64,000 bases of DNA, from assembly GCF_017308985.1 (NCBI RefSeq), contig NZ_JADWPE010000003.1, positions 1,054,001 through 1,118,000 of the forward strand, written 5' to 3'. The DNA is from Lysobacter changpingensis (GTDB taxonomy: Bacteria; Pseudomonadota; Gammaproteobacteria; Xanthomonadales; Xanthomonadaceae). A program made the position numbers and the translations under genes. Under the pieces are notes generated by a model. That model saw only the letters and a program-made list of their open reading frames with translations, had not been told where the DNA came from and did not search any database. Shown here in pieces: positions 1 through 64,000 of this stretch. The number at the start of each line of letters is the position of its first letter. The first letter of the stretch is position 1.

Positions 1-63
1 GCGGTGCTGCGGCGCTGGCCGGATCTGGGACGGGCGAATGTGGCGGTGAGCGCGGCGGGTTGA
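1..63 (+). CDS. C-terminal end of an unidentified protein
   Basis: The reading frame is open from the first base and ends in TGA. It gives a 20-residue tail (AVLRRWPDLGRANVAVSAAG). The codon use is GC-rich like the neighbours, so it is probably the end of a real gene cut by the window edge. It is too short to identify. Confidence 0.5.
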   Translation, partial: AVLRRWPDLGRANVAVSAAG

Positions 64-160
64 CGTCTCGCACGACGCCTGCTTCATCCTCGTCCCGCGA
101 CGCCCGGAAAAACCACATCACCGTCATCCCGGCGAAGGACGGGATGACGGGTCATGGGCG

Positions 161-1174
161 CTACGGAACCGGCACCGGCTCCTCCACGACATACCCCTTC
201 GCCTTCAACCGCGCGAGAAACCCATCCGCCCGCGTCAGCTCGCGCATCGGCAACACCGCGAACGTCGTCGCGTTCTTCGCCAGCGCCGCCTCCGCCGCAC
301 CGAGCCACCGCGCGGCGACCTGTTCCTCGATGTCGCCCGTGCGCTTGCGCAGTACGCCCGACTGCGCGGCGGCGCGCAGGCACGCCTCGTTCTGATCCGT
401 GTACGGGAGTGCCTTGAGCGCTTCCAGGTCGCCCACGGCCCACGCGTTGGCGCGATCGCGCATCGTGCCCAGGTCGGATTCCAGCCGCTGCAGCGTCTTG
501 GCGAAGCAATCCAGATCCGCCAGTCGCGAGCTGCGGAACTCGTTCAGCGCGACCTTCGGATCCTCGATCATCACCGTCACCATCGGGTCCGTGCGCGGCA
601 CCTTGTGGCGCTTGGCGAGCTTCTCCACGACCGGCCACACCACCCCGCCCTGTCGCAGGCCGACGTCCTCGATGGCTTCCTGGTACAGCTCCATCGCCGC
701 GAGGATCGGCCGGTAACTCTCCACGCCCTGGTCGCGGCCGATGTATTTCTCCTTCAGCACGCGCCAGCGCGCGTACATGTCCGGCGGCACCACCTGCTGC
801 AGTGTCTGGCCGTCCGGGTTCTTGCGCGCGCCGAAGGCTTTGGGCGCGAGCGCCAGGGTTCCGAAGAAACCCAGGTCGGTGTCGATGCGCAAGCCCGGCG
901 GCTCGATCACCTCCTGCGACTGCGCGATGACCTGCTCGACCTCGCGCGATTCCCAGTCCATGCGGCGCGGCAACGGCGACACGGTGCCGAGCACCCACAG
1001 CGTGTGCCCGCCCCTGTGCACTTTCCACAGCCCGGGCCCGGGCTGGACGCCGCTGACCACCAGCGGTTCGAGGTCGCGGATCGGCGGCTCGACCGGCGGC
1101 GCACCCTGCGCGTGGGCCGCGCCCGCGGCGGCGAACAGGAGTGCGGACAGCAGCATGGCGGTTCGATGGAGCAT
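161..1174 (-). CDS. TraB/GumN family exported protein
   Basis: A 337-residue protein with an N-terminal signal peptide (MLHRTAMLLSALLFAAAGAAHAQ), so probably periplasmic. The segment LWKVHRGGHTLWVLGT near residue 55 matches the opening strand of the TraB/GumN (PF01963-like) fold. The conserved His that normally follows the GT pair is replaced here (GTVSPLP), so a metal-dependent hydrolase activity is doubtful. The start was chosen for the signal peptide and an AAGGGA ribosome site 7 bases upstream; a longer open frame exists but has no signal. It stands alone, with the convergently read end of a preceding plus-strand gene beyond its 3' end. The substrate is unknown for this subfamily. Confidence 0.75.
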   Translation of the reverse strand: MLHRTAMLLSALLFAAAGAAHAQGAPPVEPPIRDLEPLVVSGVQPGPGLWKVHRGGHTLWVLGTVSPLPRRMDWESREVEQVIAQSQEVIEPPGLRIDTDLGFFGTLALAPKAFGARKNPDGQTLQQVVPPDMYARWRVLKEKYIGRDQGVESYRPILAAMELYQEAIEDVGLRQGGVVWPVVEKLAKRHKVPRTDPMVTVMIEDPKVALNEFRSSRLADLDCFAKTLQRLESDLGTMRDRANAWAVGDLEALKALPYTDQNEACLRAAAQSGVLRKRTGDIEEQVAARWLGAAEAALAKNATTFAVLPMRELTRADGFLARLKAKGYVVEEPVPVP

Positions 1175-1259
1175 TCGGCATTCCCTTGGCTGGCGATGCG
1201 CGGACATTCCTGCCCCGCGCGGATCGGGATGGACCGCCTCCGCGATCACGAGTTCCCGT

Positions 1260-1742
1260 TCATGCCGGCGACCACGCGCCAGCCTCACGCAGGGCCTGCG
1301 CGACCGCACTTGCCGGATCGAGCAACGCGAAGCCGTCCCAGACGAATCCCGGCGCGACCGTGCACGCGACCAGCGTATACGCAGACAGCGGGCGCGCGGC
1401 CTGCCAGCGCCCCGCGCGCACGACGTGCATCGCCGGGCCGCCTCGCGCGGCGCTGTCCAGCCGGATGGTGCGAAGCACGCCATCGTCGGCGTCGAATTCC
1501 TGCAACTCCAGCGGCCCGCCGTCCTGCCAGTGCCAGGTCTCGTCGGCGTCGACCCGGTGCCAGCGGCTCGCCTCGCCCTCCGCCAGCAGGAACTGGATGG
1601 CCGTCAGCGCCGGGCGCCGATACCCGCCATGTTCGACCGGCAGCGCCGATTCGTACACGCGGCGGTAATGGCCGCCCTCGGGATGCGGGACCAGTTGCAG
1701 GTCGGCGATGAGACGGCGCGCGGTCGGTCCGGAGGTGTCCAT
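1260..1742 (-). CDS. Cupin-fold protein of the DUF985 type
   Basis: A 160-residue cytosolic protein. After a short helix (ARRLIADLQLVPHPEGGHYRRVYES) comes the single beta-barrel typical of DUF985 cupins, with the motif WHRVDADETWHWQDGGPLEL near residue 65 supplying the metal-binding His and Glu positions. The length agrees with the family (about 150-170 residues). Known members bind small ligands or metals, but the reaction is not settled. The start is the ATG that removes a low-complexity extension of the open frame; its ribosome site is weak. It is divergent from the next small gene and in no operon. Confidence 0.8.
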   Translation of the reverse strand: MDTSGPTARRLIADLQLVPHPEGGHYRRVYESALPVEHGGYRRPALTAIQFLLAEGEASRWHRVDADETWHWQDGGPLELQEFDADDGVLRTIRLDSAARGGPAMHVVRAGRWQAARPLSAYTLVACTVAPGFVWDGFALLDPASAVAQALREAGAWSPA

Positions 1743-1965
1743 GGCCCCATCGTAGCCGCGCTGGCCGCCGCGCGTTCCAAGTCGAAAAACCTGCGGAACC
1801 AGGCGATCCGGCAAGCCAGACCCGCGCATGCCGCAACCGTCCCTCGCGCCGCACGCGATCCTGTCTGAGGGTCCGGCGCGCTCGCGGCGAACGCGTCGGC
1901 CACTTCACCACCTCCTCACCGTGCATCGCGGAGATTGCGCACCTCATCCGCATGAGGGGCAGGAG

Positions 1966-2151
1966 ATGGAGAAGTCGGCAGAACGAAACGCGTTGTGGCA
2001 GGACCACGTGGCCGTGGGATTCGACGTCGTCAGCAACGACGGCATCCTGCAGGGCTATGCCTGCAACGCGCCGTTCGTGATCGGAGCTTTCGCCGACGAG
2101 CCGGCTCGGGAAAGCGCCGTCGCAGGGAGAGAGGCGCTGGCGCTTTCCTGA
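1966..2151 (+). CDS. Small hypothetical protein, 61 aa
   Basis: Begins MEKSAERNALWQDHVAVGFD at an ATG preceded by a purine-rich stretch (GAGGGGCAGGAG). The middle (VGFDVVSNDGILQGYACNAPFVIG) looks like ordinary protein with alternating hydrophobic residues rather than antisense composition. No family recognised, no signal peptide or membrane segment. It lies alone between the cupin gene and the DUF1801 pair. Confidence 0.4.
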   Translation: MEKSAERNALWQDHVAVGFDVVSNDGILQGYACNAPFVIGAFADEPARESAVAGREALALS

Positions 2152-2239
2152 GCGGCATGTTCCGGGGCGGCGTGCAGCTGGCCGCTCCCGCAGGCGGTGC
2201 TATCCTCCGGCGCGTCCCGCGTTGTAAGGATGAGCCCGG

Positions 2240-2779
2240 ATGCCCGCCAAGACGACCTCCAGGAAAGCGAGTTCCGTCGTGAAGAAGGCCGCCAGCAAGG
2301 CGGCCGCGAAAACCACCGCGAAGAAGGCGGTCAGCAGCACGTCCCCGCGCAAGGCGGCGGCTACGAAGCAGGACGGGCCGAAACTGCTTTCCGGTGGCAA
2401 TCCGCAGATACCCAAGGGCCATGGCGATGAGCCCGTGCAGGCCTACATCGCGGCCATGCCGGGCTGGAAGCGCGATGCGTGGCGCCGCCTCGACGCGCTG
2501 ATCGAGAAGACCGTCCCCGACGTGCGCAAGGCGGTGAAGTGGAACTCGCCGCTCTACGGCGCACCTGGCGATGAAGGCTGGTTCCTCGGCGTGCACTGCT
2601 TCACGCGCTACATCAAGGTGTCCTTCTTCCGCGGCGCGTCGCTCAAGCCTGTGCCGCCGGGCGAATCGAAGATGGCGCACGTGCGCTACCTCGACATCCA
2701 CGAGGACGACGCCGTGGACGAGGTGCAGTTCGCGACGTGGATCCGCCAGGCCAGCAAGCTGCCCGGCGAAAAAATGTAG
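2240..2779 (+). CDS. DUF1801 protein with histone-H1-like basic N-terminus
   Basis: A 179-residue protein in two parts. Residues 1-45 are almost only Lys, Ala, Ser and Thr (MPAKTTSRKASSVVKKAASK and on), like the tails of bacterial H1-like proteins. Residues 60-175 are a DUF1801 (YdhG-like) domain: AYIAAMPGWKRDAWRRLDAL, the VKWNSPLYG core and the IKVSFFRGASL strand. DUF1801 proteins are small cytosolic proteins of unknown activity. The next gene, 40 bases on, is a second DUF1801 protein, so the two probably form one transcript. The basic tail suggests nucleic acid binding, which is inference. Confidence 0.8.
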   Translation: MPAKTTSRKASSVVKKAASKAAAKTTAKKAVSSTSPRKAAATKQDGPKLLSGGNPQIPKGHGDEPVQAYIAAMPGWKRDAWRRLDALIEKTVPDVRKAVKWNSPLYGAPGDEGWFLGVHCFTRYIKVSFFRGASLKPVPPGESKMAHVRYLDIHEDDAVDEVQFATWIRQASKLPGEKM

Positions 2780-2819
2780 CGGCTGGCGCGATCGCCGACC
2801 AATCCGACGAGACCATCTT

Positions 2820-3254
2820 ATGAAGAAGCAGAACGGCAACGGCAGCACGGACGCGCACGCGGACGCCTCGCGCCTCATCGATGCGCGCATCGAAGAACTC
2901 GGCGACTGGCGCGGCAAGACGCTCGCGCGCGTGCGCAAGATCATCCGGCAGGCCGACCCGGACGTGATCGAGGAATGGAAATGGCGCGGCGTGCCGGTGT
3001 GGTCGCACGATGGCATCCTCTGCACCGGCGAAACCTACAAGCAGCACGTCAAGCTGACCTTCGCGAAAGGCGCGTCGCTGGACGATCCGGCCGGCCTGTT
3101 CAATTCGAGCCTGGACGGCAATACGCGACGCGCGATCGACCTGCACGAAGGCGACGAGATCGACGAGGACGCACTGAAGACGCTGATCCGCGCCGCGGTC
3201 GCGTTGAACGCGACGAAGAAGACACGCAGGAAGAGCGTGGCCGCAGCGAAGTAA
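2820..3254 (+). CDS. DUF1801 protein with basic C-terminal tail
   Basis: A 144-residue paralogue of the preceding gene. The DUF1801 core spans residues 18-125: LIDARIEELGDWRGKTLARV, the EEWKWRGVPVWSHDG motif matching VKWNSPLYG in the neighbour, and HVKLTFAKGASL. The last 20 residues (NATKKTRRKSVAAAK) are basic, so each member of the pair carries a positive tail at the opposite end. The start is the ATG after the TTA at 2818; no strong ribosome site is seen, which fits translational coupling. Function is unknown. Confidence 0.8.
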   Translation: MKKQNGNGSTDAHADASRLIDARIEELGDWRGKTLARVRKIIRQADPDVIEEWKWRGVPVWSHDGILCTGETYKQHVKLTFAKGASLDDPAGLFNSSLDGNTRRAIDLHEGDEIDEDALKTLIRAAVALNATKKTRRKSVAAAK

Positions 3255-3262
3255 CCACCCAG

Positions 3263-3293
3263 AAGAAAAACGCCGCGGGTGTTCCGCGGCGTT
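3263..3293 (-). terminator. Rho-independent terminator of the beta-helix gene
   Basis: A perfect 10-bp stem (3269-3278 with 3284-3293, AACGCCGCGG) around a 5-base loop. Read on the minus strand it ends in TTTTTCTTCT, so it terminates the gene ending at 3342. The plus-strand side lacks a T run. Confidence 0.85.
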
Positions 3294-3341
3294 CCCGGAA
3301 AACATGTGCGCCCTCGCCCCGGCGACGGCGCACATCACGGC

Positions 3342-4547
3342 TTACATCGCATACTGGTTGGTCGTGACGCGGATGTTCGTCGTCGTGCTGGACTTCTGCA
3401 CGTGCGGATCGTTGCCCTTCGGCATCGGGCCGGGAAGGATCCCCGTCATCGTCACCAGCGGCTTGTCCACGGTGTTGAGGCCGAAGATCTTCGTGTAGTT
3501 GTTGCGGAACACGTTGCCGCTGGCCTGGTAGTCGTTGGTGGTCGAGCTGAACATCAGGCCGCACAGGTTGTTGTGCAGGAAGCGGTTCTGCGCGATGTAG
3601 CCGGAGACCGCACCGACGGTCAGCAGGCCGTAGCCGCCGTTGTATTCCATCGTGCACGACTTGACCGTCACGCCCTTGACGCGCTTGTACACCAGGATGC
3701 CATTGCCCTTGTTGTTGCGGATCAGGCAGTTCTGGATGTGCACGGTTTCGGTCGTGCGCAGGTCGTTGATGTCCGGCTCGATGTCGATGCCGCACTCCGG
3801 CGCGATGCCGTTGGAGTTGCTGAATTCGCTGTCGTACACCTTCACGGTGCGCGAGCAGCCGATCGTCAGCGCCTGGCGGCGGTTGTTGGTCGAGACAATG
3901 TTCGCGACGACCACGTCCACCGACGGAATCGTCGGCGCATTGGTCTGCATCGCGCCGCCGATCGACATTCCGTCGCCCCAGCAGTTGGAGATGTGGATGT
4001 CGCGCACGGTCACGCGGTTGGCGCCGCGCACCATGATGCCGTGGCCCCATTCGCCGGTCGTGCCCAGGTGCGTGTCGCGATCGCCGATGATGCGACCGCC
4101 GGAGATCTCGACGTCGCTCACCATGTAGACCATGAGCACGTAGGCGCGCTCGGCGGCGTTGCTCTTGGCCTTCAGGATCGCATTGGGATCCATCTGCAGG
4201 CGCATCTTGCTGCGCAGGCGCACGTTGACGGTCGGATCGATGATGTAGGTGCCGGCCGGCACCGTCACCGTGCCGCCGGTCGACGGCAGCGCGTTGATCG
4301 CCTTCTGGAACGCGGCAGTGTCGTCATGCACGCCGTCGCCATAGGCGCCATGGTTCTTCACGCTTACCACCGCGGTGCCGCGCGCGCGCACCGGCGGCGC
4401 GTAGGTGTTGGCGGTGGTGGCACCGGCCGCGAACACCTTGCCGATACCGGCAAAGCCGAGCACCGGCGGGACCGACAGGATGAGGGACTTCTGGATGAAT
4501 TCGCGGCGCGGCATACCGGCCGCGCGGGTCGCACGGTTATCGTTCAC
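3342..4547 (-). CDS. Tat-exported right-handed beta-helix protein (pectate lyase superfamily)
   Basis: About 401 residues. The N-terminus has a twin-arginine signal ([20 protein letters not shown]) ending near VFAAG. Next comes [20 protein letters not shown] with [13 protein letters not shown], the standard entry of the Pectate_lyase_3 / glycosyl hydrolase 28-like beta-helix, then parallel beta-helix coils to the C-terminus with asparagine ladders ([18 protein letters not shown]). The enzyme probably acts on a polysaccharide in the periplasm or outside, but no clear catalytic Asp set is assignable by eye. I prefer a GTG start 11 codons upstream of the RR motif because CGGA lies 8 bases before it; the ATG at 4514 is the alternative. 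Confidence 0.75.
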
Positions 4548-4906
4548 GTTCGTTTCCGGAGTAAAAATCAGCGAGAGCTGGGCAGGCACGGAGACGAAGC
4601 GAAGAACATGTGTGCTCACACCGTCTTCGCCTGGTCATCACGTCACGATGATGTTCGTGACTGGTGCGCACCTTAGCTCACGCCACGCTGACGGAGATGA
4701 ACATGCGTGCGTGACTTTGCGTATTTGTGGTTTAGCTCAAGAAATATCGGGCGAATCGGTCAGACGCGTTGCCTCTTCACGTTTCTGACTGCGCCTGCGA
4801 GCGATTCTTCCGTTCCCGGGATTGGAGTCGCTTGGCTCTTCACATGCATGACGGGGTCGCTCACGCATCGCGGGCTACGCTTGCGATCGGTTTCCGGAGA
4901 TCCCTC
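4548..4906. other. Intergenic region between the beta-helix gene and the DUF3606 gene
   Basis: About 360 bases of lower GC than the flanks, between divergent genes. Both promoters should lie here. No -35/-10 pair convincing enough to annotate was seen, and no RNA gene or repeat. The GGAGA at 4896 is the ribosome site of the plus-strand gene. Confidence 0.5.
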
Positions 4907-5086
4907 ATGAGCGACGACCCGAACACCCGCGGCGAGCCCGACCGTTCGCGCATCAACGTCAACCAGGAACACGAACTGCGCTATTGGACGCAGGCGCTCG
5001 ACGTCACCGAAGAGGAGCTGCGCGAGGCCGTGCGTGCGGTCGGCGCGTCGGTCTCGGAGGTACGCGAATACCTCCGCAGCCGTTGA
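4907..5086 (+). CDS. DUF3606 small protein
   Basis: A 59-residue soluble protein. RINVNQEHELRYWTQALDVT followed by EEELREAVRAVGASVSEVREYL is the helix-turn pattern of DUF3606, common as a short stand-alone gene in Proteobacteria with unknown function. The start is an ATG with GGAGA 6 bases upstream. No operon partner; the receiver gene downstream converges on it. Confidence 0.8.
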   Translation: MSDDPNTRGEPDRSRINVNQEHELRYWTQALDVTEEELREAVRAVGASVSEVREYLRSR

Positions 5087-5129
5087 GGGCGCTGTCGCAC
5101 AAGCGGACTCTTCAGGGCGGAGCCCGCCT

Positions 5130-5504
5130 TCAGCGCGCGCATTCCCCGGAAGCGCCCGGCGTGGAGATCGCGGAAAGGATGTCCTCGAAGCGGTAGGGCT
5201 TCTGCAGGACGGGAACATGCGCGGGCGCCCCGCTGCTTTGCGCGTCGTATCCCGTCGCCAATACCACCGGAAAACCCGGCCTGATCCGCTGCATCGCGCA
5301 CGCGAGTTCAACGCCGCCCATGCCGCCGGGCAGTTCGACGTCGATCACCGCGCAGTCGAAGTTTTCCTGCTGGAACAACTGCAGCGCGGCTTGCGCGTCG
5401 GGCACCGCGCGCACGTCGAGTCCGGCCGCACTCAACGCCTGCACGGCGGTCTGCGCCAGCAGGTAACTGTCCTCGACGAAGAGCATGGAACACGAGCGGC
5501 GCAT
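5130..5504 (-). CDS. Single-domain response regulator
   Basis: A 124-residue receiver domain without an output domain. It shows the acidic pair (FVED near residue 10), the phospho-acceptor Asp in CAVIDVELPG (near 55), the Thr in VLATGYD and the Lys in VLQKPYRFEDI. It would pass phosphate from a histidine kinase to another protein or compete for it. No kinase gene is adjacent. The start ATG has GGGAG 5 bases upstream; a start six codons later (MLFVEDS) is possible. Confidence 0.85.
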   Translation of the reverse strand: MRRSCSMLFVEDSYLLAQTAVQALSAAGLDVRAVPDAQAALQLFQQENFDCAVIDVELPGGMGGVELACAMQRIRPGFPVVLATGYDAQSSGAPAHVPVLQKPYRFEDILSAISTPGASGECAR

Positions 5505-5711
5505 CGGCGTCTCCCAGTCATGTAGCCCCCTGCGGACCGATGCTAACCCGCCGTTGTCGGAAAAGCGTCGAAGCGGCGTGTAGCGCCAGTCACCCCACCG
5601 AACCGAACTCGAGCACCACGTGTGAACGCATGCGCCGTGCGTGGCTGGCTTCACGTGGAAGCCGCGTTTGTTCATATAGGGTCATAGCGAACTGTACAGG
5701 GAGCAGTCCGA

Positions 5712-6002
5712 ATGAATCTGGCCATCCAATGCCTGCCGCCAGGCTGGCGACTCGAAGCATTGCCGCCTTCGCGCGAACGTCGGGAATGCTGTCTTCGACT
5801 TACGACCCCACACGGACAGGAGATCACCTTTACCCACAAGCCATTCCAGTTCGCCTGCGACATCACGCGCGAGTTCGAGGCCGACCTTCGCGCTTTGCAA
5901 TCGCCTTGCGAACAGGCCGATCCATCGCTTCGCATCGCACGACCGGAACAGATCGGGAAGGACGGCTTCCCTTCACTGCAGCGGATCGCCGGCTGCGAGT
6001 GA
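5712..6002 (+). CDS. Unknown protein, first of a paralogous pair
   Basis: A 96-residue protein starting MNLAIQCLPPGWRLEALPPS, with AGGGAG about 8 bases upstream. It shares with the next gene the order LPPxWRLE, a central Cys, TPHGxxIxFxH and ACxxT. No known domain was recognised, and no signal or membrane segment. Two cysteines in ECCLRL and one in the AC pair may matter. The pair sits 49 bases apart and is probably co-transcribed. Confidence 0.6.
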   Translation: MNLAIQCLPPGWRLEALPPSRERRECCLRLTTPHGQEITFTHKPFQFACDITREFEADLRALQSPCEQADPSLRIARPEQIGKDGFPSLQRIAGCE

Positions 6003-6051
6003 GAACACACGAAGCCGTTTCCGTCCACGCCAACATCGAAGGGAGCCCACC

Positions 6052-6261
6052 ATGACACAGCCCTTGCATACGTTGCCGCCCGACTGGAGGCTGGAAGTGC
6101 ACGGCCCCGCATGCGGATGGCCGAACTGCACCATCATCATCACCAGCCCGCACGGACTGCAGATCCGCTTCGTCCACAGCCCCGACGAAAGCGCCTGCAA
6201 ACTCACCGAACAACTGCAGGAAGCGATGGGGTATCGACAGGACGTTTCCACCTGGCAGTAA
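6052..6261 (+). CDS. Unknown protein, second of a paralogous pair
   Basis: A 69-residue protein (MTQPLHTLPPDWRLEVHGPA). It repeats the pattern of the preceding gene (LPPDWRLE, then CTIIITSPHGLQIRFVHSPD and ACKLTEQLQEA) but lacks its 25-residue C-terminal extension. An AAGGGAG ribosome site lies about 6 bases upstream. The shared pattern at protein level argues that both are real genes of a small family. Confidence 0.6.
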   Translation: MTQPLHTLPPDWRLEVHGPACGWPNCTIIITSPHGLQIRFVHSPDESACKLTEQLQEAMGYRQDVSTWQ

Positions 6262-6494
6262 CAAGGGGAATGCACTCTCGCGGCACCGACGACCGGGGCG
6301 ACTGACGCTTCAATGCAGCCAGCCGCCCCGCACGTTCCTGGGGATGGCAGACGATGTTCCGGACGCGCCGTGGGCCATGCCGGCGGCGCGCAGGAAGCGT
6401 GTGCAGTTGGATGGTAATGTCACGCCTTCGTCCTCACGCAAGGCAGCCTGCCTCTCGATCGCGATCGACGCGGCGGGTACGAAAGGAGTCGCGC

Positions 6495-6905
6495 ATGGAA
6501 GTCTCAACGAGGGATCTCGTGGCGTTCGCTCACGTGGCCGATGTGGAACGGACCATCCGGTTCTATTCCGACCTGGGCTTCCACGTTGCGAACAGCGTCG
6601 TGCAGGAAGGCAGCACGGTTCCCGTATGGGCGTGGCTTGAAAGCGGGAAGGCGAACCTGATGGTGGGCGCGGCATCCGCGCCCGTGGAGGCGAGCCAGCA
6701 GGCGGTGCTCTTCTATCTGTACTACGGCGACATCAGGCAGGTGCATGCAACGCTGCTGGCTCTCGGCCACGAGCCGGGCGAAATCAGGCATCCGTTCTAC
6801 ATGCCCGGCGGCGAGTTCCGGCTGTGCGACCCGGACGGTTATGTCCTGATGTTGGCTCAGGCGCAGATCCGGCGAGCACGGGGCATCGCAATGAACCGGC
6901 AGTAG
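6495..6905 (+). CDS. VOC superfamily protein (glyoxalase/bleomycin resistance fold)
   Basis: A 136-residue protein made of two beta-alpha-beta-beta-beta modules. The first opens AFAHVADVERTIRFYSDLGF and contains WAWLESGKANLMVG. The second contains GHEPGEIRHPFYMPGGEFRL and CDPDGYVLMLAQ, the usual end of the domain. Such proteins bind a metal or small hydrophobic ligand; the substrate cannot be read from sequence. The ATG has GAAAGGAG at ideal spacing. It is a single gene. Confidence 0.85.
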   Translation: MEVSTRDLVAFAHVADVERTIRFYSDLGFHVANSVVQEGSTVPVWAWLESGKANLMVGAASAPVEASQQAVLFYLYYGDIRQVHATLLALGHEPGEIRHPFYMPGGEFRLCDPDGYVLMLAQAQIRRARGIAMNRQ

Positions 6906-7161
6906 CTCCGCTACGTTAGCCGGCGAATGCGTACTGCCCGCGGTCGCGTCGATCGTCGTCCTAGGGCATCGCCCGTGCGCAGCGTGTGCTCGAGCAGCCG
7001 TTTCCTGAGGGGCGGGGAACAAGCGCGATGTCATGTGGATGGCGCCTCAGGAGCTCCATCCGGCGGGTACGGGGGTGACACGGCCGCGCGCGTCGCGTCG
7101 GCCGAGGGAGTGCTAATGTCCGCTTCCGAACCATGGCGGACATACGCATGTTTGGTGACGC

Positions 7162-7500
7162 ATGAGCAATGACCCCACCGCCAAGGTGCTATTCCGCATC
7201 CCTGAAGATGATGGATCCGCGTCAGTCGAGACGCTGTGGGCAGTTCCACTCGGCAACGATCTGTACAAGTTGGACAACTCGCCGTTCTGCGCCTACGGAG
7301 TCTCCTGGCAAGACACGGTATACGCCCCCTTCGATCCCCAGGAAGGAATGCCCACCTTCCAGTCTGTCGTGGAGAGGTCTGGTAATCGAACCGTTCGCGT
7401 TATCCTCGTCCCCTCCGCATCAGCCGGTAGCGGGACGGAGGGCGTGCTACAGGGCTTGATCAATCTCGGTTGCAGCGACGAAGGGATGGCGCCGGGTTGA
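7162..7500 (+). CDS. DUF4265 protein, probably C-terminally truncated
   Basis: A 112-residue protein beginning MSNDPTAKVLFRIPEDDGSA. VETLWAVPLGNDLYKLDNSP with FCAYGVSWQDTVYA is the N-terminal half of DUF4265. As I recall the family it should continue past LGCSDEG for some tens of residues, but here it stops at MAPG. The last bases lie where the sequence switches to a tail-to-tail gene on the other strand. GC content drops visibly here, marking the left end of the island. Ribosome site weak (GGTGA). Confidence 0.6.
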   Translation: MSNDPTAKVLFRIPEDDGSASVETLWAVPLGNDLYKLDNSPFCAYGVSWQDTVYAPFDPQEGMPTFQSVVERSGNRTVRVILVPSASAGSGTEGVLQGLINLGCSDEGMAPG

Positions 7501-7796
7501 CCCAGTAGTTCCTCAGCAGTCTCCTGCGCATGCTCGCTGAGGAAATAGAGCGCCGCGAACAAACCCTCGGTGATCGACACATCCAAGGGTAGCTGCTTCA
7601 GGGGTGGCTCTTGGCTGCTCTCGAGCTGCCCCCGGAACGCGTCGCTGTTGGCCAGTACGCGTGCCAGCGCATGCACGCCCATCAGCATCCCGGTCAGCGC
7701 TGCCAGCGTGTGATCGCGCGGCTCAATGCCCTCGTAGGTCCAGAACTTTCGTCCCAGCGGGGAGACGTGCCGGCGCTGTGCTTCGATTGTGTCCAT
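7293..7796 (-). CDS. Unknown island protein, 3' end overlapping the DUF4265 gene
   Basis: 167 residues. The first ~105 (MDTIEAQRRHVSPLGRKFWT, then a helix HTLAALTGMLMGVHALARVL, then ITEGLFAALYFLSEHAQETA) look like a natural helical protein and have a strong AGGAG ribosome site 7 bases upstream. The remaining ~60 residues are only the antisense of the DUF4265 gene, so the natural C-terminus seems lost and the frame runs on to a chance stop. No family recognised. Confidence 0.5.
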   Translation of the reverse strand: MDTIEAQRRHVSPLGRKFWTYEGIEPRDHTLAALTGMLMGVHALARVLANSDAFRGQLESSQEPPLKQLPLDVSITEGLFAALYFLSEHAQETAEELLGQPGAIPSSLQPRLIKPCSTPSVPLPADAEGTRITRTVRLPDLSTTDWKVGIPSWGSKGAYTVSCQETP

Positions 7797-7837
7797 CCAT
7801 CAACTCCTGTACAGGTGAAGTCGACACATTCATGCCT

Positions 7838-8383
7838 TCAGTCGCGCGAAGCATTCAAGTCGCCGATGAGCTCTAATCCCGCACCAGTTCCATGCACACT
7901 AGAGAACGACACGCGCGCGAGTTGAAGTGTTGACACGGGGCTGTTCGGCCGCCTGTCCTCGGCAAGACCGGTTCGTGTCCCTGTAACTCGTTCGATCCTG
8001 ACCGACCTGACTTCAGATATCTCCGCCATGAGGACGAACGCGGCGTTGATGATGAAGGGCCTTGACAAGTTCATGGCCAGCGCAGCGACCGTCAGCGCGA
8101 TGGCGCTGAGCGGCCTACCCCCGACTGATACGCACAGAATCACCAATGCCGACACAAGAATCGAGAGCGTAACAAGCAACACTCTGCGCGCTCCGAACCT
8201 GTCGGCGGCAGCCCCTGCGAGTCCCTGCAATAGGAATGAGGCCAGGAACTCGCTGACATACACAAACGTAAAGGCCCACAGGTCGCCCGTGAGCTTGTAC
8301 AAGAGCATGCCAAGCGTCAGCGTGAACAGGCCTCGGGCGACATTCACGGCGAGTTCGGCGATTGCTATCTGGTACATCGACAA
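7838..8383 (-). pseudogene. Truncated MFS transporter (first four membrane segments only)
   Basis: 181 residues where an MFS permease has about 400. Residues 1-120 are the expected start: four hydrophobic segments (for example LAVNVARGLFTLTLGMLLYK) and the loop-2/3 signature GAAADRFGARRVLL. After AFVLMAEISE the sequence becomes polar and unlike a transporter. No other frame continues the permease, so the rest is deleted, not frameshifted. It lies directly downstream of the ATP-grasp gene on the same strand, the arrangement of a biosynthetic ligase with its exporter. Confidence 0.75.
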
Positions 8384-8527
8384 GACCTTGCTGATTAGCT
8401 TTCGCCAGAGGCGGGACGTGGCGGCGACGCGCCATCTCCAAGCACGTCGGCTGCGTGCGCGACTCTCGCGCCCCTTCCGCGCACCCCCAGTTCAGCCACG
8501 CCAAACATGAAGCCCGCCGGGACCTGC

Positions 8528-9763
8528 TCAGCACTCGGACATCAACTGGAGACGCAGCAAGGCGCTGCCCGCCTTCGCAATCTCGATAGCCGTATCCGGA
8601 TCATCTGAAAGCGCGATCACTTTTGCGATCCGATCGAACGAGTTTTGCACGGGCCCGACCTTCTCGCCGCGATCCTTCAGAATGCTGACGTCGTAAACGC
8701 CATCCAGAACCTCGGCTGCGCGCACATTGGTCACGTCATACAAGCGTCCCTCGACCCCCTCGTCGGGGAACAAAAACCAGATCGCTGCGGATTTCGCTTG
8801 CGAATCACTGGCAATCACAGAATCTAGAACAGGCTCGCCAACTGATTGCCTAGCCGTGATTGAAGTGAGGTTCACGCCCGTGCTCAACCTCACCAGTTCC
8901 CAGATGTAATCACCGCCGCCCCTCGTATGGGTTTCGATGAACCTAGGCCCATCCTTGGTGAGGATGATCTCCGTGTGGGTCGGGCCGTCTGTAATGCCGA
9001 GAGCCTCGATCACATCAATGACGTAATTCTTGACTTGCTCCTCATCCTCGACACTCAGGCGGGCCGGAATCACGTGCCCGATTTCCACTCGCGAGCTTTG
9101 ATGGACATACTTCCGGGTAATAGCAAGGATGCGATGCACACCGCCTTCAGAGAAGCCCTCGACGCTGAACTCAGGGCCTTCATGGAACCGCTCCAGCATT
9201 GCTGGGTAGCCGCCCTTGGATCTCCTATAATAGTCAGCGGCCAGCGCAACCTCCGCGACGTTCATGATGATGGAGACGCCCGAGCTCGCGGTCGCATCAT
9301 GCGGCTTCATCACCAGCGGAAAGCCAAGCTGCTCAGCCTTTGTAAGGAGCTGCTGTTCGGTGTCGACTAACATGAATTCGGTCGAGTCTAGTCCTGCCGC
9401 TCTCAGGACTGCGCGCGCCCTGTCCTTGTCCATAATGTTGCGCAGAGTCTCTAAGCTCAACTTCATATCGATCGCGAGAACTTCTGCAACGTTTATCGCG
9501 ATCTCTTGATAGCCATCATGGAAACAGCAGATTGCGTCAAACGGCCTTTCTGCGTGCAGCAGCTTCGCGAGCCTGACGTAGTCCTCAACACCTTCTTCAT
9601 CGGCGAACAGGTGAACGTTCTCGTAGGGGAACTCCAAGTCTGCTTTAGCCATGTAGCTATTGAATGCGTACGCGCTCTTCCTCGTGAAGAGCACGATTCG
9701 CTGACTGATGTCCCTCAAACCTTCGTGGCACTGCCTTGCACCGCCCAACAGCAAAACATTCAT
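8528..9763 (-). CDS. ATP-grasp carboxylate-amine ligase, island-borne
   Basis: A full-length 411-residue ATP-grasp enzyme. The N-terminal pre-ATP-grasp domain starts MNVLLLGGARQCHEGLRDIS. The nucleotide-binding loop is FPLVMKPHDATASSGVSII near residue 150. The metal site is RFIETHTRGGGDYIWELV near 270, with His where many relatives have Asn. The fold joins a carboxylate, via an acyl phosphate, to an amine; relatives include L-amino acid ligases that make dipeptide antibiotics (BacD type). The substrate is unknown. The codon use and GC content are lower than the core genes around it. Start ATG with GGAAG 7 bases upstream. Confidence 0.8.
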   Translation of the reverse strand: MNVLLLGGARQCHEGLRDISQRIVLFTRKSAYAFNSYMAKADLEFPYENVHLFADEEGVEDYVRLAKLLHAERPFDAICCFHDGYQEIAINVAEVLAIDMKLSLETLRNIMDKDRARAVLRAAGLDSTEFMLVDTEQQLLTKAEQLGFPLVMKPHDATASSGVSIIMNVAEVALAADYYRRSKGGYPAMLERFHEGPEFSVEGFSEGGVHRILAITRKYVHQSSRVEIGHVIPARLSVEDEEQVKNYVIDVIEALGITDGPTHTEIILTKDGPRFIETHTRGGGDYIWELVRLSTGVNLTSITARQSVGEPVLDSVIASDSQAKSAAIWFLFPDEGVEGRLYDVTNVRAAEVLDGVYDVSILKDRGEKVGPVQNSFDRIAKVIALSDDPDTAIEIAKAGSALLRLQLMSEC

Positions 9764-9787
9764 AAACCGTCTTCCATCGCAGATTGA

Positions 9788-9985
9788 TTAGCTTAGTGAT
9801 ATCGAGGTCGTGGGCTCATACAACTGGGTGGCCCAGCGACTCACCAGGGGATCCAGATAACTGATGCCCTTGTCCCTGACCAAGTCGATCAAACGCGCTT
9901 GCTGATCCGCGATGACGGGGTGGTCAGGGATGCTGCTCAGAATGTTGTTGACTACTTTGAGAGCAGAAGCACTAGCGGCAATCTT
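9788..9985 (-). pseudogene. C-terminal fragment of an unidentified low-GC gene
   Basis: About 65 residues (ALKVVNNILSSIPDHPVIAD and on, ending SISLS) in the same strand and base composition as the ATP-grasp gene, 24 bases before it. Upstream of about 9985 the sequence changes to GC-rich phage-like code in another frame, so the 5' part of this gene is gone. It probably was the preceding gene of the same cluster. Family not recognised. Confidence 0.6.
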
Positions 9986-10421
9986 CACCGAGCACCGGCT
10001 GCGTGGCGGCCGTGACCGCGCCCTGCGTGGCACCGGACACGGCGCGTCCAAGCACGCCCGCAGCGCGGGTGGCAGGCAGCACGGCACCGGCGACGCGTGT
10101 GCCCAGCGCCTGCAACGCCCGCGTCGGTGCCAGGTACGGCAGCACACTGCCGACCACGCCACCCACATCGCCGCCGAAGCTGCCCTGCGTGCGCTGCTGG
10201 TAATCGAGTTCGCGCTGACGCAGCGCGGCATCGTCGGCGGCCACGGTGTCGTTGACGTACTGACGCAGGCGTTGCGGCAGGGTCTGCGGCTCTGCAGCCC
10301 TTCCGGTCACCAGGCCGGACAGGCTCGGCGCCGGCTCGTTCACCAGCGCATTCACGCCGGCCTGCACGCCGTGACCGACCAACTGCGCCACGGGACCGCG
10401 AACGGCGAAGTCCCCGCGCAC
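9972..10421 (-). pseudogene. Phage structural/ejection protein remnant
   Basis: About 149 residues. Ala/Gly-rich amphipathic sequence (AALRQRELDYQQRTQGSFGG, then VVGSVLPYLAPTRALQALG, ending near TQPVLGED) resembles the glycine-rich N-terminal part of podovirus internal virion/ejection proteins as I know them. It breaks off at about 9985 where the low-GC fragment begins, and no sensible start is visible upstream. It lies next to tRNA-Pro, a common phage integration site. Identification is by composition and pattern only. Confidence 0.5.
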
Positions 10422-10570
10422 GGAGATAACAGCGGAGGAGAGAGCGCATTAAGAGGAGAAATCGGCATCAGGCCGAAAGCGCGAAGTCCCATCGACTCGC
10501 GCAACACCTTGCGAACAAAGTGGAAACTGCACTCCCGCATGCAGCGGGAGAAAAATTCGATTCCGCAAGA

Positions 10571-10647
10571 TGGTCGGGACGGCCGGATTCGAACCGACGA
10601 CCCTCTGCCCCCCAGGCAGATGCGCTACCAGGCTGCGCTACGCCCCG
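10571..10647 (-). tRNA. tRNA-Pro (GGG)
   Basis: 77 bases including encoded CCA. Acceptor stem CGGGGCG pairs with CGUCCCG (one G-U). The anticodon stem-loop is UCUGC-CUGGGGG-GCAGA with anticodon GGG, and the T-arm is GGTTCGAATCC. It follows merR on the same strand and borders the genomic island. Confidence 0.95.
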
Positions 10648-10736
10648 ACGTGTTGCTTGTGCCGCCCTTGCGAGCGGGCGGCAAGTATAACGGTTGAACC
10701 CTCGCCGCGGCCACCGCGGCGTTTCCTCGCGGCGAT

Positions 10737-11093
10737 TCAGCGTCGCAGCAGCTGCAGGACTTCTTCCAGCTCCATCCGCACCTGGCGGATGATCTGCGAG
10801 CTCAGCGCGGACTCGTCCTTCGCCGTCTCGCCTTCCAGGCGCAGACGCGCGCCGCCGATGGTGTAGCCCTGCTCGTACAGCAGGCCGCGGATCTGGCGCA
10901 CCATCAGCACCTCGTGGCGCTGGTAGTACCGTCGGTTGCCACGACGTTTGACCGGGTTGAGCATCGGGAACTCGGTTTCCCAATAGCGCAGCACGTGCGG
11001 CTTCACGTCGCACAGCTCGCTGACCTCACCGATGGTGAAGTAGCGCTTGGCCGGGATCGGCGGGAGTTCGCGATTGCTGCCGGGGTCAAGCAT
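10737..11093 (-). CDS. MerR family transcriptional regulator
   Basis: 118 residues. The winged helix-turn-helix is at residues 16-75: [29 protein letters not shown], then [20 protein letters not shown]. The C-terminal part is a short dimerisation helix ([13 protein letters not shown]) without a cysteine-rich effector domain. Its start overlaps the end of ihfA by 8 bases, so it is translationally coupled to it. This ihfA-merR-tRNA-Pro order is, to my knowledge, usual in gammaproteobacteria. The signal sensed is unknown. Confidence 0.9.
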
Positions 11094-11388
11094 GCTCAGC
11101 TCCGGAATAGGCTTCCACGCGTTCCTTCAGTTTCTGGCCGGGGCGGAAGGTCACCACGGTGCGGGCGGAGATCGGGATCTCCTCGCCGGTCTTCGGGTTG
11201 CGGCCCGGACGCTGGTTCTTGCGGCGCAGGTCGAAGTTGCCGAACCCGGAAAGCTTCACCTGGCGACCGTGCTCCAGCGCCTCGCGCAGCGCGTCGAAGA
11301 ACGCGTCCACGAATTCCTTCGCCTCCCGCTTGTTCAGCCCGACTTCGTCGAACAGGCGTTCGGCCATCTCGGCCTTGGTCAATGCCAT
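11086..11388 (-). CDS. ihfA: Integration host factor subunit alpha
   Basis: 100 residues, the family's usual length. It forms the IHF heterodimer with IhfB, which bends DNA at specific sites. The HU/IHF fold is complete: [20 protein letters not shown] helices, the core [14 protein letters not shown], and the beta-arm [20 protein letters not shown] with the Pro that intercalates DNA. The start is the ATG of MALTKAE; a 23-codon upstream extension of the frame is unlike any IHF. Located 17 bases after pheT in the pheST-ihfA operon. Confidence 0.97.
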
Positions 11389-11405
11389 CGTCGCTTTCCT
11401 CAACC

Positions 11406-13793
11406 TCAGCCGCGGATCGTTGCCCCGTACTCCCGCTGCAGCGCGTCGGTCACGCACGCCACTGCGGAATCGACGTCACGGTCAGTCAGGGTGCGCGATT
11501 CATCCTGCAGAATCAAGCCCATAGCGAGACTTTTGAAACCCGGTTCAACGCCCTTGCCCTGGTAGCGATCGAACAGCACCAGATCGCGCAGGAACGGGCC
11601 CGCGGCGGTCTTCACGGCCTGGCCGATGGCGGCCCATTCGACGTTCTCCGGGACGACGAACGCGAGGTCCCGGCGGACGGACGGGTATTTCGACAGGGCA
11701 CCGGCGCGTGGCACGGCGCGGCTGAACAGGGGCGACAGGTCGAGCTCGAAAGCGATCACGTCCACGTCCAGTTCCAGCGCGCGTTGCAGGCGCGGGTGCA
11801 ACTGGCCGATCCAGCCGAGCTTCACGCCGTCGCGGTACACGTCGGCCGAACGCCCCGGATGCGCCCAGGCGGGCTGGGAGGCGCGGTAGTCGAGCGAGGC
11901 ACCGGCAAGCGCGGCGAGGCTGTCGAGGTCGCCCTTCAGATCGTGGAAGCCGATGGTACGTGCCGTGGCCCCCCACTGCTCCGCATGCACGTCGCCGCAC
12001 GCGGCGGCGGCGATGCGGCCGGTTTCGATCGGCGCATCGCCCGCGTTGGCGCGGAACACATTGCCCAGCTCGAACAGGCGCACGCGCGGCTGCTGGCGCG
12101 CGGCGTTGCGCGCGAGCGCGGCGACCAGGCCCGGCAGCAGCGCGGTGCGCATGACACCGAGTTCGCCGCTGAGCGGATTGGCCAACGGCACGCTGCCGTC
12201 GGTGAGGCCCCACGTCGCGAGCAGGTCGGCATCGACGAAGGCGTAGTTCACCGCTTCCAGGTAATCGCGCGAGGCGAGCTGGCGGCGCGCGGTGGATTCG
12301 TCGACGCGGGTTTCGCTCGGCGCCACCAGGCGCGCGGCGCCGGCGGGCAGCGTCGTCGGGATCGTGTCGTAGCCGTGGATGCGAGCGATTTCCTCGATCA
12401 GGTCCTCTTCGATTTCCAGATCGAATCGACGGGTTGGCGGCACCACGCGCCAACCGTCGGCGACGGTTTCGACCTGCAGGCCAAGCGCGCTCAGGATGCG
12501 TTCGACCTCGGCATCGGCGACCGTCAGTCCCAGCACGCGTGCCAGGCGCGCACGGCGCAGTACGATCGGCTGCGGCTTGCGCAGGTGTTCGGTGAGCGTC
12601 ACGTCCAGCGTCGGGCCCGGCACGCCGCCTGCGATGTCGACGATCAGCTTCGTCGCGTATTCCACCGCGATGCGCGGCAGTTCCGGATCGACGCCGCGTT
12701 CGAATCGGTGGCCGGCGTCGGTGTGCAGGCCGAGCTTGCGGCTGCGGCCGATGATCGCCGACGGAATCCAATGCGCGGCTTCGAGGAACACGTTGCGCGT
12801 GGTGTCGGTCACCCGCGTGTCGTAGCCGCCCATGATGCCGCCCAGTGCGACGGCGCGCGCACCCTTGCCACCGGTGCTGTCGGAAACGACGAGGAAATCG
12901 TCGTCGAGTTCGACGGTGCGCCCGTCGAGCAGCTTGAGCGATTCGCCGGCACGGGCCGGGCGCACGACGACGTCGCCTTCCAGCGTGTCCTTGTCGAAGG
13001 CGTGCATCGGCTGGCCGAGTTCGAGCATCACGTACTGCGTGACGTCCACGAGGAAGCTGATCGGCCGCACGCCGCTACGGCGCAGGCGCTCGGCCATCCA
13101 TGCCGGCGTGGACACGGTGGCGTCGACGTTGTCGATCACGCGGCCTGCAAAGCGTGGCACGCGCGGTCCGGCGTCGAGCTCGACGCGGATCGTCGCCCCG
13201 CTCTGCGCGGAAACGTCGGTGGCGTCGAGTGGCTTCACTTCACTGCCGAGCGCGGCGGCCACGTCGTACGCGATGCCGCGCACGCTGAAGCAGTCGGCAC
13301 GGTTGGGCGTCAGCTTGATCTCGATGCTGGCATCAGGCAGGCCGAGGTACTGCGCGAGCGGCGTGCCGACCGGGGCGCCGTCGGGCAGTTCGAGCAGGCC
13401 CGAGGCGTCCGGATCGACGCCCAGCTCCTTCGCCGAGCACAGCATGCCGAACGATTCCACGCCGCGCAGTTTGGCCGCCTTGATCGCGATACCGCCCGGC
13501 AGGTTCGCACCGACGGTGGCGAGCGGCGCCACCAGGCCCGCGCGCGCGTTCGGCGCGCCGCAGACGATCTGCACGGTGCCGTTGCCGGTGTCGACTTCGC
13601 ACACCTGCAGGCGGTCGGCTTCGGGGTGCCTGCTCGCGCTGACGATGCGCGCCACGACCACGCCGTCGAGCGAGTCGCCCAGCGGCGTGACCTCTTCGAC
13701 TTCCAGGCCGATCGCGGTCAGCGTCGCGGCGAGTTCGTCGCGCGAAGCGGTGGTCGGAACGTGGTGGCGCAGCCAGTTTTCGGAGAATTTCAT
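11406..13793 (-). CDS. pheT: Phenylalanine--tRNA ligase beta subunit
   Basis: 795 residues, normal for a bacterial PheT. With PheS it forms the alpha2-beta2 enzyme that charges tRNA-Phe. Domains in order: the N-terminal strand [20 protein letters not shown]; the tRNA-binding (EMAP-like) domain near 40-150 ([20 protein letters not shown]); the B3/B4 editing domain ([20 protein letters not shown]); B5 ([19 protein letters not shown]); the catalytic-like core; and the FDX-ACB anticodon-binding domain at the end ([20 protein letters not shown]). Separated from pheS by 97 bases containing a palindromic repeat. Confidence 0.97.
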
Positions 13794-13802
13794 GGTGAAA
13801 GC

Positions 13803-13889
13803 CGGGAATCGGGAATGGTGAATCGGGAACCGGAATGCGGTGATGGGTTTCGCTTCTACGATTCCCCATTCCCCATTCCCGGTTCCCGC
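13803..13889. repeat. GGGAAT-type intergenic palindrome
   Basis: The pheS-pheT gap is filled by GGGAATCGGGAATGG-like units on the left and their complements (ATTCCCCATTCCC) on the right, able to fold into one long imperfect hairpin. Such GGGAAT-rich dyads are frequent between Xanthomonadaceae genes. It has no T tail, so it is not a terminator; it may stabilise or process the pheST mRNA. Confidence 0.75.
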
Positions 13890-13890
13890 T

Positions 13891-15460
<1,570 letters not shown>

Positions 15461-15473
15461 TGTTCAGCCCTCC

Positions 15474-15671
15474 TCAGAGATACGGCAGCATGCGATCGAG
15501 ACGGCCTGCGTCTTCGGCACGAACGTGGTTCGTCTGCCGCAGGTTGCGCTTCCGCTTGGTCGCCTTCTTGGTGAGGATGTGGCTCTTGTTGGCGTGGCCG
15601 CACTTGTACTTGCCGGAAGCGGTCTTCCGGAAGCGCTTGGCCGCCGCCCGATTGGTCTTGATCTTGGGCAT
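15474..15671 (-). CDS. rpmI: 50S ribosomal protein L35
   Basis: 65 residues: [20 protein letters not shown], then the [16 protein letters not shown] basic stretch, ending DRMLPYL. The start is the ATG of MPKIK with AAAGGA upstream; a 17-codon in-frame extension is not part of L35. First gene after its own promoter and leader. Confidence 0.97.
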
Positions 15672-15829
15672 TGCGATGTCCTTTCGGATTTCGATGACTG
15701 GCGTGGGCGGTGGCATGGCCACTCTTTCCGTCCTGCCCTGCCGGCTTGTAAGTCATTGATCCTCAAGAAAATACGCGGAGGATCAAGACAGGTTCCGTGA
15801 TACAGCAACAACAAACCCGGCGAACCGGG
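15672..15829 (-). promoter_or_regulatory. rpmI-rplT mRNA leader, candidate L20 autoregulatory region
   Basis: About 155 bases of untranslated leader from the promoter at 15836-15864 to rpmI. It contains a perfect 9-bp hairpin (15756-15764 with 15778-15786, TTGATCCTC). Long structured leaders before rpmI are the site of L20 feedback in E. coli and B. subtilis; that this one works the same way is inference. Confidence 0.55.
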
Positions 15830-15835
15830 CCGCAC

Positions 15836-15864
15836 ATTATGCGGGGCCGACGGGCGGGTTGCAA
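15836..15864 (-). promoter_or_regulatory. Sigma-70-type promoter for rpmI-rplT
   Basis: On the minus strand TTGCAA (15859-15864), 17 bases, CATAAT (15836-15841). Near-consensus spacing and boxes inside very GC-rich sequence, located after the infC terminator and before rpmI. Confidence 0.7.
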
Positions 15865-15958
15865 ATCTTTTCTTTGAAAATCAGCGGGTTTGGCGCGAAG
15901 GCGGCGCTGCGGGTCGATTCTGTCCGATCCGCCTGCCGGCCGGGGCCGCAGCCCGCCC

Positions 15959-15990
15959 CTGCAAAGCGAAGGGCGCCTTCCGGCGCCCCT
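15959..15990 (-). terminator. Terminator after infC
   Basis: A 7-bp GC stem (GGGCGCC 15971-15977 with 15982-15988) and a 4-base loop, followed on the minus strand by TTCGCTTTGC. The tail is short, so partial read-through into rpmI is likely. Confidence 0.6.
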
Positions 15991-16036
15991 CTCTCATTGC
16001 CTGGCCCGCTCCCGCCGGCGGGAGCCGACGCGAGGC

Positions 16037-16558
16037 TCACTTCTTCTTCGGCGCGATCATCATGACCATCTGGCGGCCTTCCAGGCGCGGGCGCGACTCG
16101 ATGACGATGTCCTCGCCGAGGTCGGCCTCGATGCGTGCGGCCATCTCGCGGCCCAGTTCCTGGTGGCTCATCTCGCGGCCACGGAAGCGGATGTTGACCT
16201 TGACCTTGTCGCCCTCTTCCAGGAAGCGGCGCATGTTGCGCAGCTTGATCTGGTAGTCGCCCTCGTCGGTCACGGGACGGAACTTGAGTTCCTTGATCTC
16301 GACCTGCTTCTGCTTCTTCTTGGCCTCGTTGGCCTTTTTCTGCTGCTCGAAGCGGAACTTGCCGAAGTCCATGATCTTGCAGACCGGCGGATCGGCGTTC
16401 GGCTGGATCTCCACAAGATCCAGATCCTCGTCCTCGGCCATGCGCAGCGCTTCGTCGCGCGTGAGCACGCCGATCATCTCGCCATCGCTGCCGATCACGC
16501 GCACGCGCGGGACGCGGATTTCCTGGTTCTTGCGATTCGGCTTCTCGGGGGTACTGAT
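16037..16558 (-). CDS. infC: Translation initiation factor IF-3, with an ATC start codon
   Basis: 173 residues when read from ATC at 16558. IF-3 binds the 30S subunit, checks the start codon and blocks 50S joining. The N-domain begins [20 protein letters not shown], then [17 protein letters not shown]; the linker [16 protein letters not shown] leads to the C-domain ([20 protein letters not shown]) ending IAPKKK. No ATG or GTG is available before the conserved [12 protein letters not shown] sits 8 bases after GGAG at the expected family start. IF-3 genes typically use AUU/AUC so that IF-3 limits its own translation. Confidence 0.93.
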
Positions 16559-16583
16559 GTTGCAATCTCCGGTATGGAACGTG

Positions 16584-16603
16584 CCGGCCGCCGTGGCGGC
16601 CGG
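16584..16603 (-). repeat. Inverted repeat in the thrS-infC spacer
   Basis: A perfect 9-bp dyad (CCGGCCGCC, 2-base centre, GGCGGCCGG) about 25 bases before the infC start. There is no T run after it, so it is not a terminator; it could control access to the infC ribosome site or mRNA cleavage. Confidence 0.5.
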
Positions 16604-16624
16604 GGTCAGGTCTGGCTGCAGGCG

Positions 16625-18526
16625 CTACTGTACGCCTTCACTGCGCAAACGCGAGGCGAAATCGGAGACGGTCATCGTCCCCAGATCCTCCCCTCCCCGC
16701 GTGCGGACGGCGATCTGGCCGTTTTCCTTCTCGCGGTCGCCGACTACCAGCAGGTAAGGCACGCGCTGCAGCGTGTGCTCGCGGATCTTATAGCCGATCT
16801 TCTCGTTGCGCAAATCGGAATGGACCCGGAAGCCTTGATTTGCAAGGGTTTTCCGGACTTCGTCGACGTAGTCGGCCTGGGCGTCGGTGATGTTCATGAC
16901 CACGGCCTGGACCGGGGCCAGCCAGGCGGGGAACTGGCCGGCGTGGTGCTCGATCAGGATGCCGATGAAGCGCTCCATCGAGCCCACGATGGCCCGGTGC
17001 AGCATCACCGGGTGGCGGCGCTGGCTGTGTTCGTCGACGTATTCGGCGCCGAGGCGGCCCGGCATCATGAAGTCCACCTGCATCGTGCCCAGCTGCCAGG
17101 TGCGGCCAATGGCGTCCTGCAGGTGGTATTCGATCTTCGGGCCGTAGAAGGCGCCCTCGCCCGGCAGCTCCTGCCACTCCACGCCGGCGGCACTGAGCGC
17201 CGAACGCAGCGCGTTCTCGGCCTTGTCCCACGTGGCGTCGTCGCCCAGGCGGGAGTCCGGGCGCAGCGCGATCTTGATCTGGATGTCGGTGAAGCCGAAA
17301 TCGCCGTAGACCTTCAACGCCTGCTCGTGGAAGGCGCGCACTTCGGATTCGATCTGGTCCTCGGTGCAGAAGATGTGGCCGTCGTCCTGCGTGAAGCCGC
17401 GCACGCGCAGGATGCCGTGCAGCGCGCCCGAAGGCTCGTTGCGATGGCACGCGCCGAACTCGCCGTAGCGGATCGGCAGGTCGCGGTAGCTGTGCAGGCC
17501 CTGGTTGAACACCTGCACGTGGCCCGGGCAGTTCATGGGCTTCAGCGCGTAGGTCCGCTTCTCGGACTCGGTGAAGAACATGTTGTCCTTGTAGTTGTCC
17601 CAGTGGCCGGATTTCTGCCACAGCGACACGTCGAGGATCTGCGGGCAACGCACTTCGCCATAGCCCGTCTCGCGGTACACGCGACGCATGTACTGCTCGA
17701 CGACCTGCCAGATCGACCAGCCCTTCGGATGCCAGAAGATCAGGCCGGGGCCTTCTTCCTGCAGGTGGAACAGGTCCTGTGCCTTGGCGATCTTCCGGTG
17801 GTCGCGCTTCTCGGCTTCCTCCAGCTGCGTCAGATACGCCTTGAGGTCCTTGTCGTTGAGCCACGCCGTGCCGTAGATGCGGCTGAGCATCTCGTTGTTG
17901 TGGTCGCCGCGCCAGTACGCGCCAGCCACCTTCATCAGCTTGAACGCGCGCAGCTTGTCCGTGGACGGCACGTGTGGGCCGCGGCACAGATCGGTGAACT
18001 CGCCCTGGCTGTACAGCGAGAGGTCTTCGCTCGCCGGGATCGATTCGATGATCTCCGCCTTGTACGCCTCGCCCAGGCCGCGAAAGAACGCCACCGCGTC
18101 GTCGCGCGACTTCACGCTGCGCGAGACCGGCAGCGATTCCTTGACGATCTTCTGCATCTCGGCCTCGATGGCCGGCAGGTCTTCCGGCGTGAACGGGCGC
18201 TCGTAGGCGAAGTCGTAGTAGAAGCCGTTGTCGATCACCGGACCGATGGTGACCTGCGCGCCGGGGTACAGGCGCTGCACGGCCTGCGCGAGCAGGTGCG
18301 CGGTGGAGTGGCGCAGGACGTCGAGCGCGTCGGGATGCTTGTCGGTGACGATCTCGAGCGAGGCGTCGTTGGCGATGCGGTAGCTGGTGTCGACCAGCTT
18401 GCCGTCGACCTTGCCGGCGAGCGCGGCCTTCGCCAGGCCGGCGCCGATGGAGGCGGCCACTTCGGCCACGGAAACGGGATTTTCGAACTCGCGGCGGCTG
18501 CCGTCGGGGAGCGTGATGGCGATCAT
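16625..18526 (-). CDS. thrS: Threonine--tRNA ligase
   Basis: 633 residues, the standard length. Class II synthetase that charges tRNA-Thr. TGS domain at 1-60 ([20 protein letters not shown]); SAD editing domain near 70-220 with the Zn-type motif [11 protein letters not shown] and CRGPHVPST; catalytic core with motif 2 ([20 protein letters not shown]) and the zinc-binding Cys in MNCPGHV; and the C-terminal anticodon-binding domain ([20 protein letters not shown]). First gene of the thrS-infC block. A terminator-like hairpin lies about 55 bases upstream of the start. Confidence 0.98.
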
Positions 18527-18570
18527 GGGATGCGGGCGCGCGGTGCGCGGCTGGCTGATATGGGGAACCG

Positions 18571-18599
18571 GAAAACGAAAAACGGCGCCGCGGCGCCGT
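18571..18599 (-). terminator. Terminator-like hairpin in front of thrS
   Basis: An 8-bp perfect stem (ACGGCGCC 18582-18589 with 18592-18599) followed on the minus strand by TTTTTCGTTTTC, 45 bases before the thrS ATG. No gene lies between it and the tRNA-Val terminator upstream. It may be a second tRNA terminator or a transcription attenuator for thrS. Confidence 0.65.
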
Positions 18600-18775
18600 C
18601 TGGAAGGGCGTCGTGGGCGCTCAGCGGTGGGCGATGGTAGTGCTCATGTCGCACGCTCGGCCGGCGGTTTGCCGCGGGCCACCTTCGTTTCGTGTTTCGG
18701 GCGATCGCCCGGGAATGCGGGAAGTGTTGGGGCTGCTGGCGGCCAAGTCAACGCCGGCGATCGCTGGCTGGCCCG

Positions 18776-18814
18776 GAAAAGAAGAACGGCGCGCCCCGTG
18801 AGGATCGCGCCGTT
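18776..18814 (-). terminator. Terminator after tRNA-Val
   Basis: A 9-bp stem (AACGGCGCG, 18785-18793 with 18806-18814) with a 12-base loop, followed on the minus strand by TTCTTTTCC. It lies 16 bases past the tRNA 3' end. Confidence 0.75.
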
Positions 18815-18829
18815 CGAACCACTGTGTAG

Positions 18830-18904
18830 TGGTGGGCGGTACAGGGTTCGAACCTGTGACCCCTACCATGTCAAGGTAGTGCTCTACCGCTGAGCTAACC
18901 GCCC
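18830..18904 (-). tRNA. tRNA-Val (GAC)
   Basis: 75 bases with encoded CCA. Acceptor GGGCGGU pairs with ACCGCCC. The anticodon loop UUGACAU gives GAC. D-arm AGCTCAGCGGTAGAGC and T-arm AGGTTCGAACCCT are canonical. Confidence 0.95.
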
Positions 18905-18966
18905 GGAATTTCGCCGGACTTCATCCGGATTCCCCCCCGCCGCGAACCGCTCGTCGAGGGGCGCGC

Positions 18967-18995
18967 AGTGTAAACCGTCGGCCCCGCTGCGGCAA
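18967..18995 (-). promoter_or_regulatory. Candidate promoter of tRNA-Val
   Basis: On the minus strand TTGCCG (18990-18995), 17 bases, TACACT (18967-18972), about 60 bases before the tRNA. Reasonable sigma-70 match located in the uvrB-tRNA gap. Confidence 0.5.
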
Positions 18996-19027
18996 CAGGT
19001 CGGCGGCACCGGACCGCTGCGGCCGGT

Positions 19028-21067
<2,040 letters not shown>

Positions 21068-21212
21068 GGCTCCGGAAAATTCCTCAGTGTAGTGGGCTTT
21101 ATGGATGGGGGCGGGAACGGCGTTTCCCTACCCTTCGCCGGGCGCTCGCCCGCTGCCGTCGGCGATGGCTCGTACGAATACTGGTTTCCGTTTATCTGAA
21201 CGGATTTGAACC

Positions 21213-21749
21213 ATGGCAGCACGCGCGAACGGCCTCACGCTGCTGGAATTGCTGGTGGTCGTCGCCGTCACCGCCGTGCTGCTGACGCTGGGCGTGCCCG
21301 CCTTCATGGGCGCGCTGGAGCGCGTGCGGGTGCATGGCGCATTCAGCGCCCTCACCACGTCGCTGGCGCACGCCCGGCTTTCGGCAGTCAGCCGCCGCAT
21401 CACCGTCGGCGTCTGCCCGAGCCGCGACGGACGCCAATGCCGGAAGGACCTGATCTGGGATCAGGGCTGGATCACCTTCATCGACCGCGCGCGGAACGGC
21501 GTGCCGGCGGGGACGGACGCAATCCTCCAGCACGCGACACCGGATCTGTCCGGCATTTCGGTCCGCAGTACCGTGGGCCGACACCTGGTTCGCTACCAGC
21601 CGAGCGGCTTCAGCGCCGGCAGCAATGTCACCCTGCGAATATGTCGCCTCGGGGACCATCGCGAACTCGGCAGGGTTGTCGTCAACAACGGCGGACGAGC
21701 ACGTTCCGAGCGCCCGACCAGGCTCCAGGAATGCGCACCAGAACCGTAA
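21213..21749 (+). CDS. GspH/FimT-type pseudopilin
   Basis: 178 residues with a class III (prepilin) leader: ARANG cleaved before LTLLELLVVVAVTAVLLTLG, with Glu at mature position 5. The rest is the GspH-like globular fold (RLSAVSRRITVGVCPSRDGR, CRKDLIWDQGWITFID). It would be processed by PilD and placed in a pilus or secretion pseudopilus. It stands apart from the minor pilin operon, on the opposite strand between uvrB and tRNA-Asn, so its partner machine is unclear. Confidence 0.85.
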   Translation: MAARANGLTLLELLVVVAVTAVLLTLGVPAFMGALERVRVHGAFSALTTSLAHARLSAVSRRITVGVCPSRDGRQCRKDLIWDQGWITFIDRARNGVPAGTDAILQHATPDLSGISVRSTVGRHLVRYQPSGFSAGSNVTLRICRLGDHRELGRVVVNNGGRARSERPTRLQECAPEP

Positions 21750-21758
21750 GGGGCAGGC

Positions 21759-21786
21759 TTGACCCTACTGCTGGAGGCATTACAAT
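21759..21786 (+). promoter_or_regulatory. Promoter of tRNA-Asn
   Basis: TTGACC (21759-21764), 16 bases, TACAAT (21781-21786), 10 bases before the tRNA 5' end. A strong sigma-70 match. Confidence 0.8.
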
Positions 21787-21796
21787 GTCGCTCCCC

Positions 21797-21873
21797 GCCC
21801 GAATAGCTCAGCCGGTTAGAGCACTTGACTGTTAATCAGGGGGTCGTTGGTTCGAGTCCAACTTCGGGCGCCA
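21797..21873 (+). tRNA. tRNA-Asn (GTT)
   Basis: 77 bases with encoded CCA. Acceptor GCCCGAA pairs with UUCGGGC; anticodon stem-loop UUGA-CUGUUAA-UCAG has anticodon GUU; T-arm GGTTCGAGTCC. Its last 29 bases recur perfectly at 23043-23071. Confidence 0.96.
21845..21873 (+). repeat. 29-bp direct repeat, left copy (tRNA-Asn 3' end, attL-like)
   Basis: The T-arm, acceptor 3' strand and CCA of tRNA-Asn. The same 29 bases occur without mismatch at 23043-23071. This is the usual product of site-specific integration into a tRNA gene. Confidence 0.8.
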
Positions 21874-21881
21874 AGCACATC

Positions 21882-21909
21882 AAGGCTCGCAGCGATGCGG
21901 GCCTTTTTG
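21882..21909 (+). terminator. Terminator after tRNA-Asn
   Basis: A 10-bp stem (AAGGCTCGCA 21882-21891 with 21896-21905, one G-U), 4-base loop, then TTTTT. It starts 9 bases after the tRNA. Confidence 0.8.
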
Positions 21910-22193
21910 TTGTGTCGCGAAAACGGGGCGTGTCCGAAATCCGATTCAGGGGCGACGTCGCCGCGTGGAGGGAACCGTCGTCGCCATAGTTGTGCTCACC
22001 TGGATCGTCTTCAGATGGACTCGTTCCGGCACGGCTGCAGACGAAGGCACGGCCAAGCTTCAAGCCGTCGGACGACCCGACCATGTCCAGGGCCGCGAAC
22101 CACCGCTGGTAGACGTTGGTGGCTCATCAATGGCCGTGGTGATCAGGTAGCCGAGACCGGACATCCCGGCATCGCACGCCGACCCGTCCCGAA
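21910..22193. other. Left part of the tRNA-Asn insertion, no gene seen
   Basis: About 280 bases between the tRNA terminator and the methyltransferase 3' end. A 61-codon GTG frame (21965-22150) has no ribosome site and no recognisable product. No integrase fragment or repeat was seen. Confidence 0.5.
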
Positions 22194-22844
22194 TCATGCG
22201 AGGCGATCGGCGGGGCCTTGGAAGGCTATCGCGAAGTTCGGATGCTCGCGGCGGTCGAGGAGTACACCACTCATGCGCAGATCGCCGGAGCCCTCCACGA
22301 GGGCGACGAGCTCCGATGGTTCCATCAGGGCCACATGCCGGTCGCCCGTGATGTACCGGTCGGCCAGAACGCCGAGATGGGAGATCAGGCCGCCCGGGGC
22401 GACATCCTTCACGATCAGCACGCCGTTCGGCTTGAGCAGCGCGAGGCAGTCGCGAATGAACACGGCGCGTCCTTGCGACGGCACGTGGTGCATCACATCG
22501 CTCACCAGCAGCGCGTCGGCGCGGCGGCCGGCCTGGGCGCGGTACGCGGCGAGCGACGTGCTGGGGTGGAGCGTGACGCGCTCGCGGACATCAGGGTCCA
22601 GGAACATGCCTATCTGGGCGCGGAGGTCGAGCATGGCGACCGTGACGTCCGGCCGCATGCGCAGCAGGTAGTTCAGCGGCTCACCGTCGCCCCCGCCCAC
22701 GTCGATCAGGTAGGCGTTCTCGGGAATCGCCTGGACGATCTGCTCAGTGCACCGATGGACATTGATGAAGACGGCGCGATAGGCGGCGCAGAGTTTGCGC
22801 TCTAGCGGTCCCGCGATCTTCCGAACGATTGCTCCTGCCGACAC
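22194..22844 (-). CDS. Class I SAM-dependent methyltransferase
   Basis: 216 residues. Motif I is AYLIDVGGGDGEPLNYLLRM (near residue 50), followed by VTVAMLDLRAQIGM (motif II acid) and the motif IV region ADALLVSDVMHHVPSQGRAV. The C-terminal strands (KPNGVLIVKDVAPGGLISHL) complete a Rossmann-like methyltransferase; the VMHHV pattern resembles small-molecule methylases. The target is unknown. GTG start with AGAAGG upstream; a 6-bp hairpin (CCCAGC) overlaps the region before it. It is the only clear gene between the two copies of the tRNA-Asn repeat. Confidence 0.8.
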   Translation of the reverse strand: MSAGAIVRKIAGPLERKLCAAYRAVFINVHRCTEQIVQAIPENAYLIDVGGGDGEPLNYLLRMRPDVTVAMLDLRAQIGMFLDPDVRERVTLHPSTSLAAYRAQAGRRADALLVSDVMHHVPSQGRAVFIRDCLALLKPNGVLIVKDVAPGGLISHLGVLADRYITGDRHVALMEPSELVALVEGSGDLRMSGVLLDRREHPNFAIAFQGPADRLA

Positions 22845-23042
22845 GCCCTTCTCCCAGCATCACGCTGGGTGGGAAGGATGCCACCATTCCGACCCGACGG
22901 CTGCGGAGTGCACCGCAGATCTGCTGTCAGAAGCTGCCTGCTTCGGACCGACTCGTCGGAGTCCTGCACAGCCGCTCTAGCGTCGGCCCATACGCAACAA
23001 GCGCGTAGCTGTCAGGCAACCTGAGACTGCCAATCCGGAGAG

Positions 23043-23071
23043 CGTTGGTTCGAGTCCAACTTCGGGCGCCA
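23043..23071 (+). repeat. 29-bp direct repeat, right copy (attR-like)
   Basis: Identical to the last 29 bases of tRNA-Asn. Similarity weakens leftward but continues over the anticodon loop (GACTGCCAATC against GACTGTTAATC), so this may be the end of a decayed second tRNA gene. It is followed by its own strong terminator. Confidence 0.8.
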
Positions 23072-23077
23072 GATTCG

Positions 23078-23110
23078 AAAAGGCCTGCAGCGAATACTGC
23101 AGGCCTTTTT
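23078..23110 (+). terminator. Terminator after the right tRNA repeat
   Basis: A 13-bp perfect stem (AAAAGGCCTGCAG 23078-23090 with 23097-23109), 6-base loop, T run. It is placed relative to the right repeat just as the other terminator is to tRNA-Asn. Confidence 0.85.
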
Positions 23111-23146
23111 CTTTGTCTGGTTTCCCGGCGTCACGCCGCTGCCGAG

Positions 23147-23171
23147 AAAGGCCTGCGCGAAGCAGGCCTTT
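23147..23171 (-). terminator. Terminator of the minor pilin operon
   Basis: A 10-bp perfect stem (AAAGGCCTGC 23147-23156 with 23162-23171), 5-base loop, just past the pilE stop on the minus strand; the T tail is only TTT. Confidence 0.65.
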
Positions 23172-23176
23172 GCATT

Positions 23177-23593
23177 TCAGAAGCAATCGCTCGCGACGGC
23201 GCCGCTCACACTGACGTCCTTCGTGCCGGACTGATTGACGCCCAGCGTTCCGCACTTGGTCTCCTTCGACGCCTGCACGCCCTTGGGTTGTGCGATAAGC
23301 CGATAGGTCGACGCCGTGGGATCGGCCGCGAAGCTGAAATCGTAGTGATTCGCCAGTTCGGTGCGGCAGGTCGTCGCAGGCAGCTCGTTCTGCGCGCCCT
23401 CGTAGGTCATCTTGGTGGTGTAGTAGCGTTCGGCGAAGTGCGAAAGCTCGGTCAGGCACGCACCTGCGGCGACACGGCGCGTCTTGGCGATGTGTGCCTG
23501 ATAGCTCGGGTAGGCGAGCGCCGCCAGGACGGCGATGACCGCGACCACGATCATCAGCTCGATCAGCGTGAAGCCGGTGGCTTTGTTACGCAT
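23177..23593 (-). CDS. pilE: Type IV minor pilin PilE
   Basis: 138 residues. Prepilin leader MRNKATG cleaved before FTLIELMIVVAVIAVLAALA, with Glu at mature position 5. The globular domain has two Cys pairs (GACLTEL, ATTCRTEL; KCGTLG, SDCF), likely a disulfide loop as in minor pilins. The last gene of fimT-pilVWXY1E. ATG with AGGGAA 8 bases upstream. A terminator-like hairpin separates it from pilY1, so its level may be set separately. Confidence 0.9.
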   Translation of the reverse strand: MRNKATGFTLIELMIVVAVIAVLAALAYPSYQAHIAKTRRVAAGACLTELSHFAERYYTTKMTYEGAQNELPATTCRTELANHYDFSFAADPTASTYRLIAQPKGVQASKETKCGTLGVNQSGTKDVSVSGAVASDCF

Positions 23594-23621
23594 TGTCAGG
23601 TTCCCTGTCAGATAGTTGAAA

Positions 23622-23641
23622 AACGCACGTCCTGTGCGTTC
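23622..23641 (-). repeat. 20-bp hairpin between pilY1 and pilE
   Basis: AACGCACGTCCTGTGCGTTC on the plus strand; 7-bp stem with 5-base loop. On the minus strand it is followed by TTTTTC and could terminate or attenuate before pilE. The same 20 bases occur at 29247-29266. Confidence 0.65.
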
Positions 23642-23751
23642 TCCAGATCGCCAGCCCGGTGGAAGCCCGGCCTGGCTTACGGCGGATTCGACGCTGCTCC
23701 GCCGGCGCGCCCGCTCCTGCGCCGCGCCGGCGAGGTGTTCCAAAGCCCCTG

Positions 23752-26700
23752 CTACTCCCGATTGTAGAGCTCGCGCCACGACAGCCGCTTCGGCGTACCG
23801 CCACCCGGTGGCGTCGGAACCGTACCGCACTTGCCATCCGAGCCGCACACCAGCACCAGGTTGTCGATCTGGTTCGACTCGGTCGGCATGCCGATGCCAA
23901 GGTTCACCGAACCCACCGGCAACTCGCCATCGCCGCTTCCGATGTTGTCGTTCTTGCCGTTGCCGTCGCCATTGACGTCGATGTACGAGGTGGACGAGCC
24001 GGAGTCGTCTCCGCCGCTGGTGCCGGTGAACAGGTCCAGGGCGTTGAGGTAGCCGGTACCGCCGGACTCGCACCCCTTGCCTGCTTCCGGAATGATGCTC
24101 GAGACCCAGAGCGCACGCCCGTTGATGCGTGGACCGCTGACGACGCGCTCACCTTCGGTCGGAACGCCAAGATTGACGTACCAGCCACGCTTGCCGGTCG
24201 GGAGCGCCGAGTACTTCTCGAACGCGCGGTACTTACCGTCGTCGGTCACCAGTGCGATCGAGCGCTGCACCAGCGCGGAATGGTTGACGATAGCGGTGCC
24301 GTCGTCCATCAGGCCATAGATGCGCTGCGTGTCGGTCGTTTCGATGTCGCCATCCGTGATCAGGCGGCCTGTGCCGAACGCGACCCAGATGTTGTTGCGG
24401 TTGACCGGGTCGCGCGCCAGCGCCAGGCCGCCGGTGATCGGCTGGTTGGTGCCCGTCGTGAAGAACGGCGCATTCCCCGAGATGGTCCAGGAACCGGCGC
24501 CGGTCCCGGTCATGTCGAACTTCCAGACGTTGCCCTTCAGGTCGCCCGCATAGACGTAGTCCACCTTGCCGTCGCCGTTGAGATCGGCGCCGCGCGGAGC
24601 GGACAAGCCGTTGCCACCGGCAACGCCCGTGTCGAAGCGCTTGATCTCGGCGCCGGTCGTCAGGTTGTAGACGTAAAGCACGGCCTTTCCGTTCGCGCTG
24701 TCGATACCGTTCGCGACGATGGCGATGTCCACGTTGTTGTTGCCGCGCGTGATCAGCGGCGCGCCCAGGACATAGCCCATGTCATTGTCGACATCGGCCG
24801 TGCGGTCCCACAGGACGCTCCTGGCACTGAAGTTCGACGGCCGGGTGACATCCAGTGCGTACGCGCCCTTGCCGCCGCGCCCCAGGGTGCCCACCAGGTA
24901 ATTCTTGTCGGCGGTCTGGCGGTAAGCCGACACCGAGATGGGACCGTCCACGAAGAAGTGGTGTTCGTACTCGGGCTTGCTGATCGTCGACAGCGCGGCA
25001 AAATCCAGGCCGGCCGGGACATAGGAGAAGTTGACCTTGCCGGTCAGCGCATCGATGGCGTGCATCATGCCGTCGTTGGCGCCGATGAAGATGCTCTCCG
25101 ATTCCTTCACGTAGAACGGCGAGGAATTGACGATGTCGCCGATCAGGCCGCTGCGCGTACGCAGCTTGCCGCCCTTGGCCTGCTCCAGGGACTGGTCGCC
25201 CTTGATGTAGGCGGCGTTGTCGTCGCCCTCCACCGGCGCGATGGAGCCGGTGCGGGTCAGTGCGGTAGCCTGGTCGCCGGTCGGGAACGACGTGCCCTGG
25301 GTACCGCTCCAGGTGAACACGCCGCGATCGGCGAACTTGTTCTCCGGCAACGCCACCTGCTTCGACAGCGTCCAGGCCGCCGTGGTGGAGATCCCCTTGG
25401 CAGTCACGTCGTAGGCCAGCATGTCGCCCGTCCACTCGCCCGACATGTAGGTCGCCTGGTAGGCGCGGGTGTTCGACTGGAACGAGGTGCTGTTGGTGGC
25501 AACGTTCGAGCCCGACGCGCGCTTCGCGTCGATCTTGCCCAGCACGTCCTTCAGCGCGTCGTAGAACTTCTGAGAGTCGGTCGCGGCGATGAACTCGCCG
25601 TGGCCGTTGACGGCGGCATGCAGCAGGTCGTCGATGTTGTTGGTGCTGTCAGCACTCGGCGTCGGCCAGCCCACGGTCCTGCCATCCTTGGTCACACCCT
25701 TCTGCGCCAGCACCTCCTCCACGGAGGACTGGTCCAGCGTGCCTTTCAGGCCGATGGAAATACCGAACGTGATCATGTGCTGCCAGAACGCGTCGCCCGT
25801 CTTCGGACGCGGCACCACGTTCGGCAGATCGGTGCGCAGGTCCGTGCGCCAGTACTTCATGGCCACGTCGGCGAGGGTGTTGCTCTGGCCGTCCGTGTAG
25901 GGAGCGACGGCCTTGTACGTGTACGAGTGCGCGGTGGTTCCGTCGTCGAGCTTGGGACTGGTGATCGTGTCCGTTGCATCCGTGCCGTCGTAGTTGGCCA
26001 TGCTGAAACCACTGTCGCCGTTCCAGTAACCGTCCGTGGTCAACACGGTGAAGTTCTGGCGGCACGCGAGCTGCTCCGATGCGGCCTCGTTGGGGCCGTA
26101 CGGACCATCGCCATCGTCTCGCGAGAAGTACTTGCCCGCCTTGTCGAGCGTGCTTCGCAACGGCGTTCCGTCGCTCGGGTCGGCGTCCAGCAGGCTCTCG
26201 TACCACTTGTCGCGGTTGGCGCCTTCGAACTTTCCCTCATTCGTCTTGACCGGGATGTTGAAGTCGCCATCGGCATTGTTGTGGAGCGACCAGAACCCCA
26301 TGCGCACGTTGTCCACCGCGTCGAAGGCGCGACTCGCGCCTGCCTTGGCGAGTTTCATGCGGGTGCGGTGGAACGAATACCAGGTGGCGAAGTTGTTGCG
26401 TTCGGCCTCTTCGCTGCGCTGGGTGCCATCCTTCAGCACCGGGGTCGCCGGGTCGCACTTCGACCAGGAGTAATTGCCGCCCCAGTTGCTGCGGCTGACG
26501 GTCGTGCAGCGCGTGATGACACCCTTGTTCGAGATGGTGTAGCGGTCGTAGTTGCCGAGGTCTGTCGCATCGGCCGTGCTTGACTTCAACACGTAGAAGT
26601 ACGCGGTGCCCTGGTTGTAAAGGCTGATCGTGGAGGAACCGGGGCCGGCGCTCCGGGCACTGCTGTAAGCGCTGCCGTAAGTGGTACCGCCGGCGATCGG

Positions 26701-27090
26701 CTTGCCGTCGCTGCCGAGCCAGGGCTCGTACGTGATCTCCGGGTTGTAGTAGAGCGTGTTGGTGGCCGGCGACTGGTCGTACACCGCGCGGATGTCGTTG
26801 TCGAACGGATCGTAGGAGCTGTCTGAGCTCCTGTTGTTGCCGGTGGGCCTGCTTACCTCATCGGAGCCGTAGTAGATCCTGCTGACGCTCGGGTTGTACA
26901 TGTACCGCCATTCCATCGATCCTGAATCGTCCAGGATGAACAGGATGTTCGGCGGCACGGAGTTCGTGCCGGTCTGCAGCGGGTAGTTCGGGAACGTCGC
27001 GGCGTGCACGGGCAAGGCCAGCAGGGTGGCGATGAACGCGGCCAGCGGAGCGCGGCTCGACATGGATGCAATCTTGTTCTTGGTTTTCAT
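23752..27090 (-). CDS. pilY1: Type IV pilus tip adhesin/biogenesis factor PilY1
   Basis: 1112 residues. Signal peptide (MSSRAPLAAFIATLLALPVHA), then a von Willebrand A-like start with a MIDAS-type DDSGSM motif in NILFILDDSGSMEWR (near 60). The C-terminal half is the PilY1 beta-propeller with calcium site DLNGDGKVDYVYAGD; a second Ca-like stretch (DVNGDGNGKND) lies near the end. PilY1 sits at the pilus tip with the minor pilins, is needed for assembly and twitching, and in some species mediates adhesion and surface sensing. ATG of MKTKNKI is the only start that gives a clean signal peptide. Cotranscribed with pilX (11-base gap). Confidence 0.93.
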   Translation of the reverse strand: MKTKNKIASMSSRAPLAAFIATLLALPVHAATFPNYPLQTGTNSVPPNILFILDDSGSMEWRYMYNPSVSRIYYGSDEVSRPTGNNRSSDSSYDPFDNDIRAVYDQSPATNTLYYNPEITYEPWLGSDGKPIAGGTTYGSAYSSARSAGPGSSTISLYNQGTAYFYVLKSSTADATDLGNYDRYTISNKGVITRCTTVSRSNWGGNYSWSKCDPATPVLKDGTQRSEEAERNNFATWYSFHRTRMKLAKAGASRAFDAVDNVRMGFWSLHNNADGDFNIPVKTNEGKFEGANRDKWYESLLDADPSDGTPLRSTLDKAGKYFSRDDGDGPYGPNEAASEQLACRQNFTVLTTDGYWNGDSGFSMANYDGTDATDTITSPKLDDGTTAHSYTYKAVAPYTDGQSNTLADVAMKYWRTDLRTDLPNVVPRPKTGDAFWQHMITFGISIGLKGTLDQSSVEEVLAQKGVTKDGRTVGWPTPSADSTNNIDDLLHAAVNGHGEFIAATDSQKFYDALKDVLGKIDAKRASGSNVATNSTSFQSNTRAYQATYMSGEWTGDMLAYDVTAKGISTTAAWTLSKQVALPENKFADRGVFTWSGTQGTSFPTGDQATALTRTGSIAPVEGDDNAAYIKGDQSLEQAKGGKLRTRSGLIGDIVNSSPFYVKESESIFIGANDGMMHAIDALTGKVNFSYVPAGLDFAALSTISKPEYEHHFFVDGPISVSAYRQTADKNYLVGTLGRGGKGAYALDVTRPSNFSARSVLWDRTADVDNDMGYVLGAPLITRGNNNVDIAIVANGIDSANGKAVLYVYNLTTGAEIKRFDTGVAGGNGLSAPRGADLNGDGKVDYVYAGDLKGNVWKFDMTGTGAGSWTISGNAPFFTTGTNQPITGGLALARDPVNRNNIWVAFGTGRLITDGDIETTDTQRIYGLMDDGTAIVNHSALVQRSIALVTDDGKYRAFEKYSALPTGKRGWYVNLGVPTEGERVVSGPRINGRALWVSSIIPEAGKGCESGGTGYLNALDLFTGTSGGDDSGSSTSYIDVNGDGNGKNDNIGSGDGELPVGSVNLGIGMPTESNQIDNLVLVCGSDGKCGTVPTPPGGGTPKRLSWRELYNRE

Positions 27091-27101
27091 GGGCGGCTCC
27101 G

Positions 27102-27650
27102 TCACGGTACTTCGTAGGCGGACTGCAGGATCACTTCCGCGCCATTGGGTGCGCGGCTGTAGACGGTGACGCGATAGCGCTGCACCTTGGTCGAGCAAGG
27201 CGCGGCGGACACGTCCAGGTCGGTGGAGCAGTTGGAGTTGATCGACCCAAGGCCGAAGTCCTCCACCACGTACTTCGGCCGGATCACGACCGGATCATCG
27301 GGATCGCCGGTCTTGAACTCCGTCGTGGCGATGCGGTACCCCGCTCCGCCGTCGTCCCAGAATCCGGCGGCTTCCCACGCGGACTGGGCGCCGTCCAGCG
27401 GCTGCGCGCACAAGCCGCCGTTGCAACCCGCCGCCGGCATCGCCGGCTTGGCCTGGGCGAACGACTCCGCCTCGCGGAGCACCGCCTCGGCGGCCTGGAA
27501 CGAGTAACTGCGCGCGACGGCGTTGGAGGTCATCTTTTCCTGCATGAGCGAACCGCGCATCGCGGCCAGCCCCAGCACGGTGACCAGCAGCAACAGCAGC
27601 AGCACGACAGGAAGCGCGCTACCGCGCTGCGCGGGAGAATACGAGCGCAT
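27102..27650 (-). CDS. pilX: Minor pilin assembly protein PilX
   Basis: 182 residues. N-terminus MRSYSPAQRGSALPVVLLLL then LLVTVLGLAAM: a non-canonical prepilin helix (G-SALPVV) as in PilX/GspK-like proteins. The PilX_N pattern SYSFQAAEAVLREAESFA follows. It primes pilus assembly with PilV, PilW and PilY1. Its ATG shares one base with the pilW stop, so translation is coupled. Confidence 0.88.
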   Translation of the reverse strand: MRSYSPAQRGSALPVVLLLLLLVTVLGLAAMRGSLMQEKMTSNAVARSYSFQAAEAVLREAESFAQAKPAMPAAGCNGGLCAQPLDGAQSAWEAAGFWDDGGAGYRIATTEFKTGDPDDPVVIRPKYVVEDFGLGSINSNCSTDLDVSAAPCSTKVQRYRVTVYSRAPNGAEVILQSAYEVP

Positions 27651-28738
27651 CACAGCACCCCCTGCCGGTTGCGCAGGGCAACCGTGTTGACGACGGTCCG
27701 GGTCAGCAGGTTGCCGTCGGTACCGCGGATGTCGCCCGCGGCGAGGCCGCCTTCGACGCCGGAGAAGGTGAGCGAAATACGCGCGGAGACGACGTTGCTC
27801 CAGTTCGCGACGGCCGCGGGCGCCTGATAGGCGGCACCGCCGTTCGACAGGTAGGTGATGCTCAAGCCGCTGACCCCTTCGGCGATTTCCACCGGCGGTT
27901 CCAGCGGATCCGGCGTGGCGTTGTTGTCCTTGGTCGTGAGCGTGGCGCGGTAGAGGGACGTGCTGCCGCGACCGTTGTTGCCGATGTACCAGCGGACCGA
28001 GACCACCCGCGCCATGCGCGCCGGCGTGTCGCTCTTCAGGTCGCACTCCGCGCTCGCGGCGCCGCCGGTCGGGACCAGCATGCAATACCGGTTCACCGAG
28101 CAGGTGCCGGTGCGATCGAACTTGAACGCCGCGCACGTATTGCCTGGCGTGGCGGCGCCGCCACCGCCGTTGTGCTGCACCTTGTCGGTGGAACTCAAGC
28201 CGGTCGCCTGGAAAATCAGGGCGAAATCCATGTTGCACACCATCAGGATCTCGCCTTCGGTGACGCCGGCGTTGGTATTCAGATCGAGTTCGGCGCTCGG
28301 GTTGGTGTGGGCGGTGACGCGGTAATCGCCGGTGTTCGCCAGATGCAGGTCGATGGCGTCGGTGCCGTTCACGCGGTTCGCGGCGGCCGAGCCGAACACG
28401 GTGCCGGGCGTCGCGGTGGCGCCGTTGTATCCCCGGATTCCCTGCGCGAACGACTGCCACCAGCTGTCGTCGGCGGTGGTCAGCTGGTTGATGAGGGTGG
28501 CGGACGAGGAACACGGGTTGCCGCCGGCCTCGCGCACATCGCGCGACATGAGTTCGAAGGCGACGCGCGAACTCTCCTGGATGCGGTTCACCGTTTCGGA
28601 GGTGCCGTATACGCGACGATTCGACAGGAACACCGCGCTGGCCGCGCCGACCACGATCAGGCCCAGCACGAGCGAGATCATCAGCTCGATGAGCGACAGG
28701 CCCGACTGGCGGCTGCGTGAGGTGGGAGTCTGTTTCAT
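27650..28738 (-). CDS. pilW: Minor pilin PilW
   Basis: 362 residues. Leader ending RQSG before LSLIELMISLVLGLIVVGAA, Glu at +5. The long globular part contains ESSRVAFELMSRDVREAGGN, the PilW/GspJ signature. Part of the tip-priming complex. Two bases separate it from pilV. Confidence 0.9.
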   Translation of the reverse strand: MKQTPTSRSRQSGLSLIELMISLVLGLIVVGAASAVFLSNRRVYGTSETVNRIQESSRVAFELMSRDVREAGGNPCSSSATLINQLTTADDSWWQSFAQGIRGYNGATATPGTVFGSAAANRVNGTDAIDLHLANTGDYRVTAHTNPSAELDLNTNAGVTEGEILMVCNMDFALIFQATGLSSTDKVQHNGGGGAATPGNTCAAFKFDRTGTCSVNRYCMLVPTGGAASAECDLKSDTPARMARVVSVRWYIGNNGRGSTSLYRATLTTKDNNATPDPLEPPVEIAEGVSGLSITYLSNGGAAYQAPAAVANWSNVVSARISLTFSGVEGGLAAGDIRGTDGNLLTRTVVNTVALRNRQGVL

Positions 28739-28740
28739 GA

Positions 28741-29214
28741 TCACAGCCTGCTCGTGGTCTGGATTTCGATCTGGACCGGCCTGTCGGCCTTGGCACCGGT
28801 GCCGCGGCTGTCGCTCCAGCGCACGCCGACCGTGCAGCTCTGCGTGCCGCACTGGATGCGTCCGCATGCGGTCTCGCCCATGTTGGCCTGGAGCTGCGAG
28901 ATCCACGCGCCGATCTCGCCGATGGCGCGCGCGTCGTCGTCGTCGCCCGCGGCCGGCGCTTCGCAGGTCCAGGCGCGGTTGTAGCCGCCACTGCGCGCGG
29001 TTTCGCGGTTGGTGCGCATCGCGTCGAAGATGGTGTAGGTCTGCATGATGGCCTGCGTGCGCTCGGCCGAACTGCTGGTGTTCTTCAACGTCACGGCCTG
29101 CAGGGCGGCGATGCCGAGCAGGCCGATCGCCATGATCAGCACGGCGATCAGCACCTCGAGCAGGGTGGCGCCCTGCTGCGACCGCCGACGGGGCGGAGGT
29201 GGCGAATGGATCAT
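28741..29214 (-). CDS. pilV: Minor pilin PilV
   Basis: 157 residues. Basic leader MIHSPPPPRRRSQQG before ATLLEVLIAVLIMAIGLLGI (T4P_PilV/GspI type, Glu at +5). Start set at the ATG giving a normal-length leader; the frame extends 13 codons further. Second gene of the operon. Confidence 0.9.
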   Translation of the reverse strand: MIHSPPPPRRRSQQGATLLEVLIAVLIMAIGLLGIAALQAVTLKNTSSSAERTQAIMQTYTIFDAMRTNRETARSGGYNRAWTCEAPAAGDDDDARAIGEIGAWISQLQANMGETACGRIQCGTQSCTVGVRWSDSRGTGAKADRPVQIEIQTTSRL

Positions 29215-29246
29215 GCGAACTCCCGGATGTCTTTCAGGTTGTCGGG

Positions 29247-29266
29247 AACGCACGTCCTGTGCGTTC
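29247..29266 (-). repeat. 20-bp hairpin between fimT and pilV
   Basis: The same 20 bases as at 23622-23641, here without a T run, in the 77-base gap before pilV. Likely an RNA structure or dispersed repeat. Confidence 0.6.
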
Positions 29267-29291
29267 GCGAACAGATGTTTCCCACGTGCCG

Positions 29292-29876
29292 CTAGTTGCA
29301 GCCGGCGACGACGGACGGCTCGACGTGGACGCGGCTGACGTTGACCTTCACGCTGCGCAGGTTCGGCCCGCTGTCAACGGCGCTGGAGCACAGCGTGATG
29401 TCCGCGCTGCGCACGACCGGATTGCCCATGCGCACGAAACCGTCCGCGCTGAACCACATCCGGTTGTTGGTCGCCAGCGGCGCCGTCCCCTTCACGACGA
29501 TGCCGCCCTGTGTCGCGACCACATCGCGGATCAACGTGTCGCCCGCGCCGGCATCATTGTTGCGGTCGGCGTCGAAGAACAGGATCACGCGCTGCCAGTC
29601 GGCGCCGGAGCACGTGGTGCCGTTGGCGCTCGGGCACAGGACCACCCGCCCGTTGCGACGCACGGCTTCCATGCGCGCCGTCTGGATCGCGGATACGTAT
29701 TCGTTGGCTGCAGCGGTCAGCCGGTTGCGGGCAATGAGTTGCGAGAACGACGGCACCGCAAGGCCGATCAGCACGCCGAGCACGGCAAGTGTGACCATCA
29801 GCTCAATTAGCGATACACCGGACTGCTTCCCCATCCCCGCCGTCGACCGAGCGCTCCGGCTCGCAAGGCTCCCCAT
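29292..29876 (-). CDS. FimT/FimU-type minor pilin, first gene of the operon
   Basis: 194 residues. Leader ending GKQSG before VSLIELMVTLAVLGVLIGLA, then the GspH domain (LTAAANEYVSAIQTARMEAV, GRVVLCPSANGTTCSGADWQ). It starts the minor pilin operon in the position of P. aeruginosa FimU. ATG at 29876 has AGGGGG 6 bases upstream; ATG 29834 would give a 5-residue leader and is the alternative. Confidence 0.88.
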   Translation of the reverse strand: MGSLASRSARSTAGMGKQSGVSLIELMVTLAVLGVLIGLAVPSFSQLIARNRLTAAANEYVSAIQTARMEAVRRNGRVVLCPSANGTTCSGADWQRVILFFDADRNNDAGAGDTLIRDVVATQGGIVVKGTAPLATNNRMWFSADGFVRMGNPVVRSADITLCSSAVDSGPNLRSVKVNVSRVHVEPSVVAGCN

Positions 29877-30002
29877 GCCTGCCCCCTAGCGGATTGATGG
29901 CGATACGTTAGCGAGCGCCCGACCCGCCGCCAAGCTCGCCGCGACGGACGGCCCGCCGGGCGGAGCGAGTGGCAGGACGCGGCGGAATCCGACACAAATG
30001 GC

Positions 30003-31058
30003 ATGATGCCCGTCTCGAATCAGGCCTTCATCGCCGTGCGCAAGACCGACTCTTCCGTCAGGCCGCTCGATCCGCTCTGGCAACCGCCGGCGATCATCTG
30101 GACGCTGCTGGGCGGCCAGGGACTGGCCATCGTCCTCGCCTTGGCGCCGGGACTCACGCTGGATCGCATGGTGTACTTCGGCCTGGCGTCGTTCGGCGCG
30201 ATGTGGGTTTGCCTGTTGAGCCTGGCGATGCTGTACGTGTTGCGCGTGCCCCTGGAACGGCTCAGGCCGGTCCACATCGCCCTCGTCGCCCTCGTGCTGC
30301 TGCTGCTGAACACGTGGCTGGCCGCATTCACCATCACCCAGTTGCTGGGATCGGCGCTTTCGCAAACGTTCCCCGATGTACGGACCCTGCTGCTGCAACT
30401 CACCGGCATCGCGTTGACGGTGGGCGTGCTCGGTTTCGCCGCGTTCCAGAGCCACTGGCGCGCGCAGAAGCTCGCGCTGCATGCGAAGCAGTCCGAGCTG
30501 GAAGCCCTGCAGGCCCGCATCCGTCCGCACTTCCTGTTCAACACGCTCAACACCGGGGCGGCGCTGGTGCATCGCCGGCCGGAGGAAGTCGAGCGTTTGC
30601 TGTTGGACCTGGCCGACCTGTTCCGCGCGGCGCTCGCGGGGCCGCGCGACATTTCGCTGGAGGACGAGCTGGCGCTCGCCCGACGCTATCTGGAAATCGA
30701 ATCGCTGCGCTTCGGCGAACGCCTGCGCATCGAATGGAAGCTGCCGCGCGAGATCCCCCACGTGATGGTGCCGGCGCTGTCGATCCAGCCGCTGGTGGAG
30801 AACGCGATCCGCCACGGCATCGAACGTCGCCCCGAAGGCGGCGAGATCGAGATCGCGGTGTCGACGATGCCCGAGACCGTCATCGTGCGGATCATCAACC
30901 CGCTCGCGCCCGGCGGCGAGAACCGGCCGGGCCATCAGGTCGGATTGAACGCCTCGCAGGTGCGCATCGAAGCGCTGACCGGCGGTCGCGGCAGCGTGCT
31001 GACGCAGCAGGAAGGCCGGCGGTTCATCGCGACGGTGCGGTTGCCGACGAACGCCTGA
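30003..31058 (+). CDS. AlgZ/FimS-type (LytS family) sensor histidine kinase
   Basis: 351 residues. Four membrane segments in residues 28-150 (for example WTLLGGQGLAIVLALAPGL). The His_kinase (PF06580) domain holds the phospho-acceptor in QARIRPHFLFNTLNTGAALV (near 175), N-box PALSIQPLVENAIRHGIE and G-box GHQVGLNASQVRIEAL. In Pseudomonas AlgZ/FimS with the LytTR regulator AlgR activates fimU-pilVWXY1Y2E. Here the kinase is divergent from that operon, but the next gene is ppnN on the other strand and no regulator is present in the window. Confidence 0.88.
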   Translation: MMPVSNQAFIAVRKTDSSVRPLDPLWQPPAIIWTLLGGQGLAIVLALAPGLTLDRMVYFGLASFGAMWVCLLSLAMLYVLRVPLERLRPVHIALVALVLLLLNTWLAAFTITQLLGSALSQTFPDVRTLLLQLTGIALTVGVLGFAAFQSHWRAQKLALHAKQSELEALQARIRPHFLFNTLNTGAALVHRRPEEVERLLLDLADLFRAALAGPRDISLEDELALARRYLEIESLRFGERLRIEWKLPREIPHVMVPALSIQPLVENAIRHGIERRPEGGEIEIAVSTMPETVIVRIINPLAPGGENRPGHQVGLNASQVRIEALTGGRGSVLTQQEGRRFIATVRLPTNA

Positions 31059-31121
31059 TCACCGGCCACGTGCGTCCGCATGACGAAAGCCGGCGCGAAC
31101 CGCACCGGTCTTCGATGACGC

Positions 31122-32519
31122 TTACGCCACCACGCGATAGCAGGGCTTGTACTCGCCCGCGATCTTCATGCGGCGCTGTTCGACGAACGCGCGCAGCAGC
31201 GCGTCGAGCGACTGCATCATGTCCGGATCGCCGTGGATCTCGAACGGTCCGAACTGCTCGATGCGGCGCATGCCGTCTTCCTTCACGTTGCCGGCGACGA
31301 TGCCCGAGAACGCGCGGCGAAGATCGGCCGCGAGCTCATGCGGCTTGCGGCCGTGGTGCAGGTCGAGCGCGGCCATCGCCTCGTGCGTCGGCACGAACGG
31401 ACGCTGGAACGTCAGCGGGATGTCGATCGACCAGTTGAAGAAGAACGAGTCCTTCTGCGCGATGCGATGCTCGCGCACCTTGCGGATGCCCGTGGCCATG
31501 CGCCTGGCCACTTGGTCGGGATCGCCGATGACGATCTCGTAGCGCGAGGTCGCCGCCTCGCCGAGCGTGAGGCGGATGAACCTGTCGATCTGCTCGAAGT
31601 ACGGCGCCGCCGATGCCGGGCCGGTGAAGATCAGTGGGAACGGCAGGTTCGCGTTCTCCTCGCGCAGCAGGATGCCGAGCAGGTAGAGGATTTCCTCCGC
31701 CGTGCCGACGCCGCCCGGGAACACGATGATGCCGTGGCCGATGCGGACGAACGCCTCCAGGCGCTTCTCGATGTCCGGCATGATCACCAGGTGGTTGACG
31801 ATCGGGTTCGGCGATTCGGCCGCGATGATGCCCGGCTCGGTGATGCCGATGTAGCGCGTCTTGAAGCGGCGCTGCTTGGCGTGCGCGATCGTCGCGCCCT
31901 TCATCGGGCCCTTCATCGCGCCCGGGCCGCAGCCGGTGCAGATGTCCAGTCCGCGCAGGCCCAGTTCGTACCCGACCTGCTTGGTGTAGACGTATTCGTC
32001 GCGCGAGATCGAATGGCCGCCCCAGCACACGACCAGGTTCGGATCGGTCGGATGCAGGATGCGCGCGTTGCGCAGCAGGCCGAACACCGCGTCGGTGATG
32101 CCTTCGGTGCTCTCCAGGTCGCGACCGCAATCGGGGCCGAGGTCCATCGCCGTGTAGGCGAGATCGCGCACCACGGCGAACAGCAGCTCGGCCACGCCGC
32201 GGATGATCTCGCCATCGACGAACGCCATCGCCGGCGCGTTGTGCAGGTCGATGCGCATGCCGCGATCCTGCTGGTGCACTTCGATGTCGAATTCGGGATA
32301 CAGCTCGCGCGCGGCGCGCGGATCGTCGGACGCGCTGCCGCTGGTCAGCACGGCCAGCGCGCAGCGGCGCAGCAGGTCGTGCATGCCGGTGGAGACGTCG
32401 CGCAGGCGCGCGACCTCGGCGTGCGAGAGGACGTCCAATCCGCCCTTCGGATAGATCCGGGCGTTGACGGTGGGAAGGGTGGTTTCCAGCGGGATGGCGG
32501 TGCTCATGTGGTTCTTCAT
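31122..32519 (-). CDS. ppnN: Pyrimidine/purine nucleotide 5'-monophosphate nucleosidase (LOG family)
   Basis: 465 residues, close to E. coli PpnN (454). It cleaves nucleoside 5'-monophosphates to base and ribose 5-phosphate and is tuned by (p)ppGpp in E. coli. The LOG motif is HGIIVFPGGVGTAEEILYLL (near 265), with the substrate-side GPGAMKGPMKGA. The flanking N-terminal domain (MSTAIPLETTLPTVNARIYP) and C-terminal domain are specific to PpnN and absent from short LOG proteins. Start at MKNHMST or four codons later. Confidence 0.92.
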   Translation of the reverse strand: MKNHMSTAIPLETTLPTVNARIYPKGGLDVLSHAEVARLRDVSTGMHDLLRRCALAVLTSGSASDDPRAARELYPEFDIEVHQQDRGMRIDLHNAPAMAFVDGEIIRGVAELLFAVVRDLAYTAMDLGPDCGRDLESTEGITDAVFGLLRNARILHPTDPNLVVCWGGHSISRDEYVYTKQVGYELGLRGLDICTGCGPGAMKGPMKGATIAHAKQRRFKTRYIGITEPGIIAAESPNPIVNHLVIMPDIEKRLEAFVRIGHGIIVFPGGVGTAEEILYLLGILLREENANLPFPLIFTGPASAAPYFEQIDRFIRLTLGEAATSRYEIVIGDPDQVARRMATGIRKVREHRIAQKDSFFFNWSIDIPLTFQRPFVPTHEAMAALDLHHGRKPHELAADLRRAFSGIVAGNVKEDGMRRIEQFGPFEIHGDPDMMQSLDALLRAFVEQRRMKIAGEYKPCYRVVA

Positions 32520-32563
32520 TCGTTCTCGTTCTTCAGCCCTGCGACTCTAGCCCCCTGCCCCAT

Positions 32564-32597
32564 AAAAAGAAAACGGCCGGGGAAACCCGGCCGTTTT
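32564..32597 (-). terminator. Terminator of the TonB receptor gene
   Basis: A 12-bp perfect stem (AAAACGGCCGGG 32570-32581 with 32586-32597), GAAA-type loop, followed on the minus strand by TTTTCTTTTTATG. The inner 24 bases are identical to the sodB terminator. Confidence 0.9.
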
Positions 32598-32621
32598 CGG
32601 TGCAGCGATGACGCCTGGAAC

Positions 32622-35600
32622 TTAGAACTTGTAGCGGAAGCCCAGCTGCAGCGACCACTGCGACACGCCCTGGTTGAAGCCGTCGGCGTCCGCGTTGGCG
32701 ACCGCCGGAGCTTCCACCGAGTCCGGCGAGAAGTTGTAGATGTACTTGCCGGTGGCCGGATCGATGCCCACCGCGCGCAGCACGGTCTGGTCGGCGAAGA
32801 AGCCGTAGTCGTAGATGTGGCCCCAATCCTTGTTGAGCAGGTTGCCGACGTTGATGATGTCCAGCCAGATCTCGGATTTGTGGCCCTCGAAGAAGCCCGG
32901 CAGTTCCTGGCTGATGCGGACGTCGAAGGTGTTCACCCACGACGCGCGACCGGCGTTGGCCGGAGCCACCTGGCCGGCGTAGCGGGCCAGTTCCGGATTA
33001 CGCGCGAGCCAGTCGAAGAACTCCGCTTCCATCGCCGCGCCACCGGTGAACAGCACGTCGCCCGGGCCGTTCGGCACGTAGAACAGGTCGTTCGTGCGGC
33101 TGTCGCCGTTCATGTCGTTGGTGAAGACGTAGCTGAACGGACGACCGCTGCGGCCTTCGTAGAACAGGCCGACGCTGGTGGTGTTGTCGCCGAAGAACTT
33201 GTGCTTCCAGTTCAGCTGGCCGGAGATGCGGTCCTTGATCTCGTAGCGAGCCGTCGAAGCGACTTCCTCGTTGGCCTGGAACACGTAGTTGTAGTTCCAG
33301 CCCGAGGTCGCGGTGGAGCTGGTCAGGCCGCTGACTTCGGTGGCGTTGGTGTAGGTGTAACCCAGCGACCAGGACCAGTCGCTCGCCTCGGTCCACGGCT
33401 TGCTCAGGCTGACCGTGAACTGCTGGCTCTCGCCCTTGTCGGTGGTGTCGAGCAGCAGCACGTCGCCGAAGCGCGGATCGCGGTTGGCGCGGGCCGACGA
33501 GAACGTGTTCGGGTTGCGCCAGTACAGCGCGCGACCGTCCTGGCCGGCGGCGGTCGACTCGCCGATGTCCAGGCGCTTGTAGAACAGGCCGCTGTTGACG
33601 CTGGTCAGCAGCAGCTCGGCCGAACCGACCAGGCCGTACCACGGCAGCTCATGATCGAACGCCAGGTTGGCCTTCCACACCGACGGCGCTTCGAAGTCCG
33701 GCGAGATGAAGTTGACGTTCTGGCGCGGCGTGGACGGGGTGACGCCCGGCTGCGCGAACTCTTCGACCTGCGTGTAGGTCAGGCCCGTGGTGTTGTAGGC
33801 GTTGGACAGCCACACCTGCGGCGAATCGCCCTGGAACAGGCCCAGGCCGCCGCGCAGCTGCGTCGGACGCTCGGTGTCGAAGGTGTAGTTGAAGCCGAAG
33901 CGCGGCTGCCACAGCCACTCGTCGCCGCCCACGTCGCTGTTGTCGTAGCCGTAGACTTCCTGCGCAAGCGCGTTGTGCGCCGGGTTCTCGTCGATCTTGA
34001 AGCGATCGCCGCGCACGCCGAAGGTCAGCGTCAGGTTCGGGCTGACGTACCACTGGTCCTGCACGAACACACCCATCGCCTTGTAGGTGTAGTCGGAGGC
34101 CATGTTGTTGACGTCGCCGCCGAGCGGGGTGCGGAACTGGCGGTAGCTCCAGAGGCCGGCACGGAAGTCTTCCATGCTGTTGTAGGTGTAGTAACCGTCG
34201 ACGTACGGCGCGTAGAGATTGAAGATCTCGTTCGTCGAGTAGTCCGCACCGAACTTCAGATCATGGTCGCCCAGGGTGAACGTACCGGCGCCGAAGTAGT
34301 TCCAGGTCTTGGTGAACAGGTCGTTGTACTGCGAGTTCGTTTCCGTACCCAGGTACAGCTGCGGACGCTGGCCGACGCCGTCGTCGTTCGCGTCGCCGTA
34401 GGCGAGTTCGATCGCCGGCGTGCCCTGCGTCGGGGTGTTGCGGATCGCGGAGTAGTCGCGGTACGAGACCTTGAACTCGGTCGAGAACGTATCGGTCCAG
34501 TCGCTGAAGAGCTGGGCGACGTAGTTCTCGATGGTCTTGTCGTGCTGGTACCAGTACGAGCTCAGCGAGGCCGCGCCCGTGCTGCCGGAGAAGAAGCCGT
34601 TGAGGCGCAGCTTGCTCTGCTCCAGCTTGCTGTAGCGGAAGTCGGCGCGGTGGTTGTCGCTGATGTTCCAGTCGAGCTTGACCGCGTATTCCTCGAGGTC
34701 CGTGTCGCCGTCGCTGCTCAGGTCGCCCGCGTCGAACGGCGCGAAGTTGCCGTTGCCGGCCAGCGCGATGTCGCGCGCTTCGGACGGATCATCCGACGGG
34801 ATGATGCCCAGGCCCAGCGGCGTGTTGGCGATGTCGGCGCCCGGCGCGGCCTGCTTGAACTTCTCGTAGTTGGCGAAGAAGAACAGCTTGTCCTTGACCA
34901 GCGGACCGCCGAGGGTCATGCCGTAGGTTTCTTCCTTGGTGAAGCCGTTGAACGGCGCGCCGGTCGGGTCGTCGCCGAACCAGTCGCCATCGCGGTAGTA
35001 GCCGTACACCGAACCGTGGAATTCGTTCGTGCCCGACTTGGTCACCGCGTCGACCACCGCGCCGGTGGCGCCGGTGATGGTCACGTCGTAGTTGGCCAGG
35101 TCGACGTTGATCGCTTCGATGGCTTCCATCGAGACCGGCTGGCGGCGGGTCGGCATGTTGTTGCCTTCCAGGCCGAAGGTGTCGGAAGCCGACACGCCGT
35201 CGATGCGGATGGCGTTGTAGCGCGGGTTCTGGCCGCCGGCGCTGATGCTGCCCGAGGCGCGATCGATGAACGCCACGCGCGGATCCAGGCGCATGTAGTC
35301 CTGGATGTTGCCGCCGTTGGTCGGCAGGGCTTCGATGGTCTGGCGGGAGACGGCGGTGCCGGCGCCCATCTTGGTCGCGCTGAAGACATCCGAACCGCCG
35401 ACGGCGACCGCGGTCACCGAGTCCAGCGTGGTCACGTCGCCGGTGAGGGCGGCGTTGATCGTGTTGATCTTGTTGAGGTCGAGGTAGACGTTGTCTTCCG
35501 TCTTCGTGCCTTCGCCCGACTTGGTGATGGTCACCGTGTACGGACCACCGACGCGCAGGCCGCGCGCGGCGTAACGACCGCTCGCGTCGGTCGTGGCGCG

Positions 35601-35786
35601 GCTCACCGTGCCCGACTCGACGTGGGTGATGACGACTTCGGCGCCGGCGACCGGCTGGCCGTCGTTGCTCGTCACCATGCCGCCGACACCGGCGGAGGTG
35701 GACTGCGCGAACACGGGAGCGGCAGCCAGGGCGGCAAGCAGGCCAAGCGTGAGCTTGGACATGCGGACGCGGTTGGGATGGGTCAT
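32622..35786 (-). CDS. Oar-like TonB-dependent outer membrane receptor
   Basis: 1054 residues. Signal peptide (MSKLTLGLLAALAAAPVFAQ). A CarboxypepD_reg-like domain at about 30-110 (VGGMVTSNDGQPVAGAEVVI, ATTDASGRYAARGLRVGG) marks the Oar group. The plug follows (GNIQDYMRLDPRVAFIDRAS, NAIRIDGVSASDTFG), then a large barrel ending in an aromatic strand QLGFRYKF with terminal Phe, as for BAM substrates. Such receptors import large or peptide-like substrates with TonB energy; the ligand is unknown. ATG chosen with GAGG 8 bases upstream, nine codons inside the longest frame. Confidence 0.92.
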   Translation of the reverse strand: MTHPNRVRMSKLTLGLLAALAAAPVFAQSTSAGVGGMVTSNDGQPVAGAEVVITHVESGTVSRATTDASGRYAARGLRVGGPYTVTITKSGEGTKTEDNVYLDLNKINTINAALTGDVTTLDSVTAVAVGGSDVFSATKMGAGTAVSRQTIEALPTNGGNIQDYMRLDPRVAFIDRASGSISAGGQNPRYNAIRIDGVSASDTFGLEGNNMPTRRQPVSMEAIEAINVDLANYDVTITGATGAVVDAVTKSGTNEFHGSVYGYYRDGDWFGDDPTGAPFNGFTKEETYGMTLGGPLVKDKLFFFANYEKFKQAAPGADIANTPLGLGIIPSDDPSEARDIALAGNGNFAPFDAGDLSSDGDTDLEEYAVKLDWNISDNHRADFRYSKLEQSKLRLNGFFSGSTGAASLSSYWYQHDKTIENYVAQLFSDWTDTFSTEFKVSYRDYSAIRNTPTQGTPAIELAYGDANDDGVGQRPQLYLGTETNSQYNDLFTKTWNYFGAGTFTLGDHDLKFGADYSTNEIFNLYAPYVDGYYTYNSMEDFRAGLWSYRQFRTPLGGDVNNMASDYTYKAMGVFVQDQWYVSPNLTLTFGVRGDRFKIDENPAHNALAQEVYGYDNSDVGGDEWLWQPRFGFNYTFDTERPTQLRGGLGLFQGDSPQVWLSNAYNTTGLTYTQVEEFAQPGVTPSTPRQNVNFISPDFEAPSVWKANLAFDHELPWYGLVGSAELLLTSVNSGLFYKRLDIGESTAAGQDGRALYWRNPNTFSSARANRDPRFGDVLLLDTTDKGESQQFTVSLSKPWTEASDWSWSLGYTYTNATEVSGLTSSTATSGWNYNYVFQANEEVASTARYEIKDRISGQLNWKHKFFGDNTTSVGLFYEGRSGRPFSYVFTNDMNGDSRTNDLFYVPNGPGDVLFTGGAAMEAEFFDWLARNPELARYAGQVAPANAGRASWVNTFDVRISQELPGFFEGHKSEIWLDIINVGNLLNKDWGHIYDYGFFADQTVLRAVGIDPATGKYIYNFSPDSVEAPAVANADADGFNQGVSQWSLQLGFRYKF

Positions 35787-36020
35787 TACGATGGCCTCGA
35801 TTACAGGGTTCACAAGAGGGATGTCAGGCGCGACCCCGGTCGCGCCTGAGCAGGAAATGGTTTTCGCCCCCTGGGGCGTCGGGCCGGAGCCCGCCGGTTA
35901 ACGTCAGTTTAACAGGCTAGGAGGGGTGTGTGACAGGGACGTGACGGCGGTCACCAACGGCCACACGCCGTAAACCTGCCCTGACGCAGGTTCCCGCCGT
36001 CATGCGTCAACGCCGATGCG

Positions 36021-36054
36021 AAAACGCCCGACCCGGCAAAACCGGATCGGGCGT
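36021..36054 (-). terminator. Terminator of marC
   Basis: A 12-bp stem (36025-36036 with 36042-36053) with a G-U pair on the minus strand and 5-base loop, followed by TTTTCG. Confidence 0.75.
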
Positions 36055-36070
36055 CGCCAACTCGCGCGCG

Positions 36071-36667
36071 TTATGGAGGCGAGATCTGGAGGTACGTACC
36101 CAGTCCGTCGAGCAGCATCTGCACGGAGATCGCCACCAGCAGCATGCCCATCAGGCGCTCGATGGCGGTCAGCGCGCGGCGGCCGAGCAGCTTGTAGAGC
36201 AGCGTGGCCGAGAACAGGATCGCCGCCGTCGCGCCCCAGGCGATCAGCAGCGCGAGACTCCATTCGTTGAGGCGCTCGGGCTCGTTGCTGCCCATCAGCA
36301 TCACCGCCGCCATGCCTGATGGGCCGGCGACCAGCGGAATGGCCATCGGCACGATGAAGGGCTCGCCGTCGGGGATCTCGCCCATCAGGCCTTCCGGCGG
36401 CGGAAAGATCATGCGGATGCCGATCAGGAACAGCACGATGCCGCCGGCGATCGACACCGACTCCTGACGCAGGTGCATCAGTTCCAGCGCGTACTTGCCG
36501 CCCCACAGGAACATCATCAGCACGGCGAGCGCGATCAGCAGCTCGCGCGCGAGCACGATGCGCTGGCGTTGCGGCGGCAGGCCGCGCAACAGGCTCAGGA
36601 AGACCGGCACGTTGCCGAGCGGGTCGAGGATGAGGAACAGCAGCAGCGCTGCGGAAGCGATGGTCAT
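36071..36667 (-). CDS. MarC family (UPF0056) membrane protein
   Basis: 198 residues, six membrane segments. FLILDPLGNVPVFLSLLRGL at the start and VPMAIPLVAGPSGMAAVMLM in the middle are the two family repeats with the conserved DPxGN and PxxxGP motifs. Inner membrane; function unknown (marC itself is not an antibiotic resistance factor). It follows the SDR gene with a 10-base gap and is probably the last gene of grxD-SDR-marC. Confidence 0.88.
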   Translation of the reverse strand: MTIASAALLLFLILDPLGNVPVFLSLLRGLPPQRQRIVLARELLIALAVLMMFLWGGKYALELMHLRQESVSIAGGIVLFLIGIRMIFPPPEGLMGEIPDGEPFIVPMAIPLVAGPSGMAAVMLMGSNEPERLNEWSLALLIAWGATAAILFSATLLYKLLGRRALTAIERLMGMLLVAISVQMLLDGLGTYLQISPP

Positions 36668-36677
36668 GGACGTTCCG

Positions 36678-37454
36678 TCATTGCAGCTGGGTCAGCGCGA
36701 CCGCGGCGGGCTTCGGCGCCCACACCTGTCCGCGATGGACGGCACCGGCGGACGACAGCAGCGTCACGCAGGCGGCGGCGTAGGCCGTCGGTTCGACGGC
36801 GGCGCGATCGTTCTCTTCCACGTAGGCCTTCGCGCGCAGCGGCGTGCGCATCGGGCCGGGTCTCAGGCCGGCGACTCGGATCGGCGAGTTGGCGAGTTCG
36901 GCATGCAGCATGCGCACCAGGCCTTCGCGGCCCTGCTGCGCGAGGCCGTATCCGCCCCAGTACGCCTGGCCGACGCGCGCGAGGTCGTCGACGACGAACA
37001 CCACCGCTGGGTCCTCCGCCTTCGCCAGCAACGGCAGGCACGCCTGCGTGAGCCACCACGGCGCGGTGAGGTTCACGTGCACGGCGCGCGCGAACGTCGC
37101 CGGATCGGTCTGCGCCAGCGGCGTGAGGCCGGCAAAATCGGCGGCGCAATGCAGCACGCCGTCGAGCCGTCCAAGTTCGGCTTCGATGCGCTGCGCGAGC
37201 TCGGCGTAGTCGTCGGCGCTGGCGCCTTCGAGGTCGAGCGGGTACAGCAGCGGCTCGGGCCCGACCTGCGCCAGCGCGTCGTACACGCGATTCAACTTCG
37301 GCACCTTGCGGCCGAGCAGCACGACCGTGGCCCCGGCGCGTGCGCAGGCCTGCGCCGCCGCGCTGCCCAGTCCCCCATGCGCGCCGGCGACCAGGACGAC
37401 GCGTCCTTCGAGCGCCGCTCCGGCCCGGGCGCCCTGACCTTCCGATGGACTCAC
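36678..37454 (-). CDS. YciK-type short-chain dehydrogenase, catalytic residues replaced
   Basis: 258 residues. Rossmann entry LEGRVVLVAGAHGGLGSAAA (near 15), LDGVLHCAADFAG and VNLTAPWWLTQACLPLL fit YciK. The catalytic Ser position is Asp (VVFVVDDLARVG) and the YxxxK Lys is Gln (YGLAQQG), so only Tyr and the helix Asn of the tetrad remain. Oxidoreductase activity is therefore doubtful. The GTG start overlaps the grxD stop by four bases (GTGA), giving translational coupling. Confidence 0.8.
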   Translation of the reverse strand: MSPSEGQGARAGAALEGRVVLVAGAHGGLGSAAAQACARAGATVVLLGRKVPKLNRVYDALAQVGPEPLLYPLDLEGASADDYAELAQRIEAELGRLDGVLHCAADFAGLTPLAQTDPATFARAVHVNLTAPWWLTQACLPLLAKAEDPAVVFVVDDLARVGQAYWGGYGLAQQGREGLVRMLHAELANSPIRVAGLRPGPMRTPLRAKAYVEENDRAAVEPTAYAAACVTLLSSAGAVHRGQVWAPKPAAVALTQLQ

Positions 37455-37771
37455 TGGCGCTGCGTCTCGCTGATCATGCGCGCCAGTTCGCCCGACTCGA
37501 ACAGCTCCAGCGTGATGTCGCAACCGCCGATCAGCTCACCGTGGATGAAGAGCTGCGGGAAGGTCGGCCAGTTCGAATAGCGCGGCAGGTTCGCGCGGAT
37601 CTCCGGATCCTCCAGCACGTTGACCGTGTGCAGCTGCGTCGCGCCGGCGGCCTTGAGCGCCTGGACCGCGCGGCTGGAAAAGCCGCACATCGGGAACTGC
37701 GCGGTGCCCTTCATGAAAAGGACGATGGGATGGCTTTCGACCTCGGCCTGGATCCGCTCCATCACGGACAT
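37451..37771 (-). CDS. grxD: Monothiol glutaredoxin (Grx4)
   Basis: 106 residues. The CGFS active site is in [19 protein letters not shown] (near residue 30), with the glutathione site [20 protein letters not shown]. Proteins of this type carry a [2Fe-2S] cluster shared with glutathione and pass it to targets or BolA partners. ATG of MSVMERI with AGGAG upstream; longer frame has no conservation. Divergent from sodB, an iron enzyme. Confidence 0.95.
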
Positions 37772-37928
37772 GGCGACAACTCCTGCAATGGTGCGTTGCC
37801 GGGCGGTTGACGGCACGGCAACGGAACGTGGGGATAGAATGTCCAATTGTAAGCCTTCCGCAAGCCGCGGACGCGCGCAGTTCACCAGCGCCGCCCGGCA
37901 TTCCCTAGCCAGCCCCCAGGAGCCCGCA

Positions 37929-38507
37929 ATGGCCATCGAACTGCCCCCCCTGCCCTACGACCGCACCGCGCTGGAACCGCACATCTCGGCCGAGACGCTC
38001 GACTACCACCACGGCAAGCACCACAAGACCTACGTGGACAACCTCAACAAGATGATCGAGGGCACGGAGTTCGAGCAGCTGTCGCTGGTGGAGATCATCC
38101 GCAAGGCGCAGGGCGGCATGTTCAACAACGCCGCGCAGGTATGGAACCACACCTTCTACTGGAACTGCCTCTCGCCCAACGGCGGCGGCGAGCCGACCGG
38201 CAAGCTGGCCGAGCTGATCAACAAGGCCTTCGGCGACTTCGCCAAGTTCAAGGACGAGTTCTCGAAGCTCTCCATCGCCACCTTCGGTTCGGGCTGGGGC
38301 TGGCTGGTGCAGCGTCCGGACGGATCGCTGGGCCTGGTGAGCACCTCCAACGCCAACACCCCGATCACCGGCGACGACACCCCGCTGCTGACCTGCGACG
38401 TGTGGGAACACGCGTACTACATCGACTACCGCAACGCCCGCCCGAAGTACGTCGAGGCGTTCTGGAACCTGGTCAACTGGGACTTCGTGGCGTCGAACCT
38501 GAAGTAA
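37929..38507 (+). CDS. sodB: Superoxide dismutase [Fe]
   Basis: 192 residues. Removes superoxide in the cytosol. N-domain [20 protein letters not shown] with first metal His in [17 protein letters not shown], second in [12 protein letters not shown], and [19 protein letters not shown] with the Asp and His ligands. [19 protein letters not shown] with the Gln placement of Fe forms supports SodB over SodA. AGGAG before the ATG; own terminator. Confidence 0.96.
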
Positions 38508-38533
38508 GTTCGCGTCGCGTTTCGAGATGCGAG

Positions 38534-38563
38534 AACGGCCGGGGAAACCCGGCCGTTTTCTTT
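38534..38563 (+). terminator. Terminator of sodB
   Basis: A 10-bp stem (AACGGCCGGG 38534-38543 with 38548-38557), GAAA loop, then TTCTTTT. Confidence 0.9.
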
Positions 38564-38589
38564 TCCGCGCGGCGCCACGCAGGCGAACC

Positions 38590-38684
38590 TCATTCCGCCA
38601 AGGCGCGAATCCGTGGGGGCGCGAACAACGTCGCGTCAGCGCAACGCCCCGATCACCGGCGCCACCCGCGCTTCACGCGCCAGC
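38590..38684. repeat. 95-bp duplicate of the purK 3' end (distal copy)
   Basis: Matches 38796-38890 over 95 bases with about six differences. The other copy holds the last ~15 purK codons, the stop and 46 bases of downstream sequence, so this copy is a non-coding duplicate lying 206 bases away. Confidence 0.85.
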
Positions 38685-38694
38685 CATGCCTTTG

Positions 38695-38782
38695 TAGCCC
38701 GGGTAAGCGCAGCGCACCCGGGGCGACGTCTCCGCGTCGATGCACGTCGATCCCGGGTGCGCTTGGCTGACCCGGGCTGCAA
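38695..38782. repeat. CCCGGGT-type REP-like palindrome, copy 1
   Basis: Arms TAGCCCGGGTAAGCGCAGCG and the complementary CCCGGGTGCGCTTGGC...CCCGGGCTGCAA form a long imperfect dyad between the two purK-end copies. Same family as 42898-42970. Confidence 0.8.
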
Positions 38783-38795
38783 CGGCAGGCGATCG

Positions 38796-38890
38796 TCATT
38801 CCGCCAAGGCGCGAACCCGTGGAGGCGCGAACGACGTCGCGTCAGCGCAACGCCCCGATCACCGGCGCCACCTGCGCCTCACGCCCCAGC
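38796..38890. repeat. 95-bp duplicate of the purK 3' end (purK-proximal copy)
   Basis: Partner of 38590-38684; includes the purK stop codon at 38842-38844. Confidence 0.85.
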
Positions 38891-39977
38891 GCCGCACCGA
38901 CGCGCTCCAGCGACATCGCCAGCGCATTCGCATCGTCCGCGCGCAACGTCGCGTGGCCGACCTTGCGGCCCGCGCGCGGCAGCTTGCCGTAGTCGTGCCA
39001 GTGGCCGCCGGGCTCGCGCAGCATCGGCAGCGCGTCGGGCATCTCGCCGATCCAGTTGAGCATGCACGCCTGCCCGACCATGCGCGTGTCGCCCAGCGGC
39101 AGGCCGAGCACCGCGCGCAGGTGGTTCTGGAACTGGCTGGTCTCGCTGCCTTCGATCGTCCAGTGGCCGGAGTTGTGCACGCGCGGCGCGAGCTCGTTGG
39201 CGAGCAGTTCGCCGTCGCGGCAGAACAATTCGAGTGCGAACACGCCGACGTAATCCATCGCCTCGGCGAGGCGGCGTGCGTAGTCGTAGGCGATCTCACC
39301 CAGCGCGGTGTCCACGCGCGCCGGCGCGAGGCTCGCCGAGAGCACGCCATCGACGTGCCAGTTCTCGGTAAGCGGCCATGCGCGGAATTCGCCATCGCGG
39401 CCGCGCACGGCGACCACCGACAGCTCGCGCTGGAAGTGCACGAAGCCTTCCAGGATCAGCCCGACCTTCGGCGCCTGCGCACCGAGCGCGTCCCACGCGG
39501 CATCGGCATCGGCGAGCGTCTTGATGCGGAACTGGCCCTTGCCGTCGTAACCGAGCCGACGCGTCTTGAGGATGCACGGCGTGCCGATGTCGGCGAGTGC
39601 GGCATCGAGCTGCTCGCGCGTGTCGATCGCCGCGAACGGCGGCACCGGAATGCCCAGTTCGCGGAACAGCGTCTTCTCGGCCAGGCGATCCTGCGCGGTC
39701 GCGAGCGCGCCGGGATTCGGGAACACCGGCACGCGCTCGCTCAACCATTGCGCCGATTCGGCCGGCACGTTCTCGAAATCGAACGTCGCCACGTCCACGC
39801 GCGAGGCGAATTCGGCCAGCGTGGTTTCGTCGCGGTAATCGCCCACGACCATCGGCGCGAACTGCCCCGCGCACGCGTCGGCGACGTTGTCCATCACCAG
39901 GAAGCGCAGGCCGAGCGGCGCGCCAGACAACGCGAGCATGCGCGCGAGCTGGCCGCCGCCGAGGATGCCGACCGTGG

Positions 39978-39981
<4 letters not shown>
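38842..39981 (-). CDS. purK: N5-carboxyaminoimidazole ribonucleotide synthase
   Basis: 379 residues. Uses ATP and bicarbonate to carboxylate AIR in purine synthesis; the product goes to PurE. ATP-grasp fold: [20 protein letters not shown] dinucleotide start, [15 protein letters not shown] nucleotide loop (near 150), [13 protein letters not shown], and [20 protein letters not shown] metal site (near 275). Its ATG overlaps the purE stop by four bases. The 3' end is part of a 95-bp duplication. Confidence 0.97.
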
Positions 39982-40481
<500 letters not shown>

Positions 40482-40542
40482 TGGGCGGGTCCTGAGACAA
40501 AGACGTATTCTAACGCCCCGTCTTCCCCCGGCACCGCATTCC

Positions 40543-40812
40543 ATGGACCGCAAGCTGCTCGACCTGCTCGTCTGCCCCACCACCCGCCAGCCGCTGCAGA
40601 TGCTGGACGGCCGGGGCCTCACGGCGCTGAACGCCGCGATCGAGTCCGGCGGGCTGCAGCGCGCCGACGGCAGCGCCCAGACCGAGCCGCTGCGCGAGGC
40701 GCTGGTCACGCGCGATCGCCGCACCGTCTACCGCATCGACGACGGCATCCCGGTGCTGCTGGCCGAGGAAGCCATCGCCACCGCGCAGATCCCGGCCTTC
40801 CCCGGCGCATGA
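40543..40812 (+). CDS. Trm112-like zinc-ribbon family protein
   Basis: 89 residues, longer than the usual ~60. [20 protein letters not shown] at the start and [18 protein letters not shown] at the end are the Trm112/YcaR pattern; only one Cys is kept (CPTT), so zinc binding is unlikely. The extra segment in the middle ([20 protein letters not shown]) is an insertion. Family members serve as small partner proteins, in eukaryotes and archaea of methyltransferases. Its stop overlaps the nadC ATG. Confidence 0.85.
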
Positions 40813-41675
40813 GCGCCTTCGCTCCGCCGCCGGCAGAGGCCGTCGCGCAGGACGTCGCGCTCGCGCTCGCCGAGGACCTGGGCGACGGCGACGTCACCGC
40901 GGCGCTGCTGCCGGACGTCGCCGACGACGCGTACCTGCTGTGCAAGGAAGACGCCGTCGTGTGCGGGCGGCCGTGGTTCGATGCCTGCCATCGCGCACTC
41001 GATCCGCTGGTACGCATCGACTGGCGCGTGGACGAAGGCGACCGCGTGAAGGCCGGCACGGTGCTGGCGACGCTGCACGGCCGCGCGCGTGCGCTGGTGA
41101 GCGCCGAGCGTGCATCGCTCAATTTCATGCAGACGCTGTCGGGCACGGCCACGACCACCGCGACCTACGTCGAAGCGGTGCGCGGTACGGCGGCGAAGAT
41201 CCTCGACACGCGCAAGACCCTGCCCGGCCTGCGCCAGGCGCAGAAGTACGCCGTGCGCGTCGGCGGCGGCGTCAACCATCGCATCGGCCTGTTCGACGCG
41301 GTGATGCTCAAGGAAAACCACGTGCGCGCGGCCGGCTCGATCGCCGCGGCGATCCGCGCCGCACGCTCGATGCATCCGGCGTTGCCGCTGATCGTGGAAG
41401 TCGAATCGATCGCGCAGCTGCGCGAAGCGCTGCACGAAGGCTGCGACCGCATCCTCATCGACGATTTCGATGCGGCGATGCGGCGCGAGGCGGTGCGTAT
41501 CGCGCACGAGGCGCCGGTCGCCCGGCGCATCCCGCTGGAGGTATCCGGCGGGGTCGACATGCAGACCCTGCGCGCGATCGCCGAAGACGGCGTGGACTGC
41601 ATCTCGATCGGCGGACTGACCAAGCACGTCCGCGCGATCGACCTGTCGCTCAAGCTCGGTCCGCCGCCTGCCTGA
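40809..41675 (+). CDS. nadC: Nicotinate-nucleotide diphosphorylase (carboxylating)
   Basis: 288 residues. Converts quinolinate and PRPP to nicotinate mononucleotide in NAD synthesis. N-terminal domain LALAEDLGDGDVTAALLPDV; active-site segments TATYVEAVRGTAAKILDTRK, TLPGLRQAQKYAVRVGGGVN with HR, and MLKENHVRAAGSIA. C-terminal phosphate-site strand LEVSGGVDMQTLRAIAEDGV. ATGA overlap with the Trm112-like gene. Confidence 0.96.
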   Translation: MSAFAPPPAEAVAQDVALALAEDLGDGDVTAALLPDVADDAYLLCKEDAVVCGRPWFDACHRALDPLVRIDWRVDEGDRVKAGTVLATLHGRARALVSAERASLNFMQTLSGTATTTATYVEAVRGTAAKILDTRKTLPGLRQAQKYAVRVGGGVNHRIGLFDAVMLKENHVRAAGSIAAAIRAARSMHPALPLIVEVESIAQLREALHEGCDRILIDDFDAAMRREAVRIAHEAPVARRIPLEVSGGVDMQTLRAIAEDGVDCISIGGLTKHVRAIDLSLKLGPPPA

Positions 41676-41687
41676 GGCGGCGGCGCG

Positions 41688-42479
41688 TCAGGGCATCAGC
41701 ACCACGGCCGCGGCACCCGCGGCGGCCAGCGCAAGCACCAGCGCAACCCAGGGCCACGGCGAACGCCGCGACTGCGGCTTGCGCATCGACGTCGCCACCA
41801 CCTGCACCGGCTCCGTCGCCGCCGCGCCGGCCAGGCGGAAACGCAGCACGTCGAAGGCGAGTTCGTCGCCGACCTTCGCCTCGCCGCGCAGGACGCGCTT
41901 GCCGTTGAGAAAGGTGCCGTTGCTGGAGCCAAGGTCCTCGACCTGCACTCCGGCGTCGGTGGGAATGAGCCGCGCGTGCATGCGCGACAAACCCGGCGCA
42001 TCGAAACGCAGGTTGCAGTCCGGTCCGCGGCCGACGGTCAGCACGCCGACGATCGCATCGCTGCGCGTGCCCAGCTCCGCCGAGACGCTGCGCAGGAAGA
42101 AGCGCGGCAGCACCGGACGCACGGCGGTGACGCCGGGGTCGTCGTTGGCGGACACCAGATCCGGCCCGGGCACCGACTGGCGCGCGACCACCGGCGGCGG
42201 ACCGAGCGCGGCGAGCTTGGCCTGCACCTGGTCGAAGCCGACGCTGTCGCCTGGGCGTAGCGCGATCAGGCCCTGCACCTGCCGTCCGTTGACGCTGACC
42301 GTGGTGCCGGCCGGCACGTCGAGCATCACGCCCTGCGCGGTGACGTGCAGTTGGCAGTGTTGCGGCATGACGCCGGGACGGTCGATGACGATGGTGGATT
42401 CCGGATCGGAGCCGACGCGGTTTACGCCGTGACCGAGCAGTACCTGCGGGTGTTCGCCACCCGGAAAGACGAGTTTCAA
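41688..42479 (-). CDS. Tandem FHA-domain protein with C-terminal membrane anchor
   Basis: About 263 residues. First FHA-like domain at 1-85 (KLVFPGGEHPQVLLGHGVNR, VGSDPESTIVIDRPGVMPQHCQL) lacks the canonical SxxH. The second, at about 135-220, is complete: VGVLTVGRGPDCNLRFDAPG, SRMHARL, VEDLGSSNGTFLNG. FHA domains bind phosphothreonine. The last 20 residues (WPWVALVLALAAAGAAAVVL) are one membrane helix, so the FHA domains face the cytosol. TTG start with AGGGGG upstream preferred; an ATG at 42581 would add 34 residues and overlap the divergent gene. Confidence 0.8.
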   Translation of the reverse strand: MKLVFPGGEHPQVLLGHGVNRVGSDPESTIVIDRPGVMPQHCQLHVTAQGVMLDVPAGTTVSVNGRQVQGLIALRPGDSVGFDQVQAKLAALGPPPVVARQSVPGPDLVSANDDPGVTAVRPVLPRFFLRSVSAELGTRSDAIVGVLTVGRGPDCNLRFDAPGLSRMHARLIPTDAGVQVEDLGSSNGTFLNGKRVLRGEAKVGDELAFDVLRFRLAGAAATEPVQVVATSMRKPQSRRSPWPWVALVLALAAAGAAAVVLMP

Positions 42480-42579
42480 GCGGGATCTGCCCCCTGCAGC
42501 GGTTCCCTGGTCCGACTGTGCCGACAGGCCTGCGCTCCGGAACTTGCGAGCGGCGCGGCACGTCGCCACAGTAATCGGC

Positions 42580-42900
42580 ATGACTCTACTGATCTTGATG
42601 ATCGTCGCTGCGATGGCGTTCGCATTCTGGAGCGCCAGCCGTGCCGCCGCCGAACGCGCCGAAGCCGTCGGGCGCGACGCCTGCCGCGCCGCCGGCGTGC
42701 AGTGGCTGGACCAGAGCGTGCACGCGATCGGCATTCGGCTGTATCGCCAGGAGAGCGGCTGGCTCGGCTTCGAGCGCACGTTCCGCTTCGATTACTCGAT
42801 CAACGGCGAGGACCGCCACGTCGGCAAGCTGGTGCTGCGCGGCGAGCGGCTGGTGGCGTTCACCGGGCCGGTGACGCGGGAGCCTTCGGCTTTGCATTAG
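42580..42900 (+). CDS. DUF3301 small membrane-anchored protein
   Basis: 106 residues. One N-terminal membrane helix (MTLLILMIVAAMAFAFWSAS), then a soluble domain: RDACRAAGVQWLDQSVHAIG and FERTFRFDYSINGEDRHVGK, the DUF3301 pattern. Function unknown. Its stop codon TAG is the first three bases of a REP-like palindrome. Confidence 0.8.
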   Translation: MTLLILMIVAAMAFAFWSASRAAAERAEAVGRDACRAAGVQWLDQSVHAIGIRLYRQESGWLGFERTFRFDYSINGEDRHVGKLVLRGERLVAFTGPVTREPSALH

Positions 42901-42970
42901 CCCGGGCAAGCGAAGCGCACCGGGGTTCGCGGGCGCCCATCCTGGGTGCGCTTCGCTTACCCGCGTTACA
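42898..42970. repeat. CCCGGGT-type REP-like palindrome, copy 2
   Basis: TAGCCCGGGCAAGCGAAGCG on the left and GGGTGCGCTTCGCTTACCCG on the right form a dyad. It overlaps the stop codon of the DUF3301 gene and matches the element at 38695-38782. Confidence 0.8.
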
Positions 42971-43069
42971 AACGCCGGCGCGCTGATGCGGGAACAAGCC
43001 GGGTTCCCCGCCTCGCGGGGATGACCTATCGGCAGACGCGCCCGCGCTTCGCGCGAACGCGCCGATGCG

Positions 43070-43570
43070 TCACTTCACGATGCGCAGGTGCGCCCCGCGC
43101 CGCGGCGTCGGCGTCGGCGTCTGCGGGCCCTCGTCGTCGCCGTCGGGCGCCGGCTCGCTCGGCACGGCGCTGAGCGGACTTGCGGGCGTTTCGTCGGCCA
43201 GTTCGATGTCGACCTCGCCTTCCTCTCCCGCCGCATGGATGTCTTCGGGCAACGCCATGCCCTGCCCCGTTTCGCGCGCGTAGATCGCCAGCACCGCCTG
43301 CACCGGCACCGTCACCGGATAGCTCACGCCGCCGAAGCGGGCACTGAAGCGGATGGCGTCGTTGGCCATCTCCAGGCGCGACACCGCGCGCTCGGCGATG
43401 TTGAGGACGATCTTGCCGTCCTTCACCGCATGCGTGGGCACCTGCACGCCGTGGCGGGTGGCATCGACCAGCAGGTGTGGCGTCATGCCGTTGTCGGCGA
43501 TCCACTCGTACAGCGCCCGCAGCAGGTACGGACGATGGCTGGTCATCGAAGAAGTGCTTTCCTGACTCAT
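43070..43570 (-). CDS. sspB: ClpXP protease specificity-enhancing factor
   Basis: 166 residues. SspB binds ssrA-tagged proteins and delivers them to ClpXP. The substrate-binding domain is at 10-115 (RPYLLRALYEWIADNGMTPH, VLNIAERAVSRLEMANDAIR, FSARFGGVSYPVTVPVQAVL). A flexible acidic linker follows, and the C-terminal ClpX-docking tail is RGAHLRIVK, matching the family LRVVK end. Start at MSQEST or eight codons later. Preceded by sspA with a terminator in between. Confidence 0.94.
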   Translation of the reverse strand: MSQESTSSMTSHRPYLLRALYEWIADNGMTPHLLVDATRHGVQVPTHAVKDGKIVLNIAERAVSRLEMANDAIRFSARFGGVSYPVTVPVQAVLAIYARETGQGMALPEDIHAAGEEGEVDIELADETPASPLSAVPSEPAPDGDDEGPQTPTPTPRRGAHLRIVK

Positions 43571-43650
43571 GTCGGGAGTGTAGCGCCGCGGGGTCGCCCC
43601 CAGGTACACGCGCGGCGTGCTCGGCGTCGGCCAAACGGACGCGCGGGAAG

Positions 43651-43673
43651 CGAAAACGGGCCCGAAGGCCCGT
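43651..43673 (-). terminator. Terminator between sspA and sspB
   Basis: A 7-bp stem (ACGGGCC 43656-43662 with 43667-43673), CGAA-type loop, then TTTTCGC on the minus strand. sspB must be reached by read-through or its own promoter. Confidence 0.8.
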
Positions 43674-43700
43674 GTCGTTCTCGCACCCGATCAGGCCCCC

Positions 43701-44336
43701 TCAGGCTGGCAGTTCGCGCAGCTTGCGTTCCTGTTCGGTCAGGCTGCGGGTGAAGCCGGGGTTGCGGAAGATGCGGTTGCCGTAATCCTCGATGGCCTTG
43801 CCGTCCTTCGGCAGCGGCACGCCCAGCGCGTCCAGGCGCCAGATGATCGGCGCCATCGCGCAGTCGGCCAGGCTCATTTCGGGGTTCAGGAAGAACTTGC
43901 TCGCCTTGAACAGCGGGACCGATGCGGTCAGCAATTCCTTCAGGCGTTTGCGGCCGGCTTCGGCCTGGGCCTTGTTGCCCAACTGGATGGCCTGCACCTG
44001 CGGCACCCAGTCGTGCTCCAGCCGCAGCATCGCCAGGCGCAGGCGCGCGCGGGAGAGCGGATCGACCGGCATCAGCGGCGGATGCGGATAGCGTTCGTCG
44101 AGGTATTCGCTGACCACGCTGGCCGCGTAGAGGACCAGGTCGCGCTCGACCAGCGTCGGCACCGAGTGGTACGGGTTGAGGTCGACCAGGTCTTCCGGCG
44201 GGTTCTGCGGATCGACCGGCACCAGGTCGTACGTCACGCCTTTCGCGGCCAGCACCAGGCGCACGCGATGGCACAGCACGCAGTCGGTGGAAGAAAACAG
44301 CGTCAGGGCATTGCGCATACGTGGACTCGCCGCCAT
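43701..44336 (-). CDS. sspA: Stringent starvation protein A
   Basis: 211 residues. GST fold without glutathione activity: thioredoxin-like N-domain (LTLFSSTDCVLCHRVRLVLA, LNPYHSVPTLVERDLVLYAA) and helical C-domain (RARLRLAMLRLEHDWVPQVQ). In E. coli SspA binds RNA polymerase and aids stationary-phase and acid-stress transcription. ATG at 44336 has AGAGG 5 bases upstream; MRNALTLF six codons later is the family-like alternative. Confidence 0.93.
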   Translation of the reverse strand: MAASPRMRNALTLFSSTDCVLCHRVRLVLAAKGVTYDLVPVDPQNPPEDLVDLNPYHSVPTLVERDLVLYAASVVSEYLDERYPHPPLMPVDPLSRARLRLAMLRLEHDWVPQVQAIQLGNKAQAEAGRKRLKELLTASVPLFKASKFFLNPEMSLADCAMAPIIWRLDALGVPLPKDGKAIEDYGNRIFRNPGFTRSLTEQERKLRELPA

Positions 44337-44431
44337 TCGACCTCTCCGGCCACCGGATTCCGCCGGTGGTTAGACGCCGTCCACCCCGTGTGGACGGTCG
44401 TCACGGCCTCGATCAGCTGCTGCTGCCTGCA

Positions 44432-44465
44432 AACCAAGGAGCCCGCACATTCCTGTACGGGCTCC
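44432..44465 (-). terminator. Terminator of petABC
   Basis: An 8-bp stem (GGAGCCCG 44438-44445 with 44458-44465) with a 12-base loop, followed on the minus strand by TTGGTTTG, 18 bases after the petC stop. Confidence 0.6.
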
Positions 44466-44483
44466 AAGGGATACAGCATGCGA

Positions 44484-45290
44484 TCAGTGCTTGTCCACGT
44501 CCCGCCAGTACTCGTGCTTGAGCAGGTAGGCCAGCAGGGTGAACATCGCCAGGAACAGGATCACCCACACGCCCATGCTCTGGCGCTTGAGGGCGGCCGG
44601 TTCGCCGGCGTACTCGAGGAATGCCGTGATGTCGCGCACCGACTGGTTGAACTCCTCGGCGCCCTGGTGACCCGGCTGGGTGACCTTGAGGCCCAGCACC
44701 GGCCGCTCGCCGGTGGCCTTGTCGGCCTCGCCGAACTCGGCGTGCTGCAGGCCCTGCAGCTCCCACAGCGGGTTCGGCATGGAGGCGTTCGGGAACAGCT
44801 TGTTGTTCCAGCCCAGCGGACGCGATTCGTCCAGGTAGAACGACTTGAGGTAGGTGTAGATCCAGTCGCTGCCGCGGACGCGGGAGATCAGGCTCAGGTC
44901 CGGCGGCATCTTGCCGAACCACTGGTTGGCGTGGTCCGGGGTCAGGCTGACCTGGATCTGCTCGCCGAACTTGGCGCCGGTGAAGTTGAGGTTGTTCATC
45001 ACCTCTTCTTCGGTCAGGCCCAGGTCCTCGGCCATGCGCGAGTAGCGCAGGTACTTCAGCGAGTGGCAGCCGGAGCAGTAATTCATGAACAGCTGGGCGC
45101 CGCGCTGCAGCGACGCGCGGTCGCCCAGGTCGGTGCCCGACTGCATCAGGTGGCCGCCCTCGGCTGCCGACGCACTGGTCGTCAGCGCGGCGAAGGACAC
45201 CAGCAGGCCGGCGGCAAAGGTGGCGAACTTGTTCACGATGCGCATCTTCTGGACGGGGCGGTGGATGGCGTGAGCGGTCATCTCAGTCAT
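44484..45290 (-). CDS. petC: Ubiquinol-cytochrome c reductase, cytochrome c1
   Basis: 268 residues. Heme-c subunit of the bc1 complex, passing electrons to cytochrome c. Signal segment ending TTSASAAEGG; heme motif CSGCH in FMNYCSGCHSLKYLRYSRMA (near 70); sixth-ligand Met in NASMPNPLWEL; C-terminal membrane anchor (MGVWVILFLAMFTLLAYLLK). Its start overlaps the petB end by 8 bases. The frame opens MTEMTAHAIHRPVQKMR; MRIVNKF may be the real start. Confidence 0.95.
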   Translation of the reverse strand: MTEMTAHAIHRPVQKMRIVNKFATFAAGLLVSFAALTTSASAAEGGHLMQSGTDLGDRASLQRGAQLFMNYCSGCHSLKYLRYSRMAEDLGLTEEEVMNNLNFTGAKFGEQIQVSLTPDHANQWFGKMPPDLSLISRVRGSDWIYTYLKSFYLDESRPLGWNNKLFPNASMPNPLWELQGLQHAEFGEADKATGERPVLGLKVTQPGHQGAEEFNQSVRDITAFLEYAGEPAALKRQSMGVWVILFLAMFTLLAYLLKHEYWRDVDKH

Positions 45291-46542
45291 GCATCGTCAC
45301 CCGTTGCGGTACCGGCTTGGTTTTGTCGAGCTTGGTCCAGATCGGCATGCTGATGAAGAAGGCGAAGTACAGGAACGTCAGCACGCGACCGATGATCGTT
45401 TCGACCGGATCGGTACCCGGGCCGGCACCGATCTTGCCCAGCCACAGGAAGCAGATGGCGAGGATGGCGAGCATCACCTTGGTGATCCAGCCGCGGTAGC
45501 GGTGCGACTTCACCGGCGAGCGGTCGAGCCACGGCACGAAGAACAGGATGGCGATCGCCGCGAACATCACGATCACGCCCAGCAGCTTGTCCGGGACCAC
45601 GCGCAGCATCGCGTAGTACGGCGTGTAGTACCACACCGGCTTGATGTGCTCCGGCGTCACCAGGCGGTTGGCCTCGGTGAAGTTGTCGTGCTCCAGGAAC
45701 CAGCCGCCGAAGGCCGGCGCGAAGAAGATCACGAACGCGCAGATGATCAGGAAGAAGCCGACGCCGAACAGGTCCTTCACCGTGTAGTACGGATGGAACG
45801 GGATGCCGTCGGCCGGCTTGTTCGGATCCCAGCGGTTGCCCTTCGGACCCTTCTTGATCTCGACGCCGTCGGGGTTGTTCGAACCCACCTCGTGCAGCGC
45901 GCCCAGGTGCAGCACGACCAGCAGCAGCAGGACGAGCGGCAGCGCGATGACGTGCAGCGCGAAGAAGCGGTTCAGCGTGGCGTCGCCCGGCAGGAAGTCG
46001 CCCATGATCCATTCGGTCAGGCCGTTGCCGATGACCGGGATCGCGCCGAACAGCGAGATGATCACCTTGGCGCCCCAGAACGACATCTGGCCCCACGGCA
46101 GCACGTAGCCCATGAAGGCTTCGGCCATCAGGACCAGGTAGATCAGCATGCCCAGGATCCACACCAGCTCGCGCGGCTTCTGGTAGGAGCCGTACATCAG
46201 GCCGCGGAACATGTGCAGGTACACGACGATGAAGAACATCGACGCGCCGGTGGAGTGCATGTAGCGGATCAGCCAGCCCCACTCCACGTCGCGCATGATG
46301 TATTCGACCGACGCGAACGCTTCGGCCGCGGACGGCTTGAAGTGCATCGTCAGGAAGATGCCGGTGACGATCTGGTTGACCAGCACCAGCAGCGCGAGCG
46401 AACCGAAGTAGTACCAGAAGTTGAAGTTCTTCGGCGCGTAGTACTCGGTCATGTGCTTGCGGTACGCCGGCATCATCGCCGGGGCCCGCTCGTTGACCCA
46501 GTCCATCACGCCGTTGGCGGCCTTCGTGAAGATGTTCGCCAT
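45283..46542 (-). CDS. petB: Ubiquinol-cytochrome c reductase, cytochrome b
   Basis: 419 residues. Membrane subunit with two b hemes and the quinol sites. HSTGASMFFIVVYLHMFRGL and FALHVIALPLVLLLLVVLHL carry the paired heme His ligands; GYVLPWGQMSFWGAKVI and the PEHIKPVWYYTPYYAMLR (PEWY-region) motifs form the Qo site. Full-length fused b/IV type. Three bases after petA. Confidence 0.97.
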   Translation of the reverse strand: MANIFTKAANGVMDWVNERAPAMMPAYRKHMTEYYAPKNFNFWYYFGSLALLVLVNQIVTGIFLTMHFKPSAAEAFASVEYIMRDVEWGWLIRYMHSTGASMFFIVVYLHMFRGLMYGSYQKPRELVWILGMLIYLVLMAEAFMGYVLPWGQMSFWGAKVIISLFGAIPVIGNGLTEWIMGDFLPGDATLNRFFALHVIALPLVLLLLVVLHLGALHEVGSNNPDGVEIKKGPKGNRWDPNKPADGIPFHPYYTVKDLFGVGFFLIICAFVIFFAPAFGGWFLEHDNFTEANRLVTPEHIKPVWYYTPYYAMLRVVPDKLLGVIVMFAAIAILFFVPWLDRSPVKSHRYRGWITKVMLAILAICFLWLGKIGAGPGTDPVETIIGRVLTFLYFAFFISMPIWTKLDKTKPVPQRVTMHD

Positions 46543-46545
46543 GGC

Positions 46546-47169
46546 TTACGCCGCTCCCTTGCTGCTGGACGACGGGTCGACACCGATGACGATCGTGGTG
46601 TCGTTCTCGTAATGGTGCGGCGGCACGAGCAGGTTGGTCGGCGCCGGGACACCCTGGAACACGCGGCCGGCCATGTCGAAGCGCGACTTGTGGCACGGGC
46701 AGAAGTAGCCGCCTTTCCATTCGGGATCGAACGGCTCGGGGCGGATCTCGGCCTTCATTTCGGGCGAGCAGCCCAGGTGGGTGCACAGGCCGACGAGGAC
46801 GGAGATCTCGGGCTTGATCGAACGCAGCTCACCGGTGATGTACGCCGGCTGCTGGTCCTTGTTCTCGGACTTGGGATCGCGCAGGTGCGAATCCAGGGTC
46901 GGCAGCGCGTCGAGGATCGCCTTGGAACGCTTGACGATCCAGATGGGCTGTCCGCGCCATTCCAGGATCAGGCGCTGGCCTTCTTCGAGGGCGCTGATGT
47001 CGGCGGTCACCGGCGCACCGGCGAGCTTCGCCCGCGTGCTCGGATTCCAGGACTTGATGAACGGCACCGCCACGAAACCGGCACCGACCGCACCGACCAC
47101 GGCAGTGGTCGCGGTCAGGAACCGACGGCGGCCCTGGTTGACAGGATCGTTGACCCCTTGGTTGGCCAT
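46546..47169 (-). CDS. petA: Ubiquinol-cytochrome c reductase, Rieske iron-sulfur subunit
   Basis: 207 residues. Twin-arginine membrane anchor (NQGRRRFLTATTAVVGAVGA). The [2Fe-2S] site is CTHLGC (near 135) and GYFCPCHKSRFDMAGRVFQG (near 160). ATG of MANQGVND with GGAG upstream was chosen over the 37-codon longer frame. First gene of the bc1 operon, divergent gap shared with the transglycosylase gene. Confidence 0.96.
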   Translation of the reverse strand: MANQGVNDPVNQGRRRFLTATTAVVGAVGAGFVAVPFIKSWNPSTRAKLAGAPVTADISALEEGQRLILEWRGQPIWIVKRSKAILDALPTLDSHLRDPKSENKDQQPAYITGELRSIKPEISVLVGLCTHLGCSPEMKAEIRPEPFDPEWKGGYFCPCHKSRFDMAGRVFQGVPAPTNLLVPPHHYENDTTIVIGVDPSSSSKGAA

Positions 47170-47362
47170 CCGGCACTCCGCAAAGCTGGAACGAAGTTTC
47201 GCCGCACAACCCACGCCACTGGCGACGGCTCGCGGCACAAAAGACGGGGAAGTGTAACGGAACCGTGAATGAGCCGACAATCCGCTTCACGTTGCACGAC
47301 TCGTCCGCTCGACGGGCGCGCACGCGGCCCACGCCCGACCGGGCGCGGGACGGGAAAAATCG

Positions 47363-48286
47363 TCAGCGCATCACGGCCATGGCGCCCCGGTAGCGGTCCG
47401 CCAGCACGCCCACCCGCTGGACGTATCGCTGGGTCTCGCTGTAGGGCGGCACGCCGTTGTACTTGTCCACCGCGCCCTCGCCCGCGTTGTAGCCTGCGGC
47501 GGCGAGGGTCAGGTTGTTGTTGAAACGCTTGAGCAGCCACGCCAGGTACTGCACGCCGCCCTGGATGTTCTGCTTCGCGTCGAACGCGTTGCTCACGCCG
47601 AAGCGCCGCGCCGTACCCGGCATCAACTGCATCAGGCCCTGCGCGCCCGCACGCGAGAGCGCGTTGGGGTTGTAGGCCGATTCGGCGTGGATGATCGCGC
47701 GCACGATCGCCTCGTCCACGCCGTGCTGGCGCGCGGCGGCGGCGATCTCGTCGCGGTAGGCGTCGGTGTTGAGGCGGACCGTGCCGAAGTTCACGCCCGG
47801 GCGGGCCGAACACGCATAGCAGGTCTGGATGTAGCTGTAGCGGATGGTGCGCACCGCCGAGGCGTTCGCCACGCCGTGCGGCTTGCGGCTGGTGTAGTGG
47901 CGCACGCCGTCCTTGATGTACGAGTACACCTGCCCGCGCACCACGCGCGGCGCGTTGTAGGAAGTCGTGGGCGTCGGGGCGATCGGCGCCGACGTGGCGA
48001 CGGTCGCGACGGCCGGTACGGAGGCCACGGCGGGCGCCGAAGCCGCCACCGTGACGGACGAGGCCGAGGTCATGCCGCCGACCGCTGCGGCCGGCTTCGG
48101 GGATTCGGACGTGCGCGCGGGGCGGTCGGCCGAGTGGCTGATGACGGTGCACCGGGCGCCGGCCACGCGCTTGCTCACGTAGCTGCGCGCGCCGTCGGCG
48201 CCTTCGCAACGGTAGAGCGTGCCGGCCACGGACGGCGCCGCGGCCAACAGGCAGACGATCCCCAGCAGCAGCGAGCCCCCCCTCAT
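47363..48286 (-). CDS. Lytic transglycosylase, SLT domain (first of a tandem pair)
   Basis: 307 residues. Signal peptide ending APSVAG; DUF4124-like N-terminal strand pair (TLYRCEGADGARSYVSKRVA); a low-complexity Ala/Val/Pro linker (80-110); a short VYSYIKDGVRHYTSRKPH repeat unit; then the SLT catalytic domain at 190-300 with catalytic Glu in [34 protein letters not shown] and [15 protein letters not shown]. It cuts peptidoglycan between MurNAc and GlcNAc. Paralogue of the next gene upstream. Confidence 0.92.
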   Translation of the reverse strand: MRGGSLLLGIVCLLAAAPSVAGTLYRCEGADGARSYVSKRVAGARCTVISHSADRPARTSESPKPAAAVGGMTSASSVTVAASAPAVASVPAVATVATSAPIAPTPTTSYNAPRVVRGQVYSYIKDGVRHYTSRKPHGVANASAVRTIRYSYIQTCYACSARPGVNFGTVRLNTDAYRDEIAAAARQHGVDEAIVRAIIHAESAYNPNALSRAGAQGLMQLMPGTARRFGVSNAFDAKQNIQGGVQYLAWLLKRFNNNLTLAAAGYNAGEGAVDKYNGVPPYSETQRYVQRVGVLADRYRGAMAVMR

Positions 48287-48410
48287 GGCGGCGAGTGTGT
48301 CCTGTCTCCCGCCCCTTCACAAGTCCTTGATTGCGCAGGGAGCGGGAAACGTGACCACGCCCGCATCCGCATCTGCGACCCGTCCGCGGAACGCGAACCG
48401 GCCACCTCGC

Positions 48411-49214
48411 TCAGCGCCGCATCGCGCTCGCCGTGCGGTAGCGCTCGGCCAGCAGGGCGACGCGCTGCACGTAGCGCTGGGTCTCGTCGAACGGGGGAAC
48501 GCCGCGATAGCGGTCGACCGCACCCTCGCCCGCGTTGTAGCCGGCCGCGGCCAGGACCAGGTTCCCGTCGAACCGCCGCAGCAGCCACGCCAGGTACTGC
48601 ACGCCGCCGCGGATGTTCTGGCGGATGTCGAACACGTTGACCACACCGAAGCGCCGCGCCGTCGCCGGCATCAGCTGCATCAGGCCCTGCGCGCCGACGC
48701 GCGAGATCGCGTTGGGGTTGTAGGCCGATTCGGCGTGGATGATGGCCCGCACCACCGCCTCGTCGACGCCGAAGTCGCGCGAGGCCGCGGCGATTTCCGC
48801 GCTGAAGGTCTGGGTGTCGAGCCGGATCGTCGCGAAGTCCACGCCCGGCTGCAGCGCGCAGGCGTAGCAGGTTTCCATGTAGGTATAGGTGAGCCGGCTG
48901 ATCTGGCCGAGCCCGGCGCGCGGGCTGGGCCGCTGGCTGGCGTAGTGGACCACGCCGCCCTCGACGAACCGGTAGACCTGGCCCTGGGCGACGCGCATCG
49001 GCGGCGTCGCCGCGGCGGAGCCCGGCGCCTGGCCGGTCGCGGGCGCATCCGCATGGACCGCCGCCCCGCCCGCGAACCCGAGCGTCCGCCCCGGCGCGGC
49101 CGGCCGGCTCGGCTGCCCGAGCTGGGCCGGAGCGGATTGCGCCCACGCGGAGGTCGCCGCCACCAGCAGCCCGGCGAACCCCAGCGATGCAAGGCGAGCC
49201 TTCAGCGATTCCAC
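48411..49214 (-). CDS. Lytic transglycosylase, SLT domain (second of a tandem pair)
   Basis: About 267 residues from a GTG start that yields a good signal peptide ([20 protein letters not shown]). Same architecture as its neighbour but with a shorter linker: [17 protein letters not shown], then [20 protein letters not shown], then the SLT core with [20 protein letters not shown] and [15 protein letters not shown]. The ribosome site is weak and the start uncertain. The pair arose by duplication; divergent from miaB. Confidence 0.88.
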
Positions 49215-49371
49215 GAACGTACGGGCCTGCCGGCGCGGCCCGCGCGCCCTCCTCCTGCCCTCGGACCAGCAAACGCGATTCCCGGCCCGGCGCGGCCTGC
49301 GGTCGCCCGGGCCTGTAGAATGGCGCCCCCTCCGGCGCGGAATAACCGCCGCCCTTCCCGGATCGAGCCAG

Positions 49372-50772
49372 ATGAGCCAGACCCAGACCCCGGCCGCCAC
49401 GCGCGGCACCGACGCTTCCCCCGCGCCCGCGACGAAGAAGCTCTACATCCAGACCCACGGTTGCCAGATGAACGAGTACGACTCGGCCAAGATGGCCGAC
49501 GTGCTCGCCGCCAGCGACGGTCTGGTGCTGACCGACAACGCCGAAGAGGCCGACGTCATCCTGATCAACACCTGCTCGATCCGCGAGAAGGCGCAGGAGA
49601 AGGTCTTCAGCCAGCTCGGCCGCTGGAAGTCGCTCAAGCAGGGTGACAAGCCGGTGGTGATCGGCGTCGGCGGCTGCGTGGCGTCGCAGGAAGGCGAGGC
49701 GATCGTGAAGCGCGCGCCGTTCGTGGACCTGGTCTTCGGCCCGCAGACCCTGCACCGCCTGCCCGAACTCATCCAGGCCCGCCGCGACACCGGCCTGCCG
49801 CAGGTCGACATCTCCTTCCCGGAGATCGAGAAGTTCGACCGCCTGCCCGAGCCGCGCGCCGAAGGACCGTCGGCGTTCGTGTCGATCATGGAAGGCTGCA
49901 GCAAGTACTGCTCGTTCTGCGTGGTGCCCTACACGCGCGGCGAGGAAATCAGCCGCCCGTTCGAGGACGTGCTGGTGGAAGTGGCCGACCTCGCCGCGCA
50001 GGGCGTGCGCGAGATCAATCTGCTCGGGCAGAACGTCAACGCGTATCGCGGACCGTTCGGCGATGGCGAAGTCGCCGACCTCGGCCTGCTGATCCGCGCC
50101 ATCGCCGAGATCGAAGGCATCGGCCGCATCCGCTTCACCACCTCGCATCCGCTGGAGTTCTCCGACTCGCTGGTCGAGGCGTATCGCGACGTGCCCAAGC
50201 TCGCCAACTACCTGCATCTTCCGGTGCAGGCCGGCAGCGACCGCATCCTGGCGGCGATGAAGCGCGGTTACACGGCGCTGGAATTCAAGCAGAAGATCCG
50301 CAAGCTGCGTGCGGTGCGTCCGGACATCTCGATCAGCTCGGATTTCATCGTCGGCTTCCCCGGCGAGACCGACGCGGATTTCGAGAAGACCATGAAGCTG
50401 ATCGAGGACGTCGGCTTCGACCAGTCGTTCTCGTTCATTTACTCGCGTCGCCCCGGCACGCCGGCGGCCGACCTGGAAGACAACGTTTCCAGCGAGGAGA
50501 AGCACGCGCGCCTGTCGCGCCTGCAGGCGCACATCAACGCGCATGCGCGCACGATCTCCGACGCGATGGTCGGAAGCGTGCAGAGCGTGCTGGTCGAAGG
50601 CCCGTCGAAGAAGAATCCGAACGAACTCACCGGCAAGACCGAGAACATGCGCTCGGTGAACTTCCCGGGCCATCCGCGCCTGATCGGCCAGTTCGTCGAC
50701 GTGGTGATCACCGAGGCGATGAGCAATTCGCTGCGCGGACGCGTGGCGATGGCGGACGCGGACGTGGCCTGA
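49372..50772 (+). CDS. miaB: tRNA-2-methylthio-N6-dimethylallyladenosine synthase
   Basis: 466 residues. Adds a methylthio group to i6A37 in tRNAs reading UNN codons. Auxiliary-cluster cysteines in the N-domain ([36 protein letters not shown]); radical SAM motif CSKYCSFC near 180; TRAM domain at the end ([20 protein letters not shown] to [17 protein letters not shown]). A 20-residue Ala/Thr/Pro-rich leader precedes the conserved start [10 protein letters not shown]; a start further inside is unlikely because no other ATG exists there. Confidence 0.97.
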
Positions 50773-50846
50773 CGGCCACGTCGCGCCTTCATCCGTTGCG
50801 GTTCAAGCCCGATGCCGGATGACAGCCGCGCATCCGGCGCGCCGAC

Positions 50847-52511
50847 TCACTTCGCGCGATACACCGCCTTCCCGTCCACGTACGTCGCCTGCACCGTGAG
50901 GTTGCGCAGGCCGTTCGGCGCGATCGCCAGCGGGTCTTCGCTCAGCACCACGAAATCCGCGCGCTTGCCGACGGCGAGGCTGCCCACCTGCGTTTCGGCG
51001 AAGCCTGCGTAGGCGGCGTCGAGGGTGAAGCCGCGCAGCGCCTCGAACGCCGTGAGCTTCTCCTGCGGGAACCAGCCGCCAGCGGGCAGGCCCTGCGCGT
51101 CGGCGCGCGTTGCTGCGGCGTACAGGCCGAAGCGCGGATCGACCGATTCCACCGGGAAATCCGAGCCCAGCGCGAGTCGCGCGCCGCTGTCGCGCAACTG
51201 CCGCCACGCGTACGCACCGATGATGCGCTGCGGTCCTACGCGGTCCTCCGCCCAGGGCATGTCGCTGGTCGCGTGCGTGGGTTGCATCGACGCGATGACG
51301 TGCATCCGCGCCAGGCGCGGCAGGTCCGCCGGCGACAGCACCTGCGCATGTTCGATGCGCCAGCGGTGATCGGTCGTCGCCGCGTTCTGGCCGAGCGCCT
51401 TCGCGTAGGTTTCGAGCACGACGTGGTTGCCGCGATCGCCGATGGCGTGCGTGGCGACCTGCACGCCGCAACGTTTCGCCTTGTCCACGGCGACGGCGAT
51501 CTGTTCGGGCGAGGTCACCATGATGCCGAGGTTGCCGTGATCGTCGCTGTATTCCTTCAGCATCGCCGCGCCGCGACTGCCCAGCGCGCCGTCGGCGTAG
51601 AGCTTCAGCGTGCGCATCTGCAGGCGGCCCGACGGATGGGTGTACAGCCCGTGCTGGCACAGCGATTCCAGCGCTTCGCTGTTGCCGTCGGCCATCGCGG
51701 TGATGCGCAGCGGCATCGCACCGCGATCGGCGAGGCGCTGGTAGCGCTTCAGTTCGGCCAGGCTCACGCCCGCATCGTGCACGCCGGTGAGGCCGTGTTC
51801 GACCGCCGACTGCATGCCCAGCGTCAGTGCGCGCTCGGCGGTCGCTTCGTCGAGCGGCGGGCGGGCTTCGTCGACCAGCGCGGAGGCGGCGTCGATGAAG
51901 ATGCCGGTCGGCTGCCCGCGCGCATCGCGTTCGATGCGACCGCCGTCGGGCTGCCAGTCGCCGGAGAGACCGCGCTTCACCGCGCGCATCGCGGCGCTGT
52001 TGGCCCATCCGGCGTGGCCGTCGATGCGCTCCAGCCAGACCGGGCGATCGGGGAAGGCGGCATCCAGGTCGGCGGCGCTCGGGAATGCCTTCTCCGGCCA
52101 GTCGTTCTGGTCCCAGCCGCGGCCGATCAGCCACGCGCCGGCGGGCAACTGCTTCTCGAACGTCTTGAGGCGTTGCAGCACTTCCTGCTTGCTCGACGCA
52201 TCGACGAGGTCCGCGCTGAGCATCGTCATGCCCAGGCCCGACACGTGCGCGTGCGCGTCGATCAGGCCGGGAATCACCGTCGCCTGGCCCGCGTCGATGC
52301 GGTCCGCCTTCGGATAGCGCTTCATCAGGTCTGCGGTCGCGCCCAGCGCGAGGATGCGGCCGGTGTCGTCGAACGCCAGCGCCTGCACCTTCGGTTGCGC
52401 GGTTTCCATGGTGTGGATGCGCGCCGCGCTGAGCACCGTGACCTGCGCGGCTATCGCGTGACCGGACATCGCCACCAGCACCGCCGAAACCGCTGACACC
52501 AGCTTGCGCAT
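50847..52511 (-). CDS. Exported amidohydrolase (YtcJ-like, amidohydrolase 3)
   Basis: 554 residues. Signal peptide MRKLVSAVSAVLVAMSGHAI ending AIAAQ. Beta-sandwich start (VLSAARIHTMETAQPKVQAL), metal motif VIPGLIDAHAHVSGLGMTML (near 80), TGVHDAGVSL, QVATHAIGDRGNHVVLETYA, HAQVLSPADLPRLARMHV and the GSDFPVESVDPRFGLYAA Asp. Metal-dependent hydrolase of unknown substrate in the periplasm. Single gene, convergent with miaB. Confidence 0.88.
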   Translation of the reverse strand: MRKLVSAVSAVLVAMSGHAIAAQVTVLSAARIHTMETAQPKVQALAFDDTGRILALGATADLMKRYPKADRIDAGQATVIPGLIDAHAHVSGLGMTMLSADLVDASSKQEVLQRLKTFEKQLPAGAWLIGRGWDQNDWPEKAFPSAADLDAAFPDRPVWLERIDGHAGWANSAAMRAVKRGLSGDWQPDGGRIERDARGQPTGIFIDAASALVDEARPPLDEATAERALTLGMQSAVEHGLTGVHDAGVSLAELKRYQRLADRGAMPLRITAMADGNSEALESLCQHGLYTHPSGRLQMRTLKLYADGALGSRGAAMLKEYSDDHGNLGIMVTSPEQIAVAVDKAKRCGVQVATHAIGDRGNHVVLETYAKALGQNAATTDHRWRIEHAQVLSPADLPRLARMHVIASMQPTHATSDMPWAEDRVGPQRIIGAYAWRQLRDSGARLALGSDFPVESVDPRFGLYAAATRADAQGLPAGGWFPQEKLTAFEALRGFTLDAAYAGFAETQVGSLAVGKRADFVVLSEDPLAIAPNGLRNLTVQATYVDGKAVYRAK

Positions 52512-52592
52512 CCCGTTCCCCTCATGTCCGAAAGTGTCCGGACTGTGCGCAATCGCGTGCGTCGTGGCAAGTCCCGGCCGCGGTGCGGCGAC

Positions 52593-53705
52593 TCAATCCA
52601 GCCGCTTGCGGAACCGCGATATCGCCAGCGTCATCATCACCACGATGAAGGCGATCAGCGCCAGCACGTCCGGCCACAGTTCCGTCAGGCCCGCGCCGCG
52701 CAGCATGATGCCGCGGATCAGCCGCAGGAAATGCGTGAGCGGCAGCAGTTCGGCCAGCCACTGCACCACCTTCGGCATGCCCGCGAACGGGAACATGAAA
52801 CCCGACAGCAGGATCGACGGCAGGAACACGAAGAAGGTCATCTGCATCGCCTGGAACTGCGACTGCGCCCTGGTCGATATCAGCAGGCCCAGCGTCAGGT
52901 TGGCGAGGATCAGCAGCACGCCGGCGAGGTACACGTCGAGCAGGCTGCCACGCACCGGCACGTCGAACAGCCACGTGCCCAGCACCAGGATCACCGTCGT
53001 CTGGATCAGGCCGATCGCCGCGTACGGCAGCACCTTGCCGATCATCAGTTCCGAACTCGACAGCGGCGTGGCGATCAGCAGCTCCATGTTGCCGCGCTCG
53101 CGTTCGCGCACGATCGCGACGCCGGTGAACAGCACCATCGTCATCGTCAGGATCACCCCGATCAGGCCCGGCACGATGTTGATGGCCGAACGTCGCTGCG
53201 GGTTGTAGAAGCTCACCACGCTCACCTGCCCCGGCCCGACCTGCCCCACGCTGCCGACGACGCGGTTGTCCGTGGGTCGCGTGTCGAGCGGCAACTGCGC
53301 CAGTTGCACCGCCGCGCTCTGCACCACCGTGTCGCTGCCGTCGACCAGCACCTGCACGGCTTCGCGGCCTTCGAAGCGGCGGCGTTCGAAGTCCGGCGGA
53401 ATCACCACCCCGATGCTGATTTCCCCGCGCCGCAGGCTCTCCATCAGTTGCTGCGGCGAGGTCGCGCTCACGGTCGGATCGATCACGCCGGTGGCGACCA
53501 TGTCCATCACCAGCGCGCGCGAGGCGGCGGTGTTGGATTGATCCGCGATGCCGGTGTCCAGGCCGCGCAGGTTGAGGTTGATCGCGTAACCGAACAGCAC
53601 CAGCTGCATCACCGGAATACCGACGATCATCGCCAGCGTGATGCGGTCGCGGCGCATCTGCCGCAGTTCCTTCATCACGATCGCGAACAGCCGGCGCAGG
53701 TTCAT
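52593..53705 (-). CDS. ABC-2 type exporter permease (YbhS/YbhR-like)
   Basis: 370 residues. One N-terminal membrane helix (ITLAMIVGIPVMQLVLFGYA), a large periplasmic domain (residues 45-175), then five C-terminal membrane segments, starting SAINIVPGLIGVILTMTMVL with RERERGNMELLIATPLSSSE. This is the ABC2_membrane_3 layout. In E. coli two such permeases (YbhS, YbhR) form a heterodimer; only one is present here, so a homodimer is likely. Starts inside the end of the ATPase gene (ATGA). Confidence 0.9.
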   Translation of the reverse strand: MNLRRLFAIVMKELRQMRRDRITLAMIVGIPVMQLVLFGYAINLNLRGLDTGIADQSNTAASRALVMDMVATGVIDPTVSATSPQQLMESLRRGEISIGVVIPPDFERRRFEGREAVQVLVDGSDTVVQSAAVQLAQLPLDTRPTDNRVVGSVGQVGPGQVSVVSFYNPQRRSAINIVPGLIGVILTMTMVLFTGVAIVRERERGNMELLIATPLSSSELMIGKVLPYAAIGLIQTTVILVLGTWLFDVPVRGSLLDVYLAGVLLILANLTLGLLISTRAQSQFQAMQMTFFVFLPSILLSGFMFPFAGMPKVVQWLAELLPLTHFLRLIRGIMLRGAGLTELWPDVLALIAFIVVMMTLAISRFRKRLD

Positions 53706-54661
53706 GCGGCCTTCTCCGGCGCCTCGTGGTCGCGTCCGCGCGTGGAGGAGACGAACACGTCCTCCAGGTTCGGATGCGAAGCGGCGACTTCGGCGTCGAG
53801 CCCCGCGTCGGCGAGCGCTTTCCTCACGCGATCGGCGGCATCGCCGTTGGCGTCGTTGAGCACGCGCAGCGCGTTGCCGATCTGCGCCACGCTGAGCACG
53901 CCCGGCACGCCCATCAGCACCTGCTGCGCGCGACGCGGCTGCTTCGCCATGACTTCCAGCGTGCGCCCGGCGAGCGCGTGGGTGAGTTCGTCGGGCGTGC
54001 CGTCGGCGACGAGCGCGCCACGGTCGAGGATCGCGATGCGATGGCAGCGCTCGGCTTCGTCCATGTAATGCGTGGACACGAGGATCGTCGTGCCGGCGTC
54101 GGCCAGATCGAACAGTTTTTCCCAGAAATCGCGGCGCGATTCGGGATCCACCGCGCTCGTCGGTTCGTCCAGGAACAGCAGTTCCGGCTTCTGGATCACC
54201 GCACCGGCGAGCGCGAGGCGCTGCTTCTGGCCGCCGCTCATGGTGCCGGCGAGCTGTTTCTGGCGATCGGCGAAGTGGTACTGCTCGACGAGCTCATCGA
54301 TGCGCTTGCCCGCCGCCGCGCGCGGGATGTCCTGCACGGCGGCGAGGAATTCCAGGTTCTCGCGCACGGTCAGGTCCTCGAACAGCGAGAACTTCTGGGT
54401 CATGTAGCCGATGCGGCGACGCAACTCCTCGGCCTGTTCCGGAACGCGCAGGCCGAGCACTTCCACATCGCCGTCGCTCGGCGTGAGCAGGCCGCACAGC
54501 ATGCGGATCGTCGTGGTCTTGCCCGATCCGTTCGGGCCGAGGAAGCCGTACACGTTCGCGCGCGGCACGCTCAGATCGACGTGGTCCACCGCGACGAGCT
54601 GGCCGAAGCGCTTGGTCAGGCCACGCGCGCGGATGGCGAGCTCGTCGGGCGCGCCGTTCAT
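53702..54661 (-). CDS. ABC exporter ATPase (YbhF-like)
   Basis: 319 residues, a single nucleotide-binding domain (E. coli YbhF has two). Walker A GFLGPNGSGKTTTIRMLCGL (near 40), Q-loop YMTQKFSLFEDLTV, signature MSGGQKQRLALAGAVIQKPE, Walker B LLFLDEPTSAVDPESR and switch His STHYMDEAE. The C-terminal 80 residues are the accessory domain of drug-export ATPases. ATGA overlaps on both sides tie it to its operon partners. Confidence 0.93.
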   Translation of the reverse strand: MNGAPDELAIRARGLTKRFGQLVAVDHVDLSVPRANVYGFLGPNGSGKTTTIRMLCGLLTPSDGDVEVLGLRVPEQAEELRRRIGYMTQKFSLFEDLTVRENLEFLAAVQDIPRAAAGKRIDELVEQYHFADRQKQLAGTMSGGQKQRLALAGAVIQKPELLFLDEPTSAVDPESRRDFWEKLFDLADAGTTILVSTHYMDEAERCHRIAILDRGALVADGTPDELTHALAGRTLEVMAKQPRRAQQVLMGVPGVLSVAQIGNALRVLNDANGDAADRVRKALADAGLDAEVAASHPNLEDVFVSSTRGRDHEAPEKAA

Positions 54662-55659
54662 CGCGCGAATTCCACGCGCACCGGCACGCCGGCCGGCAGT
54701 TCGCCGGGCGCGCCGGTGATCTCCACTTCGGCGAGATAGCTCAGTCGCGCGGCGTCCTCGCCGATCAATGCGTAGTACGGGGTGAAGCTGGGTTCGCTGC
54801 GGATCATGCGCACGCGGCCCTGCAGGGCGGCGTCGCGTCCACTGAGGAATACGTTTGCGGTGTCGCCTACCTTGACGTTCGCGCGGATCGGCTCGGGCAC
54901 GTAGATCCGCGCGTACGGGCGATCGCCGACCAGCATCACCGCCAGCGGCGCGCCGATGGGCGCTTCGTCGCCGAGACGGTACGGGAGGCTGTCGACCACG
55001 CCCGCGCGCGGTGCGGTGAGGTCGAGCCGACGCAGCGTCGCCGCCTGCGTGGCGGCCTGCGCCTGCGCCGACGCGACCGCCGAGCGGCCCTGCGCGATCT
55101 GTTCGCTGCGCGTGCCGCGTTCGAGTTCGAGCAGCACGGCCTGCGCGGCGCGCACCTGGCCGTCGGCGTTGCCGGCGGCGGCGCGGGCGCGATCAACTTC
55201 GGACGCGGCGACAAGCTGCTGACGCCCCAGCGGCTGAAGTCGTGCGTAGTACGCGCGCGCGTCGACCGCCTGCGCCTGCGCGGCGGCGAGGTTCGCGCGC
55301 GCCTGCGCGATCTGTTCGCTGCGAGGGCCATGTTCGAGCTCCTCCAGCGCCTGGCCCGCCTGCTGCGCCTGCGCCTGCAAGGCCTGCAACTGCGCCTGCG
55401 TGCGCGTGACCTCCAATTGCAGCAGGCGCGTGCCGGCCTTCACCCGTTGTCCTTCGCGCACGTCGATGCGGACGATCTTCTCCGCCGCGGGCGCGGGCAG
55501 CGCGATGCGGTCCCATTCCAGCGTGCCGAGCGCCTGCGGCGTGTCGTCGCGGCAGGCCGCGAGCGTCGTGGCGAGGACGATGACGAGAGAAACGAAGAAC
55601 GCGCGGGACGCCCTCCTCCCGTTTCCCGTTCCTTTCCACTGGTGCTTCCGGATCTTCAT
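54658..55659 (-). CDS. HlyD-family membrane fusion protein (YbhG-like), probable lipoprotein
   Basis: 333 residues. The leader FFVSLVIVLATTLAACRDD has a lipobox (LAAC), so the mature protein would be lipid-anchored; E. coli YbhG is not. Half-motif lipoyl domains (IVRIDVREGQRVKAGTRLLQ and the complementary DLTAPRAGVVDSLPYRLGDE) flank a long alpha-hairpin (residues 85-200, Ala/Gln-rich, with repeated RSEQIAQ). It links the inner-membrane ABC pump to an outer-membrane channel. ATG with GGAG 7 bases upstream. Confidence 0.9.
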   Translation of the reverse strand: MKIRKHQWKGTGNGRRASRAFFVSLVIVLATTLAACRDDTPQALGTLEWDRIALPAPAAEKIVRIDVREGQRVKAGTRLLQLEVTRTQAQLQALQAQAQQAGQALEELEHGPRSEQIAQARANLAAAQAQAVDARAYYARLQPLGRQQLVAASEVDRARAAAGNADGQVRAAQAVLLELERGTRSEQIAQGRSAVASAQAQAATQAATLRRLDLTAPRAGVVDSLPYRLGDEAPIGAPLAVMLVGDRPYARIYVPEPIRANVKVGDTANVFLSGRDAALQGRVRMIRSEPSFTPYYALIGEDAARLSYLAEVEITGAPGELPAGVPVRVEFAR

Positions 55660-55683
55660 GGCGTCACTCCAATCCCGGTCTCA

Positions 55684-55775
55684 TGCGAGGAACGAGAGAT
55701 GAGGAACGAGAAACGAAGGTGCACCACCTTCGCCTGGTTTCTCGTTCCTCTCCGCTCGTTCCTCGTTTCCTTCCG
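55684..55775. repeat. GGAACGAGA-type intergenic palindrome
   Basis: GAGGAACGAGA units on the left and TCTCGTTCCTC units on the right meet at CGAAGGTGCACCACCTTCG, giving one long hairpin that fills the gap between the regulator and the pump genes. No T tail. Confidence 0.75.
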
Positions 55776-55778
55776 TCC

Positions 55779-56501
55779 TCATGCCAGCCCCAGCCCGCGA
55801 TCCAGCAGCGCCAGCGTGTGCCGGCGCAGCGCTTCGAAATCGAGGTCGTCCGCCTGCAGCAGGCGGCGCCAGATCGGCGCGCCCGCGGCGGGAAACAGCG
55901 TCAGGCCGACCAGCGACACCATCAACAGGCGGGGATCGAGGTCTTCGTTGATCTCGCCGCGTGCCTGCGCCTGGGCGAAGCGCGTGGTCATCATCTGCGG
56001 CAGTTGCGGACCGATGCGTTCGAACAGCACGTCGCGCAGGGCGCCGCCCTCGCACAGCACCTCCCGCACCCAGAGCGGCGGCAGCCAGGGATGCGCGGCG
56101 ACCACGCGCCCCACACCCTGCACGAAGGCGGCGATCAGCGCGGCCACGTCGTCGCCGGCGGCCATGATCGGCTCGCGCAGTTGCCCGAATGCCGGCAGCA
56201 CGCGCTCGCCGATCACCGCTTCCTGCAACTGCGCCTTGTCGCCGAAGTAGTAGTGCAGCAGCGCTGGCGTCACACCGGCCTCGGCCGCGATGGTGCGCAG
56301 CGACGTGCCGGCGATGCCCTCGCGGACGAAGCAGGCGATGGCGGCGTCGAGCAGGCGTTCGCGCAGGTCCGGGCCGTCGGCGCCGGGGCGTCCGGGCGAT
56401 CGCTGGCCGGCGGGACGGCCTGCGCCGGAGCGTCGGCTGGACGTCGTGGCCGGGGTCTTTTCCGCCTTCCTGCGCGGCGTCTTCGGGTGCTCGGCGTTCA
56501 T
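55779..56501 (-). CDS. TetR family regulator (CecR-like)
   Basis: 240 residues. A 45-residue Arg/Ser/Pro-rich tail precedes the helix-turn-helix (RERLLDAAIACFVREGIAGT, SLRTIAAEAGVTPALLHYYF). The C-terminal ligand domain (VLPAFGQLREPIMAAGDDVA on) resembles the YbiH/CecR type. In E. coli CecR sits before ybhGFSR and controls it, the same order as here. It probably represses itself and the pump genes through the palindrome at 56512-56529. Confidence 0.85.
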   Translation of the reverse strand: MNAEHPKTPRRKAEKTPATTSSRRSGAGRPAGQRSPGRPGADGPDLRERLLDAAIACFVREGIAGTSLRTIAAEAGVTPALLHYYFGDKAQLQEAVIGERVLPAFGQLREPIMAAGDDVAALIAAFVQGVGRVVAAHPWLPPLWVREVLCEGGALRDVLFERIGPQLPQMMTTRFAQAQARGEINEDLDPRLLMVSLVGLTLFPAAGAPIWRRLLQADDLDFEALRRHTLALLDRGLGLA

Positions 56502-56511
56502 GGCGCTTATT

Positions 56512-56529
56512 TAATTGTTCGATTAATTA
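56512..56529. promoter_or_regulatory. Candidate TetR operator
   Basis: TAATTGTTCGATTAATTA: 14 of 18 positions are symmetric (TAATTnnTCGAnnAATTA). This AT-rich dyad stands out in GC-rich DNA, starts 11 bases before the regulator ATG and lies in the gap to the divergent gene. Confidence 0.7.
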
Positions 56530-56632
56530 GAATTCAAGCCCGACCCGACGAACGGTCGAGCCGGCCCGCAACGGCAACCCCATCGACGCCGCGGAGGTCC
56601 ATGATGCGAATGGTCCAGTCCGGTTCCCCGCC

Positions 56633-56872
56633 ATGAACCCAATGCCCACCCTGTTCCAGCGCTGCGCCCTCGGTCTCTGGTTCCTCGGGCTCGGCCTGCT
56701 CGGATTGCTGCGCTGGTGGATGCGCTACGCACGCGACGCGCAGGTCTTCCACGATGCGGTGATGCATGCGTGGCTATGGGGTTCGCTGGCGCTTGCGGCA
56801 TTCGGTTCGATCGCGATCCTGCGGGCGTTCGCAGCGCACCGGCGCGATCGGACGTCCACGCAAAGCCGATAG
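56633..56872 (+). CDS. Small two-helix membrane protein
   Basis: 79 residues. Two hydrophobic segments (LFQRCALGLWFLGLGLLGLL and HAWLWGSLALAAFGSIAILR) separated by WWMRYARDAQVFHD, with a basic C-terminus. No family recognised. Ribosome site not obvious; ATG at 56642 (MPTLF) is possible. It shares the regulatory gap with the TetR gene. Confidence 0.55.
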   Translation: MNPMPTLFQRCALGLWFLGLGLLGLLRWWMRYARDAQVFHDAVMHAWLWGSLALAAFGSIAILRAFAAHRRDRTSTQSR

Positions 56873-56936
56873 ACGCCTGCGCGACCCGAGCGACGGACGC
56901 GGACTTGGCAAGTCCGCGACGCGCGGCGATCCTCGC

Positions 56937-57587
56937 GTGTCCCCAGCGCATGAAGGCACCACCCTGTCCGCCCTGACGATCGCGCAATCCCGCCTGCCCG
57001 CGTCCAGCCGCATGCTGCTCGCCAGCGCCGTCATCGGCATGGTGACGCTGGTGTACCTGGTGACGGTGCACCTGCCACTGCGCGTTCCGCGGCCGATGAC
57101 CCCGACGGCCGTCGATCGGGTGATCGGCTGGCATGCGTGGGCGATCTGGCCCTATTGGCTGCTGCTGGTGATCGCGCCGGCTTTCATCCTGGCGATCAGC
57201 GACCGCCGCATCTTCCTGGCGACGCTGCGTGCATACGCGTGGTCGATGGCGGCCAACGCCGCGATCTGGGTGCTGTGGCCGACCTCGCTCGCGCGGCGCG
57301 AGGTTCCGATCGACCTGCACGGTGCGACCGCCGCGGCATGGCGCCTGCTGCACTTCCTCGACGGCAGCGGCAACTGCTTTCCCTCCGCACACATCACCGC
57401 ACCGGTCGTCGCCGTCGCCGGCTACTGCGCGCAGCATCCGCGCGCGCGCGCGTGGGCGTGGCCGTTGGCGATCTCGTTGTTCCCCAGTGTCGTCGCGACG
57501 GGCCAGCACTACGCGTGGGATATCGTCGGCGGCGCGGGTACGGCTGCGATGGGATTGTGGATCGCACGCCGCGACCTGTTCCGGTAA
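56937..57587 (+). CDS. PAP2 superfamily membrane phosphatase
   Basis: About 216 residues; five or six membrane segments. Motif 2 is GSGNCFPSAHITAPVVAVAG (PSAH in place of PSGH) and motif 3 VVATGQHYAWDIVGGAGTAA with the catalytic His and Asp. The N-terminal KxxxxxxRP motif is replaced by LPLRVPRPMTP. Such enzymes remove phosphate from lipid phosphates at the membrane. The start is uncertain: GTG 56937 or ATG 57012, neither with a good ribosome site. Confidence 0.75.
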   Translation: MSPAHEGTTLSALTIAQSRLPASSRMLLASAVIGMVTLVYLVTVHLPLRVPRPMTPTAVDRVIGWHAWAIWPYWLLLVIAPAFILAISDRRIFLATLRAYAWSMAANAAIWVLWPTSLARREVPIDLHGATAAAWRLLHFLDGSGNCFPSAHITAPVVAVAGYCAQHPRARAWAWPLAISLFPSVVATGQHYAWDIVGGAGTAAMGLWIARRDLFR

Positions 57588-57668
57588 CCGACGCCGACAC
57601 GGTTCCTTTGCGAAATCGGCAGCGCAGGCGCAAGCTTCATTCCTGCGTCGCTTCCCCCGATCCTCACG

Positions 57669-58655
57669 ATGGCTTCACGAACCACGTCCGAATTCGTCCT
57701 CGAGCCGGCCGAAACCGAGCGCCTGGCCAACCTCAGCGGCCCCTTCGACGGCCATCTGCGCATGATCGAACTGCGCCTGGGCGTGGAGATCGCGAATCGC
57801 GGCAACATCTTCCGCATCGTCGGCCCGCAGGACGCGGTCGGCAAGGCCGAACGGCTGCTGCGCGATCTGTGGCGCGACGCGGCGGAGGAAACGCTCACCG
57901 AGCCGGCGATCCACCTGCGCCTGACCGAGATCGATGCCGACGGCGTCGCCAACGACGACGTCGAACCGCAGGAAGTCGCCATCCGCGTCAAGCGCGGCAC
58001 CATCCGCGGGCGCGGCATCAACCAGGCGAAATACCTGCACGCCATCGCCACGCACGACATCAACTTCGGCATCGGCCCCGCCGGCACCGGCAAGACCTTC
58101 CTCGCCGTCGCCAGCGCGGTGGAGGCGCTGAACGAAGCGCGCGTGCAGCGGCTGATCCTGGTGCGCCCGGCGGTGGAAGCCGGCGAGAAGCTCGGCTTCC
58201 TGCCCGGCGATCTCACCCAGAAGGTCGATCCCTACCTGCGTCCGCTCTACGACGCGCTGTACGAAATGCTAGGCGTCGAGAAGGTGGTGAAGCTGCTGGA
58301 GAAGAACGTCATCGAGATCGCGCCGCTGGCCTACATGCGCGGACGCACGCTTAACGACGCGTATGTGATCCTCGACGAGGCGCAGAACACCACGATCGAG
58401 CAGATGAAGATGTTCCTGACCCGCATCGGCTACGGCAGTACCGCCGTCGTCACGGGGGACCTGACGCAGATCGACCTTCCGCGAAACCAGAAGTCCGGCC
58501 TGAAGGACGCGCTGGACGTGCTGCGCAACGTCAACGGCATCAGCTTCACCTTCTTCGAATCGCGCGACGTGGTGCGCCATCCGCTGGTGGCGCGCATCGT
58601 CAACGCCTACGACGCCCGCGACGCGAAGGACGCGTCGACCGGCCCCTCCGCCTGA
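57669..58655 (+). CDS. PhoH-like ATPase (YbeZ)
   Basis: 328 residues. N-terminal KH-like region (residues 20-110), then the P-loop domain with Walker [21 protein letters not shown] (near 140), [20 protein letters not shown], Walker [19 protein letters not shown] and [20 protein letters not shown]. YbeZ works with the RNase YbeY in rRNA processing and ribosome quality control. First gene of ybeZ-ybeY-corC. Confidence 0.95.
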
Positions 58656-58666
58656 GCGTCCACGCC

Positions 58667-59146
58667 ATGACCCAGGGCCCGGTCCGCCTCGACGTCAGCA
58701 TCAACTATGCGGTGCCGCGCACCGGCGTTCCCTCGGCGGTGAGCTTCCGCAAGTGGGTCGCCGCCGCGCTGCACAGCCGCATCCGCGAGGCCGACCTCGC
58801 CATCCGCATCGTCGGCACCAAGGAAGGCCGCGCGCTCAACCACCACTATCGCGGCAAGGACTACGCGACCAACGTGCTGAGTTTTCCCGCCGAGCTGCCC
58901 GAAGGGCTGCCCAAGGGCGTGAAGATGCCGCTGCTGGGCGACCTGGTCATCTGCGCGCCGGTCGTGGCGCGCGAGGCCAGGGAACAGAAAAAGCCGCTGG
59001 CCGCCCACTACGCGCACCTGACCGTGCACGGCGTGCTGCACCTGCTGGGCTGGGACCACGAGGACGAGAAGGAAGCCGTCTGCATGGAGCAGCTGGAACG
59101 CGAGATCCTCGCCACGCTGGGCATCGAGGACCCCTACGGCGACTGA
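58667..59146 (+). CDS. ybeY: Endoribonuclease YbeY
   Basis: 159 residues. Zinc-dependent RNase needed for 16S rRNA 3' maturation. Metal motif [12 protein letters not shown] (H-x3-H-x5-H) near 125, and [17 protein letters not shown] near 60. Eleven bases after the phoH-like gene. Confidence 0.96.
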
Positions 59147-59253
59147 GCCCGGTCCTGGCGCCCGGCCCGACGGGCCTCGCCAAGCGCCTGTCGCGCATCC
59201 GCGCTAGACTCCTCCGGACGTCCCCCTTCCCCCCGGGGCGCCTGACTATCGCA

Positions 59254-60150
59254 ATGTCCGAGGACGACAGTAGTAGCTTCCACTCGCCCGAGCTCCAGGA
59301 AAAGCGCGCCGAACGGCGCGGGCACGAAAGGCCGCGGTCCTGGCTCGAACGCATCAGCTCGGCGCTTTCCGGCGAACCGACCACACGCGAGGACCTGGTC
59401 GAACTGCTGCGCGACGCGCAGGCCGACGGGCTGATCGCCGCCGACACGCTGCGCATGATGGAAGGCGCCATCGCGGTGTCCGACCTCACCGTGGGCGACG
59501 TGATGATCCCGCGCTCGCAGATGGTCTCGCTGCCGGCGGACGCCCGCTTCCTGGACCTGATGAAGCAGGTGGTCGAATCCGGCCATTCGCGTTTCCCGGT
59601 GCACGGCGAGGACAAGGACGAGATCCTCGGTGTGCTGCTCGCCAAGGACCTGCTGCGCGGCGTGGTCGCCGACAACGGTCCGGGCAGCGTCCACGAGCTG
59701 CTGCGCCCGGCGGTGCTGATCCCCGAATCCAAGCGCCTGAACGTGCTGCTGCGCGAGTTCCGCCAGTCGCGCAACCACATGGCGATCGTGATCGACGAGC
59801 ACGGCGGCGTCGCCGGCCTGGTCACCATCGAGGACGTGCTGGAGCAGATCGTCGGCGAGATCGACGACGAACACGACGACGCCGAGGATCCGAGCGCACT
59901 CATCGCCGCGCAGGCGGACGGCCAGTTCGTGGTCGATGCGCTGACGCCGATCTCCGATTTCAACGAGCGCTTCGGTGCCGACTTCGATGACGACGAATAC
60001 GACACCATCGGCGGCCTCGTCACGGCCGCGATCGGCCACCTGCCCGAAGCCGGCGAGGAACTCACGCTGGGACGCTTCGTGTTCCGCGTCTCCGGTGCCG
60101 ACGCGCGCCGCGTGCACGCCTTCCACGTCGGGGTGCTGGGTGACGCGTAA
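59254..60150 (+). CDS. corC: CorC/YbeX family CBS-domain protein
   Basis: 298 residues, soluble. Two CBS domains at about 75-205 (DVMIPRSQMVSLPADARFLD, AIVIDEHGGVAGLVTIEDVL) followed by the transporter-associated CorC_HlyC domain (DDDEYDTIGGLVTAAIGHLP). Linked to magnesium/cobalt efflux and, as YbeX, to ribosome metabolism. Third gene of the phoH-ybeY-corC group; a corA gene lies two genes on. Confidence 0.94.
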   Translation: MSEDDSSSFHSPELQEKRAERRGHERPRSWLERISSALSGEPTTREDLVELLRDAQADGLIAADTLRMMEGAIAVSDLTVGDVMIPRSQMVSLPADARFLDLMKQVVESGHSRFPVHGEDKDEILGVLLAKDLLRGVVADNGPGSVHELLRPAVLIPESKRLNVLLREFRQSRNHMAIVIDEHGGVAGLVTIEDVLEQIVGEIDDEHDDAEDPSALIAAQADGQFVVDALTPISDFNERFGADFDDDEYDTIGGLVTAAIGHLPEAGEELTLGRFVFRVSGADARRVHAFHVGVLGDA

Positions 60151-60160
60151 GCCGGGCGCG

Positions 60161-61324
60161 ATGCGCCGCGCGTTCGCGCTGATCGCGTTGTTGCTCGCAT
60201 TCGTCGCCCTGCCCGCCTTCGCCGCGCCGCGCATCGGCGTGGCGACGATGCAGCCGGGCGAGATTTTCTTCGAGCGCTTCGGCCACAACGCGATCGTGGT
60301 GGTCGATCCGGAGACGAACGAGGCGATCTCGTACAACTTCGGTTTCTTCGATCCGACCGAGAAGGATTTCGTCAGCCGCTTCGTCAAGGGCGACATGCGC
60401 TATCGCCTGGCGGCGCTGCCGTTCGAACAGGACCTGATGCAGTACCGCGAGGAAGGCCGCGGCGTGAGCATCCAGTGGCTGGACCTGGACGAAGCGCAGG
60501 CGGTCGAGCTCGCCGCCGCGCTGGCCGAGAACGCCAGGCCCGAGAACGCGTTCTACAAGTACGAATACTTCGACGACAACTGCTCCACGCGCGTGCGCGA
60601 CGCGCTCGACCGCGTGCTCGACGGCGGCCTGCGTCGGCAGATCGAAGGGCGTTCGCACGGCTCCACCGCGCGCAGCGAAGCCGTGCGACTCGCGTCGCCT
60701 GCGTGGTGGATGTGGCTGGGTTTCGACGTCGGCCTGGGCCCGTCGGCCGACCAGCCGATGCCGGTGTGGCGCGAAGCCTACGTGCCGATGCGCCTCGCCG
60801 CCGCGCTGCGCGAGGTGAAGAACACCGACGGCCGCCCGCTCGTGCTGGAAGAACAGCAGATCCTGCCGCATCGCCTGCCGCCGGAACCGCAGGACGGCCC
60901 GGTGCGCTGGTGGCCGTGGGCGCTGGCCGGCATCGCCATCGGCATCGCCGCGGCGATGCTGGGACGCACGCGTCCGCGTCTGGTCGCCGCGATCGCATTG
61001 CCGTTCTGGGTCCTCGCCGGCCTGCTCGGCGCGCTGATGCTGTTCCTGTGGTTCGGCACGCAGCACACCTACGCATGGGCGAACGCGAACCTGCTGTTGC
61101 TCAGCCCGTTGTGCTGGCTGCTGGTTCCGGGCGGCGCGCGCGCGTTGCGCGGGCGCGATCCGGGGCGCTTCTTCCGCGGCGTGCTGGCGGCGATCGCGCT
61201 GGGCGCGGTGGCCTCGCTGTTCGTGTACTGGCTGCCGGTGAACCCGCAACGCAACGTGCACTGGATCGCGCTGCTGCTGCCGATCCACCTGGGCCTGCTG
61301 CAGGGCTTCGGCGCGCGTCGCTGA
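60161..61324 (+). CDS. DUF4105 / Lnb N-terminal-like periplasmic domain protein with membrane tail
   Basis: About 387 residues. Signal peptide (MRRAFALIALLLAFVALPAF). Periplasmic domain 25-240: VATMQPGEIFFERFGHNAIV with a candidate catalytic His, and YEYFDDNCSTRVRDALDRVL with a candidate Cys, the Cys/His pair of the permuted NlpC/P60-like DUF4105 fold. The C-terminal third has about five membrane helices (WWPWALAGIAIGIAAAMLGR onward). DUF4105 is the N-terminal domain of Lnb, a lipoprotein N-acyltransferase described in Bacteroides. It occupies the place after corC where E. coli has lnt. ATG 10 bases after the corC stop; GTG 60140 is the alternative. Confidence 0.8.
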   Translation: MRRAFALIALLLAFVALPAFAAPRIGVATMQPGEIFFERFGHNAIVVVDPETNEAISYNFGFFDPTEKDFVSRFVKGDMRYRLAALPFEQDLMQYREEGRGVSIQWLDLDEAQAVELAAALAENARPENAFYKYEYFDDNCSTRVRDALDRVLDGGLRRQIEGRSHGSTARSEAVRLASPAWWMWLGFDVGLGPSADQPMPVWREAYVPMRLAAALREVKNTDGRPLVLEEQQILPHRLPPEPQDGPVRWWPWALAGIAIGIAAAMLGRTRPRLVAAIALPFWVLAGLLGALMLFLWFGTQHTYAWANANLLLLSPLCWLLVPGGARALRGRDPGRFFRGVLAAIALGAVASLFVYWLPVNPQRNVHWIALLLPIHLGLLQGFGARR

Positions 61325-61373
61325 AGCTCGCCCACGGCTTGCCGCGCGCGCGGCGCGGGCGCACGATTCGCGG

Positions 61374-62396
61374 ATGAGCACGCCCGTCCCGACGTCCGCC
61401 GACACCCATCGTCCCGACCTGCCGCAATGCGTGGTCAACTGCGCCGCGTACGAACCCGGCGGCAAGCGGCGCGAGATCGGCCTGGACGAGATCAGCGAGG
61501 TCCTGGCGAAGGACGACGACACCTTCGTCTGGGTCGGCGTGTACGAGCCGGAGGACGCCATCCTCGACAAGCTGCAGGAGGAGTTCTGCCTGCACGACCT
61601 CGCCATCGAGGACGCGCGCAACGCGCACCAGCGCCCGAAGATCGAGACGTACGGCAACTCGCTCTTCATCGTCGTGCACACCGCGCAGAGCGTGGACAGC
61701 CACATCCGTTTCGGCGAGACCCACATCTTCGTCGGCCCGCGCTACCTGGTCACGGTGCGCCACGGCGCGTCCACCAGCTACGCGCCGGCGCGCGCACGCT
61801 ACGAGCGCGACGCGGACGATCTCGCGCACGGTCCCGGCGCCGCGCTGTACACGGTGCTCGACCTCATCGTCGACAACTTCCAGCCGATCGTGCAGGAGTT
61901 CAGCCAGGACCTGAACGAGCTGGAGCAGGACATCTTCGCCGAGGAATTCCGCAGCGACACGGTCAAGCACCTGTACGACCTCAAGCGCGAACTCACCCGG
62001 CTGCGCATGGCGGTCGCGCCGCTGCAGGACATCCTCGGCCAGCTCACGCGCGGGCGAAGCAGCCTCATCGACGAGGAAAGCCGGCTGTATTTCCGCGACG
62101 TGCACGACCACGCGGTACGGCTCAACGAAACCACCGACACCCTGCGCGAAATGCTCACCGCCGCGATGAGCGTGAACCTGTCGCTGGTGACGATCCATCA
62201 GGGCGAGGTGGTGAAGCGGCTGGCGGGCTGGGCCGCCCTGCTCGCCGCGCCGACCCTGATCACCAGCTGGTACGGCATGAACTTCGCGCACATGCCCGAA
62301 CTGGAAGGCCGCTGGAGCTACCCGGCCCTGATCGCCCTGGTCGGCGTGGTCTGCGTGGTGCTCTACGGTCTGCTGCGACGGGCCAAGTGGCTGTAA
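61374..62396 (+). CDS. corA: CorA magnesium/cobalt transporter
   Basis: 340 residues. Cytosolic funnel domain (1-270), stalk helix, then two C-terminal membrane helices with the GMN motif in LITSWYGMNFAHMP (near 300) and basic end RRAKWL. Pentameric Mg2+ channel gated by intracellular Mg2+. Forty-nine bases after the DUF4105 gene on the same strand. Confidence 0.95.
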   Translation: MSTPVPTSADTHRPDLPQCVVNCAAYEPGGKRREIGLDEISEVLAKDDDTFVWVGVYEPEDAILDKLQEEFCLHDLAIEDARNAHQRPKIETYGNSLFIVVHTAQSVDSHIRFGETHIFVGPRYLVTVRHGASTSYAPARARYERDADDLAHGPGAALYTVLDLIVDNFQPIVQEFSQDLNELEQDIFAEEFRSDTVKHLYDLKRELTRLRMAVAPLQDILGQLTRGRSSLIDEESRLYFRDVHDHAVRLNETTDTLREMLTAAMSVNLSLVTIHQGEVVKRLAGWAALLAAPTLITSWYGMNFAHMPELEGRWSYPALIALVGVVCVVLYGLLRRAKWL

Positions 62397-62510
62397 AGGT
62401 TCGGATTTCTCTTATTGTTTAGACCAAAGTCGCAGGCGAGTTGACGCATTGCGCATTGACCCGGTGCCCGCGCCGGCGCGACCCTTCGGTGATCCTTCCG
62501 GAGGGGTGTC

Positions 62511-64000
62511 ATGAAATCTCTGTCCTGGCTCGGCTGGGCCGTCGTGGCGGTACTGGCGGCGTTCTGCATCGGCACGATCGCGCTGCATCGCGGCGAAACC
62601 ATCAACGCGATCTGGCTCGTCGTCGCGGCGGTGACGACGTTCACCATCGCCTTCCGCTTCTACGGCCTGTACATCGCGCGCAACGCGCTGATGATCGACG
62701 GCTCGCGCGCGACGCCCGCGTGGCGACGCAACGACGGCCTGGATTACGTCCCCACCGCCAAGAGCATCGTCTTCGGACACCACTTCGCCGCGATCGCCGG
62801 CGCCGGCCCGCTGGTCGGCCCCGTGCTCGCCGCGCAGATGGGCTACCTGCCCGGCACGTTGTGGATCCTGTTCGGCGTGGTCCTCGCCGGCGCGGTGCAG
62901 GACATGCTGGTGCTGTTCTTCTCCACGCGCCGCGACGGCCGCTCGCTCGGCGAGATGATCCGCGCCGAGATGGGCCCCGCGGCGGGCGTGATCTCGATGG
63001 TCGGCATCCTCATGATCATGGTGATCCTGCTGGCGGTGCTCGCGCTGGTGGTGGTGAAGGCGCTCGCGGAAAGCCCGTGGGGCACGTTCACCGTCGCGAT
63101 GACCATTCCGATCGCGATCCTGATGGGCCTGTACCTGCGCTACTTCCGCCCGGGCCGGATCCTGGAGGTCTCCGTCATCGGCTTCGTGCTGCTGCTGCTG
63201 GCGATCTGGGGCGGCGGCGTGGTCGCGGCGCATCCGACCTGGGGCCCGGCGTTCCATCTGGAAGGCACGACGCTGGCCTGGCTGATGATCGGCTACGGCT
63301 TCGTGGCCTCGGTGCTGCCGGTGTGGTTCCTGCTGGCGCCGCGCGATTACCTTTCCACCTTCCTCAAGATCGGCACCGTGCTGATCCTCGCGCTGGCGAT
63401 CGTGGTCGCGATGCCGGACCTGCAGATGCCTGCGATGACCAAGTTCGTCGACGGCACCGGCCCGGTGTTCTCGGGCAAGCTGTTCCCGTTCCTGTTCATC
63501 ACCATCGCGTGCGGTGCGGTGTCGGGCTTCCACGCGCTGATCAGCTCGGGCACCACGCCGAAGATGATCTCCAACGAACGCGACATCCCGATGGTCGGCT
63601 ACGGCGGCATGCTGATGGAGGCGTTCGTCGCGATCATGGCGCTGATCGCCGCCTGCGTGCTGCAGCCGGGCGTGTACTTCGCGATGAACGCCCCCGGCGC
63701 GCTGATCGGCACCACCGCCGAATCCGCCGCCGCGGCGATCTCCAGTTGGGGCTTCGTGCTCACGCCCGACGTGCTGACCGCCACGGCGAAGGAGATCGGC
63801 GAGAACACCATCCTCTCGCGCACCGGCGGCGCGCCGACGCTCGCGGTGGGCATGGCGCAGATCCTGCACGGCCTGCTGCCGGGCGAAGGCATGATGGCCT
63901 TCTGGTACCACTACGCGATCCTGTTCGAAGCGCTGTTCATCCTGACCACGGTCGACGCCGGCACGCGCGTGGCGCGCTTCATGATCCAGGAACTCGCGGG
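62511..64000 (+). CDS. cstA: Carbon starvation protein CstA (3' end beyond the window)
   Basis: 496 residues are visible; the full protein is usually 600-700. ATG after a strong GGAGGGG site. Repeated membrane segments with the family motifs [40 protein letters not shown] and [20 protein letters not shown]. CstA-type transporters import pyruvate or peptides and are induced by carbon starvation. Cut by the window edge at [10 protein letters not shown], no internal stop. Confidence 0.95.

Follow-up and report, generated by a model that had tools for sequence, protein, structure and literature searches.

Composition and limits of the patch

In Lysobacter changpingensis, a patch of low G+C content beside a tRNA-Pro gene carries one complete ATP-grasp ligase gene between broken genes, which raises the question of whether the patch is a decayed antibiotic cluster, the seat of a ligase still in use, or leftover DNA. 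Our analysis of the window, the whole 64,000-nucleotide stretch containing the patch, makes it likely that this is the relict of a torn operon at a tRNA-Pro hotspot, which makes no useful product today and carries a divergent LAL-type ligase. The features discussed below are listed in Table 1.

The G+C content of positions 7150-9980 was 57.8%, against 66.8% for the whole window, and the lowest-GC stretch of 2,830 bases in the window started at 7151 (scan with a step of 50); the drop reported at about 7.15-9.98 kb is therefore the window minimum at this size. Positions 8018-9990 had a G+C content of 56.8%, and no two-kb window beyond the patch, out of 1,129 that ended below 7000 or began above 10600, was as low as 0.568. 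The third-position G+C content was 0.684 in the ligase gene vs 0.865 in the long neighbouring ORF at 11409-13793.

Synteny with the nearest congener (G004) ended at 4791 and resumed at 10559 in a blastn comparison, with about 480 bases between these points in that genome. The portion of this segment before 7.1 kb had scattered partial matches in congeners, and 7163-10523 was genome-specific: a whole-genome search, in which up to 25 candidates per genome were scored, found no match to it in any of the 11 congeners save one of 44 bases in G007. Among 296 other genomes of the family (two candidates scored per genome), 7000-10560 matched only at the DUF4265 gene (two genomes), at a 47-base stretch of the phage piece (one genome) and at a short repeat near 7.1 kb (two genomes). 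The foreign composition and tRNA-side location proposed in the preliminary description were upheld; the gene set was absent from all 11 congeners, and the G+C content was the lowest in the window at this size.

Table 1. Features of the variable segment and its tRNA edge (window positions)
Feature	Position	Strand	Basis
Variable mosaic segment between conserved flanks	4791..10559		blastn vs corresponding region of 11 congeners
DUF4265 gene, 3' end lost (~40 residues missing)	7162..7500	+	Pfam PF14085, 3.4e-21
ORF piece of no known kind (5' part of ORF 7293-7796)	7500..7796	-	ORF list, searches
MFS exporter, N-terminal ~126 residues, remaining two thirds missing	8018..8425	-	Identity to MFS genes in L072 and L057
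G+C-rich spacer between ligase and MFS genes	8385..8527		67.8% GC for 8385-8530
Intact LAL-type ATP-grasp ligase, 411 aa (ATP-grasp_4 + LAL_C2)	8528..9763	-	ORF and domain matches
C-terminal piece, gene of no assigned family	9788..9991	-	Frame stop 24 bases before ligase start
Internal phage-gene fragment	9986..10421	-	IMG/VR contig L084 match
tRNA-Pro (GGG), conserved edge of variable segment	10571..10647	-	tRNA gene call, congener comparison

The tRNA-Pro flank

The tRNA-Pro gene described beside the patch was confirmed on the minus strand. Evidence for a hotspot comes from congeners: G002 has the 3' end of this tRNA gene a second time at a distance of 5.7 kb, and G008 has it again at about 50 kb, with an integrase about 2 kb from its tRNA. 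The segment in the window had neither mark of a tRNA-targeted integrative island, that is, a direct repeat of the tRNA 3' end and an integrase inside. No such repeat was found at the far border, where the 30 kb to the left held just 9-13-base matches, and the matches of the tRNA-Pro end elsewhere in its own genome, self excepted, were 73-79% identical. None of the seven PF00589 matches in the genome (E 1e-6) fell within 4791-10559, and the nearest on the island side ends about 18.6 kb from the tRNA.

Within 3.4 kb, unlike sequences meet abruptly at several joins, as would be expected if a misassembly had joined unrelated sequences. However, the contig holding the segment is 1.39 Mb long, in a genome of nine contigs, and conserved flanks bound the segment on both sides. 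A search of the genome for 7480-8530, with 40 of its 68 candidates scored, gave no second copy; we consider a misassembly very improbable.

Gene pieces around the ligase

The DUF4265 gene is truncated, since copies in two genomes of the family are longer and the window gene falls short of them by about 40 C-terminal residues. The remainder of the frame of ORF 7293-7796 is antisense to it, and the piece at 7500-7796 had no Pfam match at E 10 and no match in any of 98 other genomes of the family at E 0.001.

The phage remnant noted earlier at the tRNA side is indeed of phage origin: the piece was 86% identical in amino acids to an internal part of a long ORF in an IMG/VR virus contig and 80% identical in nucleotides over 9986-10390, with no match in PHROGs or the annotated phage collection. 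Between this piece and the ligase gene, a cut C-terminal gene fragment had been described. A minus-strand frame stopping at 9788 is present there; that it is a cut gene is plausible, and searches of Pfam, NCBIfam, phages, plasmids and genomes yielded no family or convincing homologue. This reading frame runs on for some distance within the phage piece, in another frame (ATG at 10231), and its left limit of about 9991 is the end of the phage match; it probably lost its 5' end at this join. Weak matches in seven of 238 other genomes (E 0.01-0.05) and in six plasmid records (E 2-6) were judged to be chance, and no similarity to DUF6025 was found.

A PADLOC search for defence genes matched none of the four proteins searched at E 0.01. 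A promoter scan of 7000-10660 found none, which is uninformative, as 1.1 were expected by chance.

The broken exporter and its pairing with the ligase

The MFS piece, which by inference spans about four helices, was 33% and 31% identical to the MFS genes located directly 3' of the ligase in L072 and L057. Residues 19-126 of the 413-aa exporter of the same-family genome G341 matched window positions 8344-8018. The sole other match of this exporter in the window and the 20 kb to its left covered 19 residues (E 0.38) and was judged to be chance. Because the rest of the exporter was unmatched there, the MFS gene is cut, at about residue 126 of 413, rather than interrupted by a simple frameshift, in line with the truncated transporter of the preliminary description.

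The proposed pairing of ligase and exporter also stood. Intact clusters in G341 and in plasmid pFP31 of Vibrio tubiashii have the ligase gene followed by a homologous MFS gene on one strand, as in the window; their genes encode AMP-binding, ATP-grasp, MFS, citrate synthase, aconitase, DUF6025 and second ATP-grasp proteins. A search of the other collected loci (E up to 1) matched the MFS piece with just these two exporters. The plasmid collection, which includes the Vibrio exporter, gave no match to 122 residues of the piece at E 0.01, the similarity being weak at collection scale. No match to the AMP-binding proteins of the two clusters or to the citrate synthase of G341 was found in the window or the 20 kb to its left.

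The ligase

The full-length ligase described earlier was verified as an unbroken ORF. Both LAL-family domains scored above their curated cut-offs: ATP-grasp_4 (PF13535) with 65.5 bits against 27 (5.8e-18) and LAL_C2 (PF18603) with 43.5 bits against 29.4 (3.9e-11). The top NCBIfam model, NF002563 (argininosuccinate lyase subfamily), scored 138.9 bits, far below its cut-off of 625. The closest relative in the PDB was the L-amino acid ligase BL00235 (3vot; E 2e-23, residues 50-336). Among the matches listed, those over most of the length were at most 37% identical, and the best-scoring ligase in the whole genomes searched was that of G341 (36%). Judged by its sequence, the ligase is a divergent new member of the known LAL-type family.

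We aligned the ligase with 13 relatives picked from search matches, which are candidate rather than proven LALs. Residues K113, K153, E191, E202, K218, H263, E265, E277 and R281, which we take to have ATP/Mg and catalytic-type roles, were identical in all 14 rows. In a tree of these rows, three of the 11 inner branches were starred, the window ligase was a long row, and no well-supported branch placed it. With these residues retained, the ligase may be active. If expressed, it would convert an amino or related acid to an acyl phosphate with ATP and then join it to an amino acid.

The unbroken 411-aa frame, 20 of the 21 invariant sites (the sole departure being Leu to Ile at 252) and 44 of the 48 near-invariant sites kept in this alignment would also suit a ligase retained as an orphan dipeptide synthetase, its product staying in the cell or leaving by another exporter; the frame and the invariant sites fit a gene in use and so speak against a relict. 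In a neutral simulation that allowed only substitutions (1,500 trials for each setting), a frame with 0.06 changes per site stayed free of stops with a probability of 0.08-0.16, and one with 0.08 changes per site with a probability of 0.035-0.073. A 7-kb flank was 87.8% identical to the nearest congener, or roughly 0.06 changes per site per lineage, a rough yardstick because other flank pieces in common with that congener ranged from about 77 to 95% identity. However, a young insertion would explain the open frame equally well, and the MFS piece likewise has no stops in its homologous part although its gene is certainly broken. The open frame is thus weak evidence of selection, and we regard retention of the ligase as unlikely.

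Possible donors of the ligase were sought in several collections. The 366 matching plasmid records were all below 60% identity, and no near donor occurred among the best 20 of the 366 (28.1-36.8%). No match was found in phage records, and neither of two candidate stretches was confirmed in viral contigs. One locus from 39 candidate stretches of genome contigs, a scan that possibly left out the own or very near genomes, read as D-Ala-D-Ala-ligase-like and not as an orthologue. No donor was thus found that would allow the joins to be put in order or given a date.

Origin of the patch

The preliminary description had likened the layout to bacilysin clusters (bacD-bacE). An LAL-type ligase does adjoin an MFS gene, and BacD is a distant relative of the ligase (E 2.5e-9); BacE is the MFS exporter neighbouring BacD in that system. 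Kinship with BacD was not supported, however: the ligase scored 33.7 bits with the BacD equivalog model NF053745, whose cut-off is 850, on which a bacilysin identity was rejected, and BL00235 was a far better fit among the solved relatives. Furthermore, the ligase and MFS genes match another type of cluster, one that carries genes for citrate synthase and aconitase. A decayed bacilysin-type cluster is therefore barely credible. The island ORFs searched with Pfam fell into other families or into none.

Because the ligase-then-MFS order occurs in the intact clusters of G341 and V. tubiashii, 8.02-9.99 kb is most likely a stretch torn from an operon of that type. It would be a piece of a foreign small-molecule operon, comprising the C-terminal-piece gene, the ligase and the MFS exporter, caught among pieces of different origin that the tRNA-Pro hotspot gathered. 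Export of the ligase product would have been the task of the lost exporter. Since both neighbours of the ligase are cut, the piece is most likely without a useful product today, and since the cuts lie in genes on both sides, the ligase may simply have fallen wholly inside, a third reading beside the recent decay or retained function to which the preliminary description put down its survival. A bolder reading, in which the flank, with no integrase involved (e.g., by illegitimate recombination in natural transformation), repeatedly captures randomly cut foreign pieces of 1-2 kb whose two ends both fall within genes, one of them delivering a working stand-alone divergent dipeptide ligase, appears quite improbable.

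The torn-operon relict would be a case of a single biosynthetic gene stranded whole in the chromosome after the loss of its partners. The island gives no indication of a new antibiotic cluster in this organism, leftover DNA at an insertion hotspot being more likely; its divergent LAL-type ligase is a candidate biocatalyst.

Comparison with known systems

The ligase shares with BL00235 and the LAL family the ATP-grasp_4 and LAL_C2 domains and a comparable length, but its similarity to BL00235 is distant only, and substrate specificity is not inferable from the sequence. Pro85 is given as the specificity residue of BL00235 in PMC6920838; it aligns with Gly84 of the window ligase by a manual count on the alignment. 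In the G341 and pFP31 clusters, the ligase and MFS genes overlap by four bases and the exporter is whole, whereas a 143-base spacer separates the two genes in the window. The feature in common with the BacD-BacE pair of bacilysin is the neighbouring LAL-type ligase and MFS exporter.

The tRNA-Pro locus and the extent of the segment

The segment to the left of tRNA-Pro (approximately 4791-10559) is probably an insertion hotspot in which a torn part of an operon survives as a relict; this part carries a divergent ligase of the L-amino acid ligase (LAL) type that may still be active. As a whole, the island piece is ordinary in kind.

In our genus sample (12 genomes including its own; at most 25 candidate stretches scored per genome), the DNA from approximately 10,570 (10,524 in some) through tRNA-Pro to approximately 11,450 was common to all 11 congeners. 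At that scoring depth, these relatives showed no counterpart of 7163-10523 beyond a 44-base match in G007. The part left of 7163 was not wholly unique: 6516-6860 (a VOC gene) had 73-75% matches elsewhere in G001, G003, G007, and G010, 5635-6255 was matched at 73-75% in G001, G002, and G004, and two pieces of approximately 150 bases (4905-5047 and 5727-5879) matched near the tRNA in G001 and G009. Synteny around the tRNA was compared over 20 kb (14 kb for G009) in all 11 congeners. The nearest, G004, was syntenic with the window as far as 4791 and then from 10559 onward, approximately 480 bases lying between the two; left synteny was not found within the compared stretch in G003, G008, and G009, and it ended between approximately 1.1 and 4.8 kb in the others. 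The sequence at 7094-7149 had many matches of 78-94% identity in its own and congener genomes, as a dispersed short repeat. Two adjoining short ORFs (5712-6002 and 6052-6261), alike by eye only and without a Pfam match, are possible tandem copies.

The 3' end of tRNA-Pro recurred on the same contig within approximately 50 kb in two of the 11 congeners, G002 (57 bases at 95%, 49 exact, 5.7 kb off) and G008 (56 bases at 93%, approximately 50 kb off), and G008 had an integrase approximately 2 kb from tRNA-Pro. In G004 and G011, extra copies of this end were far away or on another contig. Contig C2 of G008 may contain, at approximately 162-213 kb, an element of approximately 50 kb that has tRNA-Pro at one end and the 56-base repeat at the other. 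Since neither a tRNA 3'-end repeat nor an integrase was found in the window's own segment, it fits the leftovers of earlier insertions better than an intact island.

Composition and gene pieces

The fall in GC content and the adjacent tRNA-Pro of the preliminary description were both confirmed. The GC content of 7150-9980 was 57.8%, as against 66.8% for the window, and was the deepest drop in it; the lowest 2,830-base stretch began at 7151 (scan step, 50). Third-position GC was 0.684 in the ligase versus 0.865 in the adjoining long ORF (11409-13793), and GC content was uneven among the pieces (phage, 73.2%; DUF4265, 59.8%; ligase piece, 56.8%).

Features of the segment left of tRNA-Pro
Feature	Position	Strand	Basis or remark
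DUF4265 gene	7162-7500		Approximately 40 C-terminal residues missing compared with two same-family copies
MFS piece			Sequence match to residues 19-126 of the 413-aa exporter of G341, a same-family genome with an intact ligase-MFS cluster
ATP-grasp ligase ORF, 411 aa	8528-9763	minus	ORF call and Pfam
C-terminal piece	9788-9991		No recognized family
Phage piece	9986-10390		80% DNA identity to an internal stretch of a long open frame in an IMG/VR contig
tRNA-Pro	10571-10647	minus	As described previously

The truncated MFS gene had the reading frame described, and a search for the rest of the exporter in the window and 20 kb leftward yielded only 19 residues at E 0.38. The phage remnant was likewise recognized; it lacked both ends of the IMG/VR open frame, matched nothing in PHROGs or the annotated phage collection, and was not found in any of 78 other same-family genomes. 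The supposed cut C-terminal gene was present as a piece, but neither a recognized family nor a convincing homologue was found for it.

A divergent ligase with an unbroken frame

The ligase proved intact, as had been claimed, with ATP-grasp_4 and LAL_C2 both above the Pfam cut-offs. Its best solved relative was BL00235, an L-amino acid ligase (2e-23). Kinship with bacilysin was not supported: BacD, the bacilysin ligase, scored much more weakly (2.5e-9), the BacD equivalog cut-off was not reached, and none of the NCBIfam models listed for the ligase was at its cut-off.

At E 1e-25, relatives turned up in 7 of the 397 other genomes sampled from the order and in 3 of 397 from the phylum; at E 1e-30, they turned up in none of 368 from the class (overlapping samples; at most four candidates scored per genome). 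Congener matches were weak (E 1.8e-6 or weaker) or lacking in a 59-genome search scoring every candidate, and the ligase piece (8018-9990) had no DNA match in any other genome of the family sample (297 including its own; two candidates scored per genome). All 366 matching plasmid records were below 60% identity (28.1-36.8% for the 20 listed); over most of its length, identity among the matches listed was at most 37%, and short partial matches reached 39%. Against 13 relatives hand-picked from the hits (one, at L071, with a stop in the matched stretch), the ligase retained 20 of 21 invariant sites (Leu252 is replaced by Ile) and 44 of 48 near-invariant sites, within the range of the other aligned rows.

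The preliminary description had proposed recent decay or a retained function. In a neutral simulation of substitutions only, the probability of no stop was 0.08-0.16 with 0.06 changes per site, falling to 0.035-0.073 with 0.08; with 87.8% flank identity to the nearest congener, the unbroken frame suggests youth or selection and does not separate the two. Because no stop interrupts the homologous part of the broken MFS piece either, youth is favored.

Relationship to intact clusters

The clusters of G341 (7697-19108 of locus L072) and the Vibrio tubiashii plasmid pFP31 (6457-19167 of locus L057) share the order AMP-binding, ATP-grasp ligase, MFS, citrate synthase, and aconitase genes; a DUF6025 gene and another ATP-grasp ligase lie beyond these. 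In G341, the citrate synthase has a carrier domain. A limited literature search found no publication on such a gene set.

Among the other loci compared, the window's MFS piece matched only these two exporters (33% and 31%, respectively). The ligase and MFS matches fall in cluster order, which supports the ligase-exporter pairing, and the window piece therefore corresponds to the middle of such an operon in gene order as well as in its two parts. Two results count against this kinship, however: at E 0.01, the plasmid collection contained no match to the MFS piece, and the piece upstream of the ligase resembled nothing in either cluster. The ligase and exporter genes overlap by four bases in G341 and V. 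tubiashii, whereas the window has a G+C-rich spacer (8385-8527), for which no second copy was found in its own genome, and its MFS frame has no ATG ahead of the homologous part; compared with the two intact clusters, the ligase-MFS junction of the window has thus probably undergone an additional change.
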